Below, piece by piece: positions 1-64,000 of a DNA stretch of 64,000 nt (positions within the stretch are counted from its first letter, which is position 1; each line of letters starts with the position of its first letter). The notes under the pieces were generated by a model. That model saw only the letters and a program-made list of their open reading frames with translations. It searched no databases and was not told where the DNA came from. Source of the DNA: Geomonas oryzisoli (GTDB lineage: Bacteria; Desulfobacterota; Desulfuromonadia; Geobacterales; Geobacteraceae); assembly GCF_018986915.1 (NCBI RefSeq), contig NZ_CP076723.1, forward strand, positions 558,001 through 622,000, in the 5' to 3' direction. A program made the translations under genes and the position numbers.

Positions 1-1
1 G

Positions 2-103
2 CACGGCAACGGCAACGAGCCCAAGGGGATCCGCCTGGCGCTGCCGCTTTTGAAGGGGACGGGGGTGCACCTGCTGCCGCTTGCGGCGGCCTTCGGCGAC
101 TGA
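2..103 (+). CDS. C-terminal end of an unidentified protein (partial)
   Basis: An open frame enters from the left edge and ends at the TGA at 101-103. It encodes 33 residues ending in LLPLAAAFGD. The fragment is too short to assign to a family; it is Gly, Leu and Ala rich and shows no catalytic motif. Codon use is GC-rich like the rest of the window, so it is probably the real 3' end of the preceding gene. The NlpC/P60 gene starts about 100 bases later on the same strand. Confidence 0.5.
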   Translation, partial: HGNGNEPKGIRLALPLLKGTGVHLLPLAAAFGD

Positions 104-201
104 TCGCGGCCCCGCCCGCGCACAACCTGCGGCACCCGCCGCTTTCCCGCCGGCCGGGCTTTTGCCAAGCCGCTCCCGCCGGTCCTGTCACGAGGTAGGT
201 C

Positions 202-1068
202 ATGAAGACACTTCTGCTCGCAGTGATGGCCCTGCTCCTTGCCGTACCACCGTTCTCCGTTCGCAGCTCCTCTGCCGCCCCCCAAAAGCGCGCCGTGGCC
301 CTCTCCTTCGCCCCGGTTCTCAATACCCCCGACTTCGCCGGCAGTTTCAGCGGCAAGGTGGCGCTCGATCCCTGCCGCGGCGTGCGCCCCATCGAGTTCA
401 TCGCCCTGCCGGGCACCCTGTTCACCGTGGAGGGGGAGCTCGAGAAGAACGGCGTCAAGGTGCTGCGCGTCACCACCGGCGATTATCCCTATCCTTCCAA
501 AACCGGGTTGTACGTCGACGCCCGCTTCGTTGAGGCTGCCGGTAGCCAGGCCACCGAGCGCCCGCGCCACCTCCCGGAGCTCCCGGAGATCCAGAAACGA
601 CTTTTGGCGGCGCTGGGCAAGCCGTACGTGTGGGGCGGCAATGTGAAAGACGGCGTTTCGCTGCTGCGCAGGTACTACCCGCAGGGGGATCCCCTGGCCG
701 GGGTGGACTGCTCCGGGCTCCTCTACCAGGCGACCGACGGCTTCACGCCCAGGAACACCTCGACGCTCACCGGTTACGGGCGGGCGGTCCCGGTGGCGGG
801 GCTCTCCGCCGAGGCGATCGCGCGCAAGCTCGAGCCTTTGGATCTACTGGTCTGGAACGGGCACGTGATGGTGGTGCTCGATGACGATTCCATCATCGAA
901 AGCAGGATGGGGTGCGGCGGGAAGCCCGGCGGGGTGATGATGACCCCGAAACTCGAGCTGCTCAGGCAGATCATGAAAACGAGAAAGCCCGCGGACAGCT
1001 TCCCCAAGGGGAGCGCCGGGGCCGGGGCTTTCGTGGTGCGGAGATGGTTTCCGGACGGGGGGAGATGA
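202..1068 (+). CDS. Secreted NlpC/P60-family cell wall peptidase
   Basis: Predicted 288-residue exported cysteine peptidase of the NlpC/P60 superfamily, which cleaves peptide stems of peptidoglycan. Residues 1-25 form a signal peptide (MKTLLLAVMALLLA core). Residues 30-120 look like an SH3-type lead-in. The catalytic domain begins near 135 with the family pattern YVWGG (142-146), the nucleophile Cys170 in VDCSGL, and His221 in WNGHVMVV. The start is set by GAGGTAGG about 4 bases before the ATG. It is convergent with the next gene, with only 6 bases between the stops. The substrate is inferred from the family. Confidence 0.85.
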   Translation: MKTLLLAVMALLLAVPPFSVRSSSAAPQKRAVALSFAPVLNTPDFAGSFSGKVALDPCRGVRPIEFIALPGTLFTVEGELEKNGVKVLRVTTGDYPYPSKTGLYVDARFVEAAGSQATERPRHLPELPEIQKRLLAALGKPYVWGGNVKDGVSLLRRYYPQGDPLAGVDCSGLLYQATDGFTPRNTSTLTGYGRAVPVAGLSAEAIARKLEPLDLLVWNGHVMVVLDDDSIIESRMGCGGKPGGVMMTPKLELLRQIMKTRKPADSFPKGSAGAGAFVVRRWFPDGGR

Positions 1069-1074
1069 GGCGCC

Positions 1075-2112
1075 CTAGGCCTGGGCGCGCACGAGGGTGA
1101 GGTTGGGGCGCTTCGGGGGCGCTTCGCCGGGCGGTACCTCGCCGAGGACCTCTTCGGAAGAGGGGAGGGGGCCTGCCGGCACCACCTCGAGGAAGACCTC
1201 CACGATGCCGGGGTCGAGCGCCTCGCCGCTCATGGAACGCACCATCTCCCGGGCCTCCCCCTCGGGGAACCTGGCGCGGTAGGAGCGGTCCGTGGTGAGC
1301 GCGTCGTAGACATCGGCGACCGCGACGATGCGTGCTTCCAGCGGAATCGCCTCGCCCTTGAGCCCCAGGGGATAGCCGGTCCCGTCGTACTTCTCGTGAT
1401 GGTGGCGGATGATGTTCTTGGCGAGCTCCGAAAGCCTCGCCTTTTCCGCCAGGTCCGCACCCCAGTCGGTGTGCAGCTTCATGGTCCTGAACTCATCCTC
1501 GTTGAGCCGGCTGCTGCCGTTCAGGATCAGTTCCGAAATGCCGATCTTGCCGCAGTCGTGCAGCCAGCTGCCGTACTTGATCTGGCGCAGGGTATCCTTG
1601 GAGAGCCCCATCGCTTCGGCGATCAGCAGGGCATAGACCGCCACCCGGTCGCAGTGCCCTTTGGTGTTGGGGTCCTTGAGCTCGATGGTCTGGGCCAGGG
1701 AACGCAGCACCGCCTCGTCCTCCCGCCTCATGGACTGCACGATCCGGTAGCGCCTGAGTCCTTCCTGTACCACGTCCAGGATTTCCTGTGATTTCCACGG
1801 TTTCAGCAGGTAGCGAAACACCTCTGAGTTGTTGATGGCGGCCAGCGCCGTGGCGAGGTCGACGTAGGCGGAGATGAGGACCTTGACGGTGTCCGGGGAT
1901 ACCCGGCGCAGTTCGGTGAGAAAGTCGAGCCCGGACATCCCCGGCATCCGGTTGTCCGAGACCACCACCGCGATTTCGTGATGCCTGAACAGCTCCAGGG
2001 CTTCAGCGGCGTTGGTGGCGGTGAGCAGGTCGATGCCGTGCGACCGGAACAGGTCCACGGAGGTTTCCAAGATCAGCTTGTTGTCATCCACGAACAGAAC
2101 TTCAGCCGCCAT
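1075..2112 (-). CDS. HD-GYP response regulator (RpfG type)
   Basis: 345-residue cytoplasmic response regulator. An N-terminal receiver has phosphoacceptor Asp53 in VVSDNRMPG and Lys104. An HD-GYP domain follows, with the HD pair at 185-186 (WLHDCGKIG) and the GYP signature at 244-248 (GTGYP). The HHHEKYDGTGYP stretch is intact, so c-di-GMP phosphodiesterase activity is likely from family knowledge. No partner kinase lies next to it. A ribosome site GAGGGG precedes the ATG by 7 bases, and a sigma-70-like promoter lies about 80 bases upstream. Confidence 0.9.
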   Translation of the reverse strand: MAAEVLFVDDNKLILETSVDLFRSHGIDLLTATNAAEALELFRHHEIAVVVSDNRMPGMSGLDFLTELRRVSPDTVKVLISAYVDLATALAAINNSEVFRYLLKPWKSQEILDVVQEGLRRYRIVQSMRREDEAVLRSLAQTIELKDPNTKGHCDRVAVYALLIAEAMGLSKDTLRQIKYGSWLHDCGKIGISELILNGSSRLNEDEFRTMKLHTDWGADLAEKARLSELAKNIIRHHHEKYDGTGYPLGLKGEAIPLEARIVAVADVYDALTTDRSYRARFPEGEAREMVRSMSGEALDPGIVEVFLEVVPAGPLPSSEEVLGEVPPGEAPPKRPNLTLVRAQA

Positions 2113-2198
2113 TGATATTCCCCTCGATCATCACGCATTGCATCATAAAAGGTTGCACCGGCAGACCGTGCCGCCGGAGCGGCTCGGACGCGGGTTGC

Positions 2199-2227
2199 AT
2201 GGTATTCCTTCATGAATAAGTTGTCAA
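2199..2227 (-). promoter_or_regulatory. Sigma-70-type promoter for the HD-GYP gene
   Basis: On the minus strand TTGACA (2222-2227) is followed by a 17-base spacer and TACCAT (2199-2204). The -35 box is perfect and the -10 box matches 4 of 6. The predicted start near 2192 leaves a leader of about 80 bases before the ATG at 2112. Confidence 0.5.
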
Positions 2228-2272
2228 TTCTAATGTTGGGGTAAAGTCGCGGACGGCGGCGATTAATGCCGT

Positions 2273-3679
2273 TTATTCGGCGCAGCAGGAGAGCTGGGTC
2301 AGGTCGCGGTTGAAGGCCTGGGCGCACAGGCGCAGCCCTTCGCCCATGGAGGGGTAGACGTGCAGCGTGTCGGCGAGCTCGGCCACGGTCATCCGGCAGC
2401 GGATGGCGAGGGCAGCCTCGTTGATGATGTCGGCGCCGCGATGCAGGCAGAGGTGGACGCCGAGGATGCGGTCGGTGACGCGGTCGGCGACGATCTTGAC
2501 CGCACCGTCCAGCGCCCCGGTGACATGAGCCTTGGGGATGGCGGAGGCGGGTATGGTCTGGCTCTCCACGTCGAAACCTGCCTGCCGGGCCGCTTCCTCG
2601 CCGTAGCCCACCATGGCCACCTCGGGGTCGGTGAAGATCGCCATGGGGAGGCTCTGGTAGTCAAGCTCGCAGTGGCATCCGGTCTGCAGCATGTTGTCCA
2701 CGGCGGCGATCCCCTCGCGGGCCCCCACCGTGGCGATCTGCATGCCTCCGGTGACGTCGCCGGCCGCCCATATCCCGGGCGCCGTGGTGCGCATCTCGCT
2801 GTCCACCTTGATGAAGCCGCGCGGGTCCAGTTCCACCCCGGCCTGCTCCAGCCCGATCCCTTCGGTGGCGGGGGCGGTACCTACCGCCAGAAGCAATTGC
2901 TGTGAGCGGAACTCGCGCGGCTCGCCGTCGATCAGCGCCTCGACCCGCACGCCTGCGCCGTCGCGCGCCACCGAGCAGATGGCGGCACCCACCACGACCT
3001 TCATCCCTTCCGCCTCAAGCGCCTTTTGCAGCGCCAGCGCCGGCTCCGGTTCCACTGCGGGAAGCACGCGCGCGCCGTGTTCCAGGACGGTTACCGGGAC
3101 CCCGAGCCTGTGGAACATCTGCCCCAGCTCCAGGGCGATGACGCCGCCCCCGACGACGGTGAGGGACTCCGGCAGGGTCTTCAGTAGAAGCGCACTCTTG
3201 CTGGTCAGGTACGGGGTGTGTTCCAGCCCTGGGATCTTGGGGACGCGGGGGTGCCCGCCGGTGGCGATCAGGATGCGGTCGCTTTCAATGATCCGGTCCT
3301 CCACCTGCACCGTGCCGGGGGCGACGAAGACCGCCTTCCCCTTGATGACGGAGAGTTCCGGGAGCTGCGCCAGCACGTCCAGGTATTTCTTCTGTCTTAG
3401 TTCCTGCACCACCGCGAACTTGTGCCCGTCGAGTGTGGGGAAGTCGACGCCGTCGCGCCTCACCCCGAGCCCCAGCCGCTCGCCCAACTCCGCCTCGTGC
3501 CGGAACAGGGCGCAGTGGATCAGGGTCTTGGACGGGATGCAGCCCCAGTTGATGCAGGTGCCGCCCAGCACGCTGCGCTCGATCATGATGGAGCGGGCAC
3601 CCCGTTCCTTGGCCCTGAGAGCCGCCGCGAAGGCGGTGGACCCCGATCCTAATATGACGATTTCACCGGTCGTACTCAT
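2273..3679 (-). CDS. merA: Mercuric reductase-like flavoprotein disulfide reductase (MerA core)
   Basis: 468-residue class I pyridine nucleotide-disulfide oxidoreductase. The N-terminal FAD site is ILGSGSTAFAAALRA, followed by the redox pair GGTCINWGCIPSK. An NAD(P)H-binding motif VVGGGVIALELG sits mid-protein. The C-terminus ends LSCCAE, the vicinal Cys pair that passes Hg(II) to the active site in MerA and separates it from lipoamide dehydrogenase. The N-terminal heavy-metal-binding domain of Tn501 MerA is absent. No merR, merT or merP is adjacent. The ATG at 3679 is preferred over GTG at 3688 because AAGGGG lies 9 bases upstream. Hg(II) reduction is inferred from the CC tail. Confidence 0.8.
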   Translation of the reverse strand: MSTTGEIVILGSGSTAFAAALRAKERGARSIMIERSVLGGTCINWGCIPSKTLIHCALFRHEAELGERLGLGVRRDGVDFPTLDGHKFAVVQELRQKKYLDVLAQLPELSVIKGKAVFVAPGTVQVEDRIIESDRILIATGGHPRVPKIPGLEHTPYLTSKSALLLKTLPESLTVVGGGVIALELGQMFHRLGVPVTVLEHGARVLPAVEPEPALALQKALEAEGMKVVVGAAICSVARDGAGVRVEALIDGEPREFRSQQLLLAVGTAPATEGIGLEQAGVELDPRGFIKVDSEMRTTAPGIWAAGDVTGGMQIATVGAREGIAAVDNMLQTGCHCELDYQSLPMAIFTDPEVAMVGYGEEAARQAGFDVESQTIPASAIPKAHVTGALDGAVKIVADRVTDRILGVHLCLHRGADIINEAALAIRCRMTVAELADTLHVYPSMGEGLRLCAQAFNRDLTQLSCCAE

Positions 3680-3854
3680 GTGAATCACCCCTTCGCTAAG
3701 TTTACCGTTCCGGGGGCGGCGGGTAAACAGAAGAATTCACCGGATTTTCCCCCGCACCCTCCTCGGCACCCCTCCGGCGTCCCCCGCGCCGCGCGCATTA
3801 TTCCCACTGTTGTTAGCCGCTTGCACTATCGAATTAAAGAACTGTCTCCAACTC

Positions 3855-3960
3855 TCCCCCTCCCTTGACGGGAGGGGGCAGGGGGGTGGGTGGACTTGCC
3901 ATTAGCACCAATGTGGCACCTGCCCCCACCCCCTAACCCCCTCCCGCGAGGGGAGGGGGC
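3855..3960. repeat. GC-rich double-hairpin intergenic repeat
   Basis: Two hairpins of the same type flank a linker. The first is CCCCCTCCC (3856-3864) pairing with GGGAGGGGG (3870-3878). The second is CCCCCTCCC (3937-3945) pairing with GGGAGGGGG (3951-3959). The linker carries CAGGGGGGTGGG and later CCCACCCCCT, so the whole unit can also fold on itself. A related single hairpin occurs at 58589-58610. It resembles widespread intergenic palindromes and has no coding role. Confidence 0.6.
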
Positions 3961-4004
3961 TTTGGACAGCGCCGGGTTTTTACCGGTTTTGCGGGTGATA
4001 TTCC

Positions 4005-4032
4005 TTGACAGCGCCGTGCGCGCTGTTGTAAT
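4005..4032 (+). promoter_or_regulatory. Sigma-70-type promoter for glyQS
   Basis: TTGACA (4005-4010), a 16-base spacer, and TGTAAT (4027-4032, 5 of 6 matches). The predicted start near 4039 lies about 83 bases before glyQ. Confidence 0.55.
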
Positions 4033-4121
4033 CTGGCGAGCCTAACTGTTTGGATACAGTAAACTTTTTTATCCCAAAAGCTGCACCACTTGAAATATAC
4101 GATTTGATCGGAGGCGGCGTG

Positions 4122-4996
<875 letters not shown>

Positions 4997-4997
<1 letters not shown>

Positions 4998-7060
4998 TGG
5001 CTAAGGATCTTTTCCTTGAGATAGGTTGCGAGGAGATTCCGGCCGGCTTCGTCCCCAAGGCGATGGCCGACATGGAAGCCCTCATGAAGCGCGAGCTGGA
5101 GACGGCCCGCATCGAATTCGGCGAGATCGTGACCCTGGGCACACCGCGCCGCCTGGTGCTGGCGGTGAAAGGGATGGCGGAGCGCCAGCCCGACGCGGAA
5201 CTGACCGCGATGGGGCCGGCCAAAAGCGCCGCCTACGACGCCGACGGCAACCCGACCAAGGCCGCCCAGGGCTTCGCCCGCGGCCAGGGCGTGGACGTGG
5301 CCGACCTGAAGGTGGTCATGACCCCCAAGGGTGAGTACCTGGCCGCCGTGAAGAGCGAGATCGGGCGCGACACCGCCGAACTCCTCCCCGAGATGCTGCC
5401 GCGCCTGATCGGCAACATCCCCTTCAAGAAGTCCATGCGCTGGGCCGACTTCGATGTCCGCTTCGCCCGCCCGATCCACTGGATCGTGGCGCTCTACGGC
5501 GGCACCGTGGTTCCCTTCGCCTTCGGCAACATCGAAAGCGGTTCCGCCTCGCGCGGCCACCGCTTCATGGCCAACACCACCTTCCCGGTGCGGGATCTCT
5601 CCCACTACCTGGAGGAGTGCGAGCGCCACTTCGTGATCCCGGATCCGGAAAAGAGAAAGGCCATCATCCGCCAGGAGATCGACCGGGTTGCGCGCCAGGC
5701 CAAGGGTAACGTGCTCCCCGACGAGGCGCTCCTCGAGCAGGTTTCCTTCCTGGTCGAGTACCCCTCCGCGGTGCACGGCACCTTCTCGCCGGACTTCCTG
5801 GTGGTGCCGCGCGAGGTCCTGATCACCTCGATGCGCGAGCACCAGCGCTATTTCTCCCTGGTGGACGACCAGGGGAAACTGCTGCCGGGCTTCATCACCA
5901 TCAACAACACCCTGACCGAGGACCCGCAGGTGGTGGTCAAAGGAAACGAGCGCGTGCTCCGCGCCCGCCTCTCCGACGCCCGCTTCTTCTTCGACGAGGA
6001 CCACAAGGTGAAGCTCGAGTCCCGCGTGGAGAGCCTCAAAAGCGTGGTCTACCAGGCGAAGCTCGGCACCTCCTACGAGAAGATGGAGCGCTTCCGCGAG
6101 CTCGCCAAGGGGCTCGCGCAGCGCCACAACCCGGCGGTGGTCGACAAGGCCGCCCGCGCCGCCACACTGTGCAAGGCGGACCTCGTCTCCGGCATGGTAG
6201 GCGAATTCCCCGAGGTACAGGGGATCATGGGGCGCGAGTACGCCCTGCATGACGGCGAGGATGCCGCGGTCGCCAACGCCATCGCCGAGCACTACCTGCC
6301 GACCCAGGCCGGCGGCGAGCTCCCGGCTTCCGACATCGGCGCGTTCGTCTCGCTGGCGGACAAGACCGACACCATCTGCGGCTGCTTCAGCGTGGGGCTC
6401 ATCCCCACCGGCTCCGCCGACCCCTACGCCCTGCGCCGCTCGGCTCTGGGGATCATCAACATCATCCTCGACAAAGGGTACCGCGAGCCGATCTCCGGCT
6501 TGGTCAAGGCTTCCCTGCAGCTTTTGGCCGCCAAGGCGACCCGCCCCGTCGACGACGTCTACAAGGACGTCATCGAGTTCTTCCGCGGCCGTTTCGTGAA
6601 CCTGATGGCGGATCGCTACCCCTCCGACGTGGTGGACGCCGTGGTCTCGGTCTCCTTCGACGACCTGGTCGAGGCTGCCGCCAAGATCCAGGCGCTCGCC
6701 GAGTTCAGAAAGCGTGACGACTTCGCTGCCCTGGCAGGCGCCTTCAAGCGCGTGGGGAACATCGTCAAGGAAGGGGTGGACACCCCGGTTGCCACCGCAC
6801 TCTTCCAGGAGCCGGCAGAAGGGGCACTCTACGAGGCGCAGCAGCAGGTGAAAAAGAAGGTGGACGCGGCTCTCTCCGGCGCCGACTACCTGGCCGCCCT
6901 CACCGAGATCGCCACCCTGAAGACCACCGTCGACGCCTTCTTCGACAAGGTCATGGTCATGGCGGAGGACGAGAAGGTGCGTCAGAACCGCCTGGCGCTT
7001 TTGACCTCCATCGCAAGGCTCTTCGGGAGCCTCGCTGATTTCGCGAGGTTGTCGGCATGA
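4997..7060 (+). CDS. glyS: Glycyl-tRNA synthetase beta subunit
   Basis: 687-residue beta subunit of glycyl-tRNA synthetase, beginning MAKDLFLEIGCEEIPAGF, the typical GlyS start. The N-terminal part is the tRNA-binding region. An HD-like segment lies mid-protein, and the C-terminal third contains the anticodon-binding DALR-like domain. AAAGGAGG at 4983-4990, inside the end of glyQ, drives translation. The length matches the family, and the gene has no frameshift. A rho-independent terminator follows at 7147-7187. Confidence 0.95.
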
Positions 7061-7134
7061 AAAGACTGCGACAGCTGACCCCGGGATGCAGCACCCTGGA
7101 ACAGGCCAACGCAGCAGCACAACGACTTATCTGA
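7057..7134 (+). CDS. Possible 25-residue peptide overlapping the glyS stop
   Basis: An ATG shares bases with the glyS stop (ATGA) and opens a 25-codon frame beginning MKRLRQLTPG and ending at TGA 7132-7134, just before the terminator. The overlap arrangement suggests coupled translation, but the frame is short and I recognise no homolog. It may be only the transcript tail. Confidence 0.15.
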   Translation: MKRLRQLTPGCSTLEQANAAAQRLI

Positions 7135-7146
7135 CGCTCACGTAAA

Positions 7147-7187
7147 CAGCCGTCCGGGTGCAACTCCCGGCGGCTGTTTGCCTTTTT
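7147..7187 (+). terminator. Rho-independent terminator after glyQS
   Basis: CAGCCGTCCGGG pairs with CCCGGCGGCTG across a 7-base loop (7147-7176), followed by TTTGCCTTTTT. Confidence 0.85.
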
Positions 7188-7245
7188 CGGTTTGTGTGTA
7201 TACTTTTAGCTCCAAATTTATTAAAAACGTCTAAGGAGGGTGCAC

Positions 7246-9981
<2,736 letters not shown>

Positions 9982-10028
9982 TCCGGCAGGCGGCACGGCC
10001 AAGGCGTCGCAAGGGAGCCGGAGAAGCC

Positions 10029-10057
10029 TTGACACGCTTGATGTAAACGTGTAATAG
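10029..10057 (+). promoter_or_regulatory. Strong sigma-70-type promoter for the cold shock gene
   Basis: TTGACA (10029-10034), a 17-base spacer and TAATAG (10052-10057). The predicted start near 10064 leaves a leader of about 75 bases containing a strong hairpin. Confidence 0.7.
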
Positions 10058-10083
10058 CGAAATACGCGTCAACGACGCTAACG

Positions 10084-10107
10084 GGGCGGCCGGGATACCG
10101 GCCGCCC
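10084..10107 (+). promoter_or_regulatory. Leader hairpin upstream of the cold shock gene
   Basis: GGGCGGCCGG and CCGGCCGCCC form a perfect 10-bp stem with a GATA loop. It lies between the predicted transcription start and the ribosome site (CAGGAGAAAAGG). No T-run follows, so it is more likely a leader structure than a terminator. A role in temperature control of translation is inference. Confidence 0.5.
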
Positions 10108-10137
10108 TAAACAACGAGCAGTACAGGAGAAAAGGTA

Positions 10138-10338
10138 ATGGCAAACGGTGTAGTGAAATGGTTCAACGACGCGAAGGGGTTTGGCTTCATCGAGCAGGAA
10201 AACGGCGCGGATGTTTTCGTGCACTTCTCGGCCATCCAGGGGGACGGCTTCAAATCGTTGGTCGAGGGTGACTCGGTCAGCTTTGACGTGGTCCAGGGCG
10301 CCAAGGGCCCGCAGGCCGCCAACGTGGTCAAGAACTAG
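10138..10338 (+). CDS. Cold shock protein (CspA family)
   Basis: 66-residue single cold-shock domain that binds single-stranded RNA or DNA. RNP1 is KGFGFIEQ (residues 15-22) and RNP2 is VFVHFS (residues 28-33). The short chain and the start [15 protein letters not shown] are canonical. It has its own promoter and terminator, so it is monocistronic. Bacteria usually carry several paralogs, so a cspA, B or C suffix cannot be assigned. Confidence 0.95.
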
Positions 10339-10361
10339 TTTCCTTTCCTAAGCCTTGGTCC

Positions 10362-10388
10362 GGCCCCGAATCCGTTCGGGGCCTTTTT
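10362..10388 (+). terminator. Rho-independent terminator after the cold shock gene
   Basis: GGCCCCGAA pairs with TTCGGGGCC across a short loop, followed by TTTTT. Confidence 0.85.
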
Positions 10389-10421
10389 AATTTTGCCCGC
10401 CCGAGGGTGACCGGTGCCAGC

Positions 10422-10871
10422 ATGCGTATCAACGAAAAGTCGGATTCCCGCAGCATAGCCAAGAAGGAGAAGGGGACTGCTCCCAAGAGCGTCGCCGGAA
10501 CCAGCGCGCCCCTCTTTGCCGGCCGGCTCGCCGCCGTCGCCAAGTCGAGCACCGAGTATGAAGGCGAGCTGCAGCGCTTAAAGGAAGAGATCGACAAGGC
10601 GGGGGACGTCCTGGAGCAGGAGCCGACCATCGCCAACTTCAAGGTCTTCCGCGAGTTGATCGGAACCATGGCGCGCAAGGTCTCCGCCGAGGCCTACCGC
10701 ATCGAGATGCTGAGCGGCGGGGTCACCGGGCGCAGTCACGAGGTCATCGCCGTGATCGACAAGGAAGCCGATCTCCTCTATCACCTGGTGATGCGGGAGC
10801 AGAAGGACCACATCAGGATCGTGGCCCAGATCATCAAGATCAAGGGGCTGGTGGTCGACTTCCTGCTTTAG
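10422..10871 (+). CDS. YaaR-like (DUF327) protein
   Basis: 149 residues. The N-terminal third is basic and low complexity (MRINEKSDSRSIAKKEKG). Residues from about 45 on form the alpha-helical YaaR/DUF327 core, with the segment FRELIGTMARKVSAEAYR and a C-terminal IIKIKGLVVDFL. The family has no firm biochemical function. ATG 10422 is chosen because GAGGGTGA is upstream; a GTG at 10407 in the same frame is possible. It stands alone between the cold shock terminator and the binding-protein gene. Confidence 0.75.
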   Translation: MRINEKSDSRSIAKKEKGTAPKSVAGTSAPLFAGRLAAVAKSSTEYEGELQRLKEEIDKAGDVLEQEPTIANFKVFRELIGTMARKVSAEAYRIEMLSGGVTGRSHEVIAVIDKEADLLYHLVMREQKDHIRIVAQIIKIKGLVVDFLL

Positions 10872-11060
10872 CATGCACCCCGACGGCCGCCTTCACGATT
10901 CTCCTGCCGCACCTCCCCTTCCCGCTGCTATTTCCCGCATAAAGTACTTGAGATCACAGCCGAAAATCCGATAAATCTGTAGGGTTAACGGTAGTCCTTC
11001 CGCTACCGCCTCGCCTACCGCGCAGGTCCCAATTCCATTCCGTTTGACAGGAGAGCAACC

Positions 11061-11891
11061 ATGCCATCTTTCGTCAAGTCAGCATTGGCCGTCCTGGCCG
11101 TCGTTTCCACCCTTGTGTCCCCCCCGACACCCTCAGCTGCGGAAACCCTCAGGATCAACGGCACCGGTGCAGGCCTGGTGGCCCTGAGGCCGCTGGTGGC
11201 AGCGTTCGAAAAGGAAAACCGCGGCGTCGTGGTCGATATGGAGAAAAGCCTCGGGAGTTCGGCCGCCATCAAGGCGTTATCGCGCAACGCGCTGGACCTC
11301 GCCGTTTCGGGGCGTCCCCTCAAACCGGCCGAAAGCGCCGAAGGACTGGTCCAGCAGCAGTGGGGGCGTGCTCCCTTTGCCGTGCTGGCCAATCGCCAGG
11401 TGCGGGTAACCGGGGTGAGCTTGAACGAGCTGGCGGGAATGTACGGCACGAGCAGCGCCAGGTGGCCCGGCGGCGAGCTGGTCCGGGTGGTGCTGCGCCC
11501 CAACGAAGACGTGGACACCAAGCTCACCCGCTCCATGTCGCCGGAGATGGACCGCGGGATGAGTGCCGCCCAGACGCGCAAGGACATGCTGCTGGGGATC
11601 ACCGACGACGAAGCCTTCGAACTCGTCAAGAAGACGGAAGGGGCAGTGGCGGTGATGGCGCTGTCGCTGCCGCTTTCCCAGCCCAACGCGGTCGCGGTCC
11701 TGAAGCTCGGCGGGGTTCAGCCGAGTGTGGCCAACGTCGCTTCGGGCAAGTACCGCTTTGTGAAGGAGATGCACCTGGTGACCAGGAAGGACGCTTCCTC
11801 CACGGTTGCCAGATTCATCAAGTTCCTGGACTCCAAAAAGGGCCGTGCCATCGCGGCGAAGCACGGCGTGCTCGTCACCGGGGTTAAATGA
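11061..11891 (+). CDS. PstS-like periplasmic binding protein
   Basis: 276 residues. A signal peptide (to about residue 29, ending PSAAE) precedes a type II periplasmic binding fold of the phosphate-binding kind: TLRINGTGAGL at the start, a phosphate-loop-like SLGSSAAIKAL, and AVSGRP mid-domain. No pst permease or ATPase genes follow. Its stop overlaps the ATG of the membrane GGDEF-EAL gene (ATGA), so the protein probably presents a ligand to that sensor rather than to a transporter. The ligand is unknown; an oxyanion is a guess from the fold. Confidence 0.75.
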   Translation: MPSFVKSALAVLAVVSTLVSPPTPSAAETLRINGTGAGLVALRPLVAAFEKENRGVVVDMEKSLGSSAAIKALSRNALDLAVSGRPLKPAESAEGLVQQQWGRAPFAVLANRQVRVTGVSLNELAGMYGTSSARWPGGELVRVVLRPNEDVDTKLTRSMSPEMDRGMSAAQTRKDMLLGITDDEAFELVKKTEGAVAVMALSLPLSQPNAVAVLKLGGVQPSVANVASGKYRFVKEMHLVTRKDASSTVARFIKFLDSKKGRAIAAKHGVLVTGVK

Positions 11892-14155
11892 TCAGGTACA
11901 GCCAGTCCATACGGCGCAGCACCACCCTGACCGCGGGGATACTCTCCGCGGTGCTGACCCTGATGCCGCCCGCGATCTACTTCGTGATGGCCTTCTCGCA
12001 CATGACCGGGGTCATCGAGACGGAGGGGGAGATCAACGCCCGCGTGGTGGGGACGCTGATAGTCGCGAACCCGAAGATGTGGGAGTTCGAGGAGTTGCGC
12101 CTGAGGGAGCTACTGGCGCGCCGTTCCACGGAAACCGCTGAAAAGCGGGTGCTTTACAACCTCAAGGGGGTGGTGATCGCCGAGAGCTCGGACAAGTTGC
12201 TTTCGCCGCTTTTATCCCAGTCATTTCCGGTGTACGATGCCGGGCACCAGGTTGCCAGACTGGAGGTGTCGCGGTCCCTGGCACCGACCCTCATGGTGAC
12301 TGCGCTGCTCTTCTGTCTGGGGGCTCTCACCGCCGGCTTCACCTTCTTCCGGCTGCGCACCGTGCCCCTCAGAGCCATAGAGGAAGCCTATCGCACCCTC
12401 AAACAGAGCGAGGAGAAGTACCGCTCGGTCTACGAGTCGCTCAACGAGGGGCTGGCCCTGTACCGCACCGTGCCCGGGAGCGGGGGGGAGACCGACCTCG
12501 TGCTCGCCGACATCAACCCCGTCGCCGTATCGGTCTTCGGCTTCGGACGCGACGACATCGGCAAGAGCATCCTGCAGGTGCAGGGGGGGCTGTTCGCGCC
12601 GGTCCGGGAGGCGCTCCGGCGGGAGTCGGGCGAGGTGAGCCTGGAACTGGAGCAGGAAGGGGCGGGGCGGGTCTTCACGGTGAACGCGTTTCCCATGGGG
12701 GACGGGATGGTGGCGACCCTGTTTGAGGACGTCACCGAGAAGAAGCGCAGCGCCGAACAGCTGGAGAATCTCGCCTACTACGACAGCCTCACCGGCCTTT
12801 TGAACCGGCGCATGCTGCTGGACCGGATGGAGCACACCATCGGCATGGCCCAGCGCGAAGGGATCAAGATGGCCACCCTCTTCTTCGACCTGAACGGGTT
12901 CAAGCCGATCAACGACACGCTGGGGCATGAGGCGGGGGACCAGATCCTGATCGAGGTGGCCCGGCGCTTGAAAAACGGGGTGCGCAAGAAGGACACCCTG
13001 GCGCGGCTGGGGGGGGACGAGTTCGTGGTGGTGGCGACCCTGGATACGGAGGAAAACGCTAGTTGCATCGCGCAGAACCTGCTCAGGAAGCTCACTCCGG
13101 TGTACGAGGTGGGCGGCAGGGAGGTCTACGTGGGAGCGAGCATTGGCATCTCGATCTATCCCGACGACGGCATCTCCCCCGAGACGCTGCTCAAGAACGC
13201 GGACATTGCCATGTACAACGCCAAGAAACCGGGCGTGGACTTCTGTTTCTACAGCGCGCAGATGAACCAGAAGCTCCTCGAGCGGACACGGCTCGAGTTC
13301 GAGCTCTGGATGGCGCTGGAGCGGGAGGAGTTCTTCCTTGAGTACCAGCCCATCGTGGACGCCCGCACCGGCAGGATCGCCGCGGTGGAGGCGCTGGTAC
13401 GCTGGATGAGTCCGGAAAAGGGGCGGGTGATGCCGGACTCCTTCATCCCGCTCGCCGAGGCTACCGGCATCATCGTGCCGCTGGGAGAATGGGTGCTGAA
13501 GACGGCCTGCACGAAGCTGCAGCAGTGGCTCGACGCGGGGTGTCTGCCGCTCAGGATGTCCGTCAACATCTCGGGGTGTCAGTTCATGCGCAGTGAACTG
13601 TGCCGTCTCGTCGAGGAGGCGGCGGACCAAAGCGGCGTGGATCTCGCCCTCCTCGAACTGGAACTCACCGAGACCTGCCTCATCAAGGACGTGGAGGAGA
13701 CTGCCACCAAACTGTGGCACCTGAAGGGGCTCAACGTCTCCATCGGCATCGACGATTTCGGCACGGGCTATTCGTCGCTGCAGTATCTGAAGAACTTCCC
13801 CATCGACCACCTGAAGATCGACCGCGCCTTCATCAAGAACGTCTGTGAGCTTCCCGACGAACGCGCCATCGTGGATGCCATCATCGGCATCGCCAAGGCG
13901 ATGGAGCTGCACGTGATCGCCGAGGGGGTGGAAACCCTGGAACAGGCGGAATACCTGGGACATCGTGGCTGCGACGAACTGCAGGGGTACTACTACCACC
14001 GCCCGCTCTCAGAGGAGCGCCTGCTCGAGGTGCTTCGGGAGGAGCGGGAGCGGCTGGCGCCGCCGGCAGGGGGCGCGGGAACAGGCGGGGAAGGAGATTC
14101 AAAAGCGGGCGATGCGGGGGGCGCAGGGGCGCCCGTGACGGCACAGCCGGTCTGA
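11888..14155 (+). CDS. Membrane PAS-GGDEF-EAL cyclic-di-GMP protein
   Basis: 755 residues. TM helices near 15-37 and 137-158 bracket a small periplasmic domain. A PAS segment (about 175-295) follows, then GGDEF (about 300-460) and EAL (about 475-725). RLGGDEF is intact with an RKKD inhibitory site five residues before it. The EAL motif (AAVEALVRW), IDDFGTGYSS, KIDRAF and AEGVET are intact, so both cyclase and phosphodiesterase activity are possible. The C-terminal tail is Gly/Ala-rich. The gene overlaps that of the upstream binding protein, suggesting periplasmic ligand control of c-di-GMP turnover. Confidence 0.92.
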   Translation: MIRYSQSIRRSTTLTAGILSAVLTLMPPAIYFVMAFSHMTGVIETEGEINARVVGTLIVANPKMWEFEELRLRELLARRSTETAEKRVLYNLKGVVIAESSDKLLSPLLSQSFPVYDAGHQVARLEVSRSLAPTLMVTALLFCLGALTAGFTFFRLRTVPLRAIEEAYRTLKQSEEKYRSVYESLNEGLALYRTVPGSGGETDLVLADINPVAVSVFGFGRDDIGKSILQVQGGLFAPVREALRRESGEVSLELEQEGAGRVFTVNAFPMGDGMVATLFEDVTEKKRSAEQLENLAYYDSLTGLLNRRMLLDRMEHTIGMAQREGIKMATLFFDLNGFKPINDTLGHEAGDQILIEVARRLKNGVRKKDTLARLGGDEFVVVATLDTEENASCIAQNLLRKLTPVYEVGGREVYVGASIGISIYPDDGISPETLLKNADIAMYNAKKPGVDFCFYSAQMNQKLLERTRLEFELWMALEREEFFLEYQPIVDARTGRIAAVEALVRWMSPEKGRVMPDSFIPLAEATGIIVPLGEWVLKTACTKLQQWLDAGCLPLRMSVNISGCQFMRSELCRLVEEAADQSGVDLALLELELTETCLIKDVEETATKLWHLKGLNVSIGIDDFGTGYSSLQYLKNFPIDHLKIDRAFIKNVCELPDERAIVDAIIGIAKAMELHVIAEGVETLEQAEYLGHRGCDELQGYYYHRPLSEERLLEVLREERERLAPPAGGAGTGGEGDSKAGDAGGAGAPVTAQPV

Positions 14156-14179
14156 ACGGCCGGTGTGGAAACGGAAAAA

Positions 14180-14208
14180 GGGGGCTCGTTCGAGCCCCCT
14201 TTTTTTTT
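14180..14208. terminator. Bidirectional terminator
   Basis: GGGGGCTCG pairs with CGAGCCCCC across TT (14180-14199) and is followed by nine T residues on the plus strand. AAAAA precedes it, so it can also end minus-strand transcripts of the thiamin operon. The stop codon of the 47-codon frame lies in the T-run. Confidence 0.9.
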
Positions 14209-14350
14209 AACTGCAGCCGCACCCTTTGGAGTTGTCTCCGCTCAGGGGGAGTTTCTTGCCACACTTCTGGCACCGCCAGAAGAGGCCACCTCAACCCGGC
14301 ATCAGGATCATGAGCCCCTGGCAGTCGGGGCAGCTTTTCTCGTTGGTCAT
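14207..14350 (-). CDS. Candidate small zinc-ribbon selenoprotein (in-frame UGA)
   Basis: AAAGGAGG lies 6 bases before ATG 14350. The frame reads MTNEKSCPDCQGLMILMPG, then TGA at 14291-14293, then GGLFWRCQKCGKK and on to GCGCS before TAA at 14207-14209. It is 47 residues if codon 20 is selenocysteine. CPDC and CQKC on either side of the UGA make one complete zinc ribbon, so the downstream part is clearly coding. From the 9th base after UGA, CUUCUGGC pairs perfectly with GCCAGAAG around a GGU loop. This puts the loop 16 bases from UGA with G first, as known for bacterial SECIS elements. It is the last gene of the thiamin operon, 31 bases after the FAH gene. The alternative is a nonsense-mutated gene. 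Confidence 0.55.
14264..14282 (-). promoter_or_regulatory. SECIS-like hairpin immediately after the in-frame UGA
   Basis: On the minus strand CTTCTGGC, GGT, GCCAGAAG forms an uninterrupted 8-bp stem with a 3-base loop. A lower GCC/GGC stem is possible beyond an internal loop with an unpaired U. The distance of 16 bases from UGA to the loop and the loop sequence GGU fit the bacterial SECIS pattern known from fdhF. Function is inferred. Confidence 0.5.
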
Positions 14351-14381
14351 ATGCAAACCTCCTTTGTTGGGTGAAGCCTCT

Positions 14382-15038
14382 TTACCTTACCGAAACGGCG
14401 ATGCTCCCCACCCCGGCGATCTCGGCGACCACCCGGTCGCCGCTCTTGATCGGGCCGACGCCCGCGGGCGTGCCGGTCAGTACCAGGTCCCCCGGCTCCA
14501 GCGTGAAGATGGAGGAGAGGTAGCTCAACAGCTCGGGGATGCGGTGGATCATGAGATCGGTGCCGCCGTCCTGGCGCTTCTCGCCGTTCACGGCGAGGGT
14601 GATGCGCAACTGGTGCGGGTCGGCCACCTGCGCGGCGGGAACGAACGGGGACAGCGGGCAGGCGGTGTCGAACCCCTTGGCGATGTCCCAGGGGAGCCCC
14701 TTCTTTTTCAGTTCCGCCTGCACGTCACGCAGGGTCAGGTCGATGGCGACGGCGTACCCCGCCACGTGGGAGAGCGCCCGCTCGGGGGGGATGTTGCTCC
14801 CCGTGCTGCCGATCATAAGCGCCAGTTCCGCCTCGTGGTGGCAGTCGCTGGAATAGGAGGGGATCACGATCTCCTCCCCCGCGCCGATCACGCTGGAGGC
14901 GGGCTTGGTGAAGATCACCGGACGCTCCGGGGTCTCGTTGCCCAGCTCCTTGATGTGGTCCGCGTAGTTGCGCCCGATGCAGAGGATCTTGCCGATCCGT
15001 ACCGGCTCCGCGGAGCCGATCAGTTGTGCCGTCTTCAT
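14382..15038 (-). CDS. Fumarylacetoacetate hydrolase-family protein
   Basis: 218-residue single-domain FAH-fold enzyme acting on C-C or C-O bonds of acylpyruvate-like compounds. Seen motifs are ILCIGRNYADHIKELG, the metal-binding HHEAELALMIG, and the C-terminal LEPGDLVLTGTPAGVGP. The ATG at 15038 is preceded by GAGGAG. It follows the radical SAM gene by 11 bases in the same operon. The substrate is unknown; acylpyruvate hydrolase or oxaloacetate tautomerase are the usual possibilities for single-domain members. Confidence 0.85.
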   Translation of the reverse strand: MKTAQLIGSAEPVRIGKILCIGRNYADHIKELGNETPERPVIFTKPASSVIGAGEEIVIPSYSSDCHHEAELALMIGSTGSNIPPERALSHVAGYAVAIDLTLRDVQAELKKKGLPWDIAKGFDTACPLSPFVPAAQVADPHQLRITLAVNGEKRQDGGTDLMIHRIPELLSYLSSIFTLEPGDLVLTGTPAGVGPIKSGDRVVAEIAGVGSIAVSVR

Positions 15039-15049
15039 GGTTCTCCTCT

Positions 15050-16003
15050 TCAGGCCGCCCTGACCTCGCTGTTCAGCCGGCATCCCTGCCAGCTGCCGCG
15101 CCTTCTCAGCTCGTTGATCACGGCGTACCACATCTGGTTGTTCTTCAGGTTCCAGTTCGGCGCGACCCGGATGGCAAGGGGCGCCGAGCCGTACAGCCGC
15201 TGCACGGTGACCCGCGCCGGGAGCTCCTCAAGGAAGTCGCAGACGGTCGCCACGTACTCGTCGATGCCGATCGGCTGCCAGCTCCCGTCCCGGTACATCT
15301 CGGCGAGCCTCGTGTTCTCGACCGCGTGCAGCTGGTGCAGCTTCACCGAGTTGACCGGGAGACCGGCGATGAGGCGGGCGGTCTTCAGGAAGCCGCTCCT
15401 GGTTTCGCCGGGGAAGCCGTAGATCAGATGGGTGCAGATCTCGAGGCCGCGTCCGGAGAGCCGCTCGACCGCGTCGAGGTACTCGGCCAGGGTGTGGCCG
15501 CGGTTGATCCGGGAGAGGATGGCGTCGTCCATGGACTGCAGGCCGAGCTCCACGCAGACGTAGTGCTCGCGGGCCAGGTCGGTCAGCAGTTCGACTGCGG
15601 CCGGGCTCAGCGAATCGGGGCGGGTCCCCACCGAGATGCCCAGGACGTCCGGGTGGGCCAGGGCGCGCCGGTACAGGTCCGCCAGCTTGTCCGCCGGGCC
15701 GTAGGTGTTGGTGTACTTCTGGAAGTAGACGATGAACTTCTCGCTCCCCAGCCGCTCGCGGTGGTAGGCCATCCCCGCCGCCATCTGCTCCTCGACCGGG
15801 ATCAGGGCCTGGGTCTCCTTGGGAGAGAAGGAACTGTTGTCGCAGTAGATGCATCCGCCGGTGCCGCGGCTGCCGTCGCGGTTGGGGCAGGTGAAGCCGC
15901 CGTCCACGTTCACCTTGCTGACGCGGCAGCCGAAGCGGCGCCTTACGTACGAGCCGTAGGAATTGATGCGGAGTTCGCTATGGATCGGTTCGCCGAGTGT
16001 CAT
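15050..16003 (-). CDS. Radical SAM protein of the YhcC/TIGR01212 type
   Basis: 317 residues. The N-terminal cluster motif CPNRDGSRGTGGCIYC supplies the three Cys of a radical SAM [4Fe-4S] cluster with the long spacing of the TIGR01212 family (YhcC in E. coli). Other family segments are YFQKYTNTYGP, GTRPDSL, ELGLQSMDD and HLIYGFPGET. The reaction is not established for the family. The start ATG is immediately next to the thiE stop, so the genes are co-transcribed. No thiC or thiH is nearby. Confidence 0.85.
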   Translation of the reverse strand: MTLGEPIHSELRINSYGSYVRRRFGCRVSKVNVDGGFTCPNRDGSRGTGGCIYCDNSSFSPKETQALIPVEEQMAAGMAYHRERLGSEKFIVYFQKYTNTYGPADKLADLYRRALAHPDVLGISVGTRPDSLSPAAVELLTDLAREHYVCVELGLQSMDDAILSRINRGHTLAEYLDAVERLSGRGLEICTHLIYGFPGETRSGFLKTARLIAGLPVNSVKLHQLHAVENTRLAEMYRDGSWQPIGIDEYVATVCDFLEELPARVTVQRLYGSAPLAIRVAPNWNLKNNQMWYAVINELRRRGSWQGCRLNSEVRAA

Positions 16004-16666
16004 CTAGACGTGGTGCTCCTCGATTGGGGGAAGCAGGGCCAGAAGCCTCTTGGCAGCGTCGCGCGGGTCGGGCGCGGAGAGGATGGCGGAGATGAGGGCG
16101 ATGCCGCGCGCCTCTCCGGCGATGACTTCGGCGCAGTTGTCCAGGTTCACCCCACCCAGGGCGAACACCGGGATCTGCAGCAGCTGCGCCACACTGTTCA
16201 GTTTCTCGACCCCCACCGGACCGCCGTACTCGGCCTTGCTGGGGGTGTAGTAGACCGGGCCGAAGGTGATGAAGTCGGCCCCCATTTCCTGGGCCGTGAC
16301 CGCCTGGGTCTGGTTATGGCAGGAAACGCCGATCAGCTTGCGCTCGCCCAGAAGCCTCCTCACCTTGTACAGCGGCAGGCTGGAGCTGCCGATATGCACG
16401 CCGTCGGCATCGACCGCGAGCGCCACGTCCACCCGGTCGTTCACGAAGAGCTTTGCGCCGTAGCGGGAGGTGAGGCGGCGCAGTTCCTGGGCCGTCTCGT
16501 AGAGGTCCTTTGTGCTGGCGGCCCCCTTGTCCCTGAGTTGCACGGCGCGCACGCCCCCCCTCAGGGCCTCCTCGACCACGAACTCCAGGTTGCGCCCGAG
16601 GGTCTCGCCGCGCCCGGTGATCAGGTAGAGGTTGAAGTCAATCCAGGGGGAATCGAGGCCTTTCAC
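16004..16666 (-). CDS. thiE: Thiamin phosphate synthase
   Basis: 220-residue TIM-barrel enzyme joining HMP-PP and thiazole phosphate to thiamin phosphate. Motifs seen are [43 protein letters not shown] and [10 protein letters not shown]. The start is a GTG whose last bases overlap the thiG stop (GTGA, 16663-16666), implying coupled translation. The sequence upstream in the same frame is a thiG shadow and is left out. Confidence 0.92.
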
Positions 16667-17445
16667 GCGATCAGCCCCGCCAGCGGAGAGGATGCGGTGG
16701 CGTAGAGTTTCCTCGGGATGCGTCCCGCGCGGTAGGCGAGCCTGCCGGCGCGGACCGCGAGATTCATCGCCTCGGCCATGGCGACCGGGTCCTGGGCCCC
16801 GGCGATGGCGGTGTTCATGAGCACGCCGTCGCAGCCAAGCTCCATGGCGATGGCCGCGTCGGAGGCGGTGCCTACGCCGGCATCCACGATGACCGGGACC
16901 TTGACCGTCTCCAGGATGATCTGGATGTTGTACGGGTTGCGGATGCCCAGGCCGGAACCGATCGGCGCCCCCAGCGGCATCACCGCGGCGCACCCCATGT
17001 CCTCCAGCTTCTTGCAGATGATCGGGTCGTCGCTGGTGTAGGGGAGCACGGTGAACCCTTCGGCGATGAGGACCTTGGCGGCTTTGAGCAGTTCCTCGTT
17101 GTTGGGAAAGAGCGTCTTCTCGTCGCCGAGCACCTCGAGTTTCACGAAGTCGGAAAGCCCCGCCTCACGCGCGAGCCGGCAGGTGCGGATGGCATCCTCG
17201 GCGGTGTAGCAGCCGGCGGTGTTGGGAAGCAGGGTGTATTTCTTCAGGTCGATGTGGTCCAGCAGGGATTCCTTGCTCCGGTCCGAGATGTTCACCCTTC
17301 TCACCGCAACGGTGATGATCTGGGCGCCGGAGACCTCGATGGCGCGCACCATCTGCTGGAAATCGGCGTATTTGCCGGTTCCCACCATGAGGCGGGAGTC
17401 GAATTCGCGTCCTGCGATGATGAGCTTGTCGTTTGTTACGGGCAT
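16663..17445 (-). CDS. thiG: Thiazole synthase
   Basis: 260 residues. Condenses deoxyxylulose 5-phosphate, dehydroglycine or iminoglycine and ThiS thiocarboxylate sulfur into the thiazole of thiamin. Typical segments are [24 protein letters not shown], the Schiff-base lysine in FVKLEVLGD, and the phosphate-binding [18 protein letters not shown]. The ATG at 17445 is favoured over GTG 17448 because GGAG is 7 bases away. It is encoded between thiS and thiE. Confidence 0.95.
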
Positions 17446-17550
17446 CACTGTTCTCCAATCGGTAGCGTCTTGTCAGAATAGGTCGGTTCGATCCGGCTGC
17501 CGCGGGGCGGCCAGGTGAGCGGGGGGCGGGCTTTGTCCGCTGCGGGGGTG

Positions 17551-17760
17551 CTAGCCGCGGCCGGCGCCCCCTCCCACGAAATGGACGATCTCCAGGGCAT
17601 CCCCATCCTTCAGCAGGGTGGTCTCGTACTGCGCCTTGGGAAGGATGTCCATGTTCAGCTCGACCGCGACACGGCGCGGGTCGATGCCGAGGGAGACCAG
17701 GTACTGCTGAACCGTGAGGGGGTCGATCGATACGGCTTCGCCGTTGGTGGTGATGTTCAC
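17551..17760 (-). CDS. thiS: Sulfur carrier protein ThiS with an extended C-terminus
   Basis: 69-residue ubiquitin-like sulfur carrier for thiazole formation. It starts at GTG 17758-17760 with CGGAG upstream and reads NITTNGEAVSIDP. The fold-typical middle (LGIDPRRVAVELN) leads to IVHFVGGG. ThiS normally ends at GlyGly, which is adenylated and thiolated. Here four further residues, AGRG, follow before TAG, so a protease would have to expose the GlyGly, or the terminal RG is used. The gene is first in the operon, 105 bases before thiG. Confidence 0.85.
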   Translation of the reverse strand: MNITTNGEAVSIDPLTVQQYLVSLGIDPRRVAVELNMDILPKAQYETTLLKDGDALEIVHFVGGGAGRG

Positions 17761-17838
17761 TGCGGCTCCGGTACTGCGTGACGTTGGGGCTGGCCAGACG
17801 GGCTGCGGCACGGCGCGAGCCGGGCGTGACCCGACCGT

Positions 17839-17867
17839 AAACTAACAATACGGCCCCACGCTGTCAA
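17839..17867 (-). promoter_or_regulatory. Sigma-70-type promoter for the thiamin operon
   Basis: Minus strand TTGACA (17862-17867), 17-base spacer, TAGTTT (17839-17844). The leader of about 70 bases to thiS contains a CGGGTCACGCCCG mini-hairpin. I do not see the conserved TPP-riboswitch CUGAGA core. Confidence 0.5.
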
Positions 17868-17948
17868 TCGTTTTCTTCCGCGCAGTTGCGCCCGGTAGGG
17901 GCCGCCGGGAGGGGGCGGGGCGGCGGGAAACGCCGTCGCGTATACGGC

Positions 17949-19577
<1,629 letters not shown>

Positions 19578-19900
19578 GGCTCTCCGCCGATTCGCCGGCG
19601 CCGATGCCCGGGCGCCAGCCTTCAAGTTCGCTGCGCGCGAACGTGTTGTCGCTTGACTTTTCTAGAACATAATTCTATATTTTGCGTGTATGACACTATC
19701 CGGCGCCGCATCGTGCCGACTTTACCCGTAGAAGCTGTTTTACCGCCCGCTCCATGAGAGGGGGATGGCAGGGGTACAGGTAGGGCGAGTTTAAACACAT
19801 TAAAAGCGTTTATCAAGCGATTTATTTTCTTGACACGGCTTGTCAAATGGCCTAGTTAATATTGTTTGAAATTTTTTTCTGATATTTATAGGTGCAGCCA
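19578..19900. other. Divergent intergenic region, heme kinase / IclR gene
   Basis: No gene is seen. It is AT-rich near 19800-19890 and contains the promoter and dyad of the IclR gene (19830-19858). A weakly conserved G-rich stretch near 19750-19780 (GAGAGGGGGATGGCAGGGG) resembles part of the intergenic hairpin repeat at 3855-3960. Confidence 0.5.
19830..19858 (+). promoter_or_regulatory. Promoter with embedded operator-like dyad for the IclR gene
   Basis: TTGACA (19830-19835), a 17-base spacer and TAGTTA (19853-19858). The -35 box is the left arm of the perfect dyad TTGACA-N5-TGTCAA (19830-19846). A repressor bound there would block the promoter, so autoregulation by the IclR protein is a reasonable inference. 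Confidence 0.5.
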
Positions 19901-20683
19901 ATGGCGAAAAAAGAGAAATCTGAGTACATCATTCAGGCCGTCTCCCACGCACTCGACCTCCTGGAACAGTTCCACGACGAGGTGGACGAACTGGGCGTTA
20001 CCGAGCTGAGCAAGAGGCTGAAGCTTCACAAGAACAACGTTTTCCGTCTTCTGGCTACCCTGGAGTCGCGGAACTACATAGAGCAGAACAAGGTAACTGA
20101 AAACTACCGGCTGGGGCTCAAGACCCTGGAGCTGGGGCAGACCTTCATCAAGCAGATGGGTCTTTTGCGCCAGTCCCGCCCGGTGCTCGAGGCGCTGGTC
20201 AAGGAGTGCAACGAGACCACCTACGTTGCCATCCTCAAGGAGTTCCACATCGTCTACCTCGACGTGGTGGAGACCGACCTTACCGTCAGGGTGGTACCGC
20301 GCGTCGGCGCCCGCCTCCCGGCCTACTGCACCGCCGCCGGCAAGGTTCAGATCGCCTACATGACCGACGAGGAGCTGGAGAACTACCTCCCCACCAAGGA
20401 AATGAAGCGCTACACCCCGAAGACGGTCACCGACCGCGAGGAGCTCAAGAAGCACCTCAAGGTGATCGCCGAGCAGGGCTACGCCATCGACGACGAGGAG
20501 ATGGATGTCGGCGTCAAGTGCGTGGGCGCCCCGATCCGCGACTACACCCGTCGCATCATCGGCGCGGTGAGCATCTCGGGCCCCTCGATGCGCTTCACCG
20601 ACGAGCGGCTGGAGAAGGAACTGATCCCGCTGGTGATCCGCTCCGGCGAGGAGATCTCCCAGAAGCTTGGCTACCACAAATAG
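19901..20683 (+). CDS. IclR-family transcriptional regulator
   Basis: 260 residues. An N-terminal winged helix-turn-helix (about 10-75, ELSKRLKLHKNNVFRLLATLE) is followed by the IclR effector domain (about 85-258) with TTYVAILKEFHIVYLD, PAYCTAAGKVQIAYM and GAPIRDYTRRIIGAVSISGP. ATG 19901 is preferred over GTG 19892 because AGGTG lies 7 bases upstream. No catabolic operon adjoins it, so the regulated pathway is unknown. A strong bidirectional terminator follows. Confidence 0.9.
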   Translation: MAKKEKSEYIIQAVSHALDLLEQFHDEVDELGVTELSKRLKLHKNNVFRLLATLESRNYIEQNKVTENYRLGLKTLELGQTFIKQMGLLRQSRPVLEALVKECNETTYVAILKEFHIVYLDVVETDLTVRVVPRVGARLPAYCTAAGKVQIAYMTDEELENYLPTKEMKRYTPKTVTDREELKKHLKVIAEQGYAIDDEEMDVGVKCVGAPIRDYTRRIIGAVSISGPSMRFTDERLEKELIPLVIRSGEEISQKLGYHK

Positions 20684-20692
20684 TAATGAAAA

Positions 20693-20720
20693 GGCCCCCG
20701 CCGCAAGCGGGGGCCTTTTT
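20693..20720. terminator. Bidirectional terminator between the IclR gene and coaE
   Basis: GGCCCCCGC pairs with GCGGGGGCC across CGCAA, followed by TTTTT on plus. AAAA precedes it, giving a short T-run on minus. Confidence 0.85.
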
Positions 20721-20746
20721 CGTTGTACCTTGTCTCCCGTCCCGGC

Positions 20747-21355
20747 TCATTCCCGCTGCCGGTCCGCTATCTCCTCGCGCCACAGCCTCAGTACCTGCGC
20801 CTCCAGTTCCTCCCTGCTGCCGCGGTTGTCGATGACGATCTGCCCCAGCTTCCTCTTTTCTTCCATGGGCATCTGCGACGCTATCCGCGAGAGCGCCGCC
20901 TCCCGCGAGAGGCCGTCGCGCGCCATCAGGCGTGCCAGCTGGGTCTCCTGGTCCAGGTAGACCACCCAGACCTCGTGGACCCGGGACACGATCCCCGCCT
21001 CGAAGAGAAGCGGAGCCACGTAGAAGGCGGTACCGGTGCCGGCGTCCCTGAGGCGCTGCAGCTTTTCCTCCGCCCTTTTCCTGATGGCGGGGTGGGTGAT
21101 CCCCTCCAGCGTGCGCCGTGCCGACGCGTCCGCGAATACGATCTCCCCCAGGGCTGCGCGGTTCAGGGTGCCGTCGGGGTTGAGCACCTTGGCTCCGAAG
21201 GCCGCCACGATCTGCGCCAGGGCCTCCTCGCCCGGCTGCACCACCTCCCGCGCCAGCTGGTCGGCGTCGATCACCGCCGCCCCCAGTTTCTCGAAGAGGT
21301 GCGCCGCGCTGGTCTTGCCCGATGCGATCCCCCCGGTGAGTCCTATGATGCGCAT
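20747..21355 (-). CDS. coaE: Dephospho-CoA kinase
   Basis: 202-residue P-loop kinase that phosphorylates the 3'-hydroxyl of dephospho-CoA, the last step of CoA synthesis. Walker A is GLTGGIASGKTS (residues 5-16). The substrate segments DADQLARE, ITHPAIR, VAPLLFEAG and VVYLDQETQLARLMARDGLS are present. Length and motifs are normal. It starts 14 bases after the upstream FapA-family gene, so the two are probably co-transcribed. Confidence 0.95.
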   Translation of the reverse strand: MRIIGLTGGIASGKTSAAHLFEKLGAAVIDADQLAREVVQPGEEALAQIVAAFGAKVLNPDGTLNRAALGEIVFADASARRTLEGITHPAIRKRAEEKLQRLRDAGTGTAFYVAPLLFEAGIVSRVHEVWVVYLDQETQLARLMARDGLSREAALSRIASQMPMEEKRKLGQIVIDNRGSREELEAQVLRLWREEIADRQRE

Positions 21356-21369
21356 GCCGCTCCCTTGTT

Positions 21370-23007
21370 TCAGTACGCTACCCCCTGTTCGCCCAGGGTG
21401 AAGGTCGGATTGGTGAGGTCCTCCTCGACGAGGAAGGTGCTGGAGCCGATCCTGATCTGCGCCCCCAGGAAGGCGTCGCGTTCCACCTCCACCCGGGCTT
21501 GGGCGTTGATCTCCAGACGTTTCTGCAGCCTTTTCTTCTCGCCGGTCAACTCCGCCAGCTCTCCCTGGCACTTGGTGTAGATGCGCTGCTTCAGATTCAA
21601 AAGCCCCGCCTCCATGCTGCCGGGGTTTTCCTTGACGTAGGCCAGGGTCTTGGTGAGCTCGTCCAGCTGCCGCTGCTTCTCGGCCAGGTTTTCCTGCACC
21701 ATCTCGAGTTTGCGGTTCAGTGCCGGGTCGACGCCCACCTCGATGACGGTGGGGACTCCGGCGTGGGAGCCGATCACCACCGCGTGCACCAGGGAAACGG
21801 CACGGCAGACCCCCCCGATGATGTGCCCCTTGCGCCCACCTTTTTCGCCGACCAGGATGCTGCCGCCGGAGGTGAGCTCGCTTTGCATGGCGAGTTCGCG
21901 GATGACGATGTCGCCGCAAGCGCTGATGGCGGCATTTTCGGCGAACTGCACGGTCACTGTCCCTCCCGCCTCCAGTTGGGCCATTTCCTGCCGGCTCACC
22001 ATCTTGCCGGGCTGAGTGGCATGGCCGTGGCCGATCACCCCCCCCTGAATCACGATGTTGCCTCCCGCCTTGACCCGGGCGGCCTCAACCACCCCGCCCA
22101 CGGTGATGTCCTCGGTGGCGGTGACCTCCATCCCCTCGCTGACGTCGCCGGAAATCTCCAGCGACCCCTTGAAGTGCAGGTTCCCGGTTGAGAGGTCGAC
22201 CCGTTTCAGCTTGAAGACCGGGTCGACGTTGACGCCACGCGGCACGATGGTCGGGTAGCCGGAGATGGCGGCGACCAGCAGATCGCAGTCTTTCAGGTCG
22301 CAGGCGATGCCGGTCAGGTTGTCGGCGAAGGGGAGGTCTGTCCCGTCCGTGGTGGGAAGCTCCACGCCGATAAGGTTCACTCCCGGGACCCCGACGGTCG
22401 GGTGGGTGCGCCGCAAAAGCGGGTCGCCGAGGCTTACGCTGACGATGTCGCCCAGGTTTCTGTAGTCGGCCGTGTCGTTGTCGGACAGTTGCGGCATCTG
22501 GGTCGCCATCTCGGGGATGAGGCTGATGAACTGACTGTCCTCACCCGGGATGGGAGGGGTTCCCTGGGCGATGACCACTTTGCCGGCCTCTCCGGCCTCC
22601 ACTGCGGCCTTGATCTCGTCATAAAGGATGCCGCACACCACCCCCTCGCGGGCGAGCGCCTGCTCCACCTCTTCGAAGGTGATGCGGCGCCCGCCGTGGG
22701 CGGGTTGGATGGTCATGGTCGCCGTCATCATGTCGTCGGAGAGCTGCAGGACGAAGCTTGCGTCGCGCCGCTCGCCGATCTGCAGGGTGAAGCCGACCGG
22801 GGAAACGGCGCAGCGCTGCAGTAGCTGCTCCAGGGCGTCCTGGGAGATGAACAGCTCCCCGTACCCCAGCGCCGCAATCGCCTCGCGCAACTGCCCGGCA
22901 TCCACCGCGCGCCGCTGGGTGACCGGGGTGTACTGCGCCTGCAGGGACTTCTGGTCCGGGCTCAGTTGCAGTTTGAGGCCGGTGCCGTCGAGAATGTCGG
23001 TCTCCAT
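21370..23007 (-). CDS. FapA/DUF342-family polymer-forming protein
   Basis: 545 residues. The N-terminal part is alpha/beta. From about 240 to 400 a beta-helix-like region is rich in Gly and Val repeats (GNIVIQGGVIGHGH, GDIVIRELAM, GGSILVGEKGG). A coiled coil follows (about 430-505, LNRKLEMVQENLAEKQRQL), and the C-terminus is short and beta-rich. This is the layout of DUF342/FapA proteins, associated with flagellar assembly or cell surface processes in a few bacteria. No flagellar genes are in the window. The ATG at 23007 is chosen because GGAGG is 5 bases away. Confidence 0.8.
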   Translation of the reverse strand: METDILDGTGLKLQLSPDQKSLQAQYTPVTQRRAVDAGQLREAIAALGYGELFISQDALEQLLQRCAVSPVGFTLQIGERRDASFVLQLSDDMMTATMTIQPAHGGRRITFEEVEQALAREGVVCGILYDEIKAAVEAGEAGKVVIAQGTPPIPGEDSQFISLIPEMATQMPQLSDNDTADYRNLGDIVSVSLGDPLLRRTHPTVGVPGVNLIGVELPTTDGTDLPFADNLTGIACDLKDCDLLVAAISGYPTIVPRGVNVDPVFKLKRVDLSTGNLHFKGSLEISGDVSEGMEVTATEDITVGGVVEAARVKAGGNIVIQGGVIGHGHATQPGKMVSRQEMAQLEAGGTVTVQFAENAAISACGDIVIRELAMQSELTSGGSILVGEKGGRKGHIIGGVCRAVSLVHAVVIGSHAGVPTVIEVGVDPALNRKLEMVQENLAEKQRQLDELTKTLAYVKENPGSMEAGLLNLKQRIYTKCQGELAELTGEKKRLQKRLEINAQARVEVERDAFLGAQIRIGSSTFLVEEDLTNPTFTLGEQGVAY

Positions 23008-23370
23008 GACCCCCTCCGGTACGCCCACAGGATGTTCATGGGCGCTTCCAGATTAAGTATCGGCAGCACCAGCGAAAAGTTGAATTCATCTTTACCGGAG
23101 CGCCGGGCCGTGACGGGGCGATGTTAGGGCGTAACGGCGACAAAAACAACCATTAATTGCAGCTATGCGAAGGAGCGCCCGGCGCCGTGGTCGGCACCTG
23201 TTGTATACGCCCTACCACAGCGATAATCCGAATGATTTTTAGCTTGATTAGAGCCGAGTGATGTGGTAAAAACTGGATACTGTATACAATGTGCACCGGA
23301 CAATTTACTTAATAAATGTAAATATTTAGCCGATAATGCGGCCAATTTTACAGCTATTTCGGAGGCCTAA
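23008..23370. other. Divergent intergenic region upstream of sfrBA
   Basis: No gene is seen. It holds two 9-of-10 matches to the palindrome TTGTATACAA (23201-23209 and 23281-23289). A possible -35/-10 pair, TTGATT-N17-TAAAAA, is at about 23244-23272. An AT-rich stretch leads to the sfrB ribosome site GGAGG. Confidence 0.5.
23201..23289. promoter_or_regulatory. Paired GTATAC operator-like sites upstream of sfrB
   Basis: TTGTATACG (23201-23209) and TGTATACAA (23281-23289) share the palindrome TTGTATACAA and are 80 bases apart, as expected for a dimeric regulator binding two sites. A weaker match, TGTATACTT, lies before ppdK (7197-7205). Such GTATAC palindromes suit GntR-type regulators; the identity of the factor is not shown. 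Confidence 0.35.
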
Positions 23371-25383
23371 GTGGCAGAGGTAGTTTTTTCCAGCTGGGGC
23401 AGAAACATAGTTGACAACCGCAAGGGGGGCGAGAAGAAGGATGTCTCCTTCAAACTGCCCGCCACCTACGACGGCGATCGGCCGCTTTCGGCTTTCATCG
23501 GCTGGGATGGCATCATTTTGTACAACAAGGATGTCGATATCCCTGCCATGGTCGCCGAGTACATGAAGCGGGTGCAGACCAAGTACGTCTGCGGGAAGTG
23601 CACCCCGGGCAAGAAGGGGACCCGTGTCATCATGGACGCCCTGGCCGGGATCATGGAGGGGCGCGGCAAGGAAGAGGACCTGGACTCGATCCTCGACGTG
23701 GGGAGCGTGCTGTCGCACTGCAAGTGCACCCTCTGTCCGAGCTCGGCGGTGCCGGTCATCGACGCCGTCACCCATTTCCGCGACGCCTTCGTGAACTACA
23801 TTCGCGGCGCCAAGAGCCTCTCCTCGGAGTTCCGCTACATCGAGAAGTACACCGCTCCCTGCATGGACAAGTGCCCGGCCCACATAGACATTCCGGCGTA
23901 CATCGAGGCGGTCAAGGACTACCGCTTCGGCGACTCCCTGGCCACCATCCGCGAGTCGATGCCGCTGCCGTCGGTCTGCGGCCGCGTCTGCCCGCACCCG
24001 TGCGAGACCGCCTGCCGCAGGAAGAACGTGGACGATTCCATCAACATCATGGTGCTCAAGCGCAGCGCCTCCGACTACGAGTGGCAGCACGGCCACCTGC
24101 CGCCCATGGCTCCCAAGGCGAAGCAGTCCAAGAAGATCGCCGTGGTGGGTGCCGGCCCGGCCGGTCTCGCCGCCGCTTACTACCTGGCCCTGGAAGGGTA
24201 CCCGGTCACCATCTACGAGGCGCTTCCCTTGGGCGGCGGCATGGTTGCCGTGGGTATCCCTCCGTACCGCCAGCCGCGCCACCTGCTGCAGCGCGACATC
24301 GACATCATCCAGGAACTCGGCGTCGAGATCGTCTACAACACCCGGGTGGGCAAGGACATCACCCTCGACGAGCTGAGGAAGAAGTTCGACGCCGTGCTCC
24401 TCGCGCCGGGCGCGCACCGCTCCAAGCCGATGGGCGTCGAAGGTGAGGACAAGGGGTACAAGGGCTTCCTGACCGGCGGTATCGATTTTCTGAGAAACGT
24501 CTACCTCGGCCTTCCCACGGGGATGGGCAAGAAGGTATTCGTGGTCGGCGGCGGCAACACCGCCATCGACTGCGTCAGGGTGGCCTTGCGTGAGGGTGCC
24601 GAAGAGAGCGTGCTGGTCTACCGCCGCTCCCGTAACGAGATGCCTGCGGACGTCTGGGAGGTCGACGGGGCGGACGAGGAAGGGGTGCGCTTCGAGTTCC
24701 AGGTACTCCCGACCAAGGTCATCGCCAACGAGAACAACGAGGTCACCGGGGTCGAGTTGATCAGGATGGCTCTCGGCGAGCCGGATGCCTCCGGGCGCCG
24801 TCGTCCGGAACCGGTGCCGGGCTCCGAGTTCGTCATCGAGTGCGACACCATCATCCCGGCCATCGGCCAGGACGCCGACCTCTCCTTCATCCCGGCCGAT
24901 GCCGGCATCGACACCACCAAATGGAGCACCATCGTCACCAAGTACGTGCCGCTCAAGGGGCACGACGGCAAGGACCTGAAGGACGGCATGGGCAACATGC
25001 TCTCCAGGAACCTGATCACCGACTGCGACGGCGTCTTCGCCTCCGGCGACGCCGAGATCGGCCCGCTCACCGTCGTCGCCTGCGTCGGCAACGGCCACCG
25101 CGCCGCCAAGGTGATCCAGCGCTACCTCGAAGGGAAGGGCGTCGAGCTCACCGACGACGAGCGGATGGAGGACATCCTCACCTACTTCGGCGTCTACGAC
25201 AAGAACGAGAACGTGCAGTGGCTGGACAGCGCCGCCCGCGAGCACCAGAAAGAGGTGCACGGCAAGGAGAGGGCGAGCTACAAGAACTACTGCGAGGTGG
25301 AACTGGGCTACGCCAACAGCCAGGCGGTGCGGGAGGCCGAAAGGTGCCTGCGCTGCTACCGGGTCGCCATGGTGGCCGTCTAA
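23371..25383 (+). CDS. sfrB: NADPH-dependent soluble Fe(III) reductase beta subunit (SfrB)
   Basis: 670 residues, about the size reported for SfrB of Geobacter sulfurreducens. The N-terminus resembles the FeS end of NuoF: CGKCTPGKKGT with Cys74 and Cys77, then CKCTLCP. A GltD-like half follows with the FeS motifs CMDKCPAHIDIPAY and CGRVCPHPCETACRR, FAD-binding IAVVGAGPAGLAAAYYL, and NADPH-binding VVGGGNTAIDCVR. It is the flavin subunit that takes electrons from NADPH; its in vivo role is probably NADPH oxidation during acetate metabolism. GTG start with GGAGG 5 bases away. sfrA follows 56 bases later. Confidence 0.9.
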   Translation: MAEVVFSSWGRNIVDNRKGGEKKDVSFKLPATYDGDRPLSAFIGWDGIILYNKDVDIPAMVAEYMKRVQTKYVCGKCTPGKKGTRVIMDALAGIMEGRGKEEDLDSILDVGSVLSHCKCTLCPSSAVPVIDAVTHFRDAFVNYIRGAKSLSSEFRYIEKYTAPCMDKCPAHIDIPAYIEAVKDYRFGDSLATIRESMPLPSVCGRVCPHPCETACRRKNVDDSINIMVLKRSASDYEWQHGHLPPMAPKAKQSKKIAVVGAGPAGLAAAYYLALEGYPVTIYEALPLGGGMVAVGIPPYRQPRHLLQRDIDIIQELGVEIVYNTRVGKDITLDELRKKFDAVLLAPGAHRSKPMGVEGEDKGYKGFLTGGIDFLRNVYLGLPTGMGKKVFVVGGGNTAIDCVRVALREGAEESVLVYRRSRNEMPADVWEVDGADEEGVRFEFQVLPTKVIANENNEVTGVELIRMALGEPDASGRRRPEPVPGSEFVIECDTIIPAIGQDADLSFIPADAGIDTTKWSTIVTKYVPLKGHDGKDLKDGMGNMLSRNLITDCDGVFASGDAEIGPLTVVACVGNGHRAAKVIQRYLEGKGVELTDDERMEDILTYFGVYDKNENVQWLDSAAREHQKEVHGKERASYKNYCEVELGYANSQAVREAERCLRCYRVAMVAV

Positions 25384-25439
25384 GGGCAGCCGCACCCGGA
25401 CCTATTGAATTCAATTACACCGAATACTGAGGTTTTTAT

Positions 25440-27911
25440 ATGGTCAGCTTAACCATTGATGGCAAAAGCGTGCAGGTCGAGAAAGGTACCACCATACTGG
25501 AGGCCGCAGCCACGGTAGGGATCACGATCCCGACGCTGTGCTGGCTCAAGAAGGTCTCCCCCACCGGCGCCTGTCGCGTCTGTGCGGTAGAGGTCGCGGG
25601 TGTGGAGCGTACCATGACCGCCTGCAACACGCCGGTCAAGGAGGGGATCGAGGTTACCACCGACACCCCGGCCCTCAGGGAGGCCCGCCGCAAGATCATG
25701 GAGCTCATGCTGGTGAACCACCCGCTGGACTGCCCGGTCTGCGACGCAGGCGGCGAGTGCGACCTGCAGGATTCCTGCTACGCGCTGAACGCGACCAAGC
25801 AGGATTACTCGGCGATCCTGGAGCGCAAGCAGATCCGCTACGACTGGCCGCTCATCGAAAGCGATCCCAACCGCTGCATCCTGTGCGAGAAGTGCGTCAA
25901 GGTGGATCACGAGATCGTCGGCTGCGACGCCATCGAGGTGGTCAACAAGGGCGAGGACGCCATCATCGACACGGTGGACGGCAAACCGCTCAACTGCGAG
26001 TTCTGCGGCAACTGCGTCGCGGCCTGCCCGACCGGCGCGCTGATCACCAAGCCCTTCAAGTTCAAGGGGCGCCCCTGGACCTTCAACCGCATCCCCAGCG
26101 TCTGCGCCTTCTGCGGCGCCGGCTGCCAGATCGAGTACCACGCCAAGGACGGGCTCGTCGAGCGCGTCACCAGCGAGGACAGCAGCTACAACAACGGCAA
26201 CCTCTGCATCAACGGCCGCTTCGGCTACCGCTACCTGCACTCCGCCGAGCGCCTCGCCGATCCGCTTTTGCGCGGCGACTCCGGTGCCCTCGCCAAGACC
26301 GACTGGGATACCGCCCTGTCCGCCGCGGCAGCAAAACTGAAGGAAATCGTGGCGCGTGACGGCGGCAAGGCTGTGGCGGGTCTGGGATCCCCGAGGCTCA
26401 CCAACGAGGAGAGCTTCCTGTTCCGCAAGCTCTTCAGCGATGCACTCGGCAGTTCCAACCTCGATTCCGAGGCAGGCTTGGGCTTCGCCCAGGCGCAGGC
26501 CCAGATGCAGCGGCGCTTCGGTTTCACCGGGGCCAGCAAACAACTCGATGCTCTCGACGAGGCCCAGGCGATCCTGGTCTTCGGATGCGACCTGAACGCC
26601 GAGGCTACCGGCGCCGAATACCGCGTCATCAAGGCGGCCACCAAGAAGGACGCCCGTCTGGTGCTGGTCAATATGCGCGACGTGAAACTCAGGAAATTCT
26701 CCAACGCGCAGCTGAAACACCTCCCCGGCGCCGAACTCCAGGTCATCTACGCCCTGATGAAGGGGCTGGTCGAGGCCGGAGTTGCTGTACCGGCCGGTGC
26801 CGAGAGCATCAAGGACGGACTTGCGCAGCTCTCCATGGACGAGCTCTGCAGCCAGGCCGGCATCACCGTAGCCGCAGTCGAGAACGCGGTGCGGCAGCTC
26901 ACCGGCATGAGCCGCGTCGCCATCGTCTTCGGCGCCGACCTGGTGAGGAGCGCCGACGCCTCCACCAAGATCGCGGCCCTCGCCGACCTCGCCGTACTCA
27001 CCGGCTCGGCGACGGAGCAGGGTGGCGGCATCTTCCCGATCGACGCTAAGAACAACACCGTGGGCATGCTGGACATGGGGGTCGCTCCTGGCGCCGACGG
27101 CAAGGACATCTGGGGCATCGTCGAGGGGATCGAGCAGGGGAGCATCAAGGCCCTCTACCTCCTGGGGTGCGACCTGTCCGGCCTGCCGGACAACCAGCGC
27201 ATCCGCAAGGCGCTCGGCAAGCTGGAACTGCTGGTGGTCCAGGACGTCTTTCAGGGTGACTCCCTCGACTACGCCCATGTCGTGCTGCCGGCAGGCGCCG
27301 CAGCCGAGAAGAGCGGTTCCTTCACCTCGCTGGACAACCGTGTACAGGCCATCTTCAAGGCCGTGGATGCGCCGGGCCAGGCCAAGGAAGACTGGGCCAT
27401 CCTGGCGGATCTCTACGGCAGGCTGACCGGCAGCACACAGGGGATCACCCCCGCGAGCCTCATGGCCGAGATCAAGGGCGCGGCGAAGGGGTACCAGCCC
27501 TTCGACGGTTCCCGCAACGGCGTCATCAAGGGAGGGAGCACGGCGCGCATCGACGCCCCGCTGGCGCCGATCGCCAAGCCCGCGGCACCCGCCCAGGCGA
27601 AGTTCCAGCTCCTGGTCGGCCCCATCGGGTTCCACAACGGCACCTCGACCACCCGCTCCGACGCCAACCTGGACGTGGCACCGGCCGGTTTCGTGGAACT
27701 GCACCCCGCTGATGCGGCAGCACTCGGCATCGCCGACGGGGGGAGCGTGAAAGTCAGCTCCGGCAACGGCGCCCTAACCGCAGCGGCGAAGATCAGCGCC
27801 AAGCTCCAGCCGGGGCTCCTCTTCGCCCCGTCGCACTTCCGCGACCTGAACGCCAACGCGCTCCTCAAGGGGAACTGCAACCTGGTCGAAGTGAAGGTTG
27901 AAAAAGCGTAA
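25440..27911 (+). CDS. sfrA: NADPH-dependent soluble Fe(III) reductase alpha subunit (SfrA)
   Basis: 823 residues, NuoG-like. It begins with a [2Fe-2S] ferredoxin domain ([15 protein letters not shown]). Next come the NuoG-type [18 protein letters not shown] and two [4Fe-4S] motifs, [10 protein letters not shown] and [17 protein letters not shown] molybdopterin-oxidoreductase-like part follows ([12 protein letters not shown], then [11 protein letters not shown]). The pterin domain is probably degenerate, as in NuoG. With SfrB it forms the cytoplasmic NADPH oxidoreductase first purified as an Fe(III) reductase. It ends at a clear terminator. Confidence 0.9.
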
Positions 27912-27939
27912 TCCGCCGTGACGGCGTGACTGACGAAGA

Positions 27940-27969
27940 GGCCCCGTCCCATGACGGGGCCTTTTTTTT
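27940..27969 (+). terminator. Rho-independent terminator after sfrA
   Basis: GGCCCCGTC pairs with GACGGGGCC across CCAT, followed by eight T residues. Confidence 0.9.
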
Positions 27970-28048
27970 ATGGCGGCCGGAAGCGGATGATGCTAGTCTT
28001 CTGGCTCAGCGGCGGTCCAATACCAGCTACTTCTCAACGGGAGATGCC

Positions 28049-28285
28049 ATGGACGAAAAACTTGCGCAGATAGCGGCGCTGGCGGGAAAGAACGATAAGA
28101 TCGCCGAAAAACTGGAGCAGATGCTCACCGGCCCCAACGACCGTGCCTACGTGGTCTGCAGCTTCGATGACTGCAAGTTGCACGAGAAGGGGCGCTGCAC
28201 CATCTACACGGTGCTCGACGTGCCGCGCATGAAGACCGGTCAGCCCTGCAGCGGCTACGAAAAGGTGAGTGCGGCGGAGAACTGA
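28049..28285 (+). CDS. Small Cys-containing hypothetical protein
   Basis: 78 residues starting MDEKLAQIAALAGKNDKIAE, with GGGAG before the ATG. The N-terminal 30 residues are helical and charged. The rest has four Cys (VCSFDDC, GRC, PCSGY), which might bind a metal. No signal peptide or membrane helix is seen, and I do not recognise the family. It sits behind the sfr terminator and is convergent with the respiratory operon (9 bases between stops). Confidence 0.65.
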   Translation: MDEKLAQIAALAGKNDKIAEKLEQMLTGPNDRAYVVCSFDDCKLHEKGRCTIYTVLDVPRMKTGQPCSGYEKVSAAEN

Positions 28286-28294
28286 GGCGGGAGG

Positions 28295-28855
28295 TCAGTC
28301 GTAGAGGGTGTCTTCGTCTTCCTCGGGAGGCATCCTGCCGTTTCGCTCCAGGAAGGCGAGCTGTTCGCTGCGCTTGCCGATCTGGTCGCTACAGAAGGTC
28401 CAGATGCGGTAGCTTTCCAGGCAGAGGATGGTGAAGCCGGCGCCGAAGACGGCCCAGTAGTTGTCCTGGAGCGCCTCCGCGAAATAGTAGAAGAGGTAGA
28501 AGCCGGCCAGGTAGCCGACATGGCAGAAGCTGCTTGGATGGCGCACCCCCCCCATCATGCGGGACAGGCTCAGTATGATGGCGGAGAAGGTGTAGAGCAC
28601 CAGCACCAGGCTGATCATGAGCGGTTTGGGCGCCGCACCCAGCGCCGCCACCACCTCCTGCGGCCTGGGCAGAAACCAGAAGTCGCGCCAGGCGACGGTG
28701 CTCAAAAGCAGAAACAGGGAAAGCGCCCACAGTCCCCGGTTGGAGAACCGTCTCAGGCGCCCTATCTCATCCAGAAGTCCCTGGCGCAACTGTCCCTGCG
28801 CGTCGCGCGCCAGTCCCCCCACAGTCCCCGCCTTGTTGTTTTCCGCCTGCTCCAT
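28295..28855 (-). CDS. Three-helix membrane protein, last gene of respiratory set A
   Basis: 186 residues. A charged N-terminus leads into RRFSNRGLWALSLFLLLSTVA and further hydrophobic segments around 80-105 and 115-160, with a charged tail ending EEDEDTLYD. The protein at 43283-43828 is a paralog: both have SxRGLW before the first helix, a HVG or HNVG motif, and FY(L/P)(F/L)Y in the third quarter. Both close a cytochrome operon. Function is unknown; a small subunit or assembly factor of the membrane complex is plausible. The start at 28855 is chosen because the upstream extension is made by the 30-nt repeat. Confidence 0.7.
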   Translation of the reverse strand: MEQAENNKAGTVGGLARDAQGQLRQGLLDEIGRLRRFSNRGLWALSLFLLLSTVAWRDFWFLPRPQEVVAALGAAPKPLMISLVLVLYTFSAIILSLSRMMGGVRHPSSFCHVGYLAGFYLFYYFAEALQDNYWAVFGAGFTILCLESYRIWTFCSDQIGKRSEQLAFLERNGRMPPEEDEDTLYD

Positions 28856-28875
28856 TGCTCGCTCGATTCTCTGAA

Positions 28876-28904
28876 GGGGACAGGCACCTGTGGAGCCGGT
28901 CCTC
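28876..28904 (-). repeat. 30-nt palindromic repeat, diverged copy
   Basis: Begins GGGGACAGGCACCTG and continues TGGAGCCGGTCCTC. It matches the family at 33404-33433 with changes in the second arm. It lies between the heme sensor and the three-helix gene, so it is probably transcribed within the operon. Confidence 0.6.
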
Positions 28905-28917
28905 ACTACGAAAAAGG

Positions 28918-29760
28918 TCACTTGTGCTGGCAGACGGGATCGTGCTCCGTCGCCTGGAAAGGCTTTTGCTCAATTTCGTTTAATTTGGCTCTGATAAAGT
29001 AGTAAGATTGTGCGATCTTGTCAAGCTCATAGGGGAGGTGCGGCGGCCGCGTTGTGCCGTTTCCTTCCTCGCTCCTCTCAGTGTACTCCTGCAGCTTCCT
29101 CATCGGAACCAGTACGATCATCTTTAATAGCGTGATGACGCCGGCGATGGTGAGGAACAGGGTCAGGATGGAGAAGATCAGCATCTGCATCTTGATCAGT
29201 GCGAGAGAGTGCAGCGTCGCTTCCTGTGACAGTCCGATGTCCAGCGTTCCCAGCACCCGCTGCTCGACGGGGTGGAAGTGGCAGGCGGCGTTGGCGCAGT
29301 CCGGCTCGTTGTAGATCGGCGCCGTGATGGCCAGAATCTCGTCCCCGGCGGCATTCTTGAAGGTGCGCGCCTTCTGCATGGTCCCGAGCGTGGTAATGGG
29401 CGCCGCCTTCTCGTGGCAGACCACGCACCCCTCCGCCTTCTTGTCCACCTGGCGGTTCACCTCTTCGGGTTTGGAGGAAAAGGCGACCACTCCCTTCTTG
29501 TTGAAGATGCGCACGTGCTGGACGCCGTTTTGGGCGCTGATGTTGCGGATGATGGCGCTGTTGAGCTCCGAGTCCGACTTCATCATGGCGTAACGGGTCG
29601 ACTTCAGCACGATGCCGGCCAGGTTGTTTGCCTGCGTGATGGAATCCCGGATCACCACCTGCTTGATGGCCGCGTAGAGGAGCACGAAGCAGACCACCAG
29701 AAATCCGGTAACCACTATCCCTACGGGAACCAAGGCCCTTCCTGCGATCTTGTCGAACAT
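28918..29760 (-). CDS. Membrane diheme sensor without an output domain
   Basis: 280 residues. TM1 is about 12-33. The periplasmic domain has CXXCH (Cys112, Cys115, His116) and CX4CH (Cys155, Cys160, His161) followed by FHP. TM2 is about 190-212, then a HAMP-like stretch, and the chain ends. There is no kinase, methyl-accepting or cyclase domain. The periplasmic part matches the histidine kinase at 17949-19577, including the APIYNE or AIYNE segment before the second site and the 39-residue spacing. GGAG is upstream of the ATG. It sits in the operon of a quinone oxidoreductase, so it may sense or relay redox state. Confidence 0.8.
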   Translation of the reverse strand: MFDKIAGRALVPVGIVVTGFLVVCFVLLYAAIKQVVIRDSITQANNLAGIVLKSTRYAMMKSDSELNSAIIRNISAQNGVQHVRIFNKKGVVAFSSKPEEVNRQVDKKAEGCVVCHEKAAPITTLGTMQKARTFKNAAGDEILAITAPIYNEPDCANAACHFHPVEQRVLGTLDIGLSQEATLHSLALIKMQMLIFSILTLFLTIAGVITLLKMIVLVPMRKLQEYTERSEEGNGTTRPPHLPYELDKIAQSYYFIRAKLNEIEQKPFQATEHDPVCQHK

Positions 29761-29849
29761 GGCTCCATCTCCAATCTGGGTTGCCGGTCTTTAGCCGCCG
29801 TCAGCCCCGCTGTGCTGCACGTGCCTCTTTGCAACCATCCCCTACTGAA

Positions 29850-29879
29850 GGGGACTGGCTCCGCCAGGTGCCTGTCCCC
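29850..29879 (+). repeat. 30-nt palindromic repeat, copy identical to 62026-62055
   Basis: Starts GGGGACTGGCTCCGC and ends CAGGTGCCTGTCCCC. The two arms are an imperfect inverted repeat. It lies between the HybB-like and heme sensor genes. Confidence 0.85.
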
Positions 29880-29954
29880 CTTCAAGGCCTAACCGAACAC
29901 TCTTCCCAGGTGCGCCGGCCCTGCGGCCGGCGCCCATCAGACTTCCTTTCACTA

Positions 29955-31310
29955 TCAATCCAGCTTGGTCATGCTGCTGTAGCTCGCCACCGGTACGCTG
30001 CTCGCTTCGCGCCGTCCCAGCGCCGGTACCGGCACCGCCTCGGGCACGGTCTCTTCCTGTTCCTGCCGGCGCCATTTGAACAGGATCGGCAGCCGGTACA
30101 GGATGAAGCGGTAGACCACGATGTAGGTGGCGAAGATGGTCAGGCTGATGATCACCTCGCGCCAGGGCGGGATCTCGCGGTGCGGCAGTTTCCAGTTGAA
30201 GGTGATCATGGCGGTGTTGACCCGGTTCAGCACCACGCCGAACACGGTCATGAAGGCGCCCAGGCGTACGATGGCCATCTTCCTCGTGTGCACGCCGTAG
30301 GTCATCAGGGTGAGCGGCAGCATGAAGCCCACGATGATCTCGAACATGAACCACTGACCCCAGCCGCTGTCCAGGTAGGCCCACTTGTTGTCATGGGCGA
30401 TGGCGATCAGCTTGATGGTGATGTAGGTGGCTATCCCCATGCAGGCGCCTTTCGCGAGCGACACGGTGACCTTGTCCAGCTTTTCGTGGAAGCGGGTGTC
30501 GCCGCGCCATGCCATGGTCTTGGCCGCGATGGTGCTTACCGTGATCACCATGCAGAGGCCGCCCGGCAGCGAGGAGACGAAGAAGTGCAGCCACTGGAAG
30601 GAGGAGGAGTACCAAAGCGGGTGCACCTTGCCCGGCGCGTAGGTGAACAGCGCGCCCAGCGCTCCCTGGTGCAGGGTCGACAGGATGATGCCCGAAACGG
30701 TGAGCCCCAGGGTGATCTTGCGGACCCCCCTCTTGCCGGCCGGGAACCCGATCCACTCGAAGAAGGCAGTGGAGACCTCGGCGACCTGCACCGAAAGGTA
30801 GGTGGCGACGTGCCAGGCGACCAGGAAGAGTACCGCGGCGGGGCCGAAGGAGACCACCATCGGGTAGGGGAGGCGCCAGGGCTGCCCCAGGTCGGCCAGG
30901 AGGTACATGACCGCGAAGAAGTAGCCCAAGAGGCCGTTCAAGAGCGCCAGCCGCTCGATCGGCTCCAGGTCGTGCCTGCCGAAGATCTCGCAGGCGGTGC
31001 CCAGTTGGAAGCCCGAGGAGGAGAGCGGCACCATGGCGAAGAGACCGAAACCAAGGAACAGCCCCCAGGGGTAGTCGTTGGAACCACTGGTGGCCCAGGC
31101 CAACCCGAAGAAGAACCGGCCGATCAGGATGGGGATGCCGATGGCGAAGATGGCAGCCAAGATCCAGTTGAACGGGTTCCGGAAGGCCTGCAGCAGGTAC
31201 TGGCTCGGGGTGAGCCCCAAGAGGAGCTTGTTGACCAGCGTGCGCTTCTTGCCGTCCTCGTCGTAGGGTGAGTCCACTATTGCCAAACCGTGCTGGATCA
31301 TTTTTTTCAT
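29955..31310 (-). CDS. HybB/NrfD-type membrane subunit of a quinone oxidoreductase
   Basis: 451 residues with about ten TM helices, the polytopic quinone-binding subunit of HybB/NrfD/PsrC complexes. Family segments are LLADLGQPWR, STLHQGALGALFTY (the HybB-type LHQ motif) and LNRVNTAMITF. The C-terminal 45 residues are a charged cytoplasmic tail. The ATG overlaps the stop of the ferredoxin gene (ATGA). With the HybA-like protein and the 5-heme cytochrome it should pass electrons between menaquinol and periplasmic hemes. The arrangement resembles the Geobacter Cbc-type menaquinol oxidoreductases; the exact name is not assigned. Confidence 0.9.
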   Translation of the reverse strand: MKKMIQHGLAIVDSPYDEDGKKRTLVNKLLLGLTPSQYLLQAFRNPFNWILAAIFAIGIPILIGRFFFGLAWATSGSNDYPWGLFLGFGLFAMVPLSSSGFQLGTACEIFGRHDLEPIERLALLNGLLGYFFAVMYLLADLGQPWRLPYPMVVSFGPAAVLFLVAWHVATYLSVQVAEVSTAFFEWIGFPAGKRGVRKITLGLTVSGIILSTLHQGALGALFTYAPGKVHPLWYSSSFQWLHFFVSSLPGGLCMVITVSTIAAKTMAWRGDTRFHEKLDKVTVSLAKGACMGIATYITIKLIAIAHDNKWAYLDSGWGQWFMFEIIVGFMLPLTLMTYGVHTRKMAIVRLGAFMTVFGVVLNRVNTAMITFNWKLPHREIPPWREVIISLTIFATYIVVYRFILYRLPILFKWRRQEQEETVPEAVPVPALGRREASSVPVASYSSMTKLD

Positions 31311-32224
31311 GGCTTGGTATCCTCCTGGTTGGAATCGGTATCATGCCCATGCCCGTCCTGCTCCTCGTGCTTGCACAGCAGGTGGATGCCGGAGAAGAGC
31401 GCCGGCCAGATGGAAAGCACCATCGGCACCATGCCGAGGAAATCCTTCACGTTGGAGATGATCGGGTCGTTGGAGAGCGTCGTGTCGAAGCCCAGCTTGT
31501 CGAACCCCACCGGTGCGAGGTAGAGCCAACTGGTCCCGCCGACCTCCTTTTCGCCGTAGACGTGGTCGACGTAGCGCTCGGGGGTGGCGCGGATGCGCTC
31601 GTGGGCCAGCTTGATCAGGTCGGCGCGGTGCCCGAAGGTGAGCGCCTCCTGGGGACAGATCTCGACGCATGCCGGCGGCTTGCCGTACTTGAGCCTGGTG
31701 TCGTAGCACAGGATGCACTTCTTGACGATCGGGTTGGTCGCGCTGTCGTAGTCGTAGCCCGGCACGTTGAACGGGCAGGCGATCATGCAGTTGCGGCAGC
31801 CGACGCAGACCTTGGAGTTGTAAATGACCGCCCCTTCCTGGGTCTTCGTATAGGCGTTCACGAAGCAGGAGGTGAGACAGGCGGGCTCGTTGCAGTGGTT
31901 GCACTGCACCTTCCGGTACACGGGGCCCGACGGCTGCTCCTTCTGGTAGCGGTTCACCACCGTGTATGCCTTCGAGGTAGGGCGCCGTTCGTGTTCGAAC
32001 ACCGACGGATCGTCGAAAGAGGTGTCCGGTTCCGGCAGTTTCTGTTCCTTGTTGCAGGCAGCTTCGCAGCTGCGGCAGCCGATGCAGCGGGTGGTGTCGA
32101 CCAGGACGCCCATCGCTTCGGGGTATCCCTCAAAGGAACCGCTGGCCCAACCCTTGTTGGTCTTGCCCAGCGCTATGGTGGTCCCGCCTATCAGGCACGC
32201 CTTCAGGAAGTTTCTTCGTTTCAT
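31307..32224 (-). CDS. HybA-type periplasmic ferredoxin subunit (Tat-exported)
   Basis: 305 residues. A twin-arginine signal (KRRNFLK, residues 2-8) is followed by four [4Fe-4S] motifs: CIGCRSCEAAC, CNHCNEPACLTSC, CVGCRNCMIAC and CILCYDTR with CVEICPQEAL. A single TM helix near 270-290 anchors the C-terminus, as in HybA. It is the electron-transfer link between a periplasmic cytochrome and the HybB-like membrane subunit. It overlaps that gene by 4 bases and lies 46 bases after the cytochrome gene. Confidence 0.92.
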   Translation of the reverse strand: MKRRNFLKACLIGGTTIALGKTNKGWASGSFEGYPEAMGVLVDTTRCIGCRSCEAACNKEQKLPEPDTSFDDPSVFEHERRPTSKAYTVVNRYQKEQPSGPVYRKVQCNHCNEPACLTSCFVNAYTKTQEGAVIYNSKVCVGCRNCMIACPFNVPGYDYDSATNPIVKKCILCYDTRLKYGKPPACVEICPQEALTFGHRADLIKLAHERIRATPERYVDHVYGEKEVGGTSWLYLAPVGFDKLGFDTTLSNDPIISNVKDFLGMVPMVLSIWPALFSGIHLLCKHEEQDGHGHDTDSNQEDTKP

Positions 32225-32270
32225 CAGCGTTCCTCCTCAATTCATGATGAGCTGCTGTAGTTGGTGCATC

Positions 32271-32795
32271 TCATTCCTCTTCTGCATGGGCGGGTTTGGC
32301 TCCCTTGCGGTTCGTGCTGTAGAAGGCTGCGCCTTGCTGAGTGCGCGGATGGCAGTCCTGGCACCCGGTCGGGCCGTTGCCCACCTTGGTATGGCAGCCG
32401 ATGCAGTTTTGGTGCATGGCCCCCTTGAGCCCCATCTTGTCCAGGTGGTAGCGCTGCTTGTCGGCGCGCTTGGCGGCCAGGGTCTCCGGTGAGAACGGGG
32501 TGGCCGAGTGGCATCCCTTGCAGGAGACGACGGCGGTCGGGCTCGAGTTCTGGTGGCAGCGGGCGCAGTTGGGATCAAGTACCAGGGTGCCGGTGGTGTG
32601 GTGGTGGCAGTCGGCGCACTCCTTGATTGACTGGATGTGCTTGGCGTGGTTGAAGGTGAACGGGCTGAACAGCTTGCCGTTCGGGTTCAAGGTGATGGAG
32701 TCCGGCACCGGTGCGCACTGCAGCGCAGCAGGGGAGGACACCGATATGGCGCCTATGGAAAGCGCGGCAACTATAAGATGTTTGTAAGAGGACAT
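32271..32795 (-). CDS. Periplasmic five-heme c-type cytochrome
   Basis: 174 residues. A signal peptide to about residue 28 precedes five CXXCH motifs: CADCH, CARCH, CKGCH, CIGCH and CQDCH. Several distal His are present (FNHAKH, HHHTTG), typical of bis-His class III hemes. The C-terminal tail is acidic (HAEEE). ATG 32795 with GGAG 8 bases away is chosen. It is the heme subunit of the HybA/HybB-like complex in the same operon. Confidence 0.9.
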   Translation of the reverse strand: MSSYKHLIVAALSIGAISVSSPAALQCAPVPDSITLNPNGKLFSPFTFNHAKHIQSIKECADCHHHTTGTLVLDPNCARCHQNSSPTAVVSCKGCHSATPFSPETLAAKRADKQRYHLDKMGLKGAMHQNCIGCHTKVGNGPTGCQDCHPRTQQGAAFYSTNRKGAKPAHAEEE

Positions 32796-32856
32796 GTCAT
32801 GTTCTCCTGGCTCTGTAGTAGTGGGGAGGCTCACTCCCTTGCTGCTTTTTCCGATG

Positions 32857-33030
32857 CTAGTGACGCGCCGCTTCCTTGGTTTCCTGCTCCCTTTTGTGCA
32901 GGTAGCGGTAGAACATGGGGAACCCGATGAAGAAGGCAACGCAGATCAGGTACTCCACCCCTTTGATGTACTGGTAGAAATCAACCAGCGTGAAAACTTC
33001 CTTTATCTGTCCTACGGCGTCCAGTGTCAT
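32857..33030 (-). CDS. 57-residue single-helix membrane protein
   Basis: A frame from ATG 33030 (AAAGGAG 7 bases upstream) to TAG 32857 encodes MTLDAVGQIKEVFTLVDFYQ and on. One TM helix (about 24-42, VEYLICVAFFIGFPMFY) is followed by a basic then acidic tail (HKREQETKEAARH). It lies between the small QxxP protein and the 5-heme cytochrome genes. Its size and topology recall CcoQ-like small subunits of respiratory complexes, but I see no sequence link. It is probably a complex subunit. Confidence 0.6.
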   Translation of the reverse strand: MTLDAVGQIKEVFTLVDFYQYIKGVEYLICVAFFIGFPMFYRYLHKREQETKEAARH

Positions 33031-33069
33031 GGCTTGGCTCCTTTGCGATCAGGTTGAATTCCGTCGCCC

Positions 33070-33318
33070 CTAGTGGCTCTTGACGCGGGAGGGGGACTTT
33101 TCCTGCTCCTTGCCGATCCCCTTCAGCATGCCGTAGAGGGTGATCAGGGCCGGGATCAGCTGGACCACCAGCACCAGGGCGCAGAAGCCGAGGAAAAGCA
33201 GGATGCCGAGCTTGCTGACGAAGACCTTGCTGGTCGAGGCGGCGAAAGCGTTGGCTGTCGTCATGAGAAAGACAATGGCGGTGTTCACTAAAGCTGGCAG
33301 ACGCATCTTGGTTTTCAT
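33070..33318 (-). CDS. Small QxxP membrane protein, set A second copy
   Basis: 82 residues. A signal-like first helix (VNTAIVFLMTTANAFAAS) is followed by a second helix, LGILLFLGFCALVLVVQLIP, and the motif MLKGI, then a charged tail. The same pattern is in the 83-residue protein at 33945-34196, the 89-residue protein at 40404-40673, and the C-terminus of the protein at 40698-41411. AAAGGAGG precedes the ATG. The family is not known to me; its strict placement around the pseudo-receiver genes suggests a membrane anchor or partner. Confidence 0.75.
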   Translation of the reverse strand: MKTKMRLPALVNTAIVFLMTTANAFAASTSKVFVSKLGILLFLGFCALVLVVQLIPALITLYGMLKGIGKEQEKSPSRVKSH

Positions 33319-33403
33319 AACTTCCTCCTTTTGACGCTTTGATGTGAAAGACTCGTTCTTTTTATCTTCGGGGCTTTAATAGCGCCGGTCACCCAGGCAT
33401 TAG

Positions 33404-33433
33404 GGGGACAGGCACCTGGCGGAGCCAGTCCCC
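33404..33433 (-). repeat. 30-nt palindromic repeat, reverse-complement copy
   Basis: Reads GGGGACAGGCACCTG on plus and ends GGAGCCAGTCCCC. It is the exact reverse complement of the copies at 29850 and 62026. It lies between the pseudo-receiver gene and the 82-residue membrane protein gene. Confidence 0.85.
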
Positions 33434-33448
33434 TCCCCTTTGTTACGG

Positions 33449-33835
33449 TTACGCCATCTGCAACTTGAGGCTTTCGAAGGCACACTGCACTGCCTGTCTG
33501 ATCTCGGCTCGGTCCTCTGCGTTCACCGGCTTGAGCGCATGGTAGAAGATCCCCTCGCTCCTTAGTTTCCTGGAGAGCGGCAGCGAGGTGCCGGCCGCTA
33601 TGAGAATGATGGAGAGCTTGCGGTTGCATTGTTTCAACAGCGGGATGATCTCTGAGGCCGAAAACTCGTCGAACTTGGTCCCCAGGAGCACCACCTGAGC
33701 CGTTCTTTTAAGGATCCCTGAAACTGCGCTTTCTATGGAGTTGGTGACGATCACGTTGTAGCCGGACTCTATGAACATCTCGGCCATCTGTTTTCTGCAG
33801 TCCATGTCTTCGTCCACGATGAGAAGTCCTTGCAT
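33449..33835 (-). CDS. Stand-alone pseudo-receiver protein
   Basis: 128 residues with the alpha/beta layout of a response-regulator receiver. It begins MQGLLIVDED (acidic pair kept) and has the beta-5 lysine Lys102 in HALKP. The phosphoacceptor position is Gly52 (VVLLGTKFDEF) instead of Asp, and the beta-4 Thr/Ser is Ala81. It therefore should not be phosphorylated in the usual way. The N-terminal domain of the protein at 40698-41411 is a close paralog with the same Gly. GAGG is 8 bases from ATG 33835. It lies between two small QxxP membrane protein genes. Confidence 0.75.
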   Translation of the reverse strand: MQGLLIVDEDMDCRKQMAEMFIESGYNVIVTNSIESAVSGILKRTAQVVLLGTKFDEFSASEIIPLLKQCNRKLSIILIAAGTSLPLSRKLRSEGIFYHALKPVNAEDRAEIRQAVQCAFESLKLQMA

Positions 33836-33944
33836 AGCTTTACCCTCACACGGCTGGGAGCATCGGTTCCGCTGTACGTTGGGCTCGCGCCGCCGACACC
33901 GGGGGGCGCACCGGCGGAAGATCCGCCCGCCAGCCGGCCAGCGG

Positions 33945-34196
33945 TCATAGGCTGGTCCTGTTGTTCTTGGCAACCTCTTTCGCGCGCTGCTCGGCTTCGG
34001 TGGAAAAGATCCCTTTCAACATGCGGAGGAACATGGTGAGGCCCGGTACCAGCTGAAACAGGATCACCATGGCTATAAAGGTGATAAAGATGATCGCAGC
34101 CAAGCCGAGCCCCCCGTTTCCCGTTGCGGCGGGAGATGCCATAGCCTGGGTTCCGTCCATCACCAGCGAGGCTGTCGTTGCGGATAGAACCTTCAT
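33945..34196 (-). CDS. Small QxxP membrane protein, set A first gene
   Basis: 83 residues. The N-terminus (MKVLSATTASLVMDG) is weakly hydrophobic; the main helix is about 33-57 (AAIIFITFIAMVILFQLVPG), followed by RMLKGIF and a basic tail. It is the first gene behind the sigma-54 promoter at 34263-34278, with AAAGGAG before the ATG. The QLVPG...MLKGI motif groups it with the proteins at 33070-33318 and 40404-40673. Confidence 0.75.
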   Translation of the reverse strand: MKVLSATTASLVMDGTQAMASPAATGNGGLGLAAIIFITFIAMVILFQLVPGLTMFLRMLKGIFSTEAEQRAKEVAKNNRTSL

Positions 34197-34262
34197 GATA
34201 GTCTCCTTTCCTTTGGTGTGTCTGCGAACCTGGGGCAGCTTACCTGTCTGCTGACTTTCCAT

Positions 34263-34278
34263 AGCATCCAGCGTGCCA
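34263..34278 (-). promoter_or_regulatory. Sigma-54 promoter of respiratory set A
   Basis: Minus strand reads TGGCACGCTGGATGCT. Against the consensus TGGCACG-N4-TTGCW only one base differs, and GG and GC are 10 bases apart as required. The predicted start near 34251 is about 55 bases before the first gene at 34196. Confidence 0.75.
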
Positions 34279-34363
34279 TTCGCGGTCAAAAGTTTTAAGT
34301 GCCTGATACTGCATGTATTTTTTGACGCATGTGCGGCCGTATCGGGGCGGCCTGACAGCCGAA

Positions 34364-34382
34364 TGTATAGTGACCCTATACA
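34364..34382. promoter_or_regulatory. Enhancer-like dyad TGTATA-N7-TATACA (perfect)
   Basis: TGTATA (34364-34369), GTGACCC, TATACA (34377-34382); the symmetry extends one base further on each side. It is centred about 100 bases upstream of the sigma-54 promoter of set A, the usual place for an activator site. Another perfect copy is at 45138-45156. Confidence 0.65.
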
Positions 34383-34406
34383 TGCCGCGGAGCGCTTAGA
34401 AGGGGG

Positions 34407-34425
34407 TGTATAGGGGTGGTAAGGA
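34407..34425. promoter_or_regulatory. Half-conserved copy of the enhancer-like dyad
   Basis: TGTATA (34407-34412) is intact; seven bases later the second arm is degenerate (TAAGGA). It may be a weaker site for the same factor. Confidence 0.3.
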
Positions 34426-34465
34426 AAAACGTAATCATTCCAGGCTCTAAGCCTGGTCGGCGCGG

Positions 34466-34484
34466 TGTATTGTTCCGCCATACA
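34466..34484. promoter_or_regulatory. Third copy of the enhancer-like dyad
   Basis: TGTATT (34466-34471), seven bases, CATACA (34479-34484). Each arm has one change, and the pair is still symmetric; with flanking bases it reads GGTGTAT-N9-ATACACC. Confidence 0.5.
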
Positions 34485-34596
34485 CCAATAATTTCGAGGA
34501 AATCTGCCGGGTTGCCTGCACACCCTGACAGCAGCTAGGGGCGAAACAGCCGCTCTGTCACAGTTGGTGCGGTGAAAGTATTTTCATGTCTTTCTG

Positions 34597-34625
34597 TTGA
34601 CAGAGGCATGTTTGTGGGCTATTGA
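34597..34625 (+). promoter_or_regulatory. Possible sigma-70 promoter of the sigma-54 activator gene
   Basis: TTGACA (34597-34602), 17-base spacer, TATTGA (34620-34625). The -10 box is weak. The leader to the ATG at 34756 would be about 124 bases. Confidence 0.4.
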
Positions 34626-34755
34626 TACAGCGGACGGACTCCGTGGAATGCGCCTCACAAAGACAGAGGGGGACGCGTGAGGCCGTCCTGCTTCAGCGGG
34701 CTCGAATAACCGATAGGCACGGTGCATCTATAGCTGGATATAACATGGTGATTCT

Positions 34756-36162
34756 ATGCATATTCTAGTGGTCGATGATGAGTCTGTTATCAGGGAAGGC
34801 CTGGCACGTATTCTCGAAGGAGATTCCTTCACCGTAGATGCCGCCAAGAACGGGCACGCTGCCATAGAGCTTTTGCAGCAGAAACAGTTCGACCTGATCA
34901 TCACCGATCTGAAGATGCCTGGCATGAGCGGCTTTGAGGTGCTGAACGCGGTCAAGATACTGCAACCGGACACCCCGGTGATCATGATTACCGGCTTCGC
35001 CACCGTGGAGACCGCCGTCGAGGCCATGAAGAACGGCACCGTCGATTACATCGTCAAGCCTTTCACCCCGGAGCAGATCCTGGAGAAGGTGCACCTGGCG
35101 CTGGAGCAGAAGAAGACTACGGTAGAAGATATCGTGGTGAAGAAGGAGATCGACTGCCACCACGGCTTCGACGAGTTCGTCGGGGAAAGCCGGGAGATGC
35201 AGAAGGTCTACCGCCGCATCATCCAGGTCGCCGCCACCGACAGCACCGTCCTTATCACCGGCGAGAGCGGCACCGGCAAGGAAGTCGCCGCCCGCGCCAT
35301 CCACAAGCACAGCTCCAGGCGCGACCAGCCCTTCGTCGCCGTCGACTGCACCGCCCTCGCCGAGAACCTCCTGGAGAGTGAACTTTTCGGCCACGTGAAA
35401 GGTTCCTTCACCGGCGCGATGCAGACCAAGATGGGCCTTCTGATGGTCGCCGACGGCGGGACGCTCTTCCTCGACGAGGTCTCCAATATCAGCCTCTCCA
35501 CCCAGGCGAAGCTTCTGCGCGTGCTGCAGGAGCGCCAGGTCACCCCGATCGGCGGCACCCAGCCGGTCTCCTTCAACATCCACCTCGTCGCTGCCACCAA
35601 TCGCAGCCTGAAGGCCATGGTGGCCGAGGGGAAATTCCGGGAAGACCTCTTCTTCCGCCTCAACATCATCCCGCTGGAACTCCCACCCCTGCGCGAGCGC
35701 AAGGGGGACATCCCGCTCCTGATCCGCCACTTCATGAACAAGTTCGTGGAGGAGGTCGGTAAGGACGTGCGCGGCATCTCTCCGGAGGCGATGCACTTTC
35801 TGGAGAACTACGCCTACCCCGGCAACGTCCGCGAACTGGTCAACACCATCGAGCGCGCCGTGGTCCTGTGCGAGGGGGACGTGATCCAGAAGGAAAATCT
35901 CGAGTTGGGCGAAGCGGCCGAGGTGTGCAGCACCGGGTTTGACGGTTTCGTCCCCACCAACGCCGAGGCCCTCAAGGAGATGAAGCGCCACATCCGCGAC
36001 CGGTCGGTCGAAAACGTGGAGAAGGCGTTCGTGATCCAAGCCCTGAAGCGCAACAACTGGAACATCTCCCGCGCCGCCGAGGAAACCGGCATGCTGCGCC
36101 CCAACTTCCAGACCATGTTGAAGCGCCTGGGCATTTCCGTTAAGGACTACTTCGGCCGGTAA
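34756..36162 (+). CDS. NtrC-family sigma-54-dependent response regulator (first)
   Basis: 468 residues. The receiver has Asp51 (IITDLKMPG) and Lys101. The AAA+ domain has Walker A GESGTGKE (169-176) and Walker [10 protein letters not shown]. The sigma-54 contact loop is GSFTGA (216-221) instead of GAFTGA. A C-terminal Fis-type helix-turn-helix reads [20 protein letters not shown]. It is divergent from respiratory set A, whose sigma-54 promoter and dyads lie in the shared spacer, so it is the best candidate to bind TGTATA-N7-TATACA. No strong ribosome site is visible before the ATG. Confidence 0.92.
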
Positions 36163-36371
36163 GCCCCCCGCAGCACTCCCCCCGCTGCAGAGCCGGCTCC
36201 CTTCCGACAGCTGCCACCGCGGCCGATACTGTCTCTGCGCCACAACCTCATCTCTCTTTCCTCACAGCCGTCTCTCTTTAATTATGCACCGGCTCATGGC
36301 GAGCTTTTTCCAATGTGTTAAACTCAATGCGTGTTTCTCTTAGCGGCCGTCACCGGCAGGGGAGAGCGTGC

Positions 36372-38684
36372 ATGAAACAGATCAACAGTGAAAGAAAGCT
36401 GACCCCCCTCAATATCTCGATCGTCTATGCCGTAGTCGGTGTCCTCTGGGGCGCCGCGTCCTGTCTGTTCCCCGCAGTGCTGGCACATAAAACCTCCATG
36501 TACCTCTCCGTGGAAACCCTGAACCACGCCTTCTTCATACTTGCCACGGCTGCGCTGCTTTACCTTTTGATCAGCCGCAGCGAGGGGGATGTGGTGCGCG
36601 GCAGGGAGTCGCTGTTCAGGGTGAACCGGGCGCTGAAGACCTTCAGCGGCTGCAACCAGGCTCTGGTGCGGGCTACCGAGGAGCTGCAGCTGATGAAGGA
36701 CATCTGTCGCACCATAGTCGAGACCGGGGGCTACCGGCTGGCCTGGGTGGGGATGGCCGAGCATGACGACTGGAAGACGGTGCGCCCCGTGGCGCAGTGG
36801 GGCGACCAGGGAGGGTACCTTACCAAGCTGGACATGAGTTGGGCGGATATCGACCGGGGCCGCGGGCCCACCGGCACCGCCATCAGGACCGGCACTACGC
36901 GTATTGTCCAGAATATCCGCTACGATGCCAGCTGGGCGCTGTGGCGGGAGGAGGCCTTGAAGCACGGCTTCGCCGCCTCTATTTCACTGCCGCTGGTGAA
37001 CGAAGGGCGCCCGCTGGGCGCACTGGTGATCTTTGCGGGGGAAAAGCGGGCCTTCGGCAAGCAGGAAGTGAAGCTCCTGGAACAGTTGGCGGATGATCTC
37101 TCCTTCGGCATCGCCACCTTGCGCATCGACGCGGAGCGCAAGAAGGCGGAACAGGAGATCATGCTGCTTGCCTCGGTGATCGAACAGTCCAAGGAAGGGC
37201 TCATCCTCTTCGACAGCGATGGCACCATAAAGTACGTGAATCCGGCCATAGAGACCATAACCGGACACGACGCACAGTCCGCGGTCGGCCGCAACGTCGC
37301 CGCCCTTGGCGACGGCGAAGGCGGTGCCGAGCTCTACCGCTCCGTATGGGACGACCTCACCAAGGGGGAGCGCCGGACGGGCGGGCATTTCATCCAGAAG
37401 GGAAAAGAGGGCGACTATTACGAAATCGACATCGCTTTCTGGTCCATCTCCGATGCCGACGGCGCGGTGAAGAACTACGCCGCTTTGGTCCGCGACGTCA
37501 CCCACGAGCTGCAACTGGAGCGGCAACTGCGACAGGCCCAGAGGATGGAGGCGATCGCGACCCTGGCCGGCGGCATCGCCCACGACTTCAACAACAACCT
37601 CGCCTCCATCATCACCTGCACCGAGATGGCGCGGGACGACGTGCCGCCGGAAAGCCCGCTGCGCGAGCTATTGGACGTGGTGCTGAAATCGAGCTACCGG
37701 GGGCGCAAACTGGTCAAGCAGATCCTCACCTTCTGCTGCAAAGGGGAGCAGGAACGGCAACCGGTGCAGGTCGAGTCCATCATGAACGAGTGCCTGAACC
37801 TGATGCGCCCTTCGATGCCTTCCTCGATAACGGTCCACGCCGAGTTGGAACCGGATCTCGGCATGATCATGGCCGACCCGACCCAGATCCACCAGATCAT
37901 CATGAACCTCGTGACCAACGCAAGCCATGCCATGCGGGTAAAGGGAGGAACCCTTGATCTCGCTCTGGAAAACATCTCTCTCGACGCCGATTCTCTCGGG
38001 GCGCCGGATCTGCCTCCCGGTCCGTACCTCAAGTTGACGGTCAAGGACTCCGGCCACGGCATGGATCAAAAGACCATGGAGCAGATCTTCGACCCCTTCT
38101 TCACCACCAAGGGGCACAACGAGGGGACCGGGCTCGGGCTTTCCGTGGTGCACGGCATCGTCAGGAACCACGGCGGGGGGATCACGGTGAGCAGCAGGCA
38201 GGGCCTCGGGTCGACCTTCGAGGTCTTCCTCCCCCGCATCGGAGCGGTGCAGAAAGACACCCTGCTGCAAACGGAAGCCCCCTCCTTGCCGGGGAGCGGC
38301 AGGATCCTCTTCGTCGATGACGAGGAGGACGTCGTCTTTGCCGGCAAGAAGATGCTGGAGAGGCTTGGGTACCAGGTGGTCACCGGACGGGACGGCGTGG
38401 AAGCGCTGGAAATCTTCCGCACCGACCCCGCTGCCGTCGACCTGGTGATCACGGACCAGACCATGCCGCGCATGACCGGTATCGAGTTGTCTCGGGAGCT
38501 CGTTGCGGTCCGTTCCGACTTGCCGGTCATACTCTGCACCGGTTTGGGATCGGGCGTGGACCGTACCGCACAGCGCGAGGAGGCGGAGCAGGCAGGGGTC
38601 CGGGAAGTCGCCTACAAGCCGCTGGACCGCGAGGAGATGACGGCGATGATACGGCGGGTAATGACCCCGGCCGGGGAGGCGTGA
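36372..38684 (+). CDS. Hybrid sensor histidine kinase with GAF and PAS domains
   Basis: 770 residues. Two TM helices (about 14-36 and 48-70) flank a very short periplasmic loop. A GAF domain (about 85-260) and a PAS domain (about 265-385) follow. Next are HisKA with the phosphorylatable His in GGIAHDFNNNLASI, HATPase (DSGHGM, GTGLGLSVVHG), and a C-terminal receiver with Asp in VITDQTMPRM. The start ATG 36372 is preferred because GGGGAGA lies 6 bases upstream. The gene is followed after 4 bases by a second sigma-54 activator, its probable partner. Confidence 0.9.
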   Translation: MKQINSERKLTPLNISIVYAVVGVLWGAASCLFPAVLAHKTSMYLSVETLNHAFFILATAALLYLLISRSEGDVVRGRESLFRVNRALKTFSGCNQALVRATEELQLMKDICRTIVETGGYRLAWVGMAEHDDWKTVRPVAQWGDQGGYLTKLDMSWADIDRGRGPTGTAIRTGTTRIVQNIRYDASWALWREEALKHGFAASISLPLVNEGRPLGALVIFAGEKRAFGKQEVKLLEQLADDLSFGIATLRIDAERKKAEQEIMLLASVIEQSKEGLILFDSDGTIKYVNPAIETITGHDAQSAVGRNVAALGDGEGGAELYRSVWDDLTKGERRTGGHFIQKGKEGDYYEIDIAFWSISDADGAVKNYAALVRDVTHELQLERQLRQAQRMEAIATLAGGIAHDFNNNLASIITCTEMARDDVPPESPLRELLDVVLKSSYRGRKLVKQILTFCCKGEQERQPVQVESIMNECLNLMRPSMPSSITVHAELEPDLGMIMADPTQIHQIIMNLVTNASHAMRVKGGTLDLALENISLDADSLGAPDLPPGPYLKLTVKDSGHGMDQKTMEQIFDPFFTTKGHNEGTGLGLSVVHGIVRNHGGGITVSSRQGLGSTFEVFLPRIGAVQKDTLLQTEAPSLPGSGRILFVDDEEDVVFAGKKMLERLGYQVVTGRDGVEALEIFRTDPAAVDLVITDQTMPRMTGIELSRELVAVRSDLPVILCTGLGSGVDRTAQREEAEQAGVREVAYKPLDREEMTAMIRRVMTPAGEA

Positions 38685-38688
38685 GGGG

Positions 38689-40104
38689 ATGGCGAAAATC
38701 CTGATCATCGATGACGAGGAAACCGTGTGCCAGTCGATGTCGCTGGTGGGCAAGCGTGCGGGGCACGAAACGGCTTGTGCCAGGACGCTGGCTGCCGGTT
38801 GCCGGATGGCGGCCGACGAGGCGTTCGACCTGGTGTTTCTCGACGTGCGGCTCCCGGACGGCAACGGGCTTGAGATGCTGCCGCGCCTGGCGCAGGCCCC
38901 GTCCCATCCCGAGATCGTCATCATGACCGGATACGGAGACCCCGCCGGCGCCGAGCTCGCCATCACCAGCGGCGCCTGGGATTACATCGAAAAGGGGTCC
39001 TCGGTCAAGGACATCACCCTTTCCCTGGTGCGAGCCCTGGAGTACCGCAAGCAGAAGCTCTCCCTGTCGGGCCGCCAGGAGGTGATCGCCCTGAAGCGGG
39101 AAAACATCATCGGCAACAGCCCGGCCTTGAAAGCCTGCCTCGATGCGGTGGCGCGCGCCGCGGTGAGCGATGCGGGGGTTCTGATCCTGGGAGAAACGGG
39201 ATCGGGCAAGGAGCTGTTCGCCCGGGCGGTGCACCAGAACAGCAGGCGCTGCGACAAACCCTTCGTCGTGGTGGATTGCGCCAGCCTTCCCGAGACGCTG
39301 GTGGAAAGCCTGCTGTTCGGACACGAGAAGGGGGCTTTCACCGGCGCCGAAAAGGCCCGCGACGGACTGGTCAGCCAGGCCCATGGCGGGACCCTTTTCC
39401 TGGACGAAGTGGGCGAGCTTCCCTTCACCGCTCAAAAGTCCTTCCTGCGCGTGCTGCAGGAGAAGCGGTACCGTCCGGTGGGGGGCGCGCGAGAGGTGGA
39501 GAGCGATTTCCGGCTGGTGGCGGCGACCAACCGCAATCTGAACCAGATGGTGGAGGCCGGGACCTTCCGCGGCGACCTCCTCTTCAGGTTGAGCACCTTT
39601 GTTATCGAGCTCCCACCGCTGCGCGAGCGCAAAGAGGACATCAAGGAGCTCGCGCGCTATTACATGGACAAGTTCTGCGAGGACAACGGCCTCTCGCCCA
39701 AGGGAAGCTGCCCGGAATTCATGGAGACGCTGCAGGCGTACAGCTGGCCCGGCAACGTGCGCGAGTTCATCAACACCATCGAGCGCACGGTGCTGACCGC
39801 ACGGGAGCAGCCGGTCCTTTTCGCGCAGCACCTGCCGACGCAGATCCGGGTACAGGTCACTCAGAGTGCGGTGAACCATCATGAAACTGCAGCCGCGCCC
39901 CCTTTTCAACTGTCGCCGCCTGCCCAGCTCCCCAAGTTGAATGACTTCCGTGACAGCGTCTATACCCAGGCCGAAAAGCAGTACCTCTGCGACCTGATGG
40001 CACTGGCTCAAAACGATATCACTACCGCCTGCAACCTCTCCGGACTTTCCCAGTCCCGCCTGTACGCCCTGCTGAAAATCCACGACCTGCACCGTTCGGC
40101 CTAG
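38689..40104 (+). CDS. NtrC-family sigma-54-dependent response regulator (second)
   Basis: 471 residues. The receiver has Asp52 (VFLDVRLPD). The AAA+ domain has GETGSGKE, the canonical GAFTGA loop and GGTLFLDEV. The C-terminal helix-turn-helix reads DITTACNLSGLSQSRLYALL, after a Pro/Gln-rich linker. It starts 4 bases after the hybrid kinase, so the two are a two-component pair. It precedes respiratory set B, which has a sigma-54 promoter 237 bases beyond its stop, making set B its likely target. Confidence 0.92.
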   Translation: MAKILIIDDEETVCQSMSLVGKRAGHETACARTLAAGCRMAADEAFDLVFLDVRLPDGNGLEMLPRLAQAPSHPEIVIMTGYGDPAGAELAITSGAWDYIEKGSSVKDITLSLVRALEYRKQKLSLSGRQEVIALKRENIIGNSPALKACLDAVARAAVSDAGVLILGETGSGKELFARAVHQNSRRCDKPFVVVDCASLPETLVESLLFGHEKGAFTGAEKARDGLVSQAHGGTLFLDEVGELPFTAQKSFLRVLQEKRYRPVGGAREVESDFRLVAATNRNLNQMVEAGTFRGDLLFRLSTFVIELPPLRERKEDIKELARYYMDKFCEDNGLSPKGSCPEFMETLQAYSWPGNVREFINTIERTVLTAREQPVLFAQHLPTQIRVQVTQSAVNHHETAAAPPFQLSPPAQLPKLNDFRDSVYTQAEKQYLCDLMALAQNDITTACNLSGLSQSRLYALLKIHDLHRSA

Positions 40105-40156
40105 CCGCCCCGCATTTCCTTCACCCCGCCTGATTCTTTACTGCCGCACAAGAATG

Positions 40157-40173
40157 TTCCTGCGCCGCAGGAA
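40157..40173. promoter_or_regulatory. Dyad TTCCTGC-N3-GCAGGAA upstream of set B
   Basis: A perfect 7-bp inverted repeat with a 3-base centre, about 185 bases upstream of the set B sigma-54 promoter. It could be the activator site of the neighbouring regulator (38689-40104). A transcript hairpin is the alternative, but there is no T-run. Confidence 0.35.
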
Positions 40174-40340
40174 ATCGCCGTCTCTCCCCAGTTGGCCTCT
40201 TGGCTTGTCTAAGTGGCCGTGTTGACAGACCTTATTTCCAGGTGCCGTCCTCGAAGCCGCTTTTGCCGATCACTCCCCTCTTTTTAGCTGCTTCGGTGTA
40301 AGTGCCCGTCATTAAACGGTTTTCGGTGTTGTTGACCTTT

Positions 40341-40356
40341 GGGCATTGCGGTTGCT
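40341..40356 (+). promoter_or_regulatory. Sigma-54 promoter of respiratory set B
   Basis: GGGCATTGCGGTTGCT: GG and GC are 10 bases apart, the -24 box is GGCA and the -12 box is a perfect TTGCT. The predicted start near 40367 is about 37 bases before the first gene. Confidence 0.65.
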
Positions 40357-40403
40357 AAGCATGGGTAACCCTTCGGGGAATAATGCGGGAAAAGGAGAGG
40401 GCC

Positions 40404-40673
40404 ATGACAAAGGAAATGAAAGAATCATTGTCCGGGAAAGTGACAAGTTGGTCGATCATCGGGGTGGTCGTGGCCGGGACGCTGCTCATCTCCGGCATTG
40501 CCGACGTCTCCGAGGGGAGCGGCGTAATGGCTAAGATCTTCCTTCTCTTCATCGGCGCCATCATCGTCGTGCAGGTCATCCCTGGCATCATGCTCTTCAG
40601 CGCCATGCTCAAGGGCATCTACAGCCTGTTTGGCAAAAAGGTTAAGGTTCCTCTGGAACAGGACAAAAAGTAG
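40404..40673 (+). CDS. Small QxxP membrane protein, set B first gene
   Basis: 89 residues. Two hydrophobic segments (about 14-35 and 44-68) include the motif IFLLFIGAIIVVQVIPG, then MLKGIYSLFGKK. AAGGAG lies 6 bases before ATG 40404, so the upstream in-frame ATG at 40383 is not used. It is a paralog of the proteins at 33070-33318 and 33945-34196, and like the latter it is the first gene behind a sigma-54 promoter and precedes a pseudo-receiver gene. Confidence 0.75.
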   Translation: MTKEMKESLSGKVTSWSIIGVVVAGTLLISGIADVSEGSGVMAKIFLLFIGAIIVVQVIPGIMLFSAMLKGIYSLFGKKVKVPLEQDKK

Positions 40674-40697
40674 CTGTCGCGAGACGCGAGGTGGCTT

Positions 40698-41411
40698 ATG
40701 GACGAACGGGGAATCATCATTGCGGACCGAGACGCGGAATTCCGCAGCCAGGTAGCCGAATACTTCCGCAAGGCGGGGTACGAGGTGGAGACCACTGATT
40801 CAACGGTCCACGTGCTCTGCAGCATCCTGCAGAAGAAGACACCGGTGCTGTTGTTGGGAAGTGACTTCGACCAGAAGGTTTCATCGTCGGACCTGATTCA
40901 CCTTTTGAAGAAGTGCAACCGCCACCTGAACGTCATCATGGTCTCCGACGATCTTCCCCTGGACCAGGCGAGGCAGGTGCGCAAGGCGGGGATCTTTTAC
41001 CAAGCCATGAAACCGGCGGAAACCGGAGATACCGAGGAGCTTGGTCTGGCCGTGGAATGCGCCTTCAAGACCTATCGCGCCAACCGGCAGCAGGAGCGCA
41101 TGGAGGCCGCGATGAGGCGGCGAGCCAACCGCCGCGAGTCGGTGAAAAAGCAACCGGTTCCTGCCTCCAGGCGCTTCTCCTGGCTGATAGCCCTCGCCGT
41201 GCTCATCTTCGGGACCAGCTTTTTGGCACTGTCGGCGGCGGAGAGCGTCCAGAGGGGGGGCAACCTCGGGATCTGGCTTTTCCTCGGGTTCTGCGCGCTG
41301 CTGGTGGTAGCGCAGTTCTTCCCAGTGTTCAGGATCAAGCTGTCGCAGCGCGTGATGGCGCAGCACGCTGCCAAAGAACAGGCGGCCTCATCCGAGAAGA
41401 AATCATCCTAA
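40698..41411 (+). CDS. Pseudo-receiver fused to a QxxP-type membrane domain
   Basis: 237 residues. Residues 1-125 match the stand-alone pseudo-receiver at 33449-33835, with Gly54 in LLLGSDFD at the phosphoacceptor position and Lys105 in QAMKP. A basic linker (about 126-158) leads to two TM helices (about 161-180 and 190-212). The second, LGIWLFLGFCALLVVAQFFP, closely matches the 82-residue protein of set A. This one gene thus combines two neighbouring set A genes. GAGG is upstream of the ATG. The fusion implies the pseudo-receiver works at the membrane. Confidence 0.8.
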   Translation: MDERGIIIADRDAEFRSQVAEYFRKAGYEVETTDSTVHVLCSILQKKTPVLLLGSDFDQKVSSSDLIHLLKKCNRHLNVIMVSDDLPLDQARQVRKAGIFYQAMKPAETGDTEELGLAVECAFKTYRANRQQERMEAAMRRRANRRESVKKQPVPASRRFSWLIALAVLIFGTSFLALSAAESVQRGGNLGIWLFLGFCALLVVAQFFPVFRIKLSQRVMAQHAAKEQAASSEKKSS

Positions 41412-41437
41412 GGACGCGTTCCTAAAAGGAGGGATAC

Positions 41438-42526
41438 GTGAAACCAGCCGACCTACAAAAGATGAGTTTGCTCGCGAAGCTGGCGTTCTGCGCCTGGGCC
41501 CTCGCCGGCCTGATCGCGCAAGCCAACGCCTGGGGATTTTCTTATGGAGATCAGACCGGCAGCAACCAGGCCTGTCTGTCCTGTCACGGTAAAACCGGCG
41601 AGGTGCCCAAGGGCACCTTCATCGACCCGCAGCGCTTCACCCAGACCGCCCATGCCAACCTCGGGTGTGAAGCCTGTCACGCGACCGTCCCTGCCAACCA
41701 TCCGGACGGCAACAAGGTGCCCAAGGCCGACTGCCGCGAATGCCACTCGGGCATCAGCGCAGAGTACGACAAAGGGCTGCATGCATCCAAGACAGCCTGC
41801 AACGGCTGCCATAACCCGCACCTGGTGCAGAACCCCAAAGACGTCTCCGGGCAGGAGATCAACATGATCTGCTCCAACTGCCACAACTCTTTGGAGATGA
41901 CGGCGAAGCACGGCGAGTGGCTGCCTCAATCGGAACTGCACCTGCGCATGCTGCCGTGCATCACCTGCCATACCGGTGCCAAGGACTATTACATCAGCAT
42001 GTACATCGTCAAGAGCAAGGGGGACAGCCGGTTCGGCAAGCAGGAAGTGGCCGAGTACGCCGATCTGAAAGCCATGGCCGGTAACCGCCCCATCGTCTCC
42101 CTCATCGATACCAACCGGGACAACTACGTCTCCCTCGAGGAACTGCGCGTGTTCAACCGCACCCAGAAGTCGCTCCGTCTTTACGGGATGATGACCCCCT
42201 CGACGGTGTCGCACAAGTTCGAGATCCTGGACAGCCGGCGCAACTGCAGTTTCTGCCACACCTCAGGCTCCGGACTCATGCAGACCAGCTTCATAGCCGT
42301 GCCTGACGAGCAAGGGAACTTCCAGAGGGTGCCGGTAGAGAAGGGGGCGGTCCTCGATGCCCTTTACGCCGCTCCGGACTTCTACATGATGGGGTCCACC
42401 AAGAACGCCAAGTTGAACAACATCGGGCTCGCCATCATCTGCTGCGGACTCATCATGCCGGTCGGACACGGTTTTGTCCGGTTCCTGACTCGGAAGAACA
42501 GGAAACATAAGGAGCACCAGTCATGA
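41438..42526 (+). CDS. Seven-heme c-type cytochrome with EF-hand-like loop and C-terminal anchor
   Basis: 362 residues. A signal peptide to about 31 precedes seven CXXCH sites: CLSCH, CEACH, CRECH, CNGCH, CSNCH, CITCH and CSFCH. Between the sixth and seventh lies DTNRDNYVSLEE (224-235), with the D-x-N-x-D-x-Y-x-S-x-x-E spacing of an EF-hand calcium loop. One TM helix (about 328-347) is near the C-terminus. The start is GTG with AAAGGAGGG upstream. Its stop overlaps the ATG of the b-type cytochrome, so the two form one complex passing electrons from quinol to periplasmic acceptors. Confidence 0.88.
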   Translation: MKPADLQKMSLLAKLAFCAWALAGLIAQANAWGFSYGDQTGSNQACLSCHGKTGEVPKGTFIDPQRFTQTAHANLGCEACHATVPANHPDGNKVPKADCRECHSGISAEYDKGLHASKTACNGCHNPHLVQNPKDVSGQEINMICSNCHNSLEMTAKHGEWLPQSELHLRMLPCITCHTGAKDYYISMYIVKSKGDSRFGKQEVAEYADLKAMAGNRPIVSLIDTNRDNYVSLEELRVFNRTQKSLRLYGMMTPSTVSHKFEILDSRRNCSFCHTSGSGLMQTSFIAVPDEQGNFQRVPVEKGAVLDALYAAPDFYMMGSTKNAKLNNIGLAIICCGLIMPVGHGFVRFLTRKNRKHKEHQS

Positions 42527-43245
42527 GCGAGAAAACAAGAATCTACCTGCAGCCCTGGCCGATACGCATCTGGCACTGGATCAACGCCTCCGGCATCATC
42601 ATCCTGATTCTGTCCGGCGCCCAGATCCGGTTTCCCGAGACTCTGAGCATCTTCAGCAGCTACAAGAACGCCATCGAGGTGCACAACACAGCCGGGATCA
42701 TCGTTTCCATCTCCTTCTCGTTCTGGTTCTTCTACTACAAGATGGTGAAGAACACGCTGGACAAGCTGTACATCCCGGACGAGGAGGACATCAAGCACGG
42801 CCTGGTACGCCAGCTCCTTTACTACTGCTTCTGGTACTTCCTGGGGCGGCCGAGCCCCTACCATGCCACGCCGGATCACAAGTTCAACCCGATGCAGAAA
42901 TCGGCGTATCTGGCGGTGATGTTCGTGCTGATGCCGCTGGTGGGGCTCACGGGAATCCTGCTGCTGAACGTTACACCGCTGCGCGTGCTGGTTCTCATGT
43001 GGGGCGGGATCAAGTTCATCGTCGCGCTTCATTTCCTCCTGGCGTGCTCGCTGCTCGCTTTCCTCTGCACGCACGTCTACCTGGCGACCCTGGGGGACTA
43101 CATCAAGCCGATGCTGGTCGGGTGGGAGGACGTGGAAGAACACGAGGAGCCGGAGGCGGCCCCGGGAGTGGCCATTCCCGGCTACCGGCCGGTGCGTCAC
43201 TATCCGGAGTACGAGCAGGCACTTCTGGAGCAGCGCCACAGCTGA
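42523..43245 (+). CDS. Four-helix b-type cytochrome (HydC/FdnI-like)
   Basis: 240 residues with four TM helices. Candidate heme-b ligands are His18 (IRIWHWINA), His54 (EVHNTAG) and two His in the last helix pair (VALHFLLAC and CTHVYLA). This is the layout of the membrane cytochrome b of hydrogenases and formate dehydrogenases. The C-terminal 50 residues are an acidic tail. The ATG overlaps the stop of the 7-heme gene. It is the quinone-reactive partner of that cytochrome; the pairing resembles a split version of the CbcL design. Confidence 0.88.
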   Translation: MSEKTRIYLQPWPIRIWHWINASGIIILILSGAQIRFPETLSIFSSYKNAIEVHNTAGIIVSISFSFWFFYYKMVKNTLDKLYIPDEEDIKHGLVRQLLYYCFWYFLGRPSPYHATPDHKFNPMQKSAYLAVMFVLMPLVGLTGILLLNVTPLRVLVLMWGGIKFIVALHFLLACSLLAFLCTHVYLATLGDYIKPMLVGWEDVEEHEEPEAAPGVAIPGYRPVRHYPEYEQALLEQRHS

Positions 43246-43282
43246 TGGGACGGGTTGTTAATTCCGGGAAAGGAGAACGGCC

Positions 43283-43828
43283 ATGTCAGGACATCATCTC
43301 ATCGAGCATTTGAAGGCGAGACCGATACGGGAAACGGCCCAGGTCGCGACGGGGAACGAGCTTTGCTGGAGCCGGGAACAGGTAACCAAGAACATCGCGC
43401 AGCTGCATGTCCTTTCCCGGCGTGGGTTGTGGGGGCTGTTGCTCTTCCTGGGAATGAGCGCCGCGGCCCTCGCTTTGAGCCAGGTAAACGTGTCGTCGGT
43501 TGCCCAGGCGGAGCTGGAGGGTGTCATTGGCCCTCTGCCTTCGATCGATTTGCTCAACCTTGTCCTCGGCATCTCGTGGCTGTCCGCAGTGGTGCTGATC
43601 GTGGGGCGCAGGGGGAGCGACGGCAGGCCGGGGTACAGCTGGCACAACGTCGGACTTCCCGCGGTTTTCTACCCGCTCTACGCCTTCTGTGACACGACCG
43701 GCACCTACTTCCCGATGGTGTTCCTTGCCGGCCTCGTCTTACTACTTTTGGAACACGGCTTCGTGGTCTGCTACACCGCCAAGGCGATCAAGGAGGAAAC
43801 GGCCCGCCTGGAGCGCCTGCGCGATTGA
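43283..43828 (+). CDS. Three-helix membrane protein, last gene of respiratory set B
   Basis: 181 residues. A charged N-terminal 50 residues is followed by SRRGLWGLLLFLGMSAAALA and two further hydrophobic stretches, with WHNVGLPAVFYPLYAF between them. It is a paralog of the protein at 28295-28855, and both end their operons. GGAG lies before the ATG. Function is unknown. A terminator follows. Confidence 0.75.
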   Translation: MSGHHLIEHLKARPIRETAQVATGNELCWSREQVTKNIAQLHVLSRRGLWGLLLFLGMSAAALALSQVNVSSVAQAELEGVIGPLPSIDLLNLVLGISWLSAVVLIVGRRGSDGRPGYSWHNVGLPAVFYPLYAFCDTTGTYFPMVFLAGLVLLLLEHGFVVCYTAKAIKEETARLERLRD

Positions 43829-43860
43829 TCTTTCTGTGCAGGAACGGCCCTCCATGCACA

Positions 43861-43896
43861 ACCGGCCACTCGAGTTTCGAGTGGCCGGTTTTTTTG
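43861..43896 (+). terminator. Rho-independent terminator after respiratory set B
   Basis: ACCGGCCACTCGA pairs with TCGAGTGGCCGGT across GTT, a perfect 13-bp stem, followed by seven T residues. Confidence 0.92.
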
Positions 43897-43922
43897 TTTC
43901 CAGAGATGGAACAGGAGCCTTG

Positions 43923-44915
43923 CTAGCCGTGCTGATGGCAGGAGTCGCAGTTGCCGTTCACGGTGAAGGCTGACTTGCCGTCGTGGCAGGCGCCGCACGA
44001 CTTGGCCTTTTTCATCTCGTCCATGGAGACCGGCCTGCCGCCGCGTTTGGTCGGGAAGGTGCCGCTGTGGCAGTCCTTGCATTTGTACATGCCCAGGTGG
44101 TTACTGTGGCTGAACTTGACGTCCCCGACGTCGGCAACCTTAAACTTGATCTCCTGGACCGGGTGGCACTTTTCGCATTGCGAAACGGCGAAGGCGTCCT
44201 TGGCGTTGTGGCAGGCGCCGCACGATTTCCCTTTCTCCATGGCTGCCATGGTGACGGGTTTTCCGGAGCCGAGCGGGAACACCTTGGTGTGGCAGGAACT
44301 GCAGCTGTAGATCTCAACATGTTTGCTGTGGCTGAAAACGGTCGGGCCGGTCTCCTTCACCTTGAAGACGACCTGCTTGGGTGAGGGGTGGCAGCCGTCG
44401 CACTTTGCGACGCTGAACGCCTTCTTGCCGTTGTGGCAGGCGCCGCACGATTTCCCCTTTTCCATCTCGGCCATGGTCACCTGCTTGTTCGGGCCGGTCT
44501 TGTAGAGGGAGTTGTGGCAGGCGTTGCACTGCATGGTTTTCAGGTGCTTGTTGTGACTGAAGAGCACCGGGCCGGTCTCTTTGACCTTGAAGGTGACGTT
44601 CTTGACCTTGTGGCACGCGGTGCATTTGGCAACGCTGAATGCCTTCTTACCGTTATGGCACTTGCCGCACGATTTCCCTTTGTCCATGTCGGCCATGGTG
44701 TACTTGACCTTGGCGGCGCGGGGATTTTCGTGGCACACCTTGCAACTCACGTTCGGGCTTTTCTCCGCTTTCTTCTTCAGGTGCTTGTTGTGGCTGAAGA
44801 CCACCTTGCCCCCACCATCGGTCTGGTAGGTGATGTCCTTCAGCTCGATGGCGTATGCTGCGGAAGCTGCTACGGCTAGCGCGGCCAGGACAATGAAAGC
44901 CGATGTGAATCTCAT
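43923..44915 (-). CDS. Twelve-heme cytochrome made of four c7-type repeats
   Basis: 330 residues. A signal peptide (ends AAYAIE) precedes four tandem repeats of about 75 residues. Each has the pattern VFSHNKH, then CXXCH, then MEKGKSCGACHNGKKAF, then a third CXXCH, giving twelve heme sites. It matches the design of the crescent-shaped dodecaheme c7 polymers known in G. sulfurreducens (GSU1996 type). It should be a periplasmic electron wire or capacitor. A sigma-54 promoter and two TGTATA-N7-TATACA dyads lie upstream. Confidence 0.93.
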   Translation of the reverse strand: MRFTSAFIVLAALAVAASAAYAIELKDITYQTDGGGKVVFSHNKHLKKKAEKSPNVSCKVCHENPRAAKVKYTMADMDKGKSCGKCHNGKKAFSVAKCTACHKVKNVTFKVKETGPVLFSHNKHLKTMQCNACHNSLYKTGPNKQVTMAEMEKGKSCGACHNGKKAFSVAKCDGCHPSPKQVVFKVKETGPTVFSHSKHVEIYSCSSCHTKVFPLGSGKPVTMAAMEKGKSCGACHNAKDAFAVSQCEKCHPVQEIKFKVADVGDVKFSHSNHLGMYKCKDCHSGTFPTKRGGRPVSMDEMKKAKSCGACHDGKSAFTVNGNCDSCHQHG

Positions 44916-45046
44916 GGTTTCCTCCTTTGACGGTGTAGTGGATTGGCGTGCTTATAGTTCCTCTCTACGAGATTGGCTGCGGGGAGCGGCAGGACACCAG
45001 CCGCCGTGCTGCTACAGCAAGGGATAAACCGGCACGAGTTCTCTTT

Positions 45047-45062
45047 AGCATTAGCCGTGCCT
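45047..45062 (-). promoter_or_regulatory. Sigma-54 promoter of the 12-heme cytochrome
   Basis: Minus strand AGGCACGGCTAATGCT. GG and GC are 10 bases apart, GGCACG is perfect and the -12 box ATGCT differs by one base from TTGCT. The predicted start near 45035 leaves a leader of about 120 bases. Confidence 0.7.
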
Positions 45063-45137
45063 GATTTTTGAGTGGAGCGTAACGTGCTGTAATTGCAGGG
45101 TACTTTCGCGGCGGGGGCGGCGAGCGCGGTGCATGGC

Positions 45138-45156
45138 TGTATAAAGAAGCTATACA
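45138..45156. promoter_or_regulatory. Enhancer-like dyad TGTATA-N7-TATACA (perfect), 12-heme gene
   Basis: TGTATA (45138-45143), AAGAAGC, TATACA (45151-45156). It is about 90 bases upstream of the sigma-54 promoter and has the same arms and spacing as 34364-34382. Confidence 0.65.
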
Positions 45157-45237
45157 CCGGATCAATCCAGGTGATGCCAAGTTGCCGGAATCGAATACGT
45201 TTTTTCGGGGTGGCCGGAGCCTCACGCCGGCGGCTGC

Positions 45238-45256
45238 TGTATAGCAAAGATATACG
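45238..45256. promoter_or_regulatory. Second enhancer-like dyad, 12-heme gene
   Basis: TGTATA (45238-45243), GCAAAGA, TATACG (45251-45256). One base differs from the perfect dyad. It lies exactly 100 bases from the other site. Confidence 0.55.
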
Positions 45257-45285
45257 AAGATGGTCGGTCAGCGGTCTACGGCACT

Positions 45286-45324
45286 AAAAAAGAAGAGGGC
45301 CGCGGCATTGAGCGCGCGGCCCTC
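45286..45324 (-). terminator. Rho-independent terminator of the AspT-type transporter gene
   Basis: On the minus strand GAGGGCCGCG and CGCGGCCCTC form a 10-bp stem followed by TTCTTTTTT. Confidence 0.8.
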
Positions 45325-45348
45325 ATTTTCGGCACCGGGGGGGGGAGG

Positions 45349-46995
45349 TCATAGCTGGCCGGTGGCGACGAGGATGATGTGCACCAGGATGATCTTCCCG
45401 ATGGTGGCGAAGGGGAACACGCAGGCGTAGCCCTGGTCGGAGAGGTCGTTCCCGGTCTGCTCCTTGATGTAGCCCAGGCCGGGCGTGGAGGTGTGCATCC
45501 CCGCCACGATGCCGACCGCCAGTGTCATCGGGAGCTTCATGATCTTGTGGGCGATGAACAGGCCGAGAAAAGCCGTGACCGAGGTGACGCAGACGCCGGT
45601 GATGAAGATGCTGCCGCCCCCCCCGTGGCTCAAGGTGGTAAGCAGGCTGTAGCCGGAACGGGTGCCGATACCGGCCAGAAACAGCACCAGCCCCACCTGC
45701 TTCAGCACCATGCTGGCGCTGTAGGGGAGGCTCCAGACCATCTTGCCGGTCCTGCCGAAGGTCCCCAGCAGGATGCCGACGATGAGCGGCCCCCCGGCAA
45801 AACCAAGCTGCATGCTCCCTCCGCCGGGGAAGGGGAAGGGGATCAGCCCCAGCACCAACCCGATCACGAGCCCGAGGCTGAAGGTCATCACGTCCACCTC
45901 GCTCACCCTGCGATAGGAGTTGCCGAAGAAGGCGGTCACCTCGTCCATGCAGGTCTTGTGAGCCAGCACCCTGACCACGTCGCCGAGCTCCAGGATCATC
46001 TCGGCCTCGGGGAGATATTCGTTGTCCCCCCGGCGCACCAGCGTGATCACCTCCCCGAAACGCTGCTCCTGATGCAACTCACCGATGGTGCGCCCGATCG
46101 CCATGGGGCTGGAGACGAAGATCCTGCGGTACTCGTATTCGGTGCGGTCCAGTCCCAGGCGCTCCTTGCTTCTCCTCTCCCCGAGCACCGTCGCTATCTT
46201 CTCGATCTCGTGCGGCGCCCCTGCCACCATCGCGAGGTCGCCCTGCTGCAGCACGGTGCCTGGACCGGCGTAGAAGAACTCGTCATCCCGCTTGATCCGG
46301 CTGAAGATCACCTCGCAGTTGTTGGATTCGTTCAGCTTGGCGACGGTCAGGTCGGGCGGGTCCACCTTCTGAACTTTAATGGTGCAGTGCACCAGCGAGT
46401 TGCGGTCCTCGGGCTTGCGCAGCACCTTGAACTCCGCCTGGTAGTCCACCTTCCACATCTTCTGGCAGACGTTGATGGTCAGCATCAGCCCGATGACGCC
46501 GATCGGGTAGGCGACGGAGAAGCCGACCACCGGCTCGGCGAGCATCGTTTCCAAAAGATCGGGCGGCGCGGTCTGGCGGATCGATTCCAAGGCGCCACCG
46601 AGGGCCGGCGAGGCGGTCATGCTGCCGCAGAAGATGCCGGCGGCGATGCCCGGCTGGATGGCGAAATACTTCTGCAGCGCGACGCAGAGAGCCGCCGAGG
46701 CGCACAGGACACCTCCGGCGAGCAGGTTGTTCATGACCCCGTTTCTGCGGAAGGTCGAGATGAAGGAGGGGCCGGCGGAGAGGCCGACGGTGTAGACGAA
46801 GAGCGCCTGCCCCATGATGTACACGATGGCCGGGGCCTTCATGTCGGGATGGAGCATGCCGAAGGCGAGCCCGACGAAGAGCACGGCGCCGACGCCTAAG
46901 GTGATGCCGTAGACCTTGATCTTGCCTAAGGGATAGCCTAGTGCTGCGACCATGAGCAGAAGCATCAACGGGTTCTCGAGGAGAATCTTGATCAT
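45349..46995 (-). CDS. AspT/YidE-family (AAE) membrane transporter with TrkA-C domains
   Basis: 548 residues. An N-terminal half of about five helices (first near 5-30), two cytoplasmic TrkA-C-like regulatory domains (about 200-370, with DDEFFYAGPGTVLQQGD and LGDVVRVLA), and a C-terminal half of about five helices (FPGGGSMQLGFAGGPLIVG). This is the aspartate:alanine exchanger layout; the substrate of this member is unknown, with dicarboxylate or amino acid exchange plausible. Start ATG 46995 follows GAGGTGG. It stands alone, with a terminator downstream. Confidence 0.82.
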   Translation of the reverse strand: MIKILLENPLMLLLMVAALGYPLGKIKVYGITLGVGAVLFVGLAFGMLHPDMKAPAIVYIMGQALFVYTVGLSAGPSFISTFRRNGVMNNLLAGGVLCASAALCVALQKYFAIQPGIAAGIFCGSMTASPALGGALESIRQTAPPDLLETMLAEPVVGFSVAYPIGVIGLMLTINVCQKMWKVDYQAEFKVLRKPEDRNSLVHCTIKVQKVDPPDLTVAKLNESNNCEVIFSRIKRDDEFFYAGPGTVLQQGDLAMVAGAPHEIEKIATVLGERRSKERLGLDRTEYEYRRIFVSSPMAIGRTIGELHQEQRFGEVITLVRRGDNEYLPEAEMILELGDVVRVLAHKTCMDEVTAFFGNSYRRVSEVDVMTFSLGLVIGLVLGLIPFPFPGGGSMQLGFAGGPLIVGILLGTFGRTGKMVWSLPYSASMVLKQVGLVLFLAGIGTRSGYSLLTTLSHGGGGSIFITGVCVTSVTAFLGLFIAHKIMKLPMTLAVGIVAGMHTSTPGLGYIKEQTGNDLSDQGYACVFPFATIGKIILVHIILVATGQL

Positions 46996-47057
46996 GATTG
47001 CCACCTCTGTCGCTGGCGGGACCATCCCCCGCCCTGATAAACCTCACGCTGCCGTTG

Positions 47058-49541
47058 CTATTCGCTCAGCTTGAACTGCCCCACGAGCTTTTGCTGCTCC
47101 TCGGCCAACTGTGACAAAAGCAGTGCCGAGGATGCAGACTCCTGTGCGTTCTTCGCCGTGTCCTGCACCACCTCGTTGATGGACTGGATGTTGTTGCTGA
47201 TCTCGACGGTGGTGGCGGTCTGCTCCTCCGCCGCCGTGGCGATCTGGTTTACCTGCAGGGTCACCGACCCGATCTGCTGCAGGATCTCCTCCAGGGCGGC
47301 ACCGGACCTGGCGGCCTCGACGGTTCCCTCCTCCACCCGGTTCACGCCTGATTGCATCACGGCGATGGCGCCTTTGGTCTGCTGCTGCACCGCCTTGATC
47401 ATCTCTCCGATTTCCCGCGTGGCGCTGGTGGTCCGTTGCGCCAGTGCGCGCACCTCGTCGGCCACCACGGCAAAGCCGCGCCCCTGTTCTCCCGCGCGGG
47501 CGGCCTCGATGGCGGCGTTCAGGGCGAGCAGGTTGGTCTGGTCGGCGATGTCGTTGATGGTGTTGACGATGGCGCCTATAAGCTCCGACTTCTGCCCCAG
47601 GTCGCCGACGGTGACCGCCGAGGCGCGTACCTGTTCGGCGATCTGGTTCATCCCCCGCACCGTCTCCTTGACGACGTCGGCGCCGGTGACTGCCGCGTCG
47701 TTGGCCTGCTTGGAACCGGCCGCAGCCTGCGTGCAGCTCACCGCTATGTCGTGGGAGGTGGCCGCCATCTCCTCGCTGGCCGTCGCTACCGTGGCTGCCT
47801 GTCCGGCGACCCGTGCCGCACCGGCGGCCATCTGCTCGGCGGCGCAAGAGAGCTGGGTCGAGGTCGAGGCGACCTGGGTGGTGTTGTGCGACACCCGCGA
47901 GATCACCTCGTGGAAGTGCACCACGATGTTGTTGATGCTGTTGCAGATGTCTCCGATCTCGTCGTTCGAGCCGGTCTTGATCCGCCTGGTGAGGTTGCCG
48001 TCCGCGATCTCGGCGGTCACCACCTTGGCGTGGGAGAGTGGCCTGGTGATGGAGGCGATGATGCGCAGGCTGATGATCAGTGAGATCGCGACGACGGCGA
48101 TGGAAACGACGATCATGACGTAGGAGAGGAGGGTGGCGTTGTCCACCGCGCTGCGCACGCCGGTCAGGATCTGTTGCTGGTTTTCACCGATGCTCTTCAC
48201 CTGTTCCTCGCTTCTTTGCGCCTGCTCGCGCGAGATCCCGCGCGCGGACTCAAGCGCCCTCTGCATGGCGGCGTTGCTCCTGATCACCCCGAGCTTGGTG
48301 CTTTCTATTTTCTGGATCGAGGATGCGGCGCGGCGCACGGTTGCCGAGACGTCGGAGATCTTCTGGGCCAATTCCTTCTGCCCCGAATCGAGCAGCACCT
48401 TTCTTGCCAGGGCGATGTTCGCCTCGATCCTCTTGCGGCTTTGCGCCAGTGTGCCGACGAGCCTCCCCACCTCGGCGTCCGTGGAGCTCAGCATGATCTG
48501 GCGCACGCCGGAGCTGAGCTCCTTGACGTCGACGCTGATGTTGCTCCCGGCCTCCATGACGCTGTTGGCCGAATTTTGGAACCCCAGCGAGGAGACCACC
48601 TTGTTGCGGTCCTTTACGATCTGCAGCTCCAGGGTGTCGATGGTGTTGAAGATCTTCTGGCTGTTCTCTTCCAGGGGCTTCGTGATGTCGCGGGCCTTAT
48701 TCGCGTAGCGCTCGGCGTCCGCCTTCTCGGGGTTGTTCAGCATCTCCAGCTTGAGGGATATCAGTCCTCCCTCCTCGGCACCGATCTGGTTCAGGAGGTC
48801 GGTGGCCACCCCCTTGACCTCCTTGATGGCCGGGTTGTCCCCCTGGTCGACCTCGATGTTGCGAGTCAGCTCGACCGTGTTCTTCAGGCGCTCCCGAAGG
48901 GGGGCCACCTTGAACCTGTTCTTGACCAGTTCCAGGTCGCTCAGAATGATGTTGATATCCTTGAGCCGGCTTTGCAGGGTGAGGAGCTTCTTGATGGAGC
49001 TGTTCACCTGGAGGTTGGCGGCCTGCGAGGAGTTGATGTTGGAAAGGGCGCTGCTTCCCATCTGGCTGATCTGTCTGCGCAGCCCCGCGACGCTTTCCTC
49101 AGCCTTTTGCAACTCAAAGTTCACCGTGGCGATCTCGTTCTTGAACAGGGTCATGTCCTTGAGCCGCTGGGAGGCGACCTGCACCACGGTCTTCTCGATG
49201 TTGCGCAAGACGGCCGTATCCACGCCGCTGGAGGCGGCGCCCCCTTTGAGGATCTCGTCGTTCAGTTCCTCCATTCTCTTGATGCGGGTGGTGATCGTCC
49301 CCGAGAGCTGGGTGACCTCGGCGGGCTCGGTGGTCATCTCGAGCCGCATGAAGTCGGCGGAGACCTTTTCCACCGTCTGCTGCAGTTCCAGCATCTTCAG
49401 GTGCAGCGGTGTCGATTTGCCGGTCAGTATCTCGATGCTGGACTTGACCTTGGCGATGGAAAAGAGCCCGATGCCGGACAAGACGGAAATCCCGACGATG
49501 GTCAGCGCGATGTTGCCCAAAAGCTTGCTTTTGACGGTCAT
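47058..49541 (-). CDS. Methyl-accepting chemotaxis protein
   Basis: 827 residues. TM1 is about 8-30. A very long periplasmic helical domain (about 31-480) is rich in coiled-coil heptads. TM2 is about 485-510, then HAMP, and the signalling domain has the hairpin tip [20 protein letters not shown] and [17 protein letters not shown]. The periplasmic domain is much larger than the usual 150-residue four-helix bundle. Start ATG 49541. It is encoded next to a LivK-like binding protein, suggesting indirect ligand sensing. No CheB/CheR pentapeptide is obvious at the C-terminus. Confidence 0.9.
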
Positions 49542-49629
49542 TGCCACCCCCGCACTAGGTCAGTACCAATAAAACCGGCGCCGCGCAGCACACGGCACCG
49601 GTTCTCCGCTCTTCACGGCCCCCCTTCGC

Positions 49630-50763
49630 CTACTTGAGGGAAATGAGCTTGTCGCCCTTCACCACCTGCAGGTAGACGTTGTCCTGCCCCTGGTGGTTGT
49701 CCTGGGAGAAGGTCAGCTCGATCCCCCCCATGTCCGCCCCCTTCATGCTCTCGTAGGCCTGGATGAAGGCGGCCTGGGTGGGCGGGTTGCCCGCTTTCTC
49801 CAGGGCCATGACCATCGACTTGGCGGCCATGCACCCCTCCATGCTCACCGAGTTGAAGCCGACGTCCTCCGGGTTCTTCTCGATGGCTTCCTTGCACTCC
49901 CTGGTGATGGGGAGCGACAGGTCGTCCAGTTCCGGCACCACCTGGCTCATGATGATCCCCTCGGAGGCGCCAGGCCCCACCGCCTTGACCAGGTTCATCC
50001 CGCCGGCAAAGGAGCCGGCGGCCAGGAAGGCGGTGACCCCTTCCTTGCGCAAAAGCTTGATGAACTCCGCTCCCGGCTTGTACACCGCACCGACGATGAT
50101 GGCGTCGGGCTTACCGGCCAGGATGCTGGCCAGCCCGGTGGTTACCGCCACGGTGTTCCTCTCGAAGGAGCCCTTGGAGACCAGACTCAGGCCCTGGCGC
50201 TTGACGGCATTCTCCGTCGAGGCGAGGATGTCGGTGCCCAGGCCATCGTTTTGGTAGAAGACGGCGAAGCGCTTCGCCCCCTGTTTGACCAGTTGGTCTA
50301 CGATGCGGTCCACTTCCTGCTGGTAGCTCGCCCTGACGTGGAAGACCTCCCTCACCACCGGCGTGCGCAGTTCCGTCGCGCCGGTCCTCGGGTTGATGTA
50401 GGGGAGCTTGTATTCCTTGACCACGGGGAGGCTGGCGACGCAGTTGGAGGTGCCCACGGAGCCGACCACCGCGAACACCTTCTGCTCGTCGGCGAGCTTT
50501 AGCAGGCAGTCGATGGTCTTGTCGGTCACCATCTGGTCGTCCAGTGAGACCAGCTCGACCTTGCGGCCGTTGATGCCGCCCTTCGCGTTCACCGCCTTGA
50601 AATAGGCTTCCACGCCTACCTTCATCCCCCGTCCGGACCCCTTGTTGGCGCCGGTCTGGTCGTTCACCATGCCGATCTTGATCACGTCGCCCACCGGCCC
50701 CGCTGCACGTGCCGTCGGAGCAATCATCATCAGCACCACGGTCAGTAACATCACCTTTCTCAT
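49630..50763 (-). CDS. LivK-like type I periplasmic binding protein
   Basis: 377 residues. A signal peptide (to about 20, ending ARAAG) precedes a Peripla_BP_6 fold: IKIGMVNDQTGANKGSGRGMKVGVEAYFKAVNAKGGINGRKVEL at the N-lobe and FAVVGSVGTSNC at the ligand site. AAAGGAGG is before the ATG. No livHMGF permease genes adjoin. It lies 89 bases upstream of the chemoreceptor gene in the same direction, so it may deliver an amino acid or related ligand to that receptor. Confidence 0.85.
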   Translation of the reverse strand: MRKVMLLTVVLMMIAPTARAAGPVGDVIKIGMVNDQTGANKGSGRGMKVGVEAYFKAVNAKGGINGRKVELVSLDDQMVTDKTIDCLLKLADEQKVFAVVGSVGTSNCVASLPVVKEYKLPYINPRTGATELRTPVVREVFHVRASYQQEVDRIVDQLVKQGAKRFAVFYQNDGLGTDILASTENAVKRQGLSLVSKGSFERNTVAVTTGLASILAGKPDAIIVGAVYKPGAEFIKLLRKEGVTAFLAAGSFAGGMNLVKAVGPGASEGIIMSQVVPELDDLSLPITRECKEAIEKNPEDVGFNSVSMEGCMAAKSMVMALEKAGNPPTQAAFIQAYESMKGADMGGIELTFSQDNHQGQDNVYLQVVKGDKLISLK

Positions 50764-50900
50764 GACATCCTCCTTTGTTCGGGTAGGGCCTGCAGGGGGG
50801 GCGCGGAAGCGAGCGGCCGGCGGCGAAAAATTCTCCAGCAGGTCTGCGCTCTTATCCGCGGGGGACCCCTGGCCGGGTCCATATTAAAAAAAGCTAAAAA

Positions 50901-50928
50901 ATAATATCCGCTAATGATTGAAAGGCAA
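50901..50928 (-). promoter_or_regulatory. Promoter of the binding protein-chemoreceptor operon
   Basis: Minus strand TTGCCT (50923-50928), 16-base spacer, TATTAT (50901-50906, 5 of 6). It is in an AT-rich stretch that stands out from its surroundings. Confidence 0.45.
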
Positions 50929-51020
50929 GCCGTTCTCTTAGATGGGGTGGGGCATTTTCTTTCCGGTACGATCCGTCGGAGGGGGCGCACCGGGTGCCGG
51001 GAGGGAAACAGAAGAGGCGG

Positions 51021-51051
51021 AAAAAGAAACGGGCCTCATGGATGAGGCCCG
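51021..51051 (-). terminator. Rho-independent terminator after the REC-DUF4388-TPR gene
   Basis: On the minus strand CGGGCCTCAT pairs with ATGAGGCCCG across a 2-base loop, followed by TTTCTTTTT. Confidence 0.8.
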
Positions 51052-51088
51052 GGGCGGTACGGAAACGAGCAGGAGCAGGAAGAGGGGG

Positions 51089-53005
51089 TCAGCCGAAGAT
51101 GCGCTTGAAGAGTCCCTTCTTCTCGGCCTCGCGGCGCTCCCTGATGAGGCGCATCCCGCCTTGGGCGTGCGGCTGGTGCGGGTTCAGCTTGATGGCTTTC
51201 TGGAATTCACCCTCGGCCAGACCGTCCCTCCCCTCGTCCAAGAGCATCCAGCCGCGGAAGGCGAAGGCATCGGCGTTGCGCTCGGCCTGCAGGCTCTTGG
51301 AGAGGAGCATGCGGCATTTCTCCAGGGCCCCCTGCGAGCGCTGGTTGCCGGGGTTCTTATAGATGGACCAGGCGAGGTAGGCGCTGGTCTGGGCGTCGTT
51401 GGGGTCGAGGGTATAAGCGTCCTGCAGCGCGCGCTCGGCGTTGGCGAAATCCTCCATCTCCAGGAACACCTTGCCCGACTGGAACTGGATGCGGGCCTGC
51501 AGCTCGTCCTCGCGCTTGCCACCCAGGCCGACGGTGTCGGCGTTCAGCATCTCGTCGTAGCGCTCCTTGGCGATGACGCTGGAGAGGGTGTTGTAGGCGT
51601 TGGCATAGTGGGAGAGTACGTCCTGGGCGCGTCCCAGCGTGTCACCGGCGAGCTGCATGAACTTCTCGGGTGAGTATTCCCGGGTCTTGGCGAAGTAGGC
51701 CTCTTTGAGGGTGGCGAAGCTGAAGGTGCCGGGCGTCATCCCGAAGATCTCGTAGTAGTTCTTGTTCTGGATGGCGGCGTAGTCCCGCTGCACCTCCTGC
51801 TCAAAGTCGATCTCGGTGGACGACAGCGGTGCCGCCATCCCCTTTTTGCCGACCACGAGCTCGATCGACTCCGATACCTCGTCCACCAGGTCCTTGAAAT
51901 TGACTGCATCGGCCCGCCGCTCCGCGACTTCCTCGATGGGGCGGTTGAAGAGGAGCTTTTGCGGGAAATCGGGCTGCTGGTCGGCAACCGGTGCCGAAGA
52001 CAACGACAGCATGCCCATGCGCACCATGAGGTCGAGCAGGGCCGCGCCCCGGGCCGGGCTGTCGCAGTCGGAGAGGATGCCCTGCACGCTCTTGCCCTGG
52101 CCGAGCTGCTGCAACAGGTCGACCTCTTCCGGCCCCATGTTGAGCAGGTTCGCCAGGCGGAAGTATTCCGCCGTGCGCACCGGCAACAGTGAACCGCGGC
52201 AGGCGAGGTACGGGGCGAGGTCGAAGTTCGCGGTCCCGGCGGCCTGGTGCAGCAGGCGCGGCAGTGACAGGGGGGTGAGGGGAAGCTCGATCCCTTCGAT
52301 GACCGGAGTGAACCGGGGGGACTGGTTCTGCAGCAGCGCCTCCACGAGGGAGCGGGACAGGAACAGGCGGGAGTGCTCCAGCAGGTCGTCGTAGCCGATG
52401 AGACCCGCTTCCACCAGCGGCAGGCGTCCCGGGCGGGCCGGAGGGAACTGCTCCAGGTCGGAGCGCTGCAGGTGGTTTCCGGAGGCCAGGAACGGGACGA
52501 AGCTCGGCGAGGAGAAACTGGCGGGCTCGCCGCCCACCACGAAGATCCTGGTGCCGCCGCGCAGCTCCAGCATGCCGCTTTGACCGCTGCGGTACAGCTC
52601 CAGGAGCAGCCGCGAGATCTCCTTGCCTGCCGGCCCGTGGTCCAGGGCGCCCTGGACGGCCTTGAGGAAGTCGTCTTTGCCGAAGGGCTTCTCCAGGTAG
52701 GCCTCGACGCCCAGTTTCGCCGCGGCGCGGGCGTACTCTTCGCCGCGGAAGACCCCGGTCATGATCACCACCGGGAGCTCCTTCAAGGCGGCGCTGCGGC
52801 GCACCCGCTGCAGTAGCTCCACACCGTTCATCCCCGGCAGCTTCAGGTCCAGTACCAGCAGGTCGAAGCGCTGCCCCTGCAGCAGGGCGAGGGCGGCGTC
52901 GCCGCTGGCGGCGCTCTTCACCTGGTGCCCGCGCCCCTCCAGTACGGTGCGCAGCATCGCGGCGAGCTTTTCGTTGTCCTCCACCAGCAGAATGCTGCCC
53001 GTCAT
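51089..53005 (-). CDS. Receiver-DUF4388-J-like-TPR regulatory protein
   Basis: 638 residues. Receiver (about 1-122) with Asp in LVLDLKLPGM and Lys in LEKPFG. A DUF4388/PATAN-like segment follows (about 128-330, SGMLELRGGTRIFVV). A DnaJ-like segment (about 405-480, NYYEIFGMTPGTFSFATLKEAY) precedes TPR-like repeats (about 500-620). There is no DNA-binding domain. It is a cytoplasmic scaffold-type response regulator of the kind found in delta-proteobacteria; its partner is unknown. The ATG directly abuts the mltG stop, so the two genes form one operon. Confidence 0.82.
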   Translation of the reverse strand: MTGSILLVEDNEKLAAMLRTVLEGRGHQVKSAASGDAALALLQGQRFDLLVLDLKLPGMNGVELLQRVRRSAALKELPVVIMTGVFRGEEYARAAAKLGVEAYLEKPFGKDDFLKAVQGALDHGPAGKEISRLLLELYRSGQSGMLELRGGTRIFVVGGEPASFSSPSFVPFLASGNHLQRSDLEQFPPARPGRLPLVEAGLIGYDDLLEHSRLFLSRSLVEALLQNQSPRFTPVIEGIELPLTPLSLPRLLHQAAGTANFDLAPYLACRGSLLPVRTAEYFRLANLLNMGPEEVDLLQQLGQGKSVQGILSDCDSPARGAALLDLMVRMGMLSLSSAPVADQQPDFPQKLLFNRPIEEVAERRADAVNFKDLVDEVSESIELVVGKKGMAAPLSSTEIDFEQEVQRDYAAIQNKNYYEIFGMTPGTFSFATLKEAYFAKTREYSPEKFMQLAGDTLGRAQDVLSHYANAYNTLSSVIAKERYDEMLNADTVGLGGKREDELQARIQFQSGKVFLEMEDFANAERALQDAYTLDPNDAQTSAYLAWSIYKNPGNQRSQGALEKCRMLLSKSLQAERNADAFAFRGWMLLDEGRDGLAEGEFQKAIKLNPHQPHAQGGMRLIRERREAEKKGLFKRIFG

Positions 53006-54028
53006 CTAGCTTCCCCCTTGCGAGGCCGCGGCAGGCGCCTTCAGGTACTTTTGCACCGCCTGGTTGTGGGACGAGAGGTCCTTGGAGAACTGGTGGCTGC
53101 CGTCACCGCGCCCCACGAAGTAGAGGTAGGGGACCGCCGCGGGATTGAGCACCGCCTCGATGGCGTCCTTGCCCGGGTTCCCGATCGGCCCCGGCGGGAG
53201 GGCGGGGATCAGGTAGGTGTTGTACGGGGTCGGCTTCAGGATATCCTCCCGCCTCACCTTTCCGGCAAACGCCCGTACCCCGTACAGGGCGGTGGGGTCG
53301 CTCTGCAGCCGCATGCCGAGTTTCAGGCGGTTTTGAAAGACGGCGGCGATGAGCGGCTTCTCCGCGGGCAGCACAGCCTCCTTCTCCACCATGGAGGCCA
53401 CGGTCAAAAGCTTCTGCACCGAGACCCCCTTGGCCCGGGCGCGGCCGTCCACCGATTGCTTCAGGTAGGCCTGCTGCCGCTGCACCATCTCGCGGACGAC
53501 CTCAAGCTCCGTCTTGCCCGGCAGGATGTTGTAGCTCCCGGGGAAGAGGTACCCCTCGGCGCTGGCGGCATCGATGCCGAGCTCCTTGAGCAGCGCCGCG
53601 TCGCGGCAGGCGGCCAGGAAGCTTTCCTTGCCGAAGATGCCGCGCTTCTCGAGCATCTCCGCCACCTGGTAACTGGAATATCCCTCGGGGAGGGCGAATA
53701 TGCGCTGATACACGTCGCCGCTGATCATCTTGGCGAGGATCTGGCTGGGGCGCATGCCGTCGTCGAACTGGTAGTAACCCGCCTTGAGCCGGGCGTCACC
53801 ACCTTTGATGCGCGCATACAGGGTGAAGAGGCGGGCGCTGGAGAGGATGCGGCGCGCCTCCAAGTCGGCAGCCAACGCTTTGAGCGGGCGCCCTTTGCCT
53901 AGCTCGACGATCTCCGAGCGCTTCCCCTCGCCGGCGGGAAACAGCAGGAACCTCGAGAAACGGGTGATGGGTACCAGGGTGACTATCAGCAGCAGGACGA
54001 GGCAGAGTTTGCGCTGCCGCCGGAACAT
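53006..54028 (-). CDS. mltG: Endolytic murein transglycosylase MltG
   Basis: 340 residues. One N-terminal TM helix (about 8-28) is followed by a LysM-like region and the YceG/MltG catalytic domain. Visible hallmarks are the catalytic Glu in TVASMVEKEA, LQSDPTALYG, TPYNTYLIPALPPGPIGNPG, and YLYFVGRGDGSHQFS near the end. It cleaves nascent glycan strands at the inner membrane. Size and motifs are standard. No pabC or tmk gene adjoins. Confidence 0.95.
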   Translation of the reverse strand: MFRRQRKLCLVLLLIVTLVPITRFSRFLLFPAGEGKRSEIVELGKGRPLKALAADLEARRILSSARLFTLYARIKGGDARLKAGYYQFDDGMRPSQILAKMISGDVYQRIFALPEGYSSYQVAEMLEKRGIFGKESFLAACRDAALLKELGIDAASAEGYLFPGSYNILPGKTELEVVREMVQRQQAYLKQSVDGRARAKGVSVQKLLTVASMVEKEAVLPAEKPLIAAVFQNRLKLGMRLQSDPTALYGVRAFAGKVRREDILKPTPYNTYLIPALPPGPIGNPGKDAIEAVLNPAAVPYLYFVGRGDGSHQFSKDLSSHNQAVQKYLKAPAAASQGGS

Positions 54029-54282
54029 ATCTTTTAGGCTGGAAGCTAAGATGGCACTATCCTATGCAAAACCGTGCTTTTGCTAACTCAGCACTAGGTT
54101 TAGGTGAAATCGGCAACTGTGTCAAGGCCAAATGCCCTGAGCAGAAGGGGGAATGATTGGTAGTTGACTATGTTTAATAATAATTTTTTTAAAGACAGTG
54201 GGGCGTTTCCAATGTATCATATCTAGCCGTGCCGCTCGGCCCGGAGCGGTCCACCACTACAGTAGGGCTGACGAGGTGCTTG

Positions 54283-57200
54283 ATGAAGCAGAGGTTTATT
54301 AACTCGGACTATTTCCCGTTTCAGATCCAGATCTCCGCCGCTTGCGGCGACCGGATCGCCCTGCGCAGCATGCTCGAGGAGCTGGGCGACGTGCCCGGCA
54401 TCATCTACGCGCGCCGGGTGGCCACCAAGCTGAACAAGCAGCTGGCGCCGCACGAGGCCGCCATCATGCCGGGCCTGTTACATCTTTATTCCATCCTGAG
54501 CCGGGTCTACCGTTACGTGATGGGGCAGTACTGCGCCAACCAGCAGCCCGGCGTGCTGGCCGCGCTCATGGCCCAGGCGGGGTATCCCGACTTCGGCGGT
54601 GATGCCGGGAGCGCGCTGCAGCGCTTCATGGAGCTGTTCCCGTCGCAGCAGATGGTGCTCGGCAACGACACGCCGCAAGGGTTCCTCTCCGGTGACGATG
54701 AGGAGCGGAACCGTCGCCAGGCGCTCTCGGCGGAACTGCTGCTCATGCTGTTAAACGGCGAGAACCGTGCCCTGGACCAGTTCCGCCGGCTTTTCGACGC
54801 CTCGCAACTGGCGGACTCCTCCCCCTACCTCGAGGTCACCTCGGAGCTGGACCGGCGCCTGGCCCAAGCCCCCCCCTTCGAGCCGATGGGCGTTTCCCTG
54901 CCGGAGCTGCTGCGGGCGCCGATGAAGGCCTCGCCCGACTCGCTTTCCGGGCAGATCGCCTACATCCGGGAGCATTGGGCTTCCATCCTCCCCTCGGAGC
55001 TTCTTACCGAGCTGGTGACCGCGCTGGACATCGTTTCCCAGGAGGGGCGCGCCTTCTTCGGCGGCCCCGGCGAGCCCAAGGTGCTCCGCTTCGGCCGGGG
55101 CGCCCGCGGCGGCGACGACTACCCCGAGTACGAGCGCTTTTCCCAGGACGCGGACTGGATGGCCAACGTGGTCATGATCGCCAAGATGGTGTACGTCTGG
55201 CTGGGGCAGCTCGCCAAGACCTACCAGACCGAGGTGCGCACCCTGGACCAGATCCCGGACGCGGAGCTGGACCGGCTGGCCGGCTTCGGCTTCAGTGCGC
55301 TGTGGCTGATCGGCGTGTGGGAGCGCTCCCCGTCGTCGCAGCAGATCAAGCGCATCGCCGGCAACCAGGAGGCGATTTCCTCGGCGTACTCGCTCTACGA
55401 CTACATCATCGCCCACGACCTCGGCGGCGAAGGGGCGCTGGACAACCTGCGTCAGCGCTGCGCCGCCCGCGGCATCCGCCTGGCAAGCGACATGGTCCCC
55501 AACCACACCGGCCTCTATTCCAAGTGGACCGTCGAGCACCCGGACTGGTTCATCCAGCTTGATTACCCGCCGTACCCCGACTACCAGTTCAACGGCCCCG
55601 ACCTCTCCCCCGACGGGCGCATCGGCCTGTTCATCGAGGACGGCTACTGGGACAAGCGCGACGCGGCGGTGGTGTTCAAACACCTCGACCGCGGCAACGG
55701 GCGGGTGCGCTACATCTACCACGGCAACGACGGCACCTCCACCCCCTGGAACGACACTGCGCAGCTGAACTACCTGATCCCCGAGGTGCGCGAGGCGGTC
55801 ATCGGCACCATCCTCCACGTGGCGCGCCAGTTCCCCATCATACGCTTCGACGCCGCCATGACCCTGGCCAAGAAGCACTACCAGCGCCTGTGGTACCCGC
55901 TGCCGGGCCACGGCTCCGGGGTCCCATCGCGCGCCGAGCACGGCATGGACCGGGCCAGCTTCGACGAGGTCTTCCCCGTCGAATTCTGGCGCGAGGTGGT
56001 GGACCGGGTGGCGGTGGAGGCACCGGACACGCTCCTTCTGGCCGAGGCCTTCTGGCTCATGGAAGGGTACTTCGTCAGGACCCTCGGCATGCACCGCGTC
56101 TACAACTCCGCCTTCATGAACATGCTGAAGATGGAGGAGAACGCCAAGTATCGGCAGACGGTGAAGAACGTGCTCGAGTTCGAACCGGAGATCCTGAAGC
56201 GCTTCGTGAACTTCATGAACAACCCGGACGAGCGCACCGCCGTGGAGCAGTTCGGCAAGGAGGGGAAATACTTCGGCGCCACCGTGCTCCTGGTCACCAT
56301 GCCCGGTCTCCCCATGTTCGGCCACGGGCAGATCGAGGGGTTCCACGAGAAGTACGGCATGGAGTACCGGCGTGCCTATTGGGACGAACCGGTGGACCAG
56401 CATCTGGTGGCCCGCCACGAAAGCGACATCTTCCCGCTCATGCGGCGGCGCCATATCTTCTCTGGTAGCGAGCAGTTCACCCTGTACGACTTCTACGCCG
56501 GGCACAGCGTCAACGAAAACGTGTTCGCCTACTCCAACCGCAATGACGGCGACCGCGGCCTGATCCTGTTCCATAACGCCTACGCCTCCACCGCCGGGTG
56601 GATCCGCACCTCCTGCGCCGTATTGAGGAAAAACGCCTCGGGGGGGACCTCGCTGGCGCAGACGACCCTGGGGGAGTCGCTGGGGTTCAAGGGCGACGGG
56701 CGCCACTACTACAGTTTCCGCGACTACGCCTCAGGGCTTTCCTTCCTGAGAAACGGCCGCGACCTCTGCGACCAGGGCCTCTACGTCGAGATGGGGGCCT
56801 ACGAGTACCATGCCTTCCTCGACTTCCGGGAACTCTACGATGACGACTACGGCACCTGGGGCGCGCTCTGCTACCGGCTGAACGGCGCCGGGGTCGAGAA
56901 CCTGGACGACGAGGTCAAGAAGGTGCGTTACGCCGCCGTTCATGAGTCCCTCAGGTTGTTCCTTGCCAAGGCCGCCGCGGTGCTGCAGGAGCCGGGAGTC
57001 GCACCGCAGGCACGCATCGCGCCCCTGGAGCCGCTGCTCGCCTCCTTCTACAGGACGTTGGCGCAGGAGGCTCCGGAACAGGAACAGCGCGCCCTGCTCG
57101 GGAGTTTCGGGACGGAGGTCCTGCGGGCCCTGCAATCGGCGCAGGAAGGAGAGCTCCTGCCGGCGGAACGGCTTCTTTTGTGCGCTTTCCTGGCGCTGCA

Positions 57201-57696
57201 CCGGACCGGCAGCCTGAAAGAGGCGGAGAGCGCGCAGCTCTTCGAGGAACTGGGACTGGTGCACCCGGTGGTGCAGGTCTTCCAGGGGCTGCCCCCGGCG
57301 GACCCCGAGCAGGTGATCGACCTGCCGCCGCGCAGCTTCGGGAAGCTGCTTGGGCTTTTGCTGCAGCACGAAGACTTTTTCTCCACCTGCCGCGCCATCG
57401 GGGTGACCCGCTGCAGTACCGCCCTCTTCTCCGAGCCGGCGGTGGCCCGGTTCCTGTTCCTGCACGAAAGCGGCGGGGCGCAGTGGTTCAACAAGGAGCG
57501 CTTCGAGTTGCTGGTGGACTGGCTGGCACAGGTGGAGCCGTACGCCGAGGGGGCGGACGCCGGGAAGGCGAAGGCCGGGGGCGAAAAAGCAGGCGCACTC
57601 CCGGGCAAGGCCCTGGCAACACTCCTTAAGGAGAGCGCAGCGGCGGCCGGCTACCGGCTCGACCAGCTAATGAACGTTTTGCAGACCGGCTTCTGA
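54283..57696 (+). CDS. Very large GH13 alpha-amylase-like protein with long extensions
   Basis: 1137 residues. The central (beta/alpha)8 domain (about 330-760) carries region I DMVPNHTG (near 403), region II IIRFDAAMTL (nucleophile Asp), region III LLLAEAFW (acid/base Glu) and region IV MNNPDER, where the usual NHD His is Pro. About 330 N-terminal and 350 C-terminal residues match no domain I recognise. There is no signal peptide, so it is cytoplasmic. GAGGTG precedes ATG 54283. No glycogen or trehalose genes adjoin, so substrate and reaction (hydrolysis or transfer) are open. Confidence 0.8.
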   Translation: MKQRFINSDYFPFQIQISAACGDRIALRSMLEELGDVPGIIYARRVATKLNKQLAPHEAAIMPGLLHLYSILSRVYRYVMGQYCANQQPGVLAALMAQAGYPDFGGDAGSALQRFMELFPSQQMVLGNDTPQGFLSGDDEERNRRQALSAELLLMLLNGENRALDQFRRLFDASQLADSSPYLEVTSELDRRLAQAPPFEPMGVSLPELLRAPMKASPDSLSGQIAYIREHWASILPSELLTELVTALDIVSQEGRAFFGGPGEPKVLRFGRGARGGDDYPEYERFSQDADWMANVVMIAKMVYVWLGQLAKTYQTEVRTLDQIPDAELDRLAGFGFSALWLIGVWERSPSSQQIKRIAGNQEAISSAYSLYDYIIAHDLGGEGALDNLRQRCAARGIRLASDMVPNHTGLYSKWTVEHPDWFIQLDYPPYPDYQFNGPDLSPDGRIGLFIEDGYWDKRDAAVVFKHLDRGNGRVRYIYHGNDGTSTPWNDTAQLNYLIPEVREAVIGTILHVARQFPIIRFDAAMTLAKKHYQRLWYPLPGHGSGVPSRAEHGMDRASFDEVFPVEFWREVVDRVAVEAPDTLLLAEAFWLMEGYFVRTLGMHRVYNSAFMNMLKMEENAKYRQTVKNVLEFEPEILKRFVNFMNNPDERTAVEQFGKEGKYFGATVLLVTMPGLPMFGHGQIEGFHEKYGMEYRRAYWDEPVDQHLVARHESDIFPLMRRRHIFSGSEQFTLYDFYAGHSVNENVFAYSNRNDGDRGLILFHNAYASTAGWIRTSCAVLRKNASGGTSLAQTTLGESLGFKGDGRHYYSFRDYASGLSFLRNGRDLCDQGLYVEMGAYEYHAFLDFRELYDDDYGTWGALCYRLNGAGVENLDDEVKKVRYAAVHESLRLFLAKAAAVLQEPGVAPQARIAPLEPLLASFYRTLAQEAPEQEQRALLGSFGTEVLRALQSAQEGELLPAERLLLCAFLALHRTGSLKEAESAQLFEELGLVHPVVQVFQGLPPADPEQVIDLPPRSFGKLLGLLLQHEDFFSTCRAIGVTRCSTALFSEPAVARFLFLHESGGAQWFNKERFELLVDWLAQVEPYAEGADAGKAKAGGEKAGALPGKALATLLKESAAAAGYRLDQLMNVLQTGF

Positions 57697-57785
57697 TTTT
57701 TCCGCGTTACCTGTTAGAATCAGAGCTGGCGCTTGATCATCCGGAGCGCCCTTATCTATCGCATAATGAAAGAGAGGGGAGAGCA

Positions 57786-58565
57786 ATGGCGGTCATCAAT
57801 ACGGCACTGCAAGACAACGTAGGGACCATCACCTTCAACGACCCCGAGCACCGCAACATGCTAAGCGGTGCGCTCATCGACGAGATGCTGCAGTCGATCG
57901 GCGCTCTGCAGAAGGGGAGGATGAGGGTGCTGGTGATCCGGGCACCCAAGGGGTCGAAAGTCTGGTCGGCCGGGCACGACGTGCACGAGCTGCCGCTGCC
58001 GGGGCGCGACCCGCTTTCGTATCACGATCCGCTGGTGACAGTGCTGCGCTCCATCCAGAGCCTTCCCATCCCGGTCATCGCCATGATCGAGGGGAGCGTC
58101 TGGGGGGGCGCCTGCGACCTTGCCCTTTCCTGCGACATCCTGATCGGCGCTCCCAGCGCCTCGTTCTGCATGACCCCGGCGAAGATCGGTGTCCCCTACA
58201 ACGTCTCGGGGATCCTGCACTTCATGAACATCATGGGGGTAAACTTCGCCAAGGAGATGTTCTTCACGGCGGAGCCGCTTTCCGCGGAGCAGGCGAGCAA
58301 GGCCGGTCTTTTGAACCACCTGGTCGAGGCGGATGAGCTCGAAGAGTTCACCTACAACATGGCGCACAAGATCACCAGGAACAGCCCGCTCTCCATCGGG
58401 GTGATCAAGGAGCAGATCCGGCTTCTGGCCAGCGCCCACCCCCTCTCCCCGCTCACCTTCGAGCGTGTGCAGGGTCTGCGGCGCACCGTCTACGACAGCA
58501 AGGATTACGCTGAAGGGATCAAGGCGTTTCTGGAGAAGCGGCCGCCGGTCTTTACCGGTGATTAG
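57786..58565 (+). CDS. scpB: Methylmalonyl-CoA decarboxylase (ScpB-like crotonase)
   Basis: 259-residue crotonase-fold enzyme that resembles E. coli ScpB closely along its length. Shared segments are GSKVWSAGHDVHELP, GRDPLSYHDPL, IEGSVWGGA (oxyanion hole), GVPYNVSGI, LLNHLVE and QGLRRTVYDSKDYAEG. ScpB decarboxylates (R)-methylmalonyl-CoA to propionyl-CoA. AGAGGGGAGA precedes the ATG. It is monocistronic with its own terminator, and no mutase or CoA transferase genes adjoin. Confidence 0.85.
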   Translation: MAVINTALQDNVGTITFNDPEHRNMLSGALIDEMLQSIGALQKGRMRVLVIRAPKGSKVWSAGHDVHELPLPGRDPLSYHDPLVTVLRSIQSLPIPVIAMIEGSVWGGACDLALSCDILIGAPSASFCMTPAKIGVPYNVSGILHFMNIMGVNFAKEMFFTAEPLSAEQASKAGLLNHLVEADELEEFTYNMAHKITRNSPLSIGVIKEQIRLLASAHPLSPLTFERVQGLRRTVYDSKDYAEGIKAFLEKRPPVFTGD

Positions 58566-58588
58566 TGGCACATCACTTCGCTCACCTC

Positions 58589-58610
58589 CCCCTCCCGCAA
58601 GGGGAGGGGG
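58589..58610. repeat. GC-rich hairpin, relative of the 3855-3960 repeat
   Basis: CCCCCTCCC-GCAA-GGGGAGGGGG, the same core as the second hairpin of the repeat at 3855-3960. It lies 25 bases after the scpB stop. Confidence 0.55.
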
Positions 58611-58640
58611 GACAAAGGCTCTCGGCATGAACAAAAAAAA

Positions 58641-58672
58641 AGCCCGACCGGTGACACCCGGTCGGGCTTTTC
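58641..58672 (+). terminator. Rho-independent terminator after scpB
   Basis: AGCCCGACCGG pairs with CCGGTCGGGCT across a short loop, with nine A before and TTTTC after. It could also work on the minus strand for the RCKP gene. Confidence 0.85.
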
Positions 58673-58686
58673 ATTTGATCCTGTAG

Positions 58687-58706
58687 GGGCGAATGATCAT
58701 TCGCCC
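58687..58706. repeat. Perfect 20-bp palindrome
   Basis: GGGCGAATGATCATTCGCCC is fully self-complementary, flanked by TAG and TTT. Similar GGGCGAATGATNATTCGCCC palindromes are common intergenic repeats in several bacterial groups. It lies just after the RCKP gene stop on the minus strand. Confidence 0.6.
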
Positions 58707-58727
58707 TTTTGCAACGCACGGCCTCCG

Positions 58728-58838
58728 TTATTCCTCAGCCTTCTCGAAGTTCCCCTTCTCCTGGCACTGCGGGCACTTCTGGGGCTTGCAACGACCTTCC
58801 TTGGTGTATCCGCAGCTCTTGCACTTCCACGTAGCCAT
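58728..58838 (-). CDS. RCKP-type rubredoxin-like mini-protein
   Basis: 36 residues, with GGAGG 5 bases before ATG 58838. It reads MATWKCKSCGYTKEGRCKPQ and on to KCPQCQEKGNFEKAEE. CKSCGY and CPQC form one rubredoxin-like metal knuckle pair, and RCKP lies between them, the mark of the RCKP-type family. It should bind Fe or Zn; redox partner unknown. It lies 9 bases upstream of nothing else on its strand and shortly after the M16 pair stop (58848), so it may be the last gene of the M16 operon. Confidence 0.75.
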   Translation of the reverse strand: MATWKCKSCGYTKEGRCKPQKCPQCQEKGNFEKAEE

Positions 58839-58847
58839 AACTTCCTC

Positions 58848-60356
58848 CTATTTGTTGTTGTTCAGCTTGATTTCCTGCACCTTTCCGAAGATGGAAAGCG
58901 GCTGGTCGAACTTCTTCTCATCCCCCACCACCACGAGTTTCATCGCGTCGGGACGGAGGTATTTCTTGGCCACCCGCAGCACGTCGGCACGGGTGACGCG
59001 GGCGATGTTGTCGCGGTAGTTTTCCAGGTATCCCTTGGGATAGCCGTAGAACTCCAGGCGGGCCTGCTGGGCCACCACCGCGCTGGGCCGCTCGAAGGCG
59101 AAGATGAAGGAGTTGATGATGGAGTCCTTGGCGAGCTGCAGCTCGGCCTCGGAAACCTCCGCCTGGGTCATGCCGGTGATGATCGATTCCAGGAGCTTGA
59201 TGGTGCGTGCGGTGGACTCCACCTTGGTCTCGGTCTCCGCGATGAAGGGCCCCTTGAAGCGGCGCCCCGGATCGAAGTAGGCGTCCACGTTGTAGGCGAG
59301 CCCCTGGTTGGAGCGGATCTCCTGGGTGAGCCGGGAGGTGAAGCCTCCGCCGAGTATGTAGTCCATCACCTTGATGGCGTAGAGGTCCGGGTTGTTCTTG
59401 TCGATGCCGAGGTGCCCCATGCGGATCACCGACTGGTTCACCTCTTTCTGCACGTGCAGCACCGCCGGGGCCATCTCCTCGCTCGGCTTCGGCACCACCG
59501 GGAAGGCGGCGCTCTGGTTGGGCCAGTCGCCGAAGAGCCGCTCCAGGCTCTTGAGCAGTTGGTCGCGGTCGAAATCTCCGGACACCGCCAGGATCATGTT
59601 GCCCGGGTAGAAGTAGCGCTTGTGGAAGGCGATCAGGTCGTCGCGGGTGATGGCGTTCACGGTGGCGACGGTCGGGATGCGCCCCAGCGGATGACCGGCG
59701 TAGATGGCGCGGGTGAGCTCACGCCCCGCCACCCCTTTCGGGTCGTCGTTCTGGCGCCTGATCCCTTCGATGGCGTGGCTTTTGGCCAGCTCGAAGCGGG
59801 CAGGATCGAAAGCGGGTTCCTTGACCACCTCGGCAAAAAGGTCGAGGGTGCGCCCCAGGTTTTTGGAGAGCGTCGAGAAGGCGACCGTGGCGTTGTCGGC
59901 GTTCATGCTCGACTCGATGGAGGAGGCCATGAACTCGAGTTCGCGGTCCAGTTTGTCGGGCGCGGTCTTCAGGGTGCCGCCGCTTCTCAGGGTGGCGCCG
60001 GTGAGGGAGGCGAGGCCGACCTTGTCATCCGGCTCGTAGAGGCTGCCGACGTTCAGGTAGCTGGTCAGGTTCACTATCGGCAGCTCGCGGTCCTGAAGCA
60101 GGTAGACCACCATGCCGTTTTTGAGCTGCACGCGCTCCGTCTTGGGGAACTGGAACTTGAGCGGCGGGAAGGTCATGGTGCGCGGGTTGGCCGGGGCGGC
60201 TGCCTGTACCCCCGAGACCGCGTCGAGCTTGGCTTCGGCTATGGCGCTGGATCTGAAAGCACCGGCTTCGGGAATGGCGAATGCGAGCAGGAACGCGAAG
60301 GCGGCCAGGCGGGCCAGGGTTTTCTTGCTGAACAAGCGATTGCTGATCGAATGCAT
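58848..60356 (-). CDS. M16-family peptidase, inactive-subunit type
   Basis: 502 residues with a signal peptide (to about 33). Two M16 domains are present (RVQLKNGMVVYLL at the N-lobe and the R-Y pair region SRLTQEIRSNQGLAYNVDAYF at the C-lobe). Where active members have HXXEH this protein reads GLASLTGATLRSGG, so the zinc site is missing. The gene before it encodes an active HLLEH member, ending 3 bases upstream. Paired inactive and active M16 subunits, as in mitochondrial processing peptidase, form one enzyme. Confidence 0.88.
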   Translation of the reverse strand: MHSISNRLFSKKTLARLAAFAFLLAFAIPEAGAFRSSAIAEAKLDAVSGVQAAAPANPRTMTFPPLKFQFPKTERVQLKNGMVVYLLQDRELPIVNLTSYLNVGSLYEPDDKVGLASLTGATLRSGGTLKTAPDKLDRELEFMASSIESSMNADNATVAFSTLSKNLGRTLDLFAEVVKEPAFDPARFELAKSHAIEGIRRQNDDPKGVAGRELTRAIYAGHPLGRIPTVATVNAITRDDLIAFHKRYFYPGNMILAVSGDFDRDQLLKSLERLFGDWPNQSAAFPVVPKPSEEMAPAVLHVQKEVNQSVIRMGHLGIDKNNPDLYAIKVMDYILGGGFTSRLTQEIRSNQGLAYNVDAYFDPGRRFKGPFIAETETKVESTARTIKLLESIITGMTQAEVSEAELQLAKDSIINSFIFAFERPSAVVAQQARLEFYGYPKGYLENYRDNIARVTRADVLRVAKKYLRPDAMKLVVVGDEKKFDQPLSIFGKVQEIKLNNNK

Positions 60357-60359
60357 TAG

Positions 60360-61850
60360 TTACTGTCCCCCTTCAGCCTTGGTAAGGTAGCCGACGTTGC
60401 GGTTTTGGCGCGTGAAGTACTGCTTCGCCACGCGCATCACGTCCTCGGGCGTGATCTTGGCCACCTTCTCGCGGTGTTCGATCAGGTAGCGCCAGGTGCC
60501 GGCAATGGCCTCGTACTCGGTGAGGTTACGGGCCAGTCCGCCGTTGGAGGCCATCTGGCGGGACTCCTCGAACTCGAGCTGGTTCAGGATCTGCTGCAGT
60601 TCCTCCTTGGTCATCGGCTCGGTCTTCAGGCGCTCCAGTTCCTGATAGATCGCCTCTTCCACTTCGGCCACGGTGTGCGGCGCGCGCGGCGTCGCGTTGA
60701 TGATGAAGAGGTTGGGGTAGCGGCTCCCTGGCGCCCCGAACGAAGAAACGGAGGTAACCAGTTTCTTCTCCAGCACGAGCTTTTTGTAGAGCCGGGAGGT
60801 GCGGCCGTTGGTGAGCAGCATGTCGATCACGTCGAAGACGTAGTCATCGGGCGCGGGGAGGGTCGGCTTGTGGTAGCCGATCATCAGTTCCGGCTCGGCG
60901 TCGCCGATCACTTCGGTCCGCTTCTCGCCGGCCTGCTCAGGTTCGGTGACCGCCACCGGCGGCACGGGAGTGCCCGGCTTGATGTCGCCGAAGTACCGCT
61001 CCACCAGGGCGATGGTCCGCTTGGGATCGATGTCACCGACGATGGCCACGATGGCGTTGTTGGGGGCGTAGTACTTGTGCAGGAAGTTCTCCGCCTTGGT
61101 CCGGGTCAGGTTCTCGATGTCGGACATCCAGCCGATGGTGGGCTGGCCGTTTGGGTGCGCGTTGAAGGCATCGGCCAGGAAGGTCTCCCAGAGTTTCCCT
61201 TCCGGCTCCGCGTCATAGGAGCGGCGCCGCTCCTCCATGACCACGTTCCGCTCCGTGTAGAACTCCCTGAGCACCGCGTTCTGCATCCGGTCCGACTCGA
61301 TGGACGCCCAGAGCTCCAGCTTGTTGGCGGGGATGTTGATCAGGTAGGTGGTGCCGTCCTTGCTGGTGAAGGCGTTGTAGCCGGAGCCGCCGTTTCGGGA
61401 GTAGATGTCGGCGAATTCCTCCTTGACCACGTACTTCTCGGCCTCCTTCTCCAGGGTGCCCAGTTCCGCGGTCAGTTTCTCGACCAGCTTCGGATCCGCC
61501 TGGTCGCGCTTGGCTTTCTCGGCCATCAGTTGCTGGGCCGTTGCCTCGATCTTGTCGAGGATCGGCTTCTCTGCCGCGTAGTTCCTGGTCCCCAGGGTCT
61601 TGGTCCCCTTGAAGAGCATGTGTTCCAGGAGATGGGCGAGACCGCGCTCGTCGCTGCGCTCGTCCACGCTTCCCACCTTGAAGCGGATCCAGGCCGCCAC
61701 CGTGGGGGAGTTGTGCCGCTCGACCATCAAAAGCTTCATCCCGTTTTTCAGGGTGTGCTCCTGCACCCGCTCGGCAAGCCCCTGCCCAAAGCAGGCGGCG
61801 GCGTTGACGAGGATGGCAAGGGCGACCACGCATCTTGCTACTGACTTCAT
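60360..61850 (-). CDS. M16-family zinc metallopeptidase, active subunit
   Basis: 496 residues with a signal peptide ending near ACFGQG. The zinc motif HLLEH is in RGLAHLLEHMLFKGT, with the third ligand Glu about 75-80 residues later (YSRNGGSGYNAFTSKDGTTY region). A charged insert of about 60 residues (LDKIEATAQQLMAEKAKRDQ onward) lies between them, giving a helical arm. The C-lobe has the SRLYKKLV motif. It probably degrades periplasmic peptides together with the following subunit. Confidence 0.9.
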   Translation of the reverse strand: MKSVARCVVALAILVNAAACFGQGLAERVQEHTLKNGMKLLMVERHNSPTVAAWIRFKVGSVDERSDERGLAHLLEHMLFKGTKTLGTRNYAAEKPILDKIEATAQQLMAEKAKRDQADPKLVEKLTAELGTLEKEAEKYVVKEEFADIYSRNGGSGYNAFTSKDGTTYLINIPANKLELWASIESDRMQNAVLREFYTERNVVMEERRRSYDAEPEGKLWETFLADAFNAHPNGQPTIGWMSDIENLTRTKAENFLHKYYAPNNAIVAIVGDIDPKRTIALVERYFGDIKPGTPVPPVAVTEPEQAGEKRTEVIGDAEPELMIGYHKPTLPAPDDYVFDVIDMLLTNGRTSRLYKKLVLEKKLVTSVSSFGAPGSRYPNLFIINATPRAPHTVAEVEEAIYQELERLKTEPMTKEELQQILNQLEFEESRQMASNGGLARNLTEYEAIAGTWRYLIEHREKVAKITPEDVMRVAKQYFTRQNRNVGYLTKAEGGQ

Positions 61851-61937
61851 GACTACCTCGACTTGGTGGTTTTAATGTGAAGCGAGAAAAAAGATAACAT
61901 TTGTCCTTTTGAAGCGCAAGGGGCTAAGAGACGAAGA

Positions 61938-61966
61938 AATCCCGCGGGAGGTGTTCCCGCGGGATT
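61938..61966 (-). terminator. Stem-loop downstream of lon, probable terminator
   Basis: AATCCCGCGGGA pairs with TCCCGCGGGATT across a 5-base loop, a perfect 12-bp stem. On the minus strand it is followed by TCTTCG with few T residues, so termination is likely but not classic. Confidence 0.5.
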
Positions 61967-62025
61967 GGGGGATGCGGCATCCGGAGGCAACTGGCGCGAT
62001 GCGCCTATTTCACTGCCTGGATGAG

Positions 62026-62055
62026 GGGGACTGGCTCCGCCAGGTGCCTGTCCCC
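62026..62055 (+). repeat. 30-nt palindromic repeat, identical to 29850-29879
   Basis: Same sequence and orientation as the copy at 29850-29879, about 32 kb away, in the 3' flank of lon. It ends 10 bases before the lon stop codon. Confidence 0.85.
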
Positions 62056-62064
62056 TTAGGCCGC

Positions 62065-64000
62065 CTACTTGAGGGCCTGGGCGAACACCTCGCGGATGTC
62101 TTCTACGAAGAAGAACTGCAGCTCCTCTTTCACGTTGTCGGGGATGTCCTCCAGGTCCTTCTTGTTCTTGGCAGGCGCCAGTACCTTTTTCACCCCCGCG
62201 CGCCGCGCCGCGAGCACCTTTTCCTTCAGCCCGCCGATCGCCAGCACCCGCCCGGTCAGGCTCATCTCGCCGGTCATGGCCACGTCGCGCTTGGCCGGAC
62301 GTCCGGAGAAGAGCGAAACGATGGTGGTGGCCATGGTGATCCCGGCGGAGGGGCCGTCCTTGGGGATGCTGCCGGCCGGGACGTGGATGTGCAGCGTGGT
62401 GTCGTCGAACGCCTTCTTCTCGATGCCGAGCTCGGTGCAGTTGGCCTTGACGAATGAGAGGGCGGCGCGGGCCGATTCTTTCATCACCTCGCCCAGCGAC
62501 CCGGTCAGGATCAGGTCTTCCTTCCCTTTCATCTTGGTGGCTTCCACGAAGATGATGTCGCCGCCGCTCTCGGTCCAGGCAAGGCCGGTGGCGACGCCGA
62601 TCCGGTCCTTTTCTGAGGCAACCTCGTCGAAGAACTTGGGCGGTCCCAGGAGCTCCGCCACCGTGGCCGGATCGACCAGCGTGCGCAGCGGTTTCTCCTG
62701 GGCCACTTCCTTCGCGATCTTGCGGCAGATGGAGGCGATGTTGCGCTGCAGGTTCCTCACTCCGGCCTCGCGGGTGTAATCGTGGGTGACCCGGTAGATC
62801 GCCTCGTCGGTGAATTCGGGCACCATGTCGGCCAACCCGTTCTCCTCGACCTCGCGGGCGATCAGGTACTTCTTGGCGATGTTCAGCTTTTCCTCGTCGG
62901 TATAGCCGGAGAGGGTGATCACCTCCATGCGGTCCTTCAAGGGGGCCGGGATCGGGTCGAGCTGGTTCGCCGTGGTGATGAACATCACGTTGGTCAGGTC
63001 GAAGGGGACGTCGAGGTAGTGGTCAGTGAAGGAGAAGTTCTGCTCCGGGTCCAGCACCTCCAAAAGGGCGCTGGCCGGGTCACCGCGGAAGTCGGCGCCG
63101 ATCTTGTCCACTTCGTCCAGCATGAAGACGGGATTGTTGGAGCCGGCGCGGTTGATCTCCTGGATGATGCGGCCGGGGAGGGCGCCGATGTAGGTGCGCC
63201 GGTGACCGCGGATCTCCGCCTCGTCCCTCATGCCGCCCAGCGAGATGCGGATGAACTTCCGCCCAAGCGTCCTGGCGATGGATTTGCCCAGGCTGGTCTT
63301 GCCGACCCCCGGAGGGCCGACGAAGCAGAGGATCGGTCCCTTCATCTTGTCTTTCAGGGCCCGCACCGCCAGGTACTCGAGGATCCTCTCCTTCACCTTC
63401 TTGAGGTCGTAATGGTCCTCGTTGAGGACCGCTTCGGCCTGGTTGATGTCCTTGTTGTCCGGGGTGCTGGTCTGCCACGGGATCGTGGTCAGGTAGTCGA
63501 GGTAGGTGCGGGAGACCGTGTACTCGGGGGAAGCGGGATTGATCCGCTCCAGTCGCCTCATCTCCTTCTCGGCGATCTTGCGGACGTCCTCCGGCATGTT
63601 GGCGCTTTCGATTTTGCTCCTGAGCTCGTTGGTCTCGCCCTGGCGCGAATCTTCTTCGCCCAACTCCTCCTGGATCTGTTTCATCTGCTCGCGCAGCAGG
63701 AATTCCTTCTGGCTCTTGCCGACCTTCTTGGTGACCTCGGCCTGCACCTCACCCTTTATCTGCAGCCGCTGCACCTCGTTGGTCAGGTGCATGTAGACCT
63801 TCTTCAGCCGTTCCAGCGGATCGATGGTCTCCAGGAGCTTTTGCAGTTCGTCGATGGGAAGGTTCAGGTAGAGCGCCACCAGGTCCGAGAGCCGCGCGGG
63901 GTTGTCGATGAAGTCGATCATCTTCATGACATCGTCGGGAAGGGGACGGCCGTACGAGAGAGCGATTTTGAGAAGGGCGTTGAGGCTGCCGACCAGGGCC
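62065..64000 (-). CDS. lon: ATP-dependent protease Lon (N-terminus beyond window)
   Basis: 645 residues of the 3' part; the frame is open to the right edge. The end of the N-terminal substrate domain and its coiled coil ([18 protein letters not shown]) is followed by AAA+ with Walker [10 protein letters not shown], Walker [10 protein letters not shown] and the sensor region [15 protein letters not shown]. The protease domain has catalytic Ser in [10 protein letters not shown] and Lys in [10 protein letters not shown]. The bases right of 63927 still read in frame ([15 protein letters not shown]), so the ATG at 63927 is internal. It degrades misfolded and regulatory proteins in the cytoplasm. 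Confidence 0.95.

Follow-up and report, generated by a model that had tools for sequence, protein, structure and literature searches.

The locus

The window is the whole stretch of 64,000 nucleotides of Geomonas oryzisoli DNA that was analysed. On its minus strand, directly behind a FAHD1-like gene, lies a short frame that is interrupted by one in-frame TGA and that is almost certainly the gene of a small selenoprotein. The features of the locus are:

15050-16003, minus strand: radical SAM protein gene, upstream
14382-15038, minus strand: FAHD1-like acylpyruvase gene of the FAA hydrolase family (PF01557, 224 bits; best PDB sequence match FAHD1)
14365-14358, minus strand: ribosome-binding site AAAGGAGG, from the sequence, 7 bases 5' of the ATG
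14350-14207, minus strand: coding sequence of the predicted selenoprotein, ATG at 14350-14348, stop TAA at 14209-14207, 47 residues, selenocysteine (Sec) at residue 20
14291-14293, minus strand: UGA codon (codon 20), predicted to be decoded as selenocysteine
14258-14286, minus strand: SECIS-type hairpin, from the fold
14286-14284 / 14260-14258, minus strand: its lower stem, 3 bp, from the fold
14282-14275 / 14271-14264, minus strand: its upper stem, 8 bp, from the fold
14274-14272, minus strand: its GGU loop, from the fold
14175-14204, minus strand: terminator-like hairpin 3' of the TAA, 13 pairs including A/T runs, 4-base loop, from the fold

Upstream in the window are genes for ThiG, ThiE, the radical SAM protein and the FAA hydrolase, the last of which is 31 bases from the selenoprotein gene and on the same strand.

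Translation of 14350-14207 (minus strand) gives MTNEKSCPDCQGLMILMPGUGGLFWRCQKCGKKLPLSGDNSKGCGCS*, with one in-frame TGA. The original prediction, which gave no strand, had proposed a 47-codon frame with a good ribosome site and a single TGA at 14291-14293, with CPDC before it and CQKC after it, and all of this is borne out on the minus strand. The two CxxC knuckles supply four cysteines, C7, C10, C27 and C30. With a loose pattern, a Shine-Dalgarno-like sequence is seen in 43 of 44 genes of the subfamily, the window included.

The terminator-like hairpin at 14175-14204 is absent from the output of the pattern scan. As an A/T-flanked palindrome it may also terminate the convergent plus strand gene at 11888-14155, which from its sequence we take to be of the GGDEF/EAL type.

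Conservation of the frame and of the UGA

Relatives were counted in 39 close genomes (own included), in 277 genomes of the class and in genome_contigs, which by its description covers 84,980 species. The counts from the three sets overlap, and some contig loci are near-identical pairs (e.g. L104/L105 and L118/L119). A protein search finds a strong match in 21 of the 39 close genomes, each with exactly one TGA and with identities of 98 to 60% when Sec is scored as a mismatch; in Geomonas the gene is present in 15 of 19 genomes. At the level of the class, 66 of the 277 genomes (own included) match at E <= 0.01 in a profile search: 56 have a strong match (E <= 2e-15) with one TGA each, one copy (G478) is split by a frameshift, and nine genomes have weak matches only. 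The genome_contigs scan adds 45 loci in named records, hosted by Geomonas, Citrifermentans, Geotalea, Oryzomonas, Geomobilimonas, Trichlorobacter, Geobacter, related MAGs and one Methylomirabilota MAG. We refer to these genes as the PGU subfamily.

At the UGA site the codon is TGA in 45 of 45 contig loci, 21 of 21 close-genome matches and 56 of 56 strong class matches. No cysteine or other sense codon, TAA or TAG occurs there in the close genomes, the class genomes or the contig loci, so that a sense codon other than Cys in close relatives, named in the original prediction as a refuting case, is not seen. On both sides of the UGA the coding sequence is conserved in the close, class and contig copies. 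Close Cys forms were detectable in the genome_contigs scan, because one of its two peptide patterns carried Cys at the site, and still no Cys form of the PGU subfamily was found. Of the expected homologues with Cys or TGA, those with TGA make up all copies of the subfamily that were found, and those with Cys occur only in the sister family NF041197, which is described below; the classical comparison of Sec and Cys forms is thus available only by way of that family, which counts against the selenoprotein reading.

Two copies deserve separate mention. The one in Geotalea toluenoxydans (L125:4001-4146, identical with the G478 copy) has a one-base frameshift just 3' of the UGA, from either decay or sequencing error. 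The one in the Methylomirabilota MAG (L124:4001-4117) is a longer-tailed relative that keeps the UGA and the same 8-bp stem with the loop GUU; it sits between a starch-synthase-like gene and a gene of the metallo-beta-lactamase superfamily, in a genome that carries selB. Transfer between phyla is a possible origin of this copy.

Further away the signal fades. Six distant matches in the phylum comprise two NF041197-like genes with TGA (L045, L046), three other zinc ribbons (L047-L049) and one partial match (L050), and a class genome with only a weak match to the PGU profile (G401) also matched in the NF041197 search. No match to the selenoprotein is found in plasmids.

The gene is dispensable, since 18 of the 39 close genomes have no strong match although selB is above its cut-off in all 39 (own included). 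Of these 18 genomes, 14 still have a match to the FAA hydrolase at E <= 1e-20. Downstream of the 15 best-matching FAA hydrolase genes in them, up to 420 bases were read, leaving out three weaker second copies of the hydrolase, and no dual-CxxC frame is present. As the gene-less genomes keep the hydrolase without such a frame, the small gene seems to have been lost whole, and its conversion to a Cys form is not seen.

The SECIS-type hairpin and selection at the RNA level

The hairpin reads CUUCUGGC-GGU-GCCAGAAG, with eight perfect pairs and G as the first loop base. It begins 8 bases 3' of the UGA, which places the loop at a distance of 16 bases, and three further pairs extend the stem below. 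Published constraints for bacterial SECIS elements (bSECIS), as given in the 2026 review PMC13188914, are a loop of 3-9 nt, a stem of 4-16 bp, a G as first or second base of the loop, a distance of 16-37 nt from the UGA and a minimum free energy (MFE) <= -7.5. The hairpin agrees with each of those constraints, with a 3-nt GGU loop, an 8-bp stem, a spacing of 16 nt and an energy of -16.7 kcal/mol. The stem, loop, leading G, spacing and fit to the bacterial SECIS rule had all been anticipated correctly from the sequence.

The energy of -16.7 kcal/mol refers to 42 nt, for which z is -2.87 and one of 200 shuffles is equally good. When 54 nt of the same region are folded, z shrinks to -0.73, with equally good energies in 44 of 200 shuffles, so the stability of the hairpin is weak evidence by itself. 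Rfam yields eight matches in the vicinity at E <= 1, all of them below their gathering scores.

Decisive instead is the conservation of the frame and its TGA described above, to which the pattern of codon use adds. Codon use was tabulated for 44 genes, namely 43 contig loci and the window, 43 of the 44 being distinct over the stretch compared; the Methylomirabilota copy (other phylum) and the L125 copy (frameshift) are excluded. The codons +3 to +9 after the UGA (CTC TTC TGG CGG TGC CAG AAG) are identical in all 44 genes but for one CTC to CAC, and the 8-bp stem and its loop are identical in 44 of 44. The refuting case of a hairpin that is not conserved is thus not seen, and even in the Methylomirabilota MAG the stem is the same and only the loop differs. 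Elsewhere in these genes synonymous codons are in use: Cys -13 is TGC in 36 and TGT in 8, Cys +10 is TGC in 35 and TGT in 9, Leu -4 is written with five codons and Gly +11 with four.

Codon changes were also counted on a tree of the adjacent FAA hydrolase with 39 tips (38 contig loci and the window, each with more than 170 matched residues). Codons +4 to +9 show no change and codon +3 no third-base change. On the same tree there are 5, 5 and 6 changes at Cys +10, Cys -10 and Cys -13, respectively, and 8 to 11 at Pro -2, Leu -4, Gly +1, Gly +2 and Gly +11. Where codon +3 does differ, as His CAC in one locus (L115) and Ser TCC in the Methylomirabilota copy, the third base, a C that is the first base of the stem, is retained. 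Because the stem is invariant in the 44 genes, pairing cannot be proven by covariation.

Decoding of the UGA

The genome, a single contig of 4.85 Mb, contains the machinery for selenocysteine insertion: selA (600.7 bits, cut-off 267.9), selB (393.5 bits, cut-off 242.25) and tRNA-Sec with anticodon TCA (74.9 bits, gathering score 47). The genome check for selA, selB and selC that had been suggested thus comes out positive, and the absence of selB and selC, a further refuting case, is not seen. Two of the close genomes (G003 and G020) have two selB matches above cut-off each, and no strong match to the selenoprotein.

A UGA that is always TGA, hairpin codons free of synonymous change and the presence of the machinery together make it almost sure that the UGA stands for selenocysteine, and we regard 14350-14207 with very high confidence, from sequence comparison, as a functional selenoprotein gene. 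The ribosome would begin at the ATG at 14350 and reach the UGA at codon 20. The hairpin 8 bases past it would recruit SelB with Sec-tRNA (anticodon UCA), selenocysteine would be inserted, and translation would then run on to the TAA.

Two other ways of reading the UGA have to be considered. It could be an ordinary stop, so that a peptide or leader of 19 residues is made and the remainder is decayed or non-coding. The frame is indeed short, and TGA is a normal stop elsewhere, ending 13 of the 44 genes of the PGU subfamily themselves. However, conservation is no lower behind the UGA than ahead of it: C+10 and G+11 vary synonymously, and +13 shows nothing but a K/R exchange. Further, a zinc ribbon requires both halves, and neither TAA nor TAG occupies the site in any match, which makes an ordinary stop very improbable. 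It is just as hard to believe that a near-cognate tRNA reads through the UGA without selenium, so that the cell could switch between two products, one short and one long. A strong hairpin 3' of a stop codon could in principle promote such read-through, but no stop other than TGA is seen at the site, and in the sister family the same position holds TGA or Cys. The Sec machinery is present, and the hairpin satisfies the published bSECIS constraints. Insertion of selenocysteine is therefore the reading we adopt.

Ordinary annotation would probably miss the gene, because TGA read as a stop leaves 19 residues and no NCBIfam model reaches its cut-off; in general, ordinary gene finders probably miss this subfamily.

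Gene neighbourhood

The original prediction placed the gene at the end of a thiamin operon. This is true in the window, but it is not general: of 46 loci, among them the window and one locus without room, 40 have an FAHD1-like gene next to the selenoprotein gene, and 21 have ThiG or ThiE in the flanks. Thiamin genes were rejected as the conserved context on these counts. Full 4 kb upstream are available for 37 of the 46 loci. In 39 of the 44 contig loci with room, the FAA hydrolase gene is directly upstream on the same strand, its match ending within about 120 bases; in the remaining ones it is 1 kb off (one locus) or gives no match (four). The radical SAM gene is in the flanks of 20 of 46 loci, the window included.

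Among the loci with other neighbours, one without the FAA hydrolase has a pyridine nucleotide-disulfide oxidoreductase-rhodanese fusion upstream on the same strand (L098:2163-3851), and L104 has a phosphoglycerate mutase gene upstream instead. Near the genes of NF041197 type, no FAA hydrolase match is found in flanks of about 1.5 kb at the best-scoring 32 loci. In 10 of these 32 loci, Cys forms of NF041197 (L058-L064, L068-L070) lie directly 3' of one and the same gene, which is presumably orotate-phosphoribosyltransferase-like, judging by its sequence.

Structure and possible function

An AlphaFold model was made from a 19-row alignment with Sec entered as Cys. It has a mean pLDDT of 75.6, strands at 13-19 and 22-27 and a tail below 50. 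According to its secondary structure, a beta-hairpin connects the two knuckles, and Sec20 sits at the turn of this hairpin. A Foldseek search with the model returns mostly zinc ribbons (RNA polymerase subunits, TFIIS, topoisomerase I complexes, ZifS), every E being above 0.2. Based on the motif and on this moderate-confidence model, the product probably binds zinc as a four-cysteine zinc ribbon.

A structural zinc site would hold the fold, while the selenolate would react with an oxidant, a disulfide or an electrophile. The cysteines of the tail, where 41 of 44 sequences have a close Cys pair, would then resolve the reacted selenolate, and such a small redox protein may serve the FAHD1-like enzyme encoded upstream. 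We offer this as the most likely function, and tentatively so.

The main rival on function is that the Sec is a ligand for a metal or metalloid. The protein would then be a five-chalcogen (four Cys and one Sec) sensor, buffer or chaperone instead of a redox catalyst, with mercury, arsenic and even selenium among the candidate soft metals. In the 22-row alignment of NF041197 (22 of the 32 best-scoring loci of that type), no column is invariant apart from the five Cys/Sec positions, and the further Cys pair in the tails also agrees with such a role. Metal-ligand roles have been proposed for some other Sec residues (PMC13188914). On the other hand, the model's secondary structure puts the Sec at a hairpin turn, distant in sequence from the four cysteines, and the gene that is conserved next door codes for an FAA hydrolase, not for metal resistance. 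We consider a ligand role somewhat doubtful, and keep the small redox protein as our working assumption.

In TFIIS, key residues are presented at the tip of its zinc ribbon. Conceivably, though we think it unlikely, the Geobacter-group proteins are a selenium-only branch, as yet without a known Cys member, of a wider superfamily of zinc ribbons with Sec at the fingertip, and the FAHD1-like acylpyruvase has in them a dedicated partner or redox guard. If this were true, selenium supply would tune the FAHD1-like step of central carbon metabolism.

Whatever its function, the gene adds a conserved selenoprotein subfamily to metal-reducing and soil bacteria, and its nearly fixed FAHD1-like neighbour offers a direct way into that function. 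Almost every selenoprotein has homologues with Cys, a rule on which one search strategy is built (PMC13188914). The Sec-only pattern of the PGU subfamily is unusual against that rule.

Relationship to known selenoproteins and zinc ribbons

No Pfam family is above cut-off for the selenoprotein. The NCBIfam model NF041197 matches with 24.2 bits (E 2.7e-5), below its cut-off of 40, and only over model positions 1-31 of 53; the C-terminal part of the model (32-53) is unmatched by the Geomonas protein. All 19 rows of an alignment of close-genome loci (19 of 21; L014 and L015 excluded) match the model at E <= 0.1. In a profile comparison, our residues 7-37 align onto NF041197 1-31 with Sec on the Sec/Cys column (probability 96.5%, E 8.6e-10).

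The distribution of NF041197 itself is different. It is found in 80 of 297 sampled genomes of the phylum (63 above cut-off) and above cut-off in none of the 277 class genomes, four of which have weaker matches; five class matches that were read have no Sec/Cys column. Among the best-scoring 32 NF041197-type loci of a longer list, 15 have TGA and 17 Cys at the middle position.

NF041197 is described as a dual CXXC motif small (seleno)protein, of RxU type (OS_HP3). It shares with our protein the arrangement CxxC-x9-[U/C]-x6-CxxC with equal spacing. Our subfamily differs from it in the signature PGUGGLFWRCQKCG, in a terminal Cys pair and in that no Cys forms were found. The longer C-terminal tail of NF041197, mostly ending in DR/NR or IIYD, is absent from ours. 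Both OS_HP3 (motif RxU) and hypothetical protein DW (GxU) are filed under NF041197 in PMC13188914, the latter being a small Sec protein from deep-Sep (PMC12013277). PGU fits neither motif, and on this basis we treat our protein not as a member of NF041197 but as a divergent, Geobacter-group sister subfamily of this known kind. The idea of a possible new small selenoprotein thus holds as far as Sec decoding is concerned, but others of this kind were known before.

The phylum also contains further short dual-CXXC genes (L157-L174), mostly with an in-frame TGA, which have GR, GK, GN or GT before the Sec, as opposed to PG in ours, and which we call the GRU type after the GRU that most of them carry ahead of the second knuckle; several of their genomes also hold the RxU type. 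Their rows are below the NF041197 cut-off in the whole-genome search. A GRU alignment (11 of 20 stretches) compares with the RxU type at a probability of 97.5%, and directly with ours at 3.8% (E 0.011), which is not significant; the GRU type is therefore linked to ours through the RxU type. From the fit to the GxU motif we infer that the GRU-type loci correspond to hypothetical protein DW. At least three Sec-bearing sequence types of this protein kind thus exist: RxU, GxU-like and PGU.

In the passages of open-access papers that were consulted, no description of the PGU subfamily was found. A survey from 2006 lists eight selenoproteins for each of three Geobacter species, and in its accessible part no name resembles the PGU protein (PMC1794560). 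For G. sulfurreducens PL, the deep-Sep table apparently counts 13 selenoprotein genes that were known and none that is new (PMC12013277).

Another known kind with two CxxC motifs is the FmdB-family CxxC_CxxC putative regulatory protein with Sec (TIGR02605), whose motif is UxxU or U/CxxU (PMC13188914, PMC9312934). Judging by that motif, its Sec replaces a cysteine of a CxxC, whereas our protein has both CxxC pairs intact and the Sec as an additional, fifth position between them. In structure, most of the best Foldseek matches of the model, all at E above 0.2, are zinc ribbons of RNA polymerase small subunits, TFIIS and topoisomerase I, and the small zinc-finger protein ZifS of Thermus thermophilus. 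These ribbons are without Sec, and our protein carries no sign of a transcription role in its sequence.
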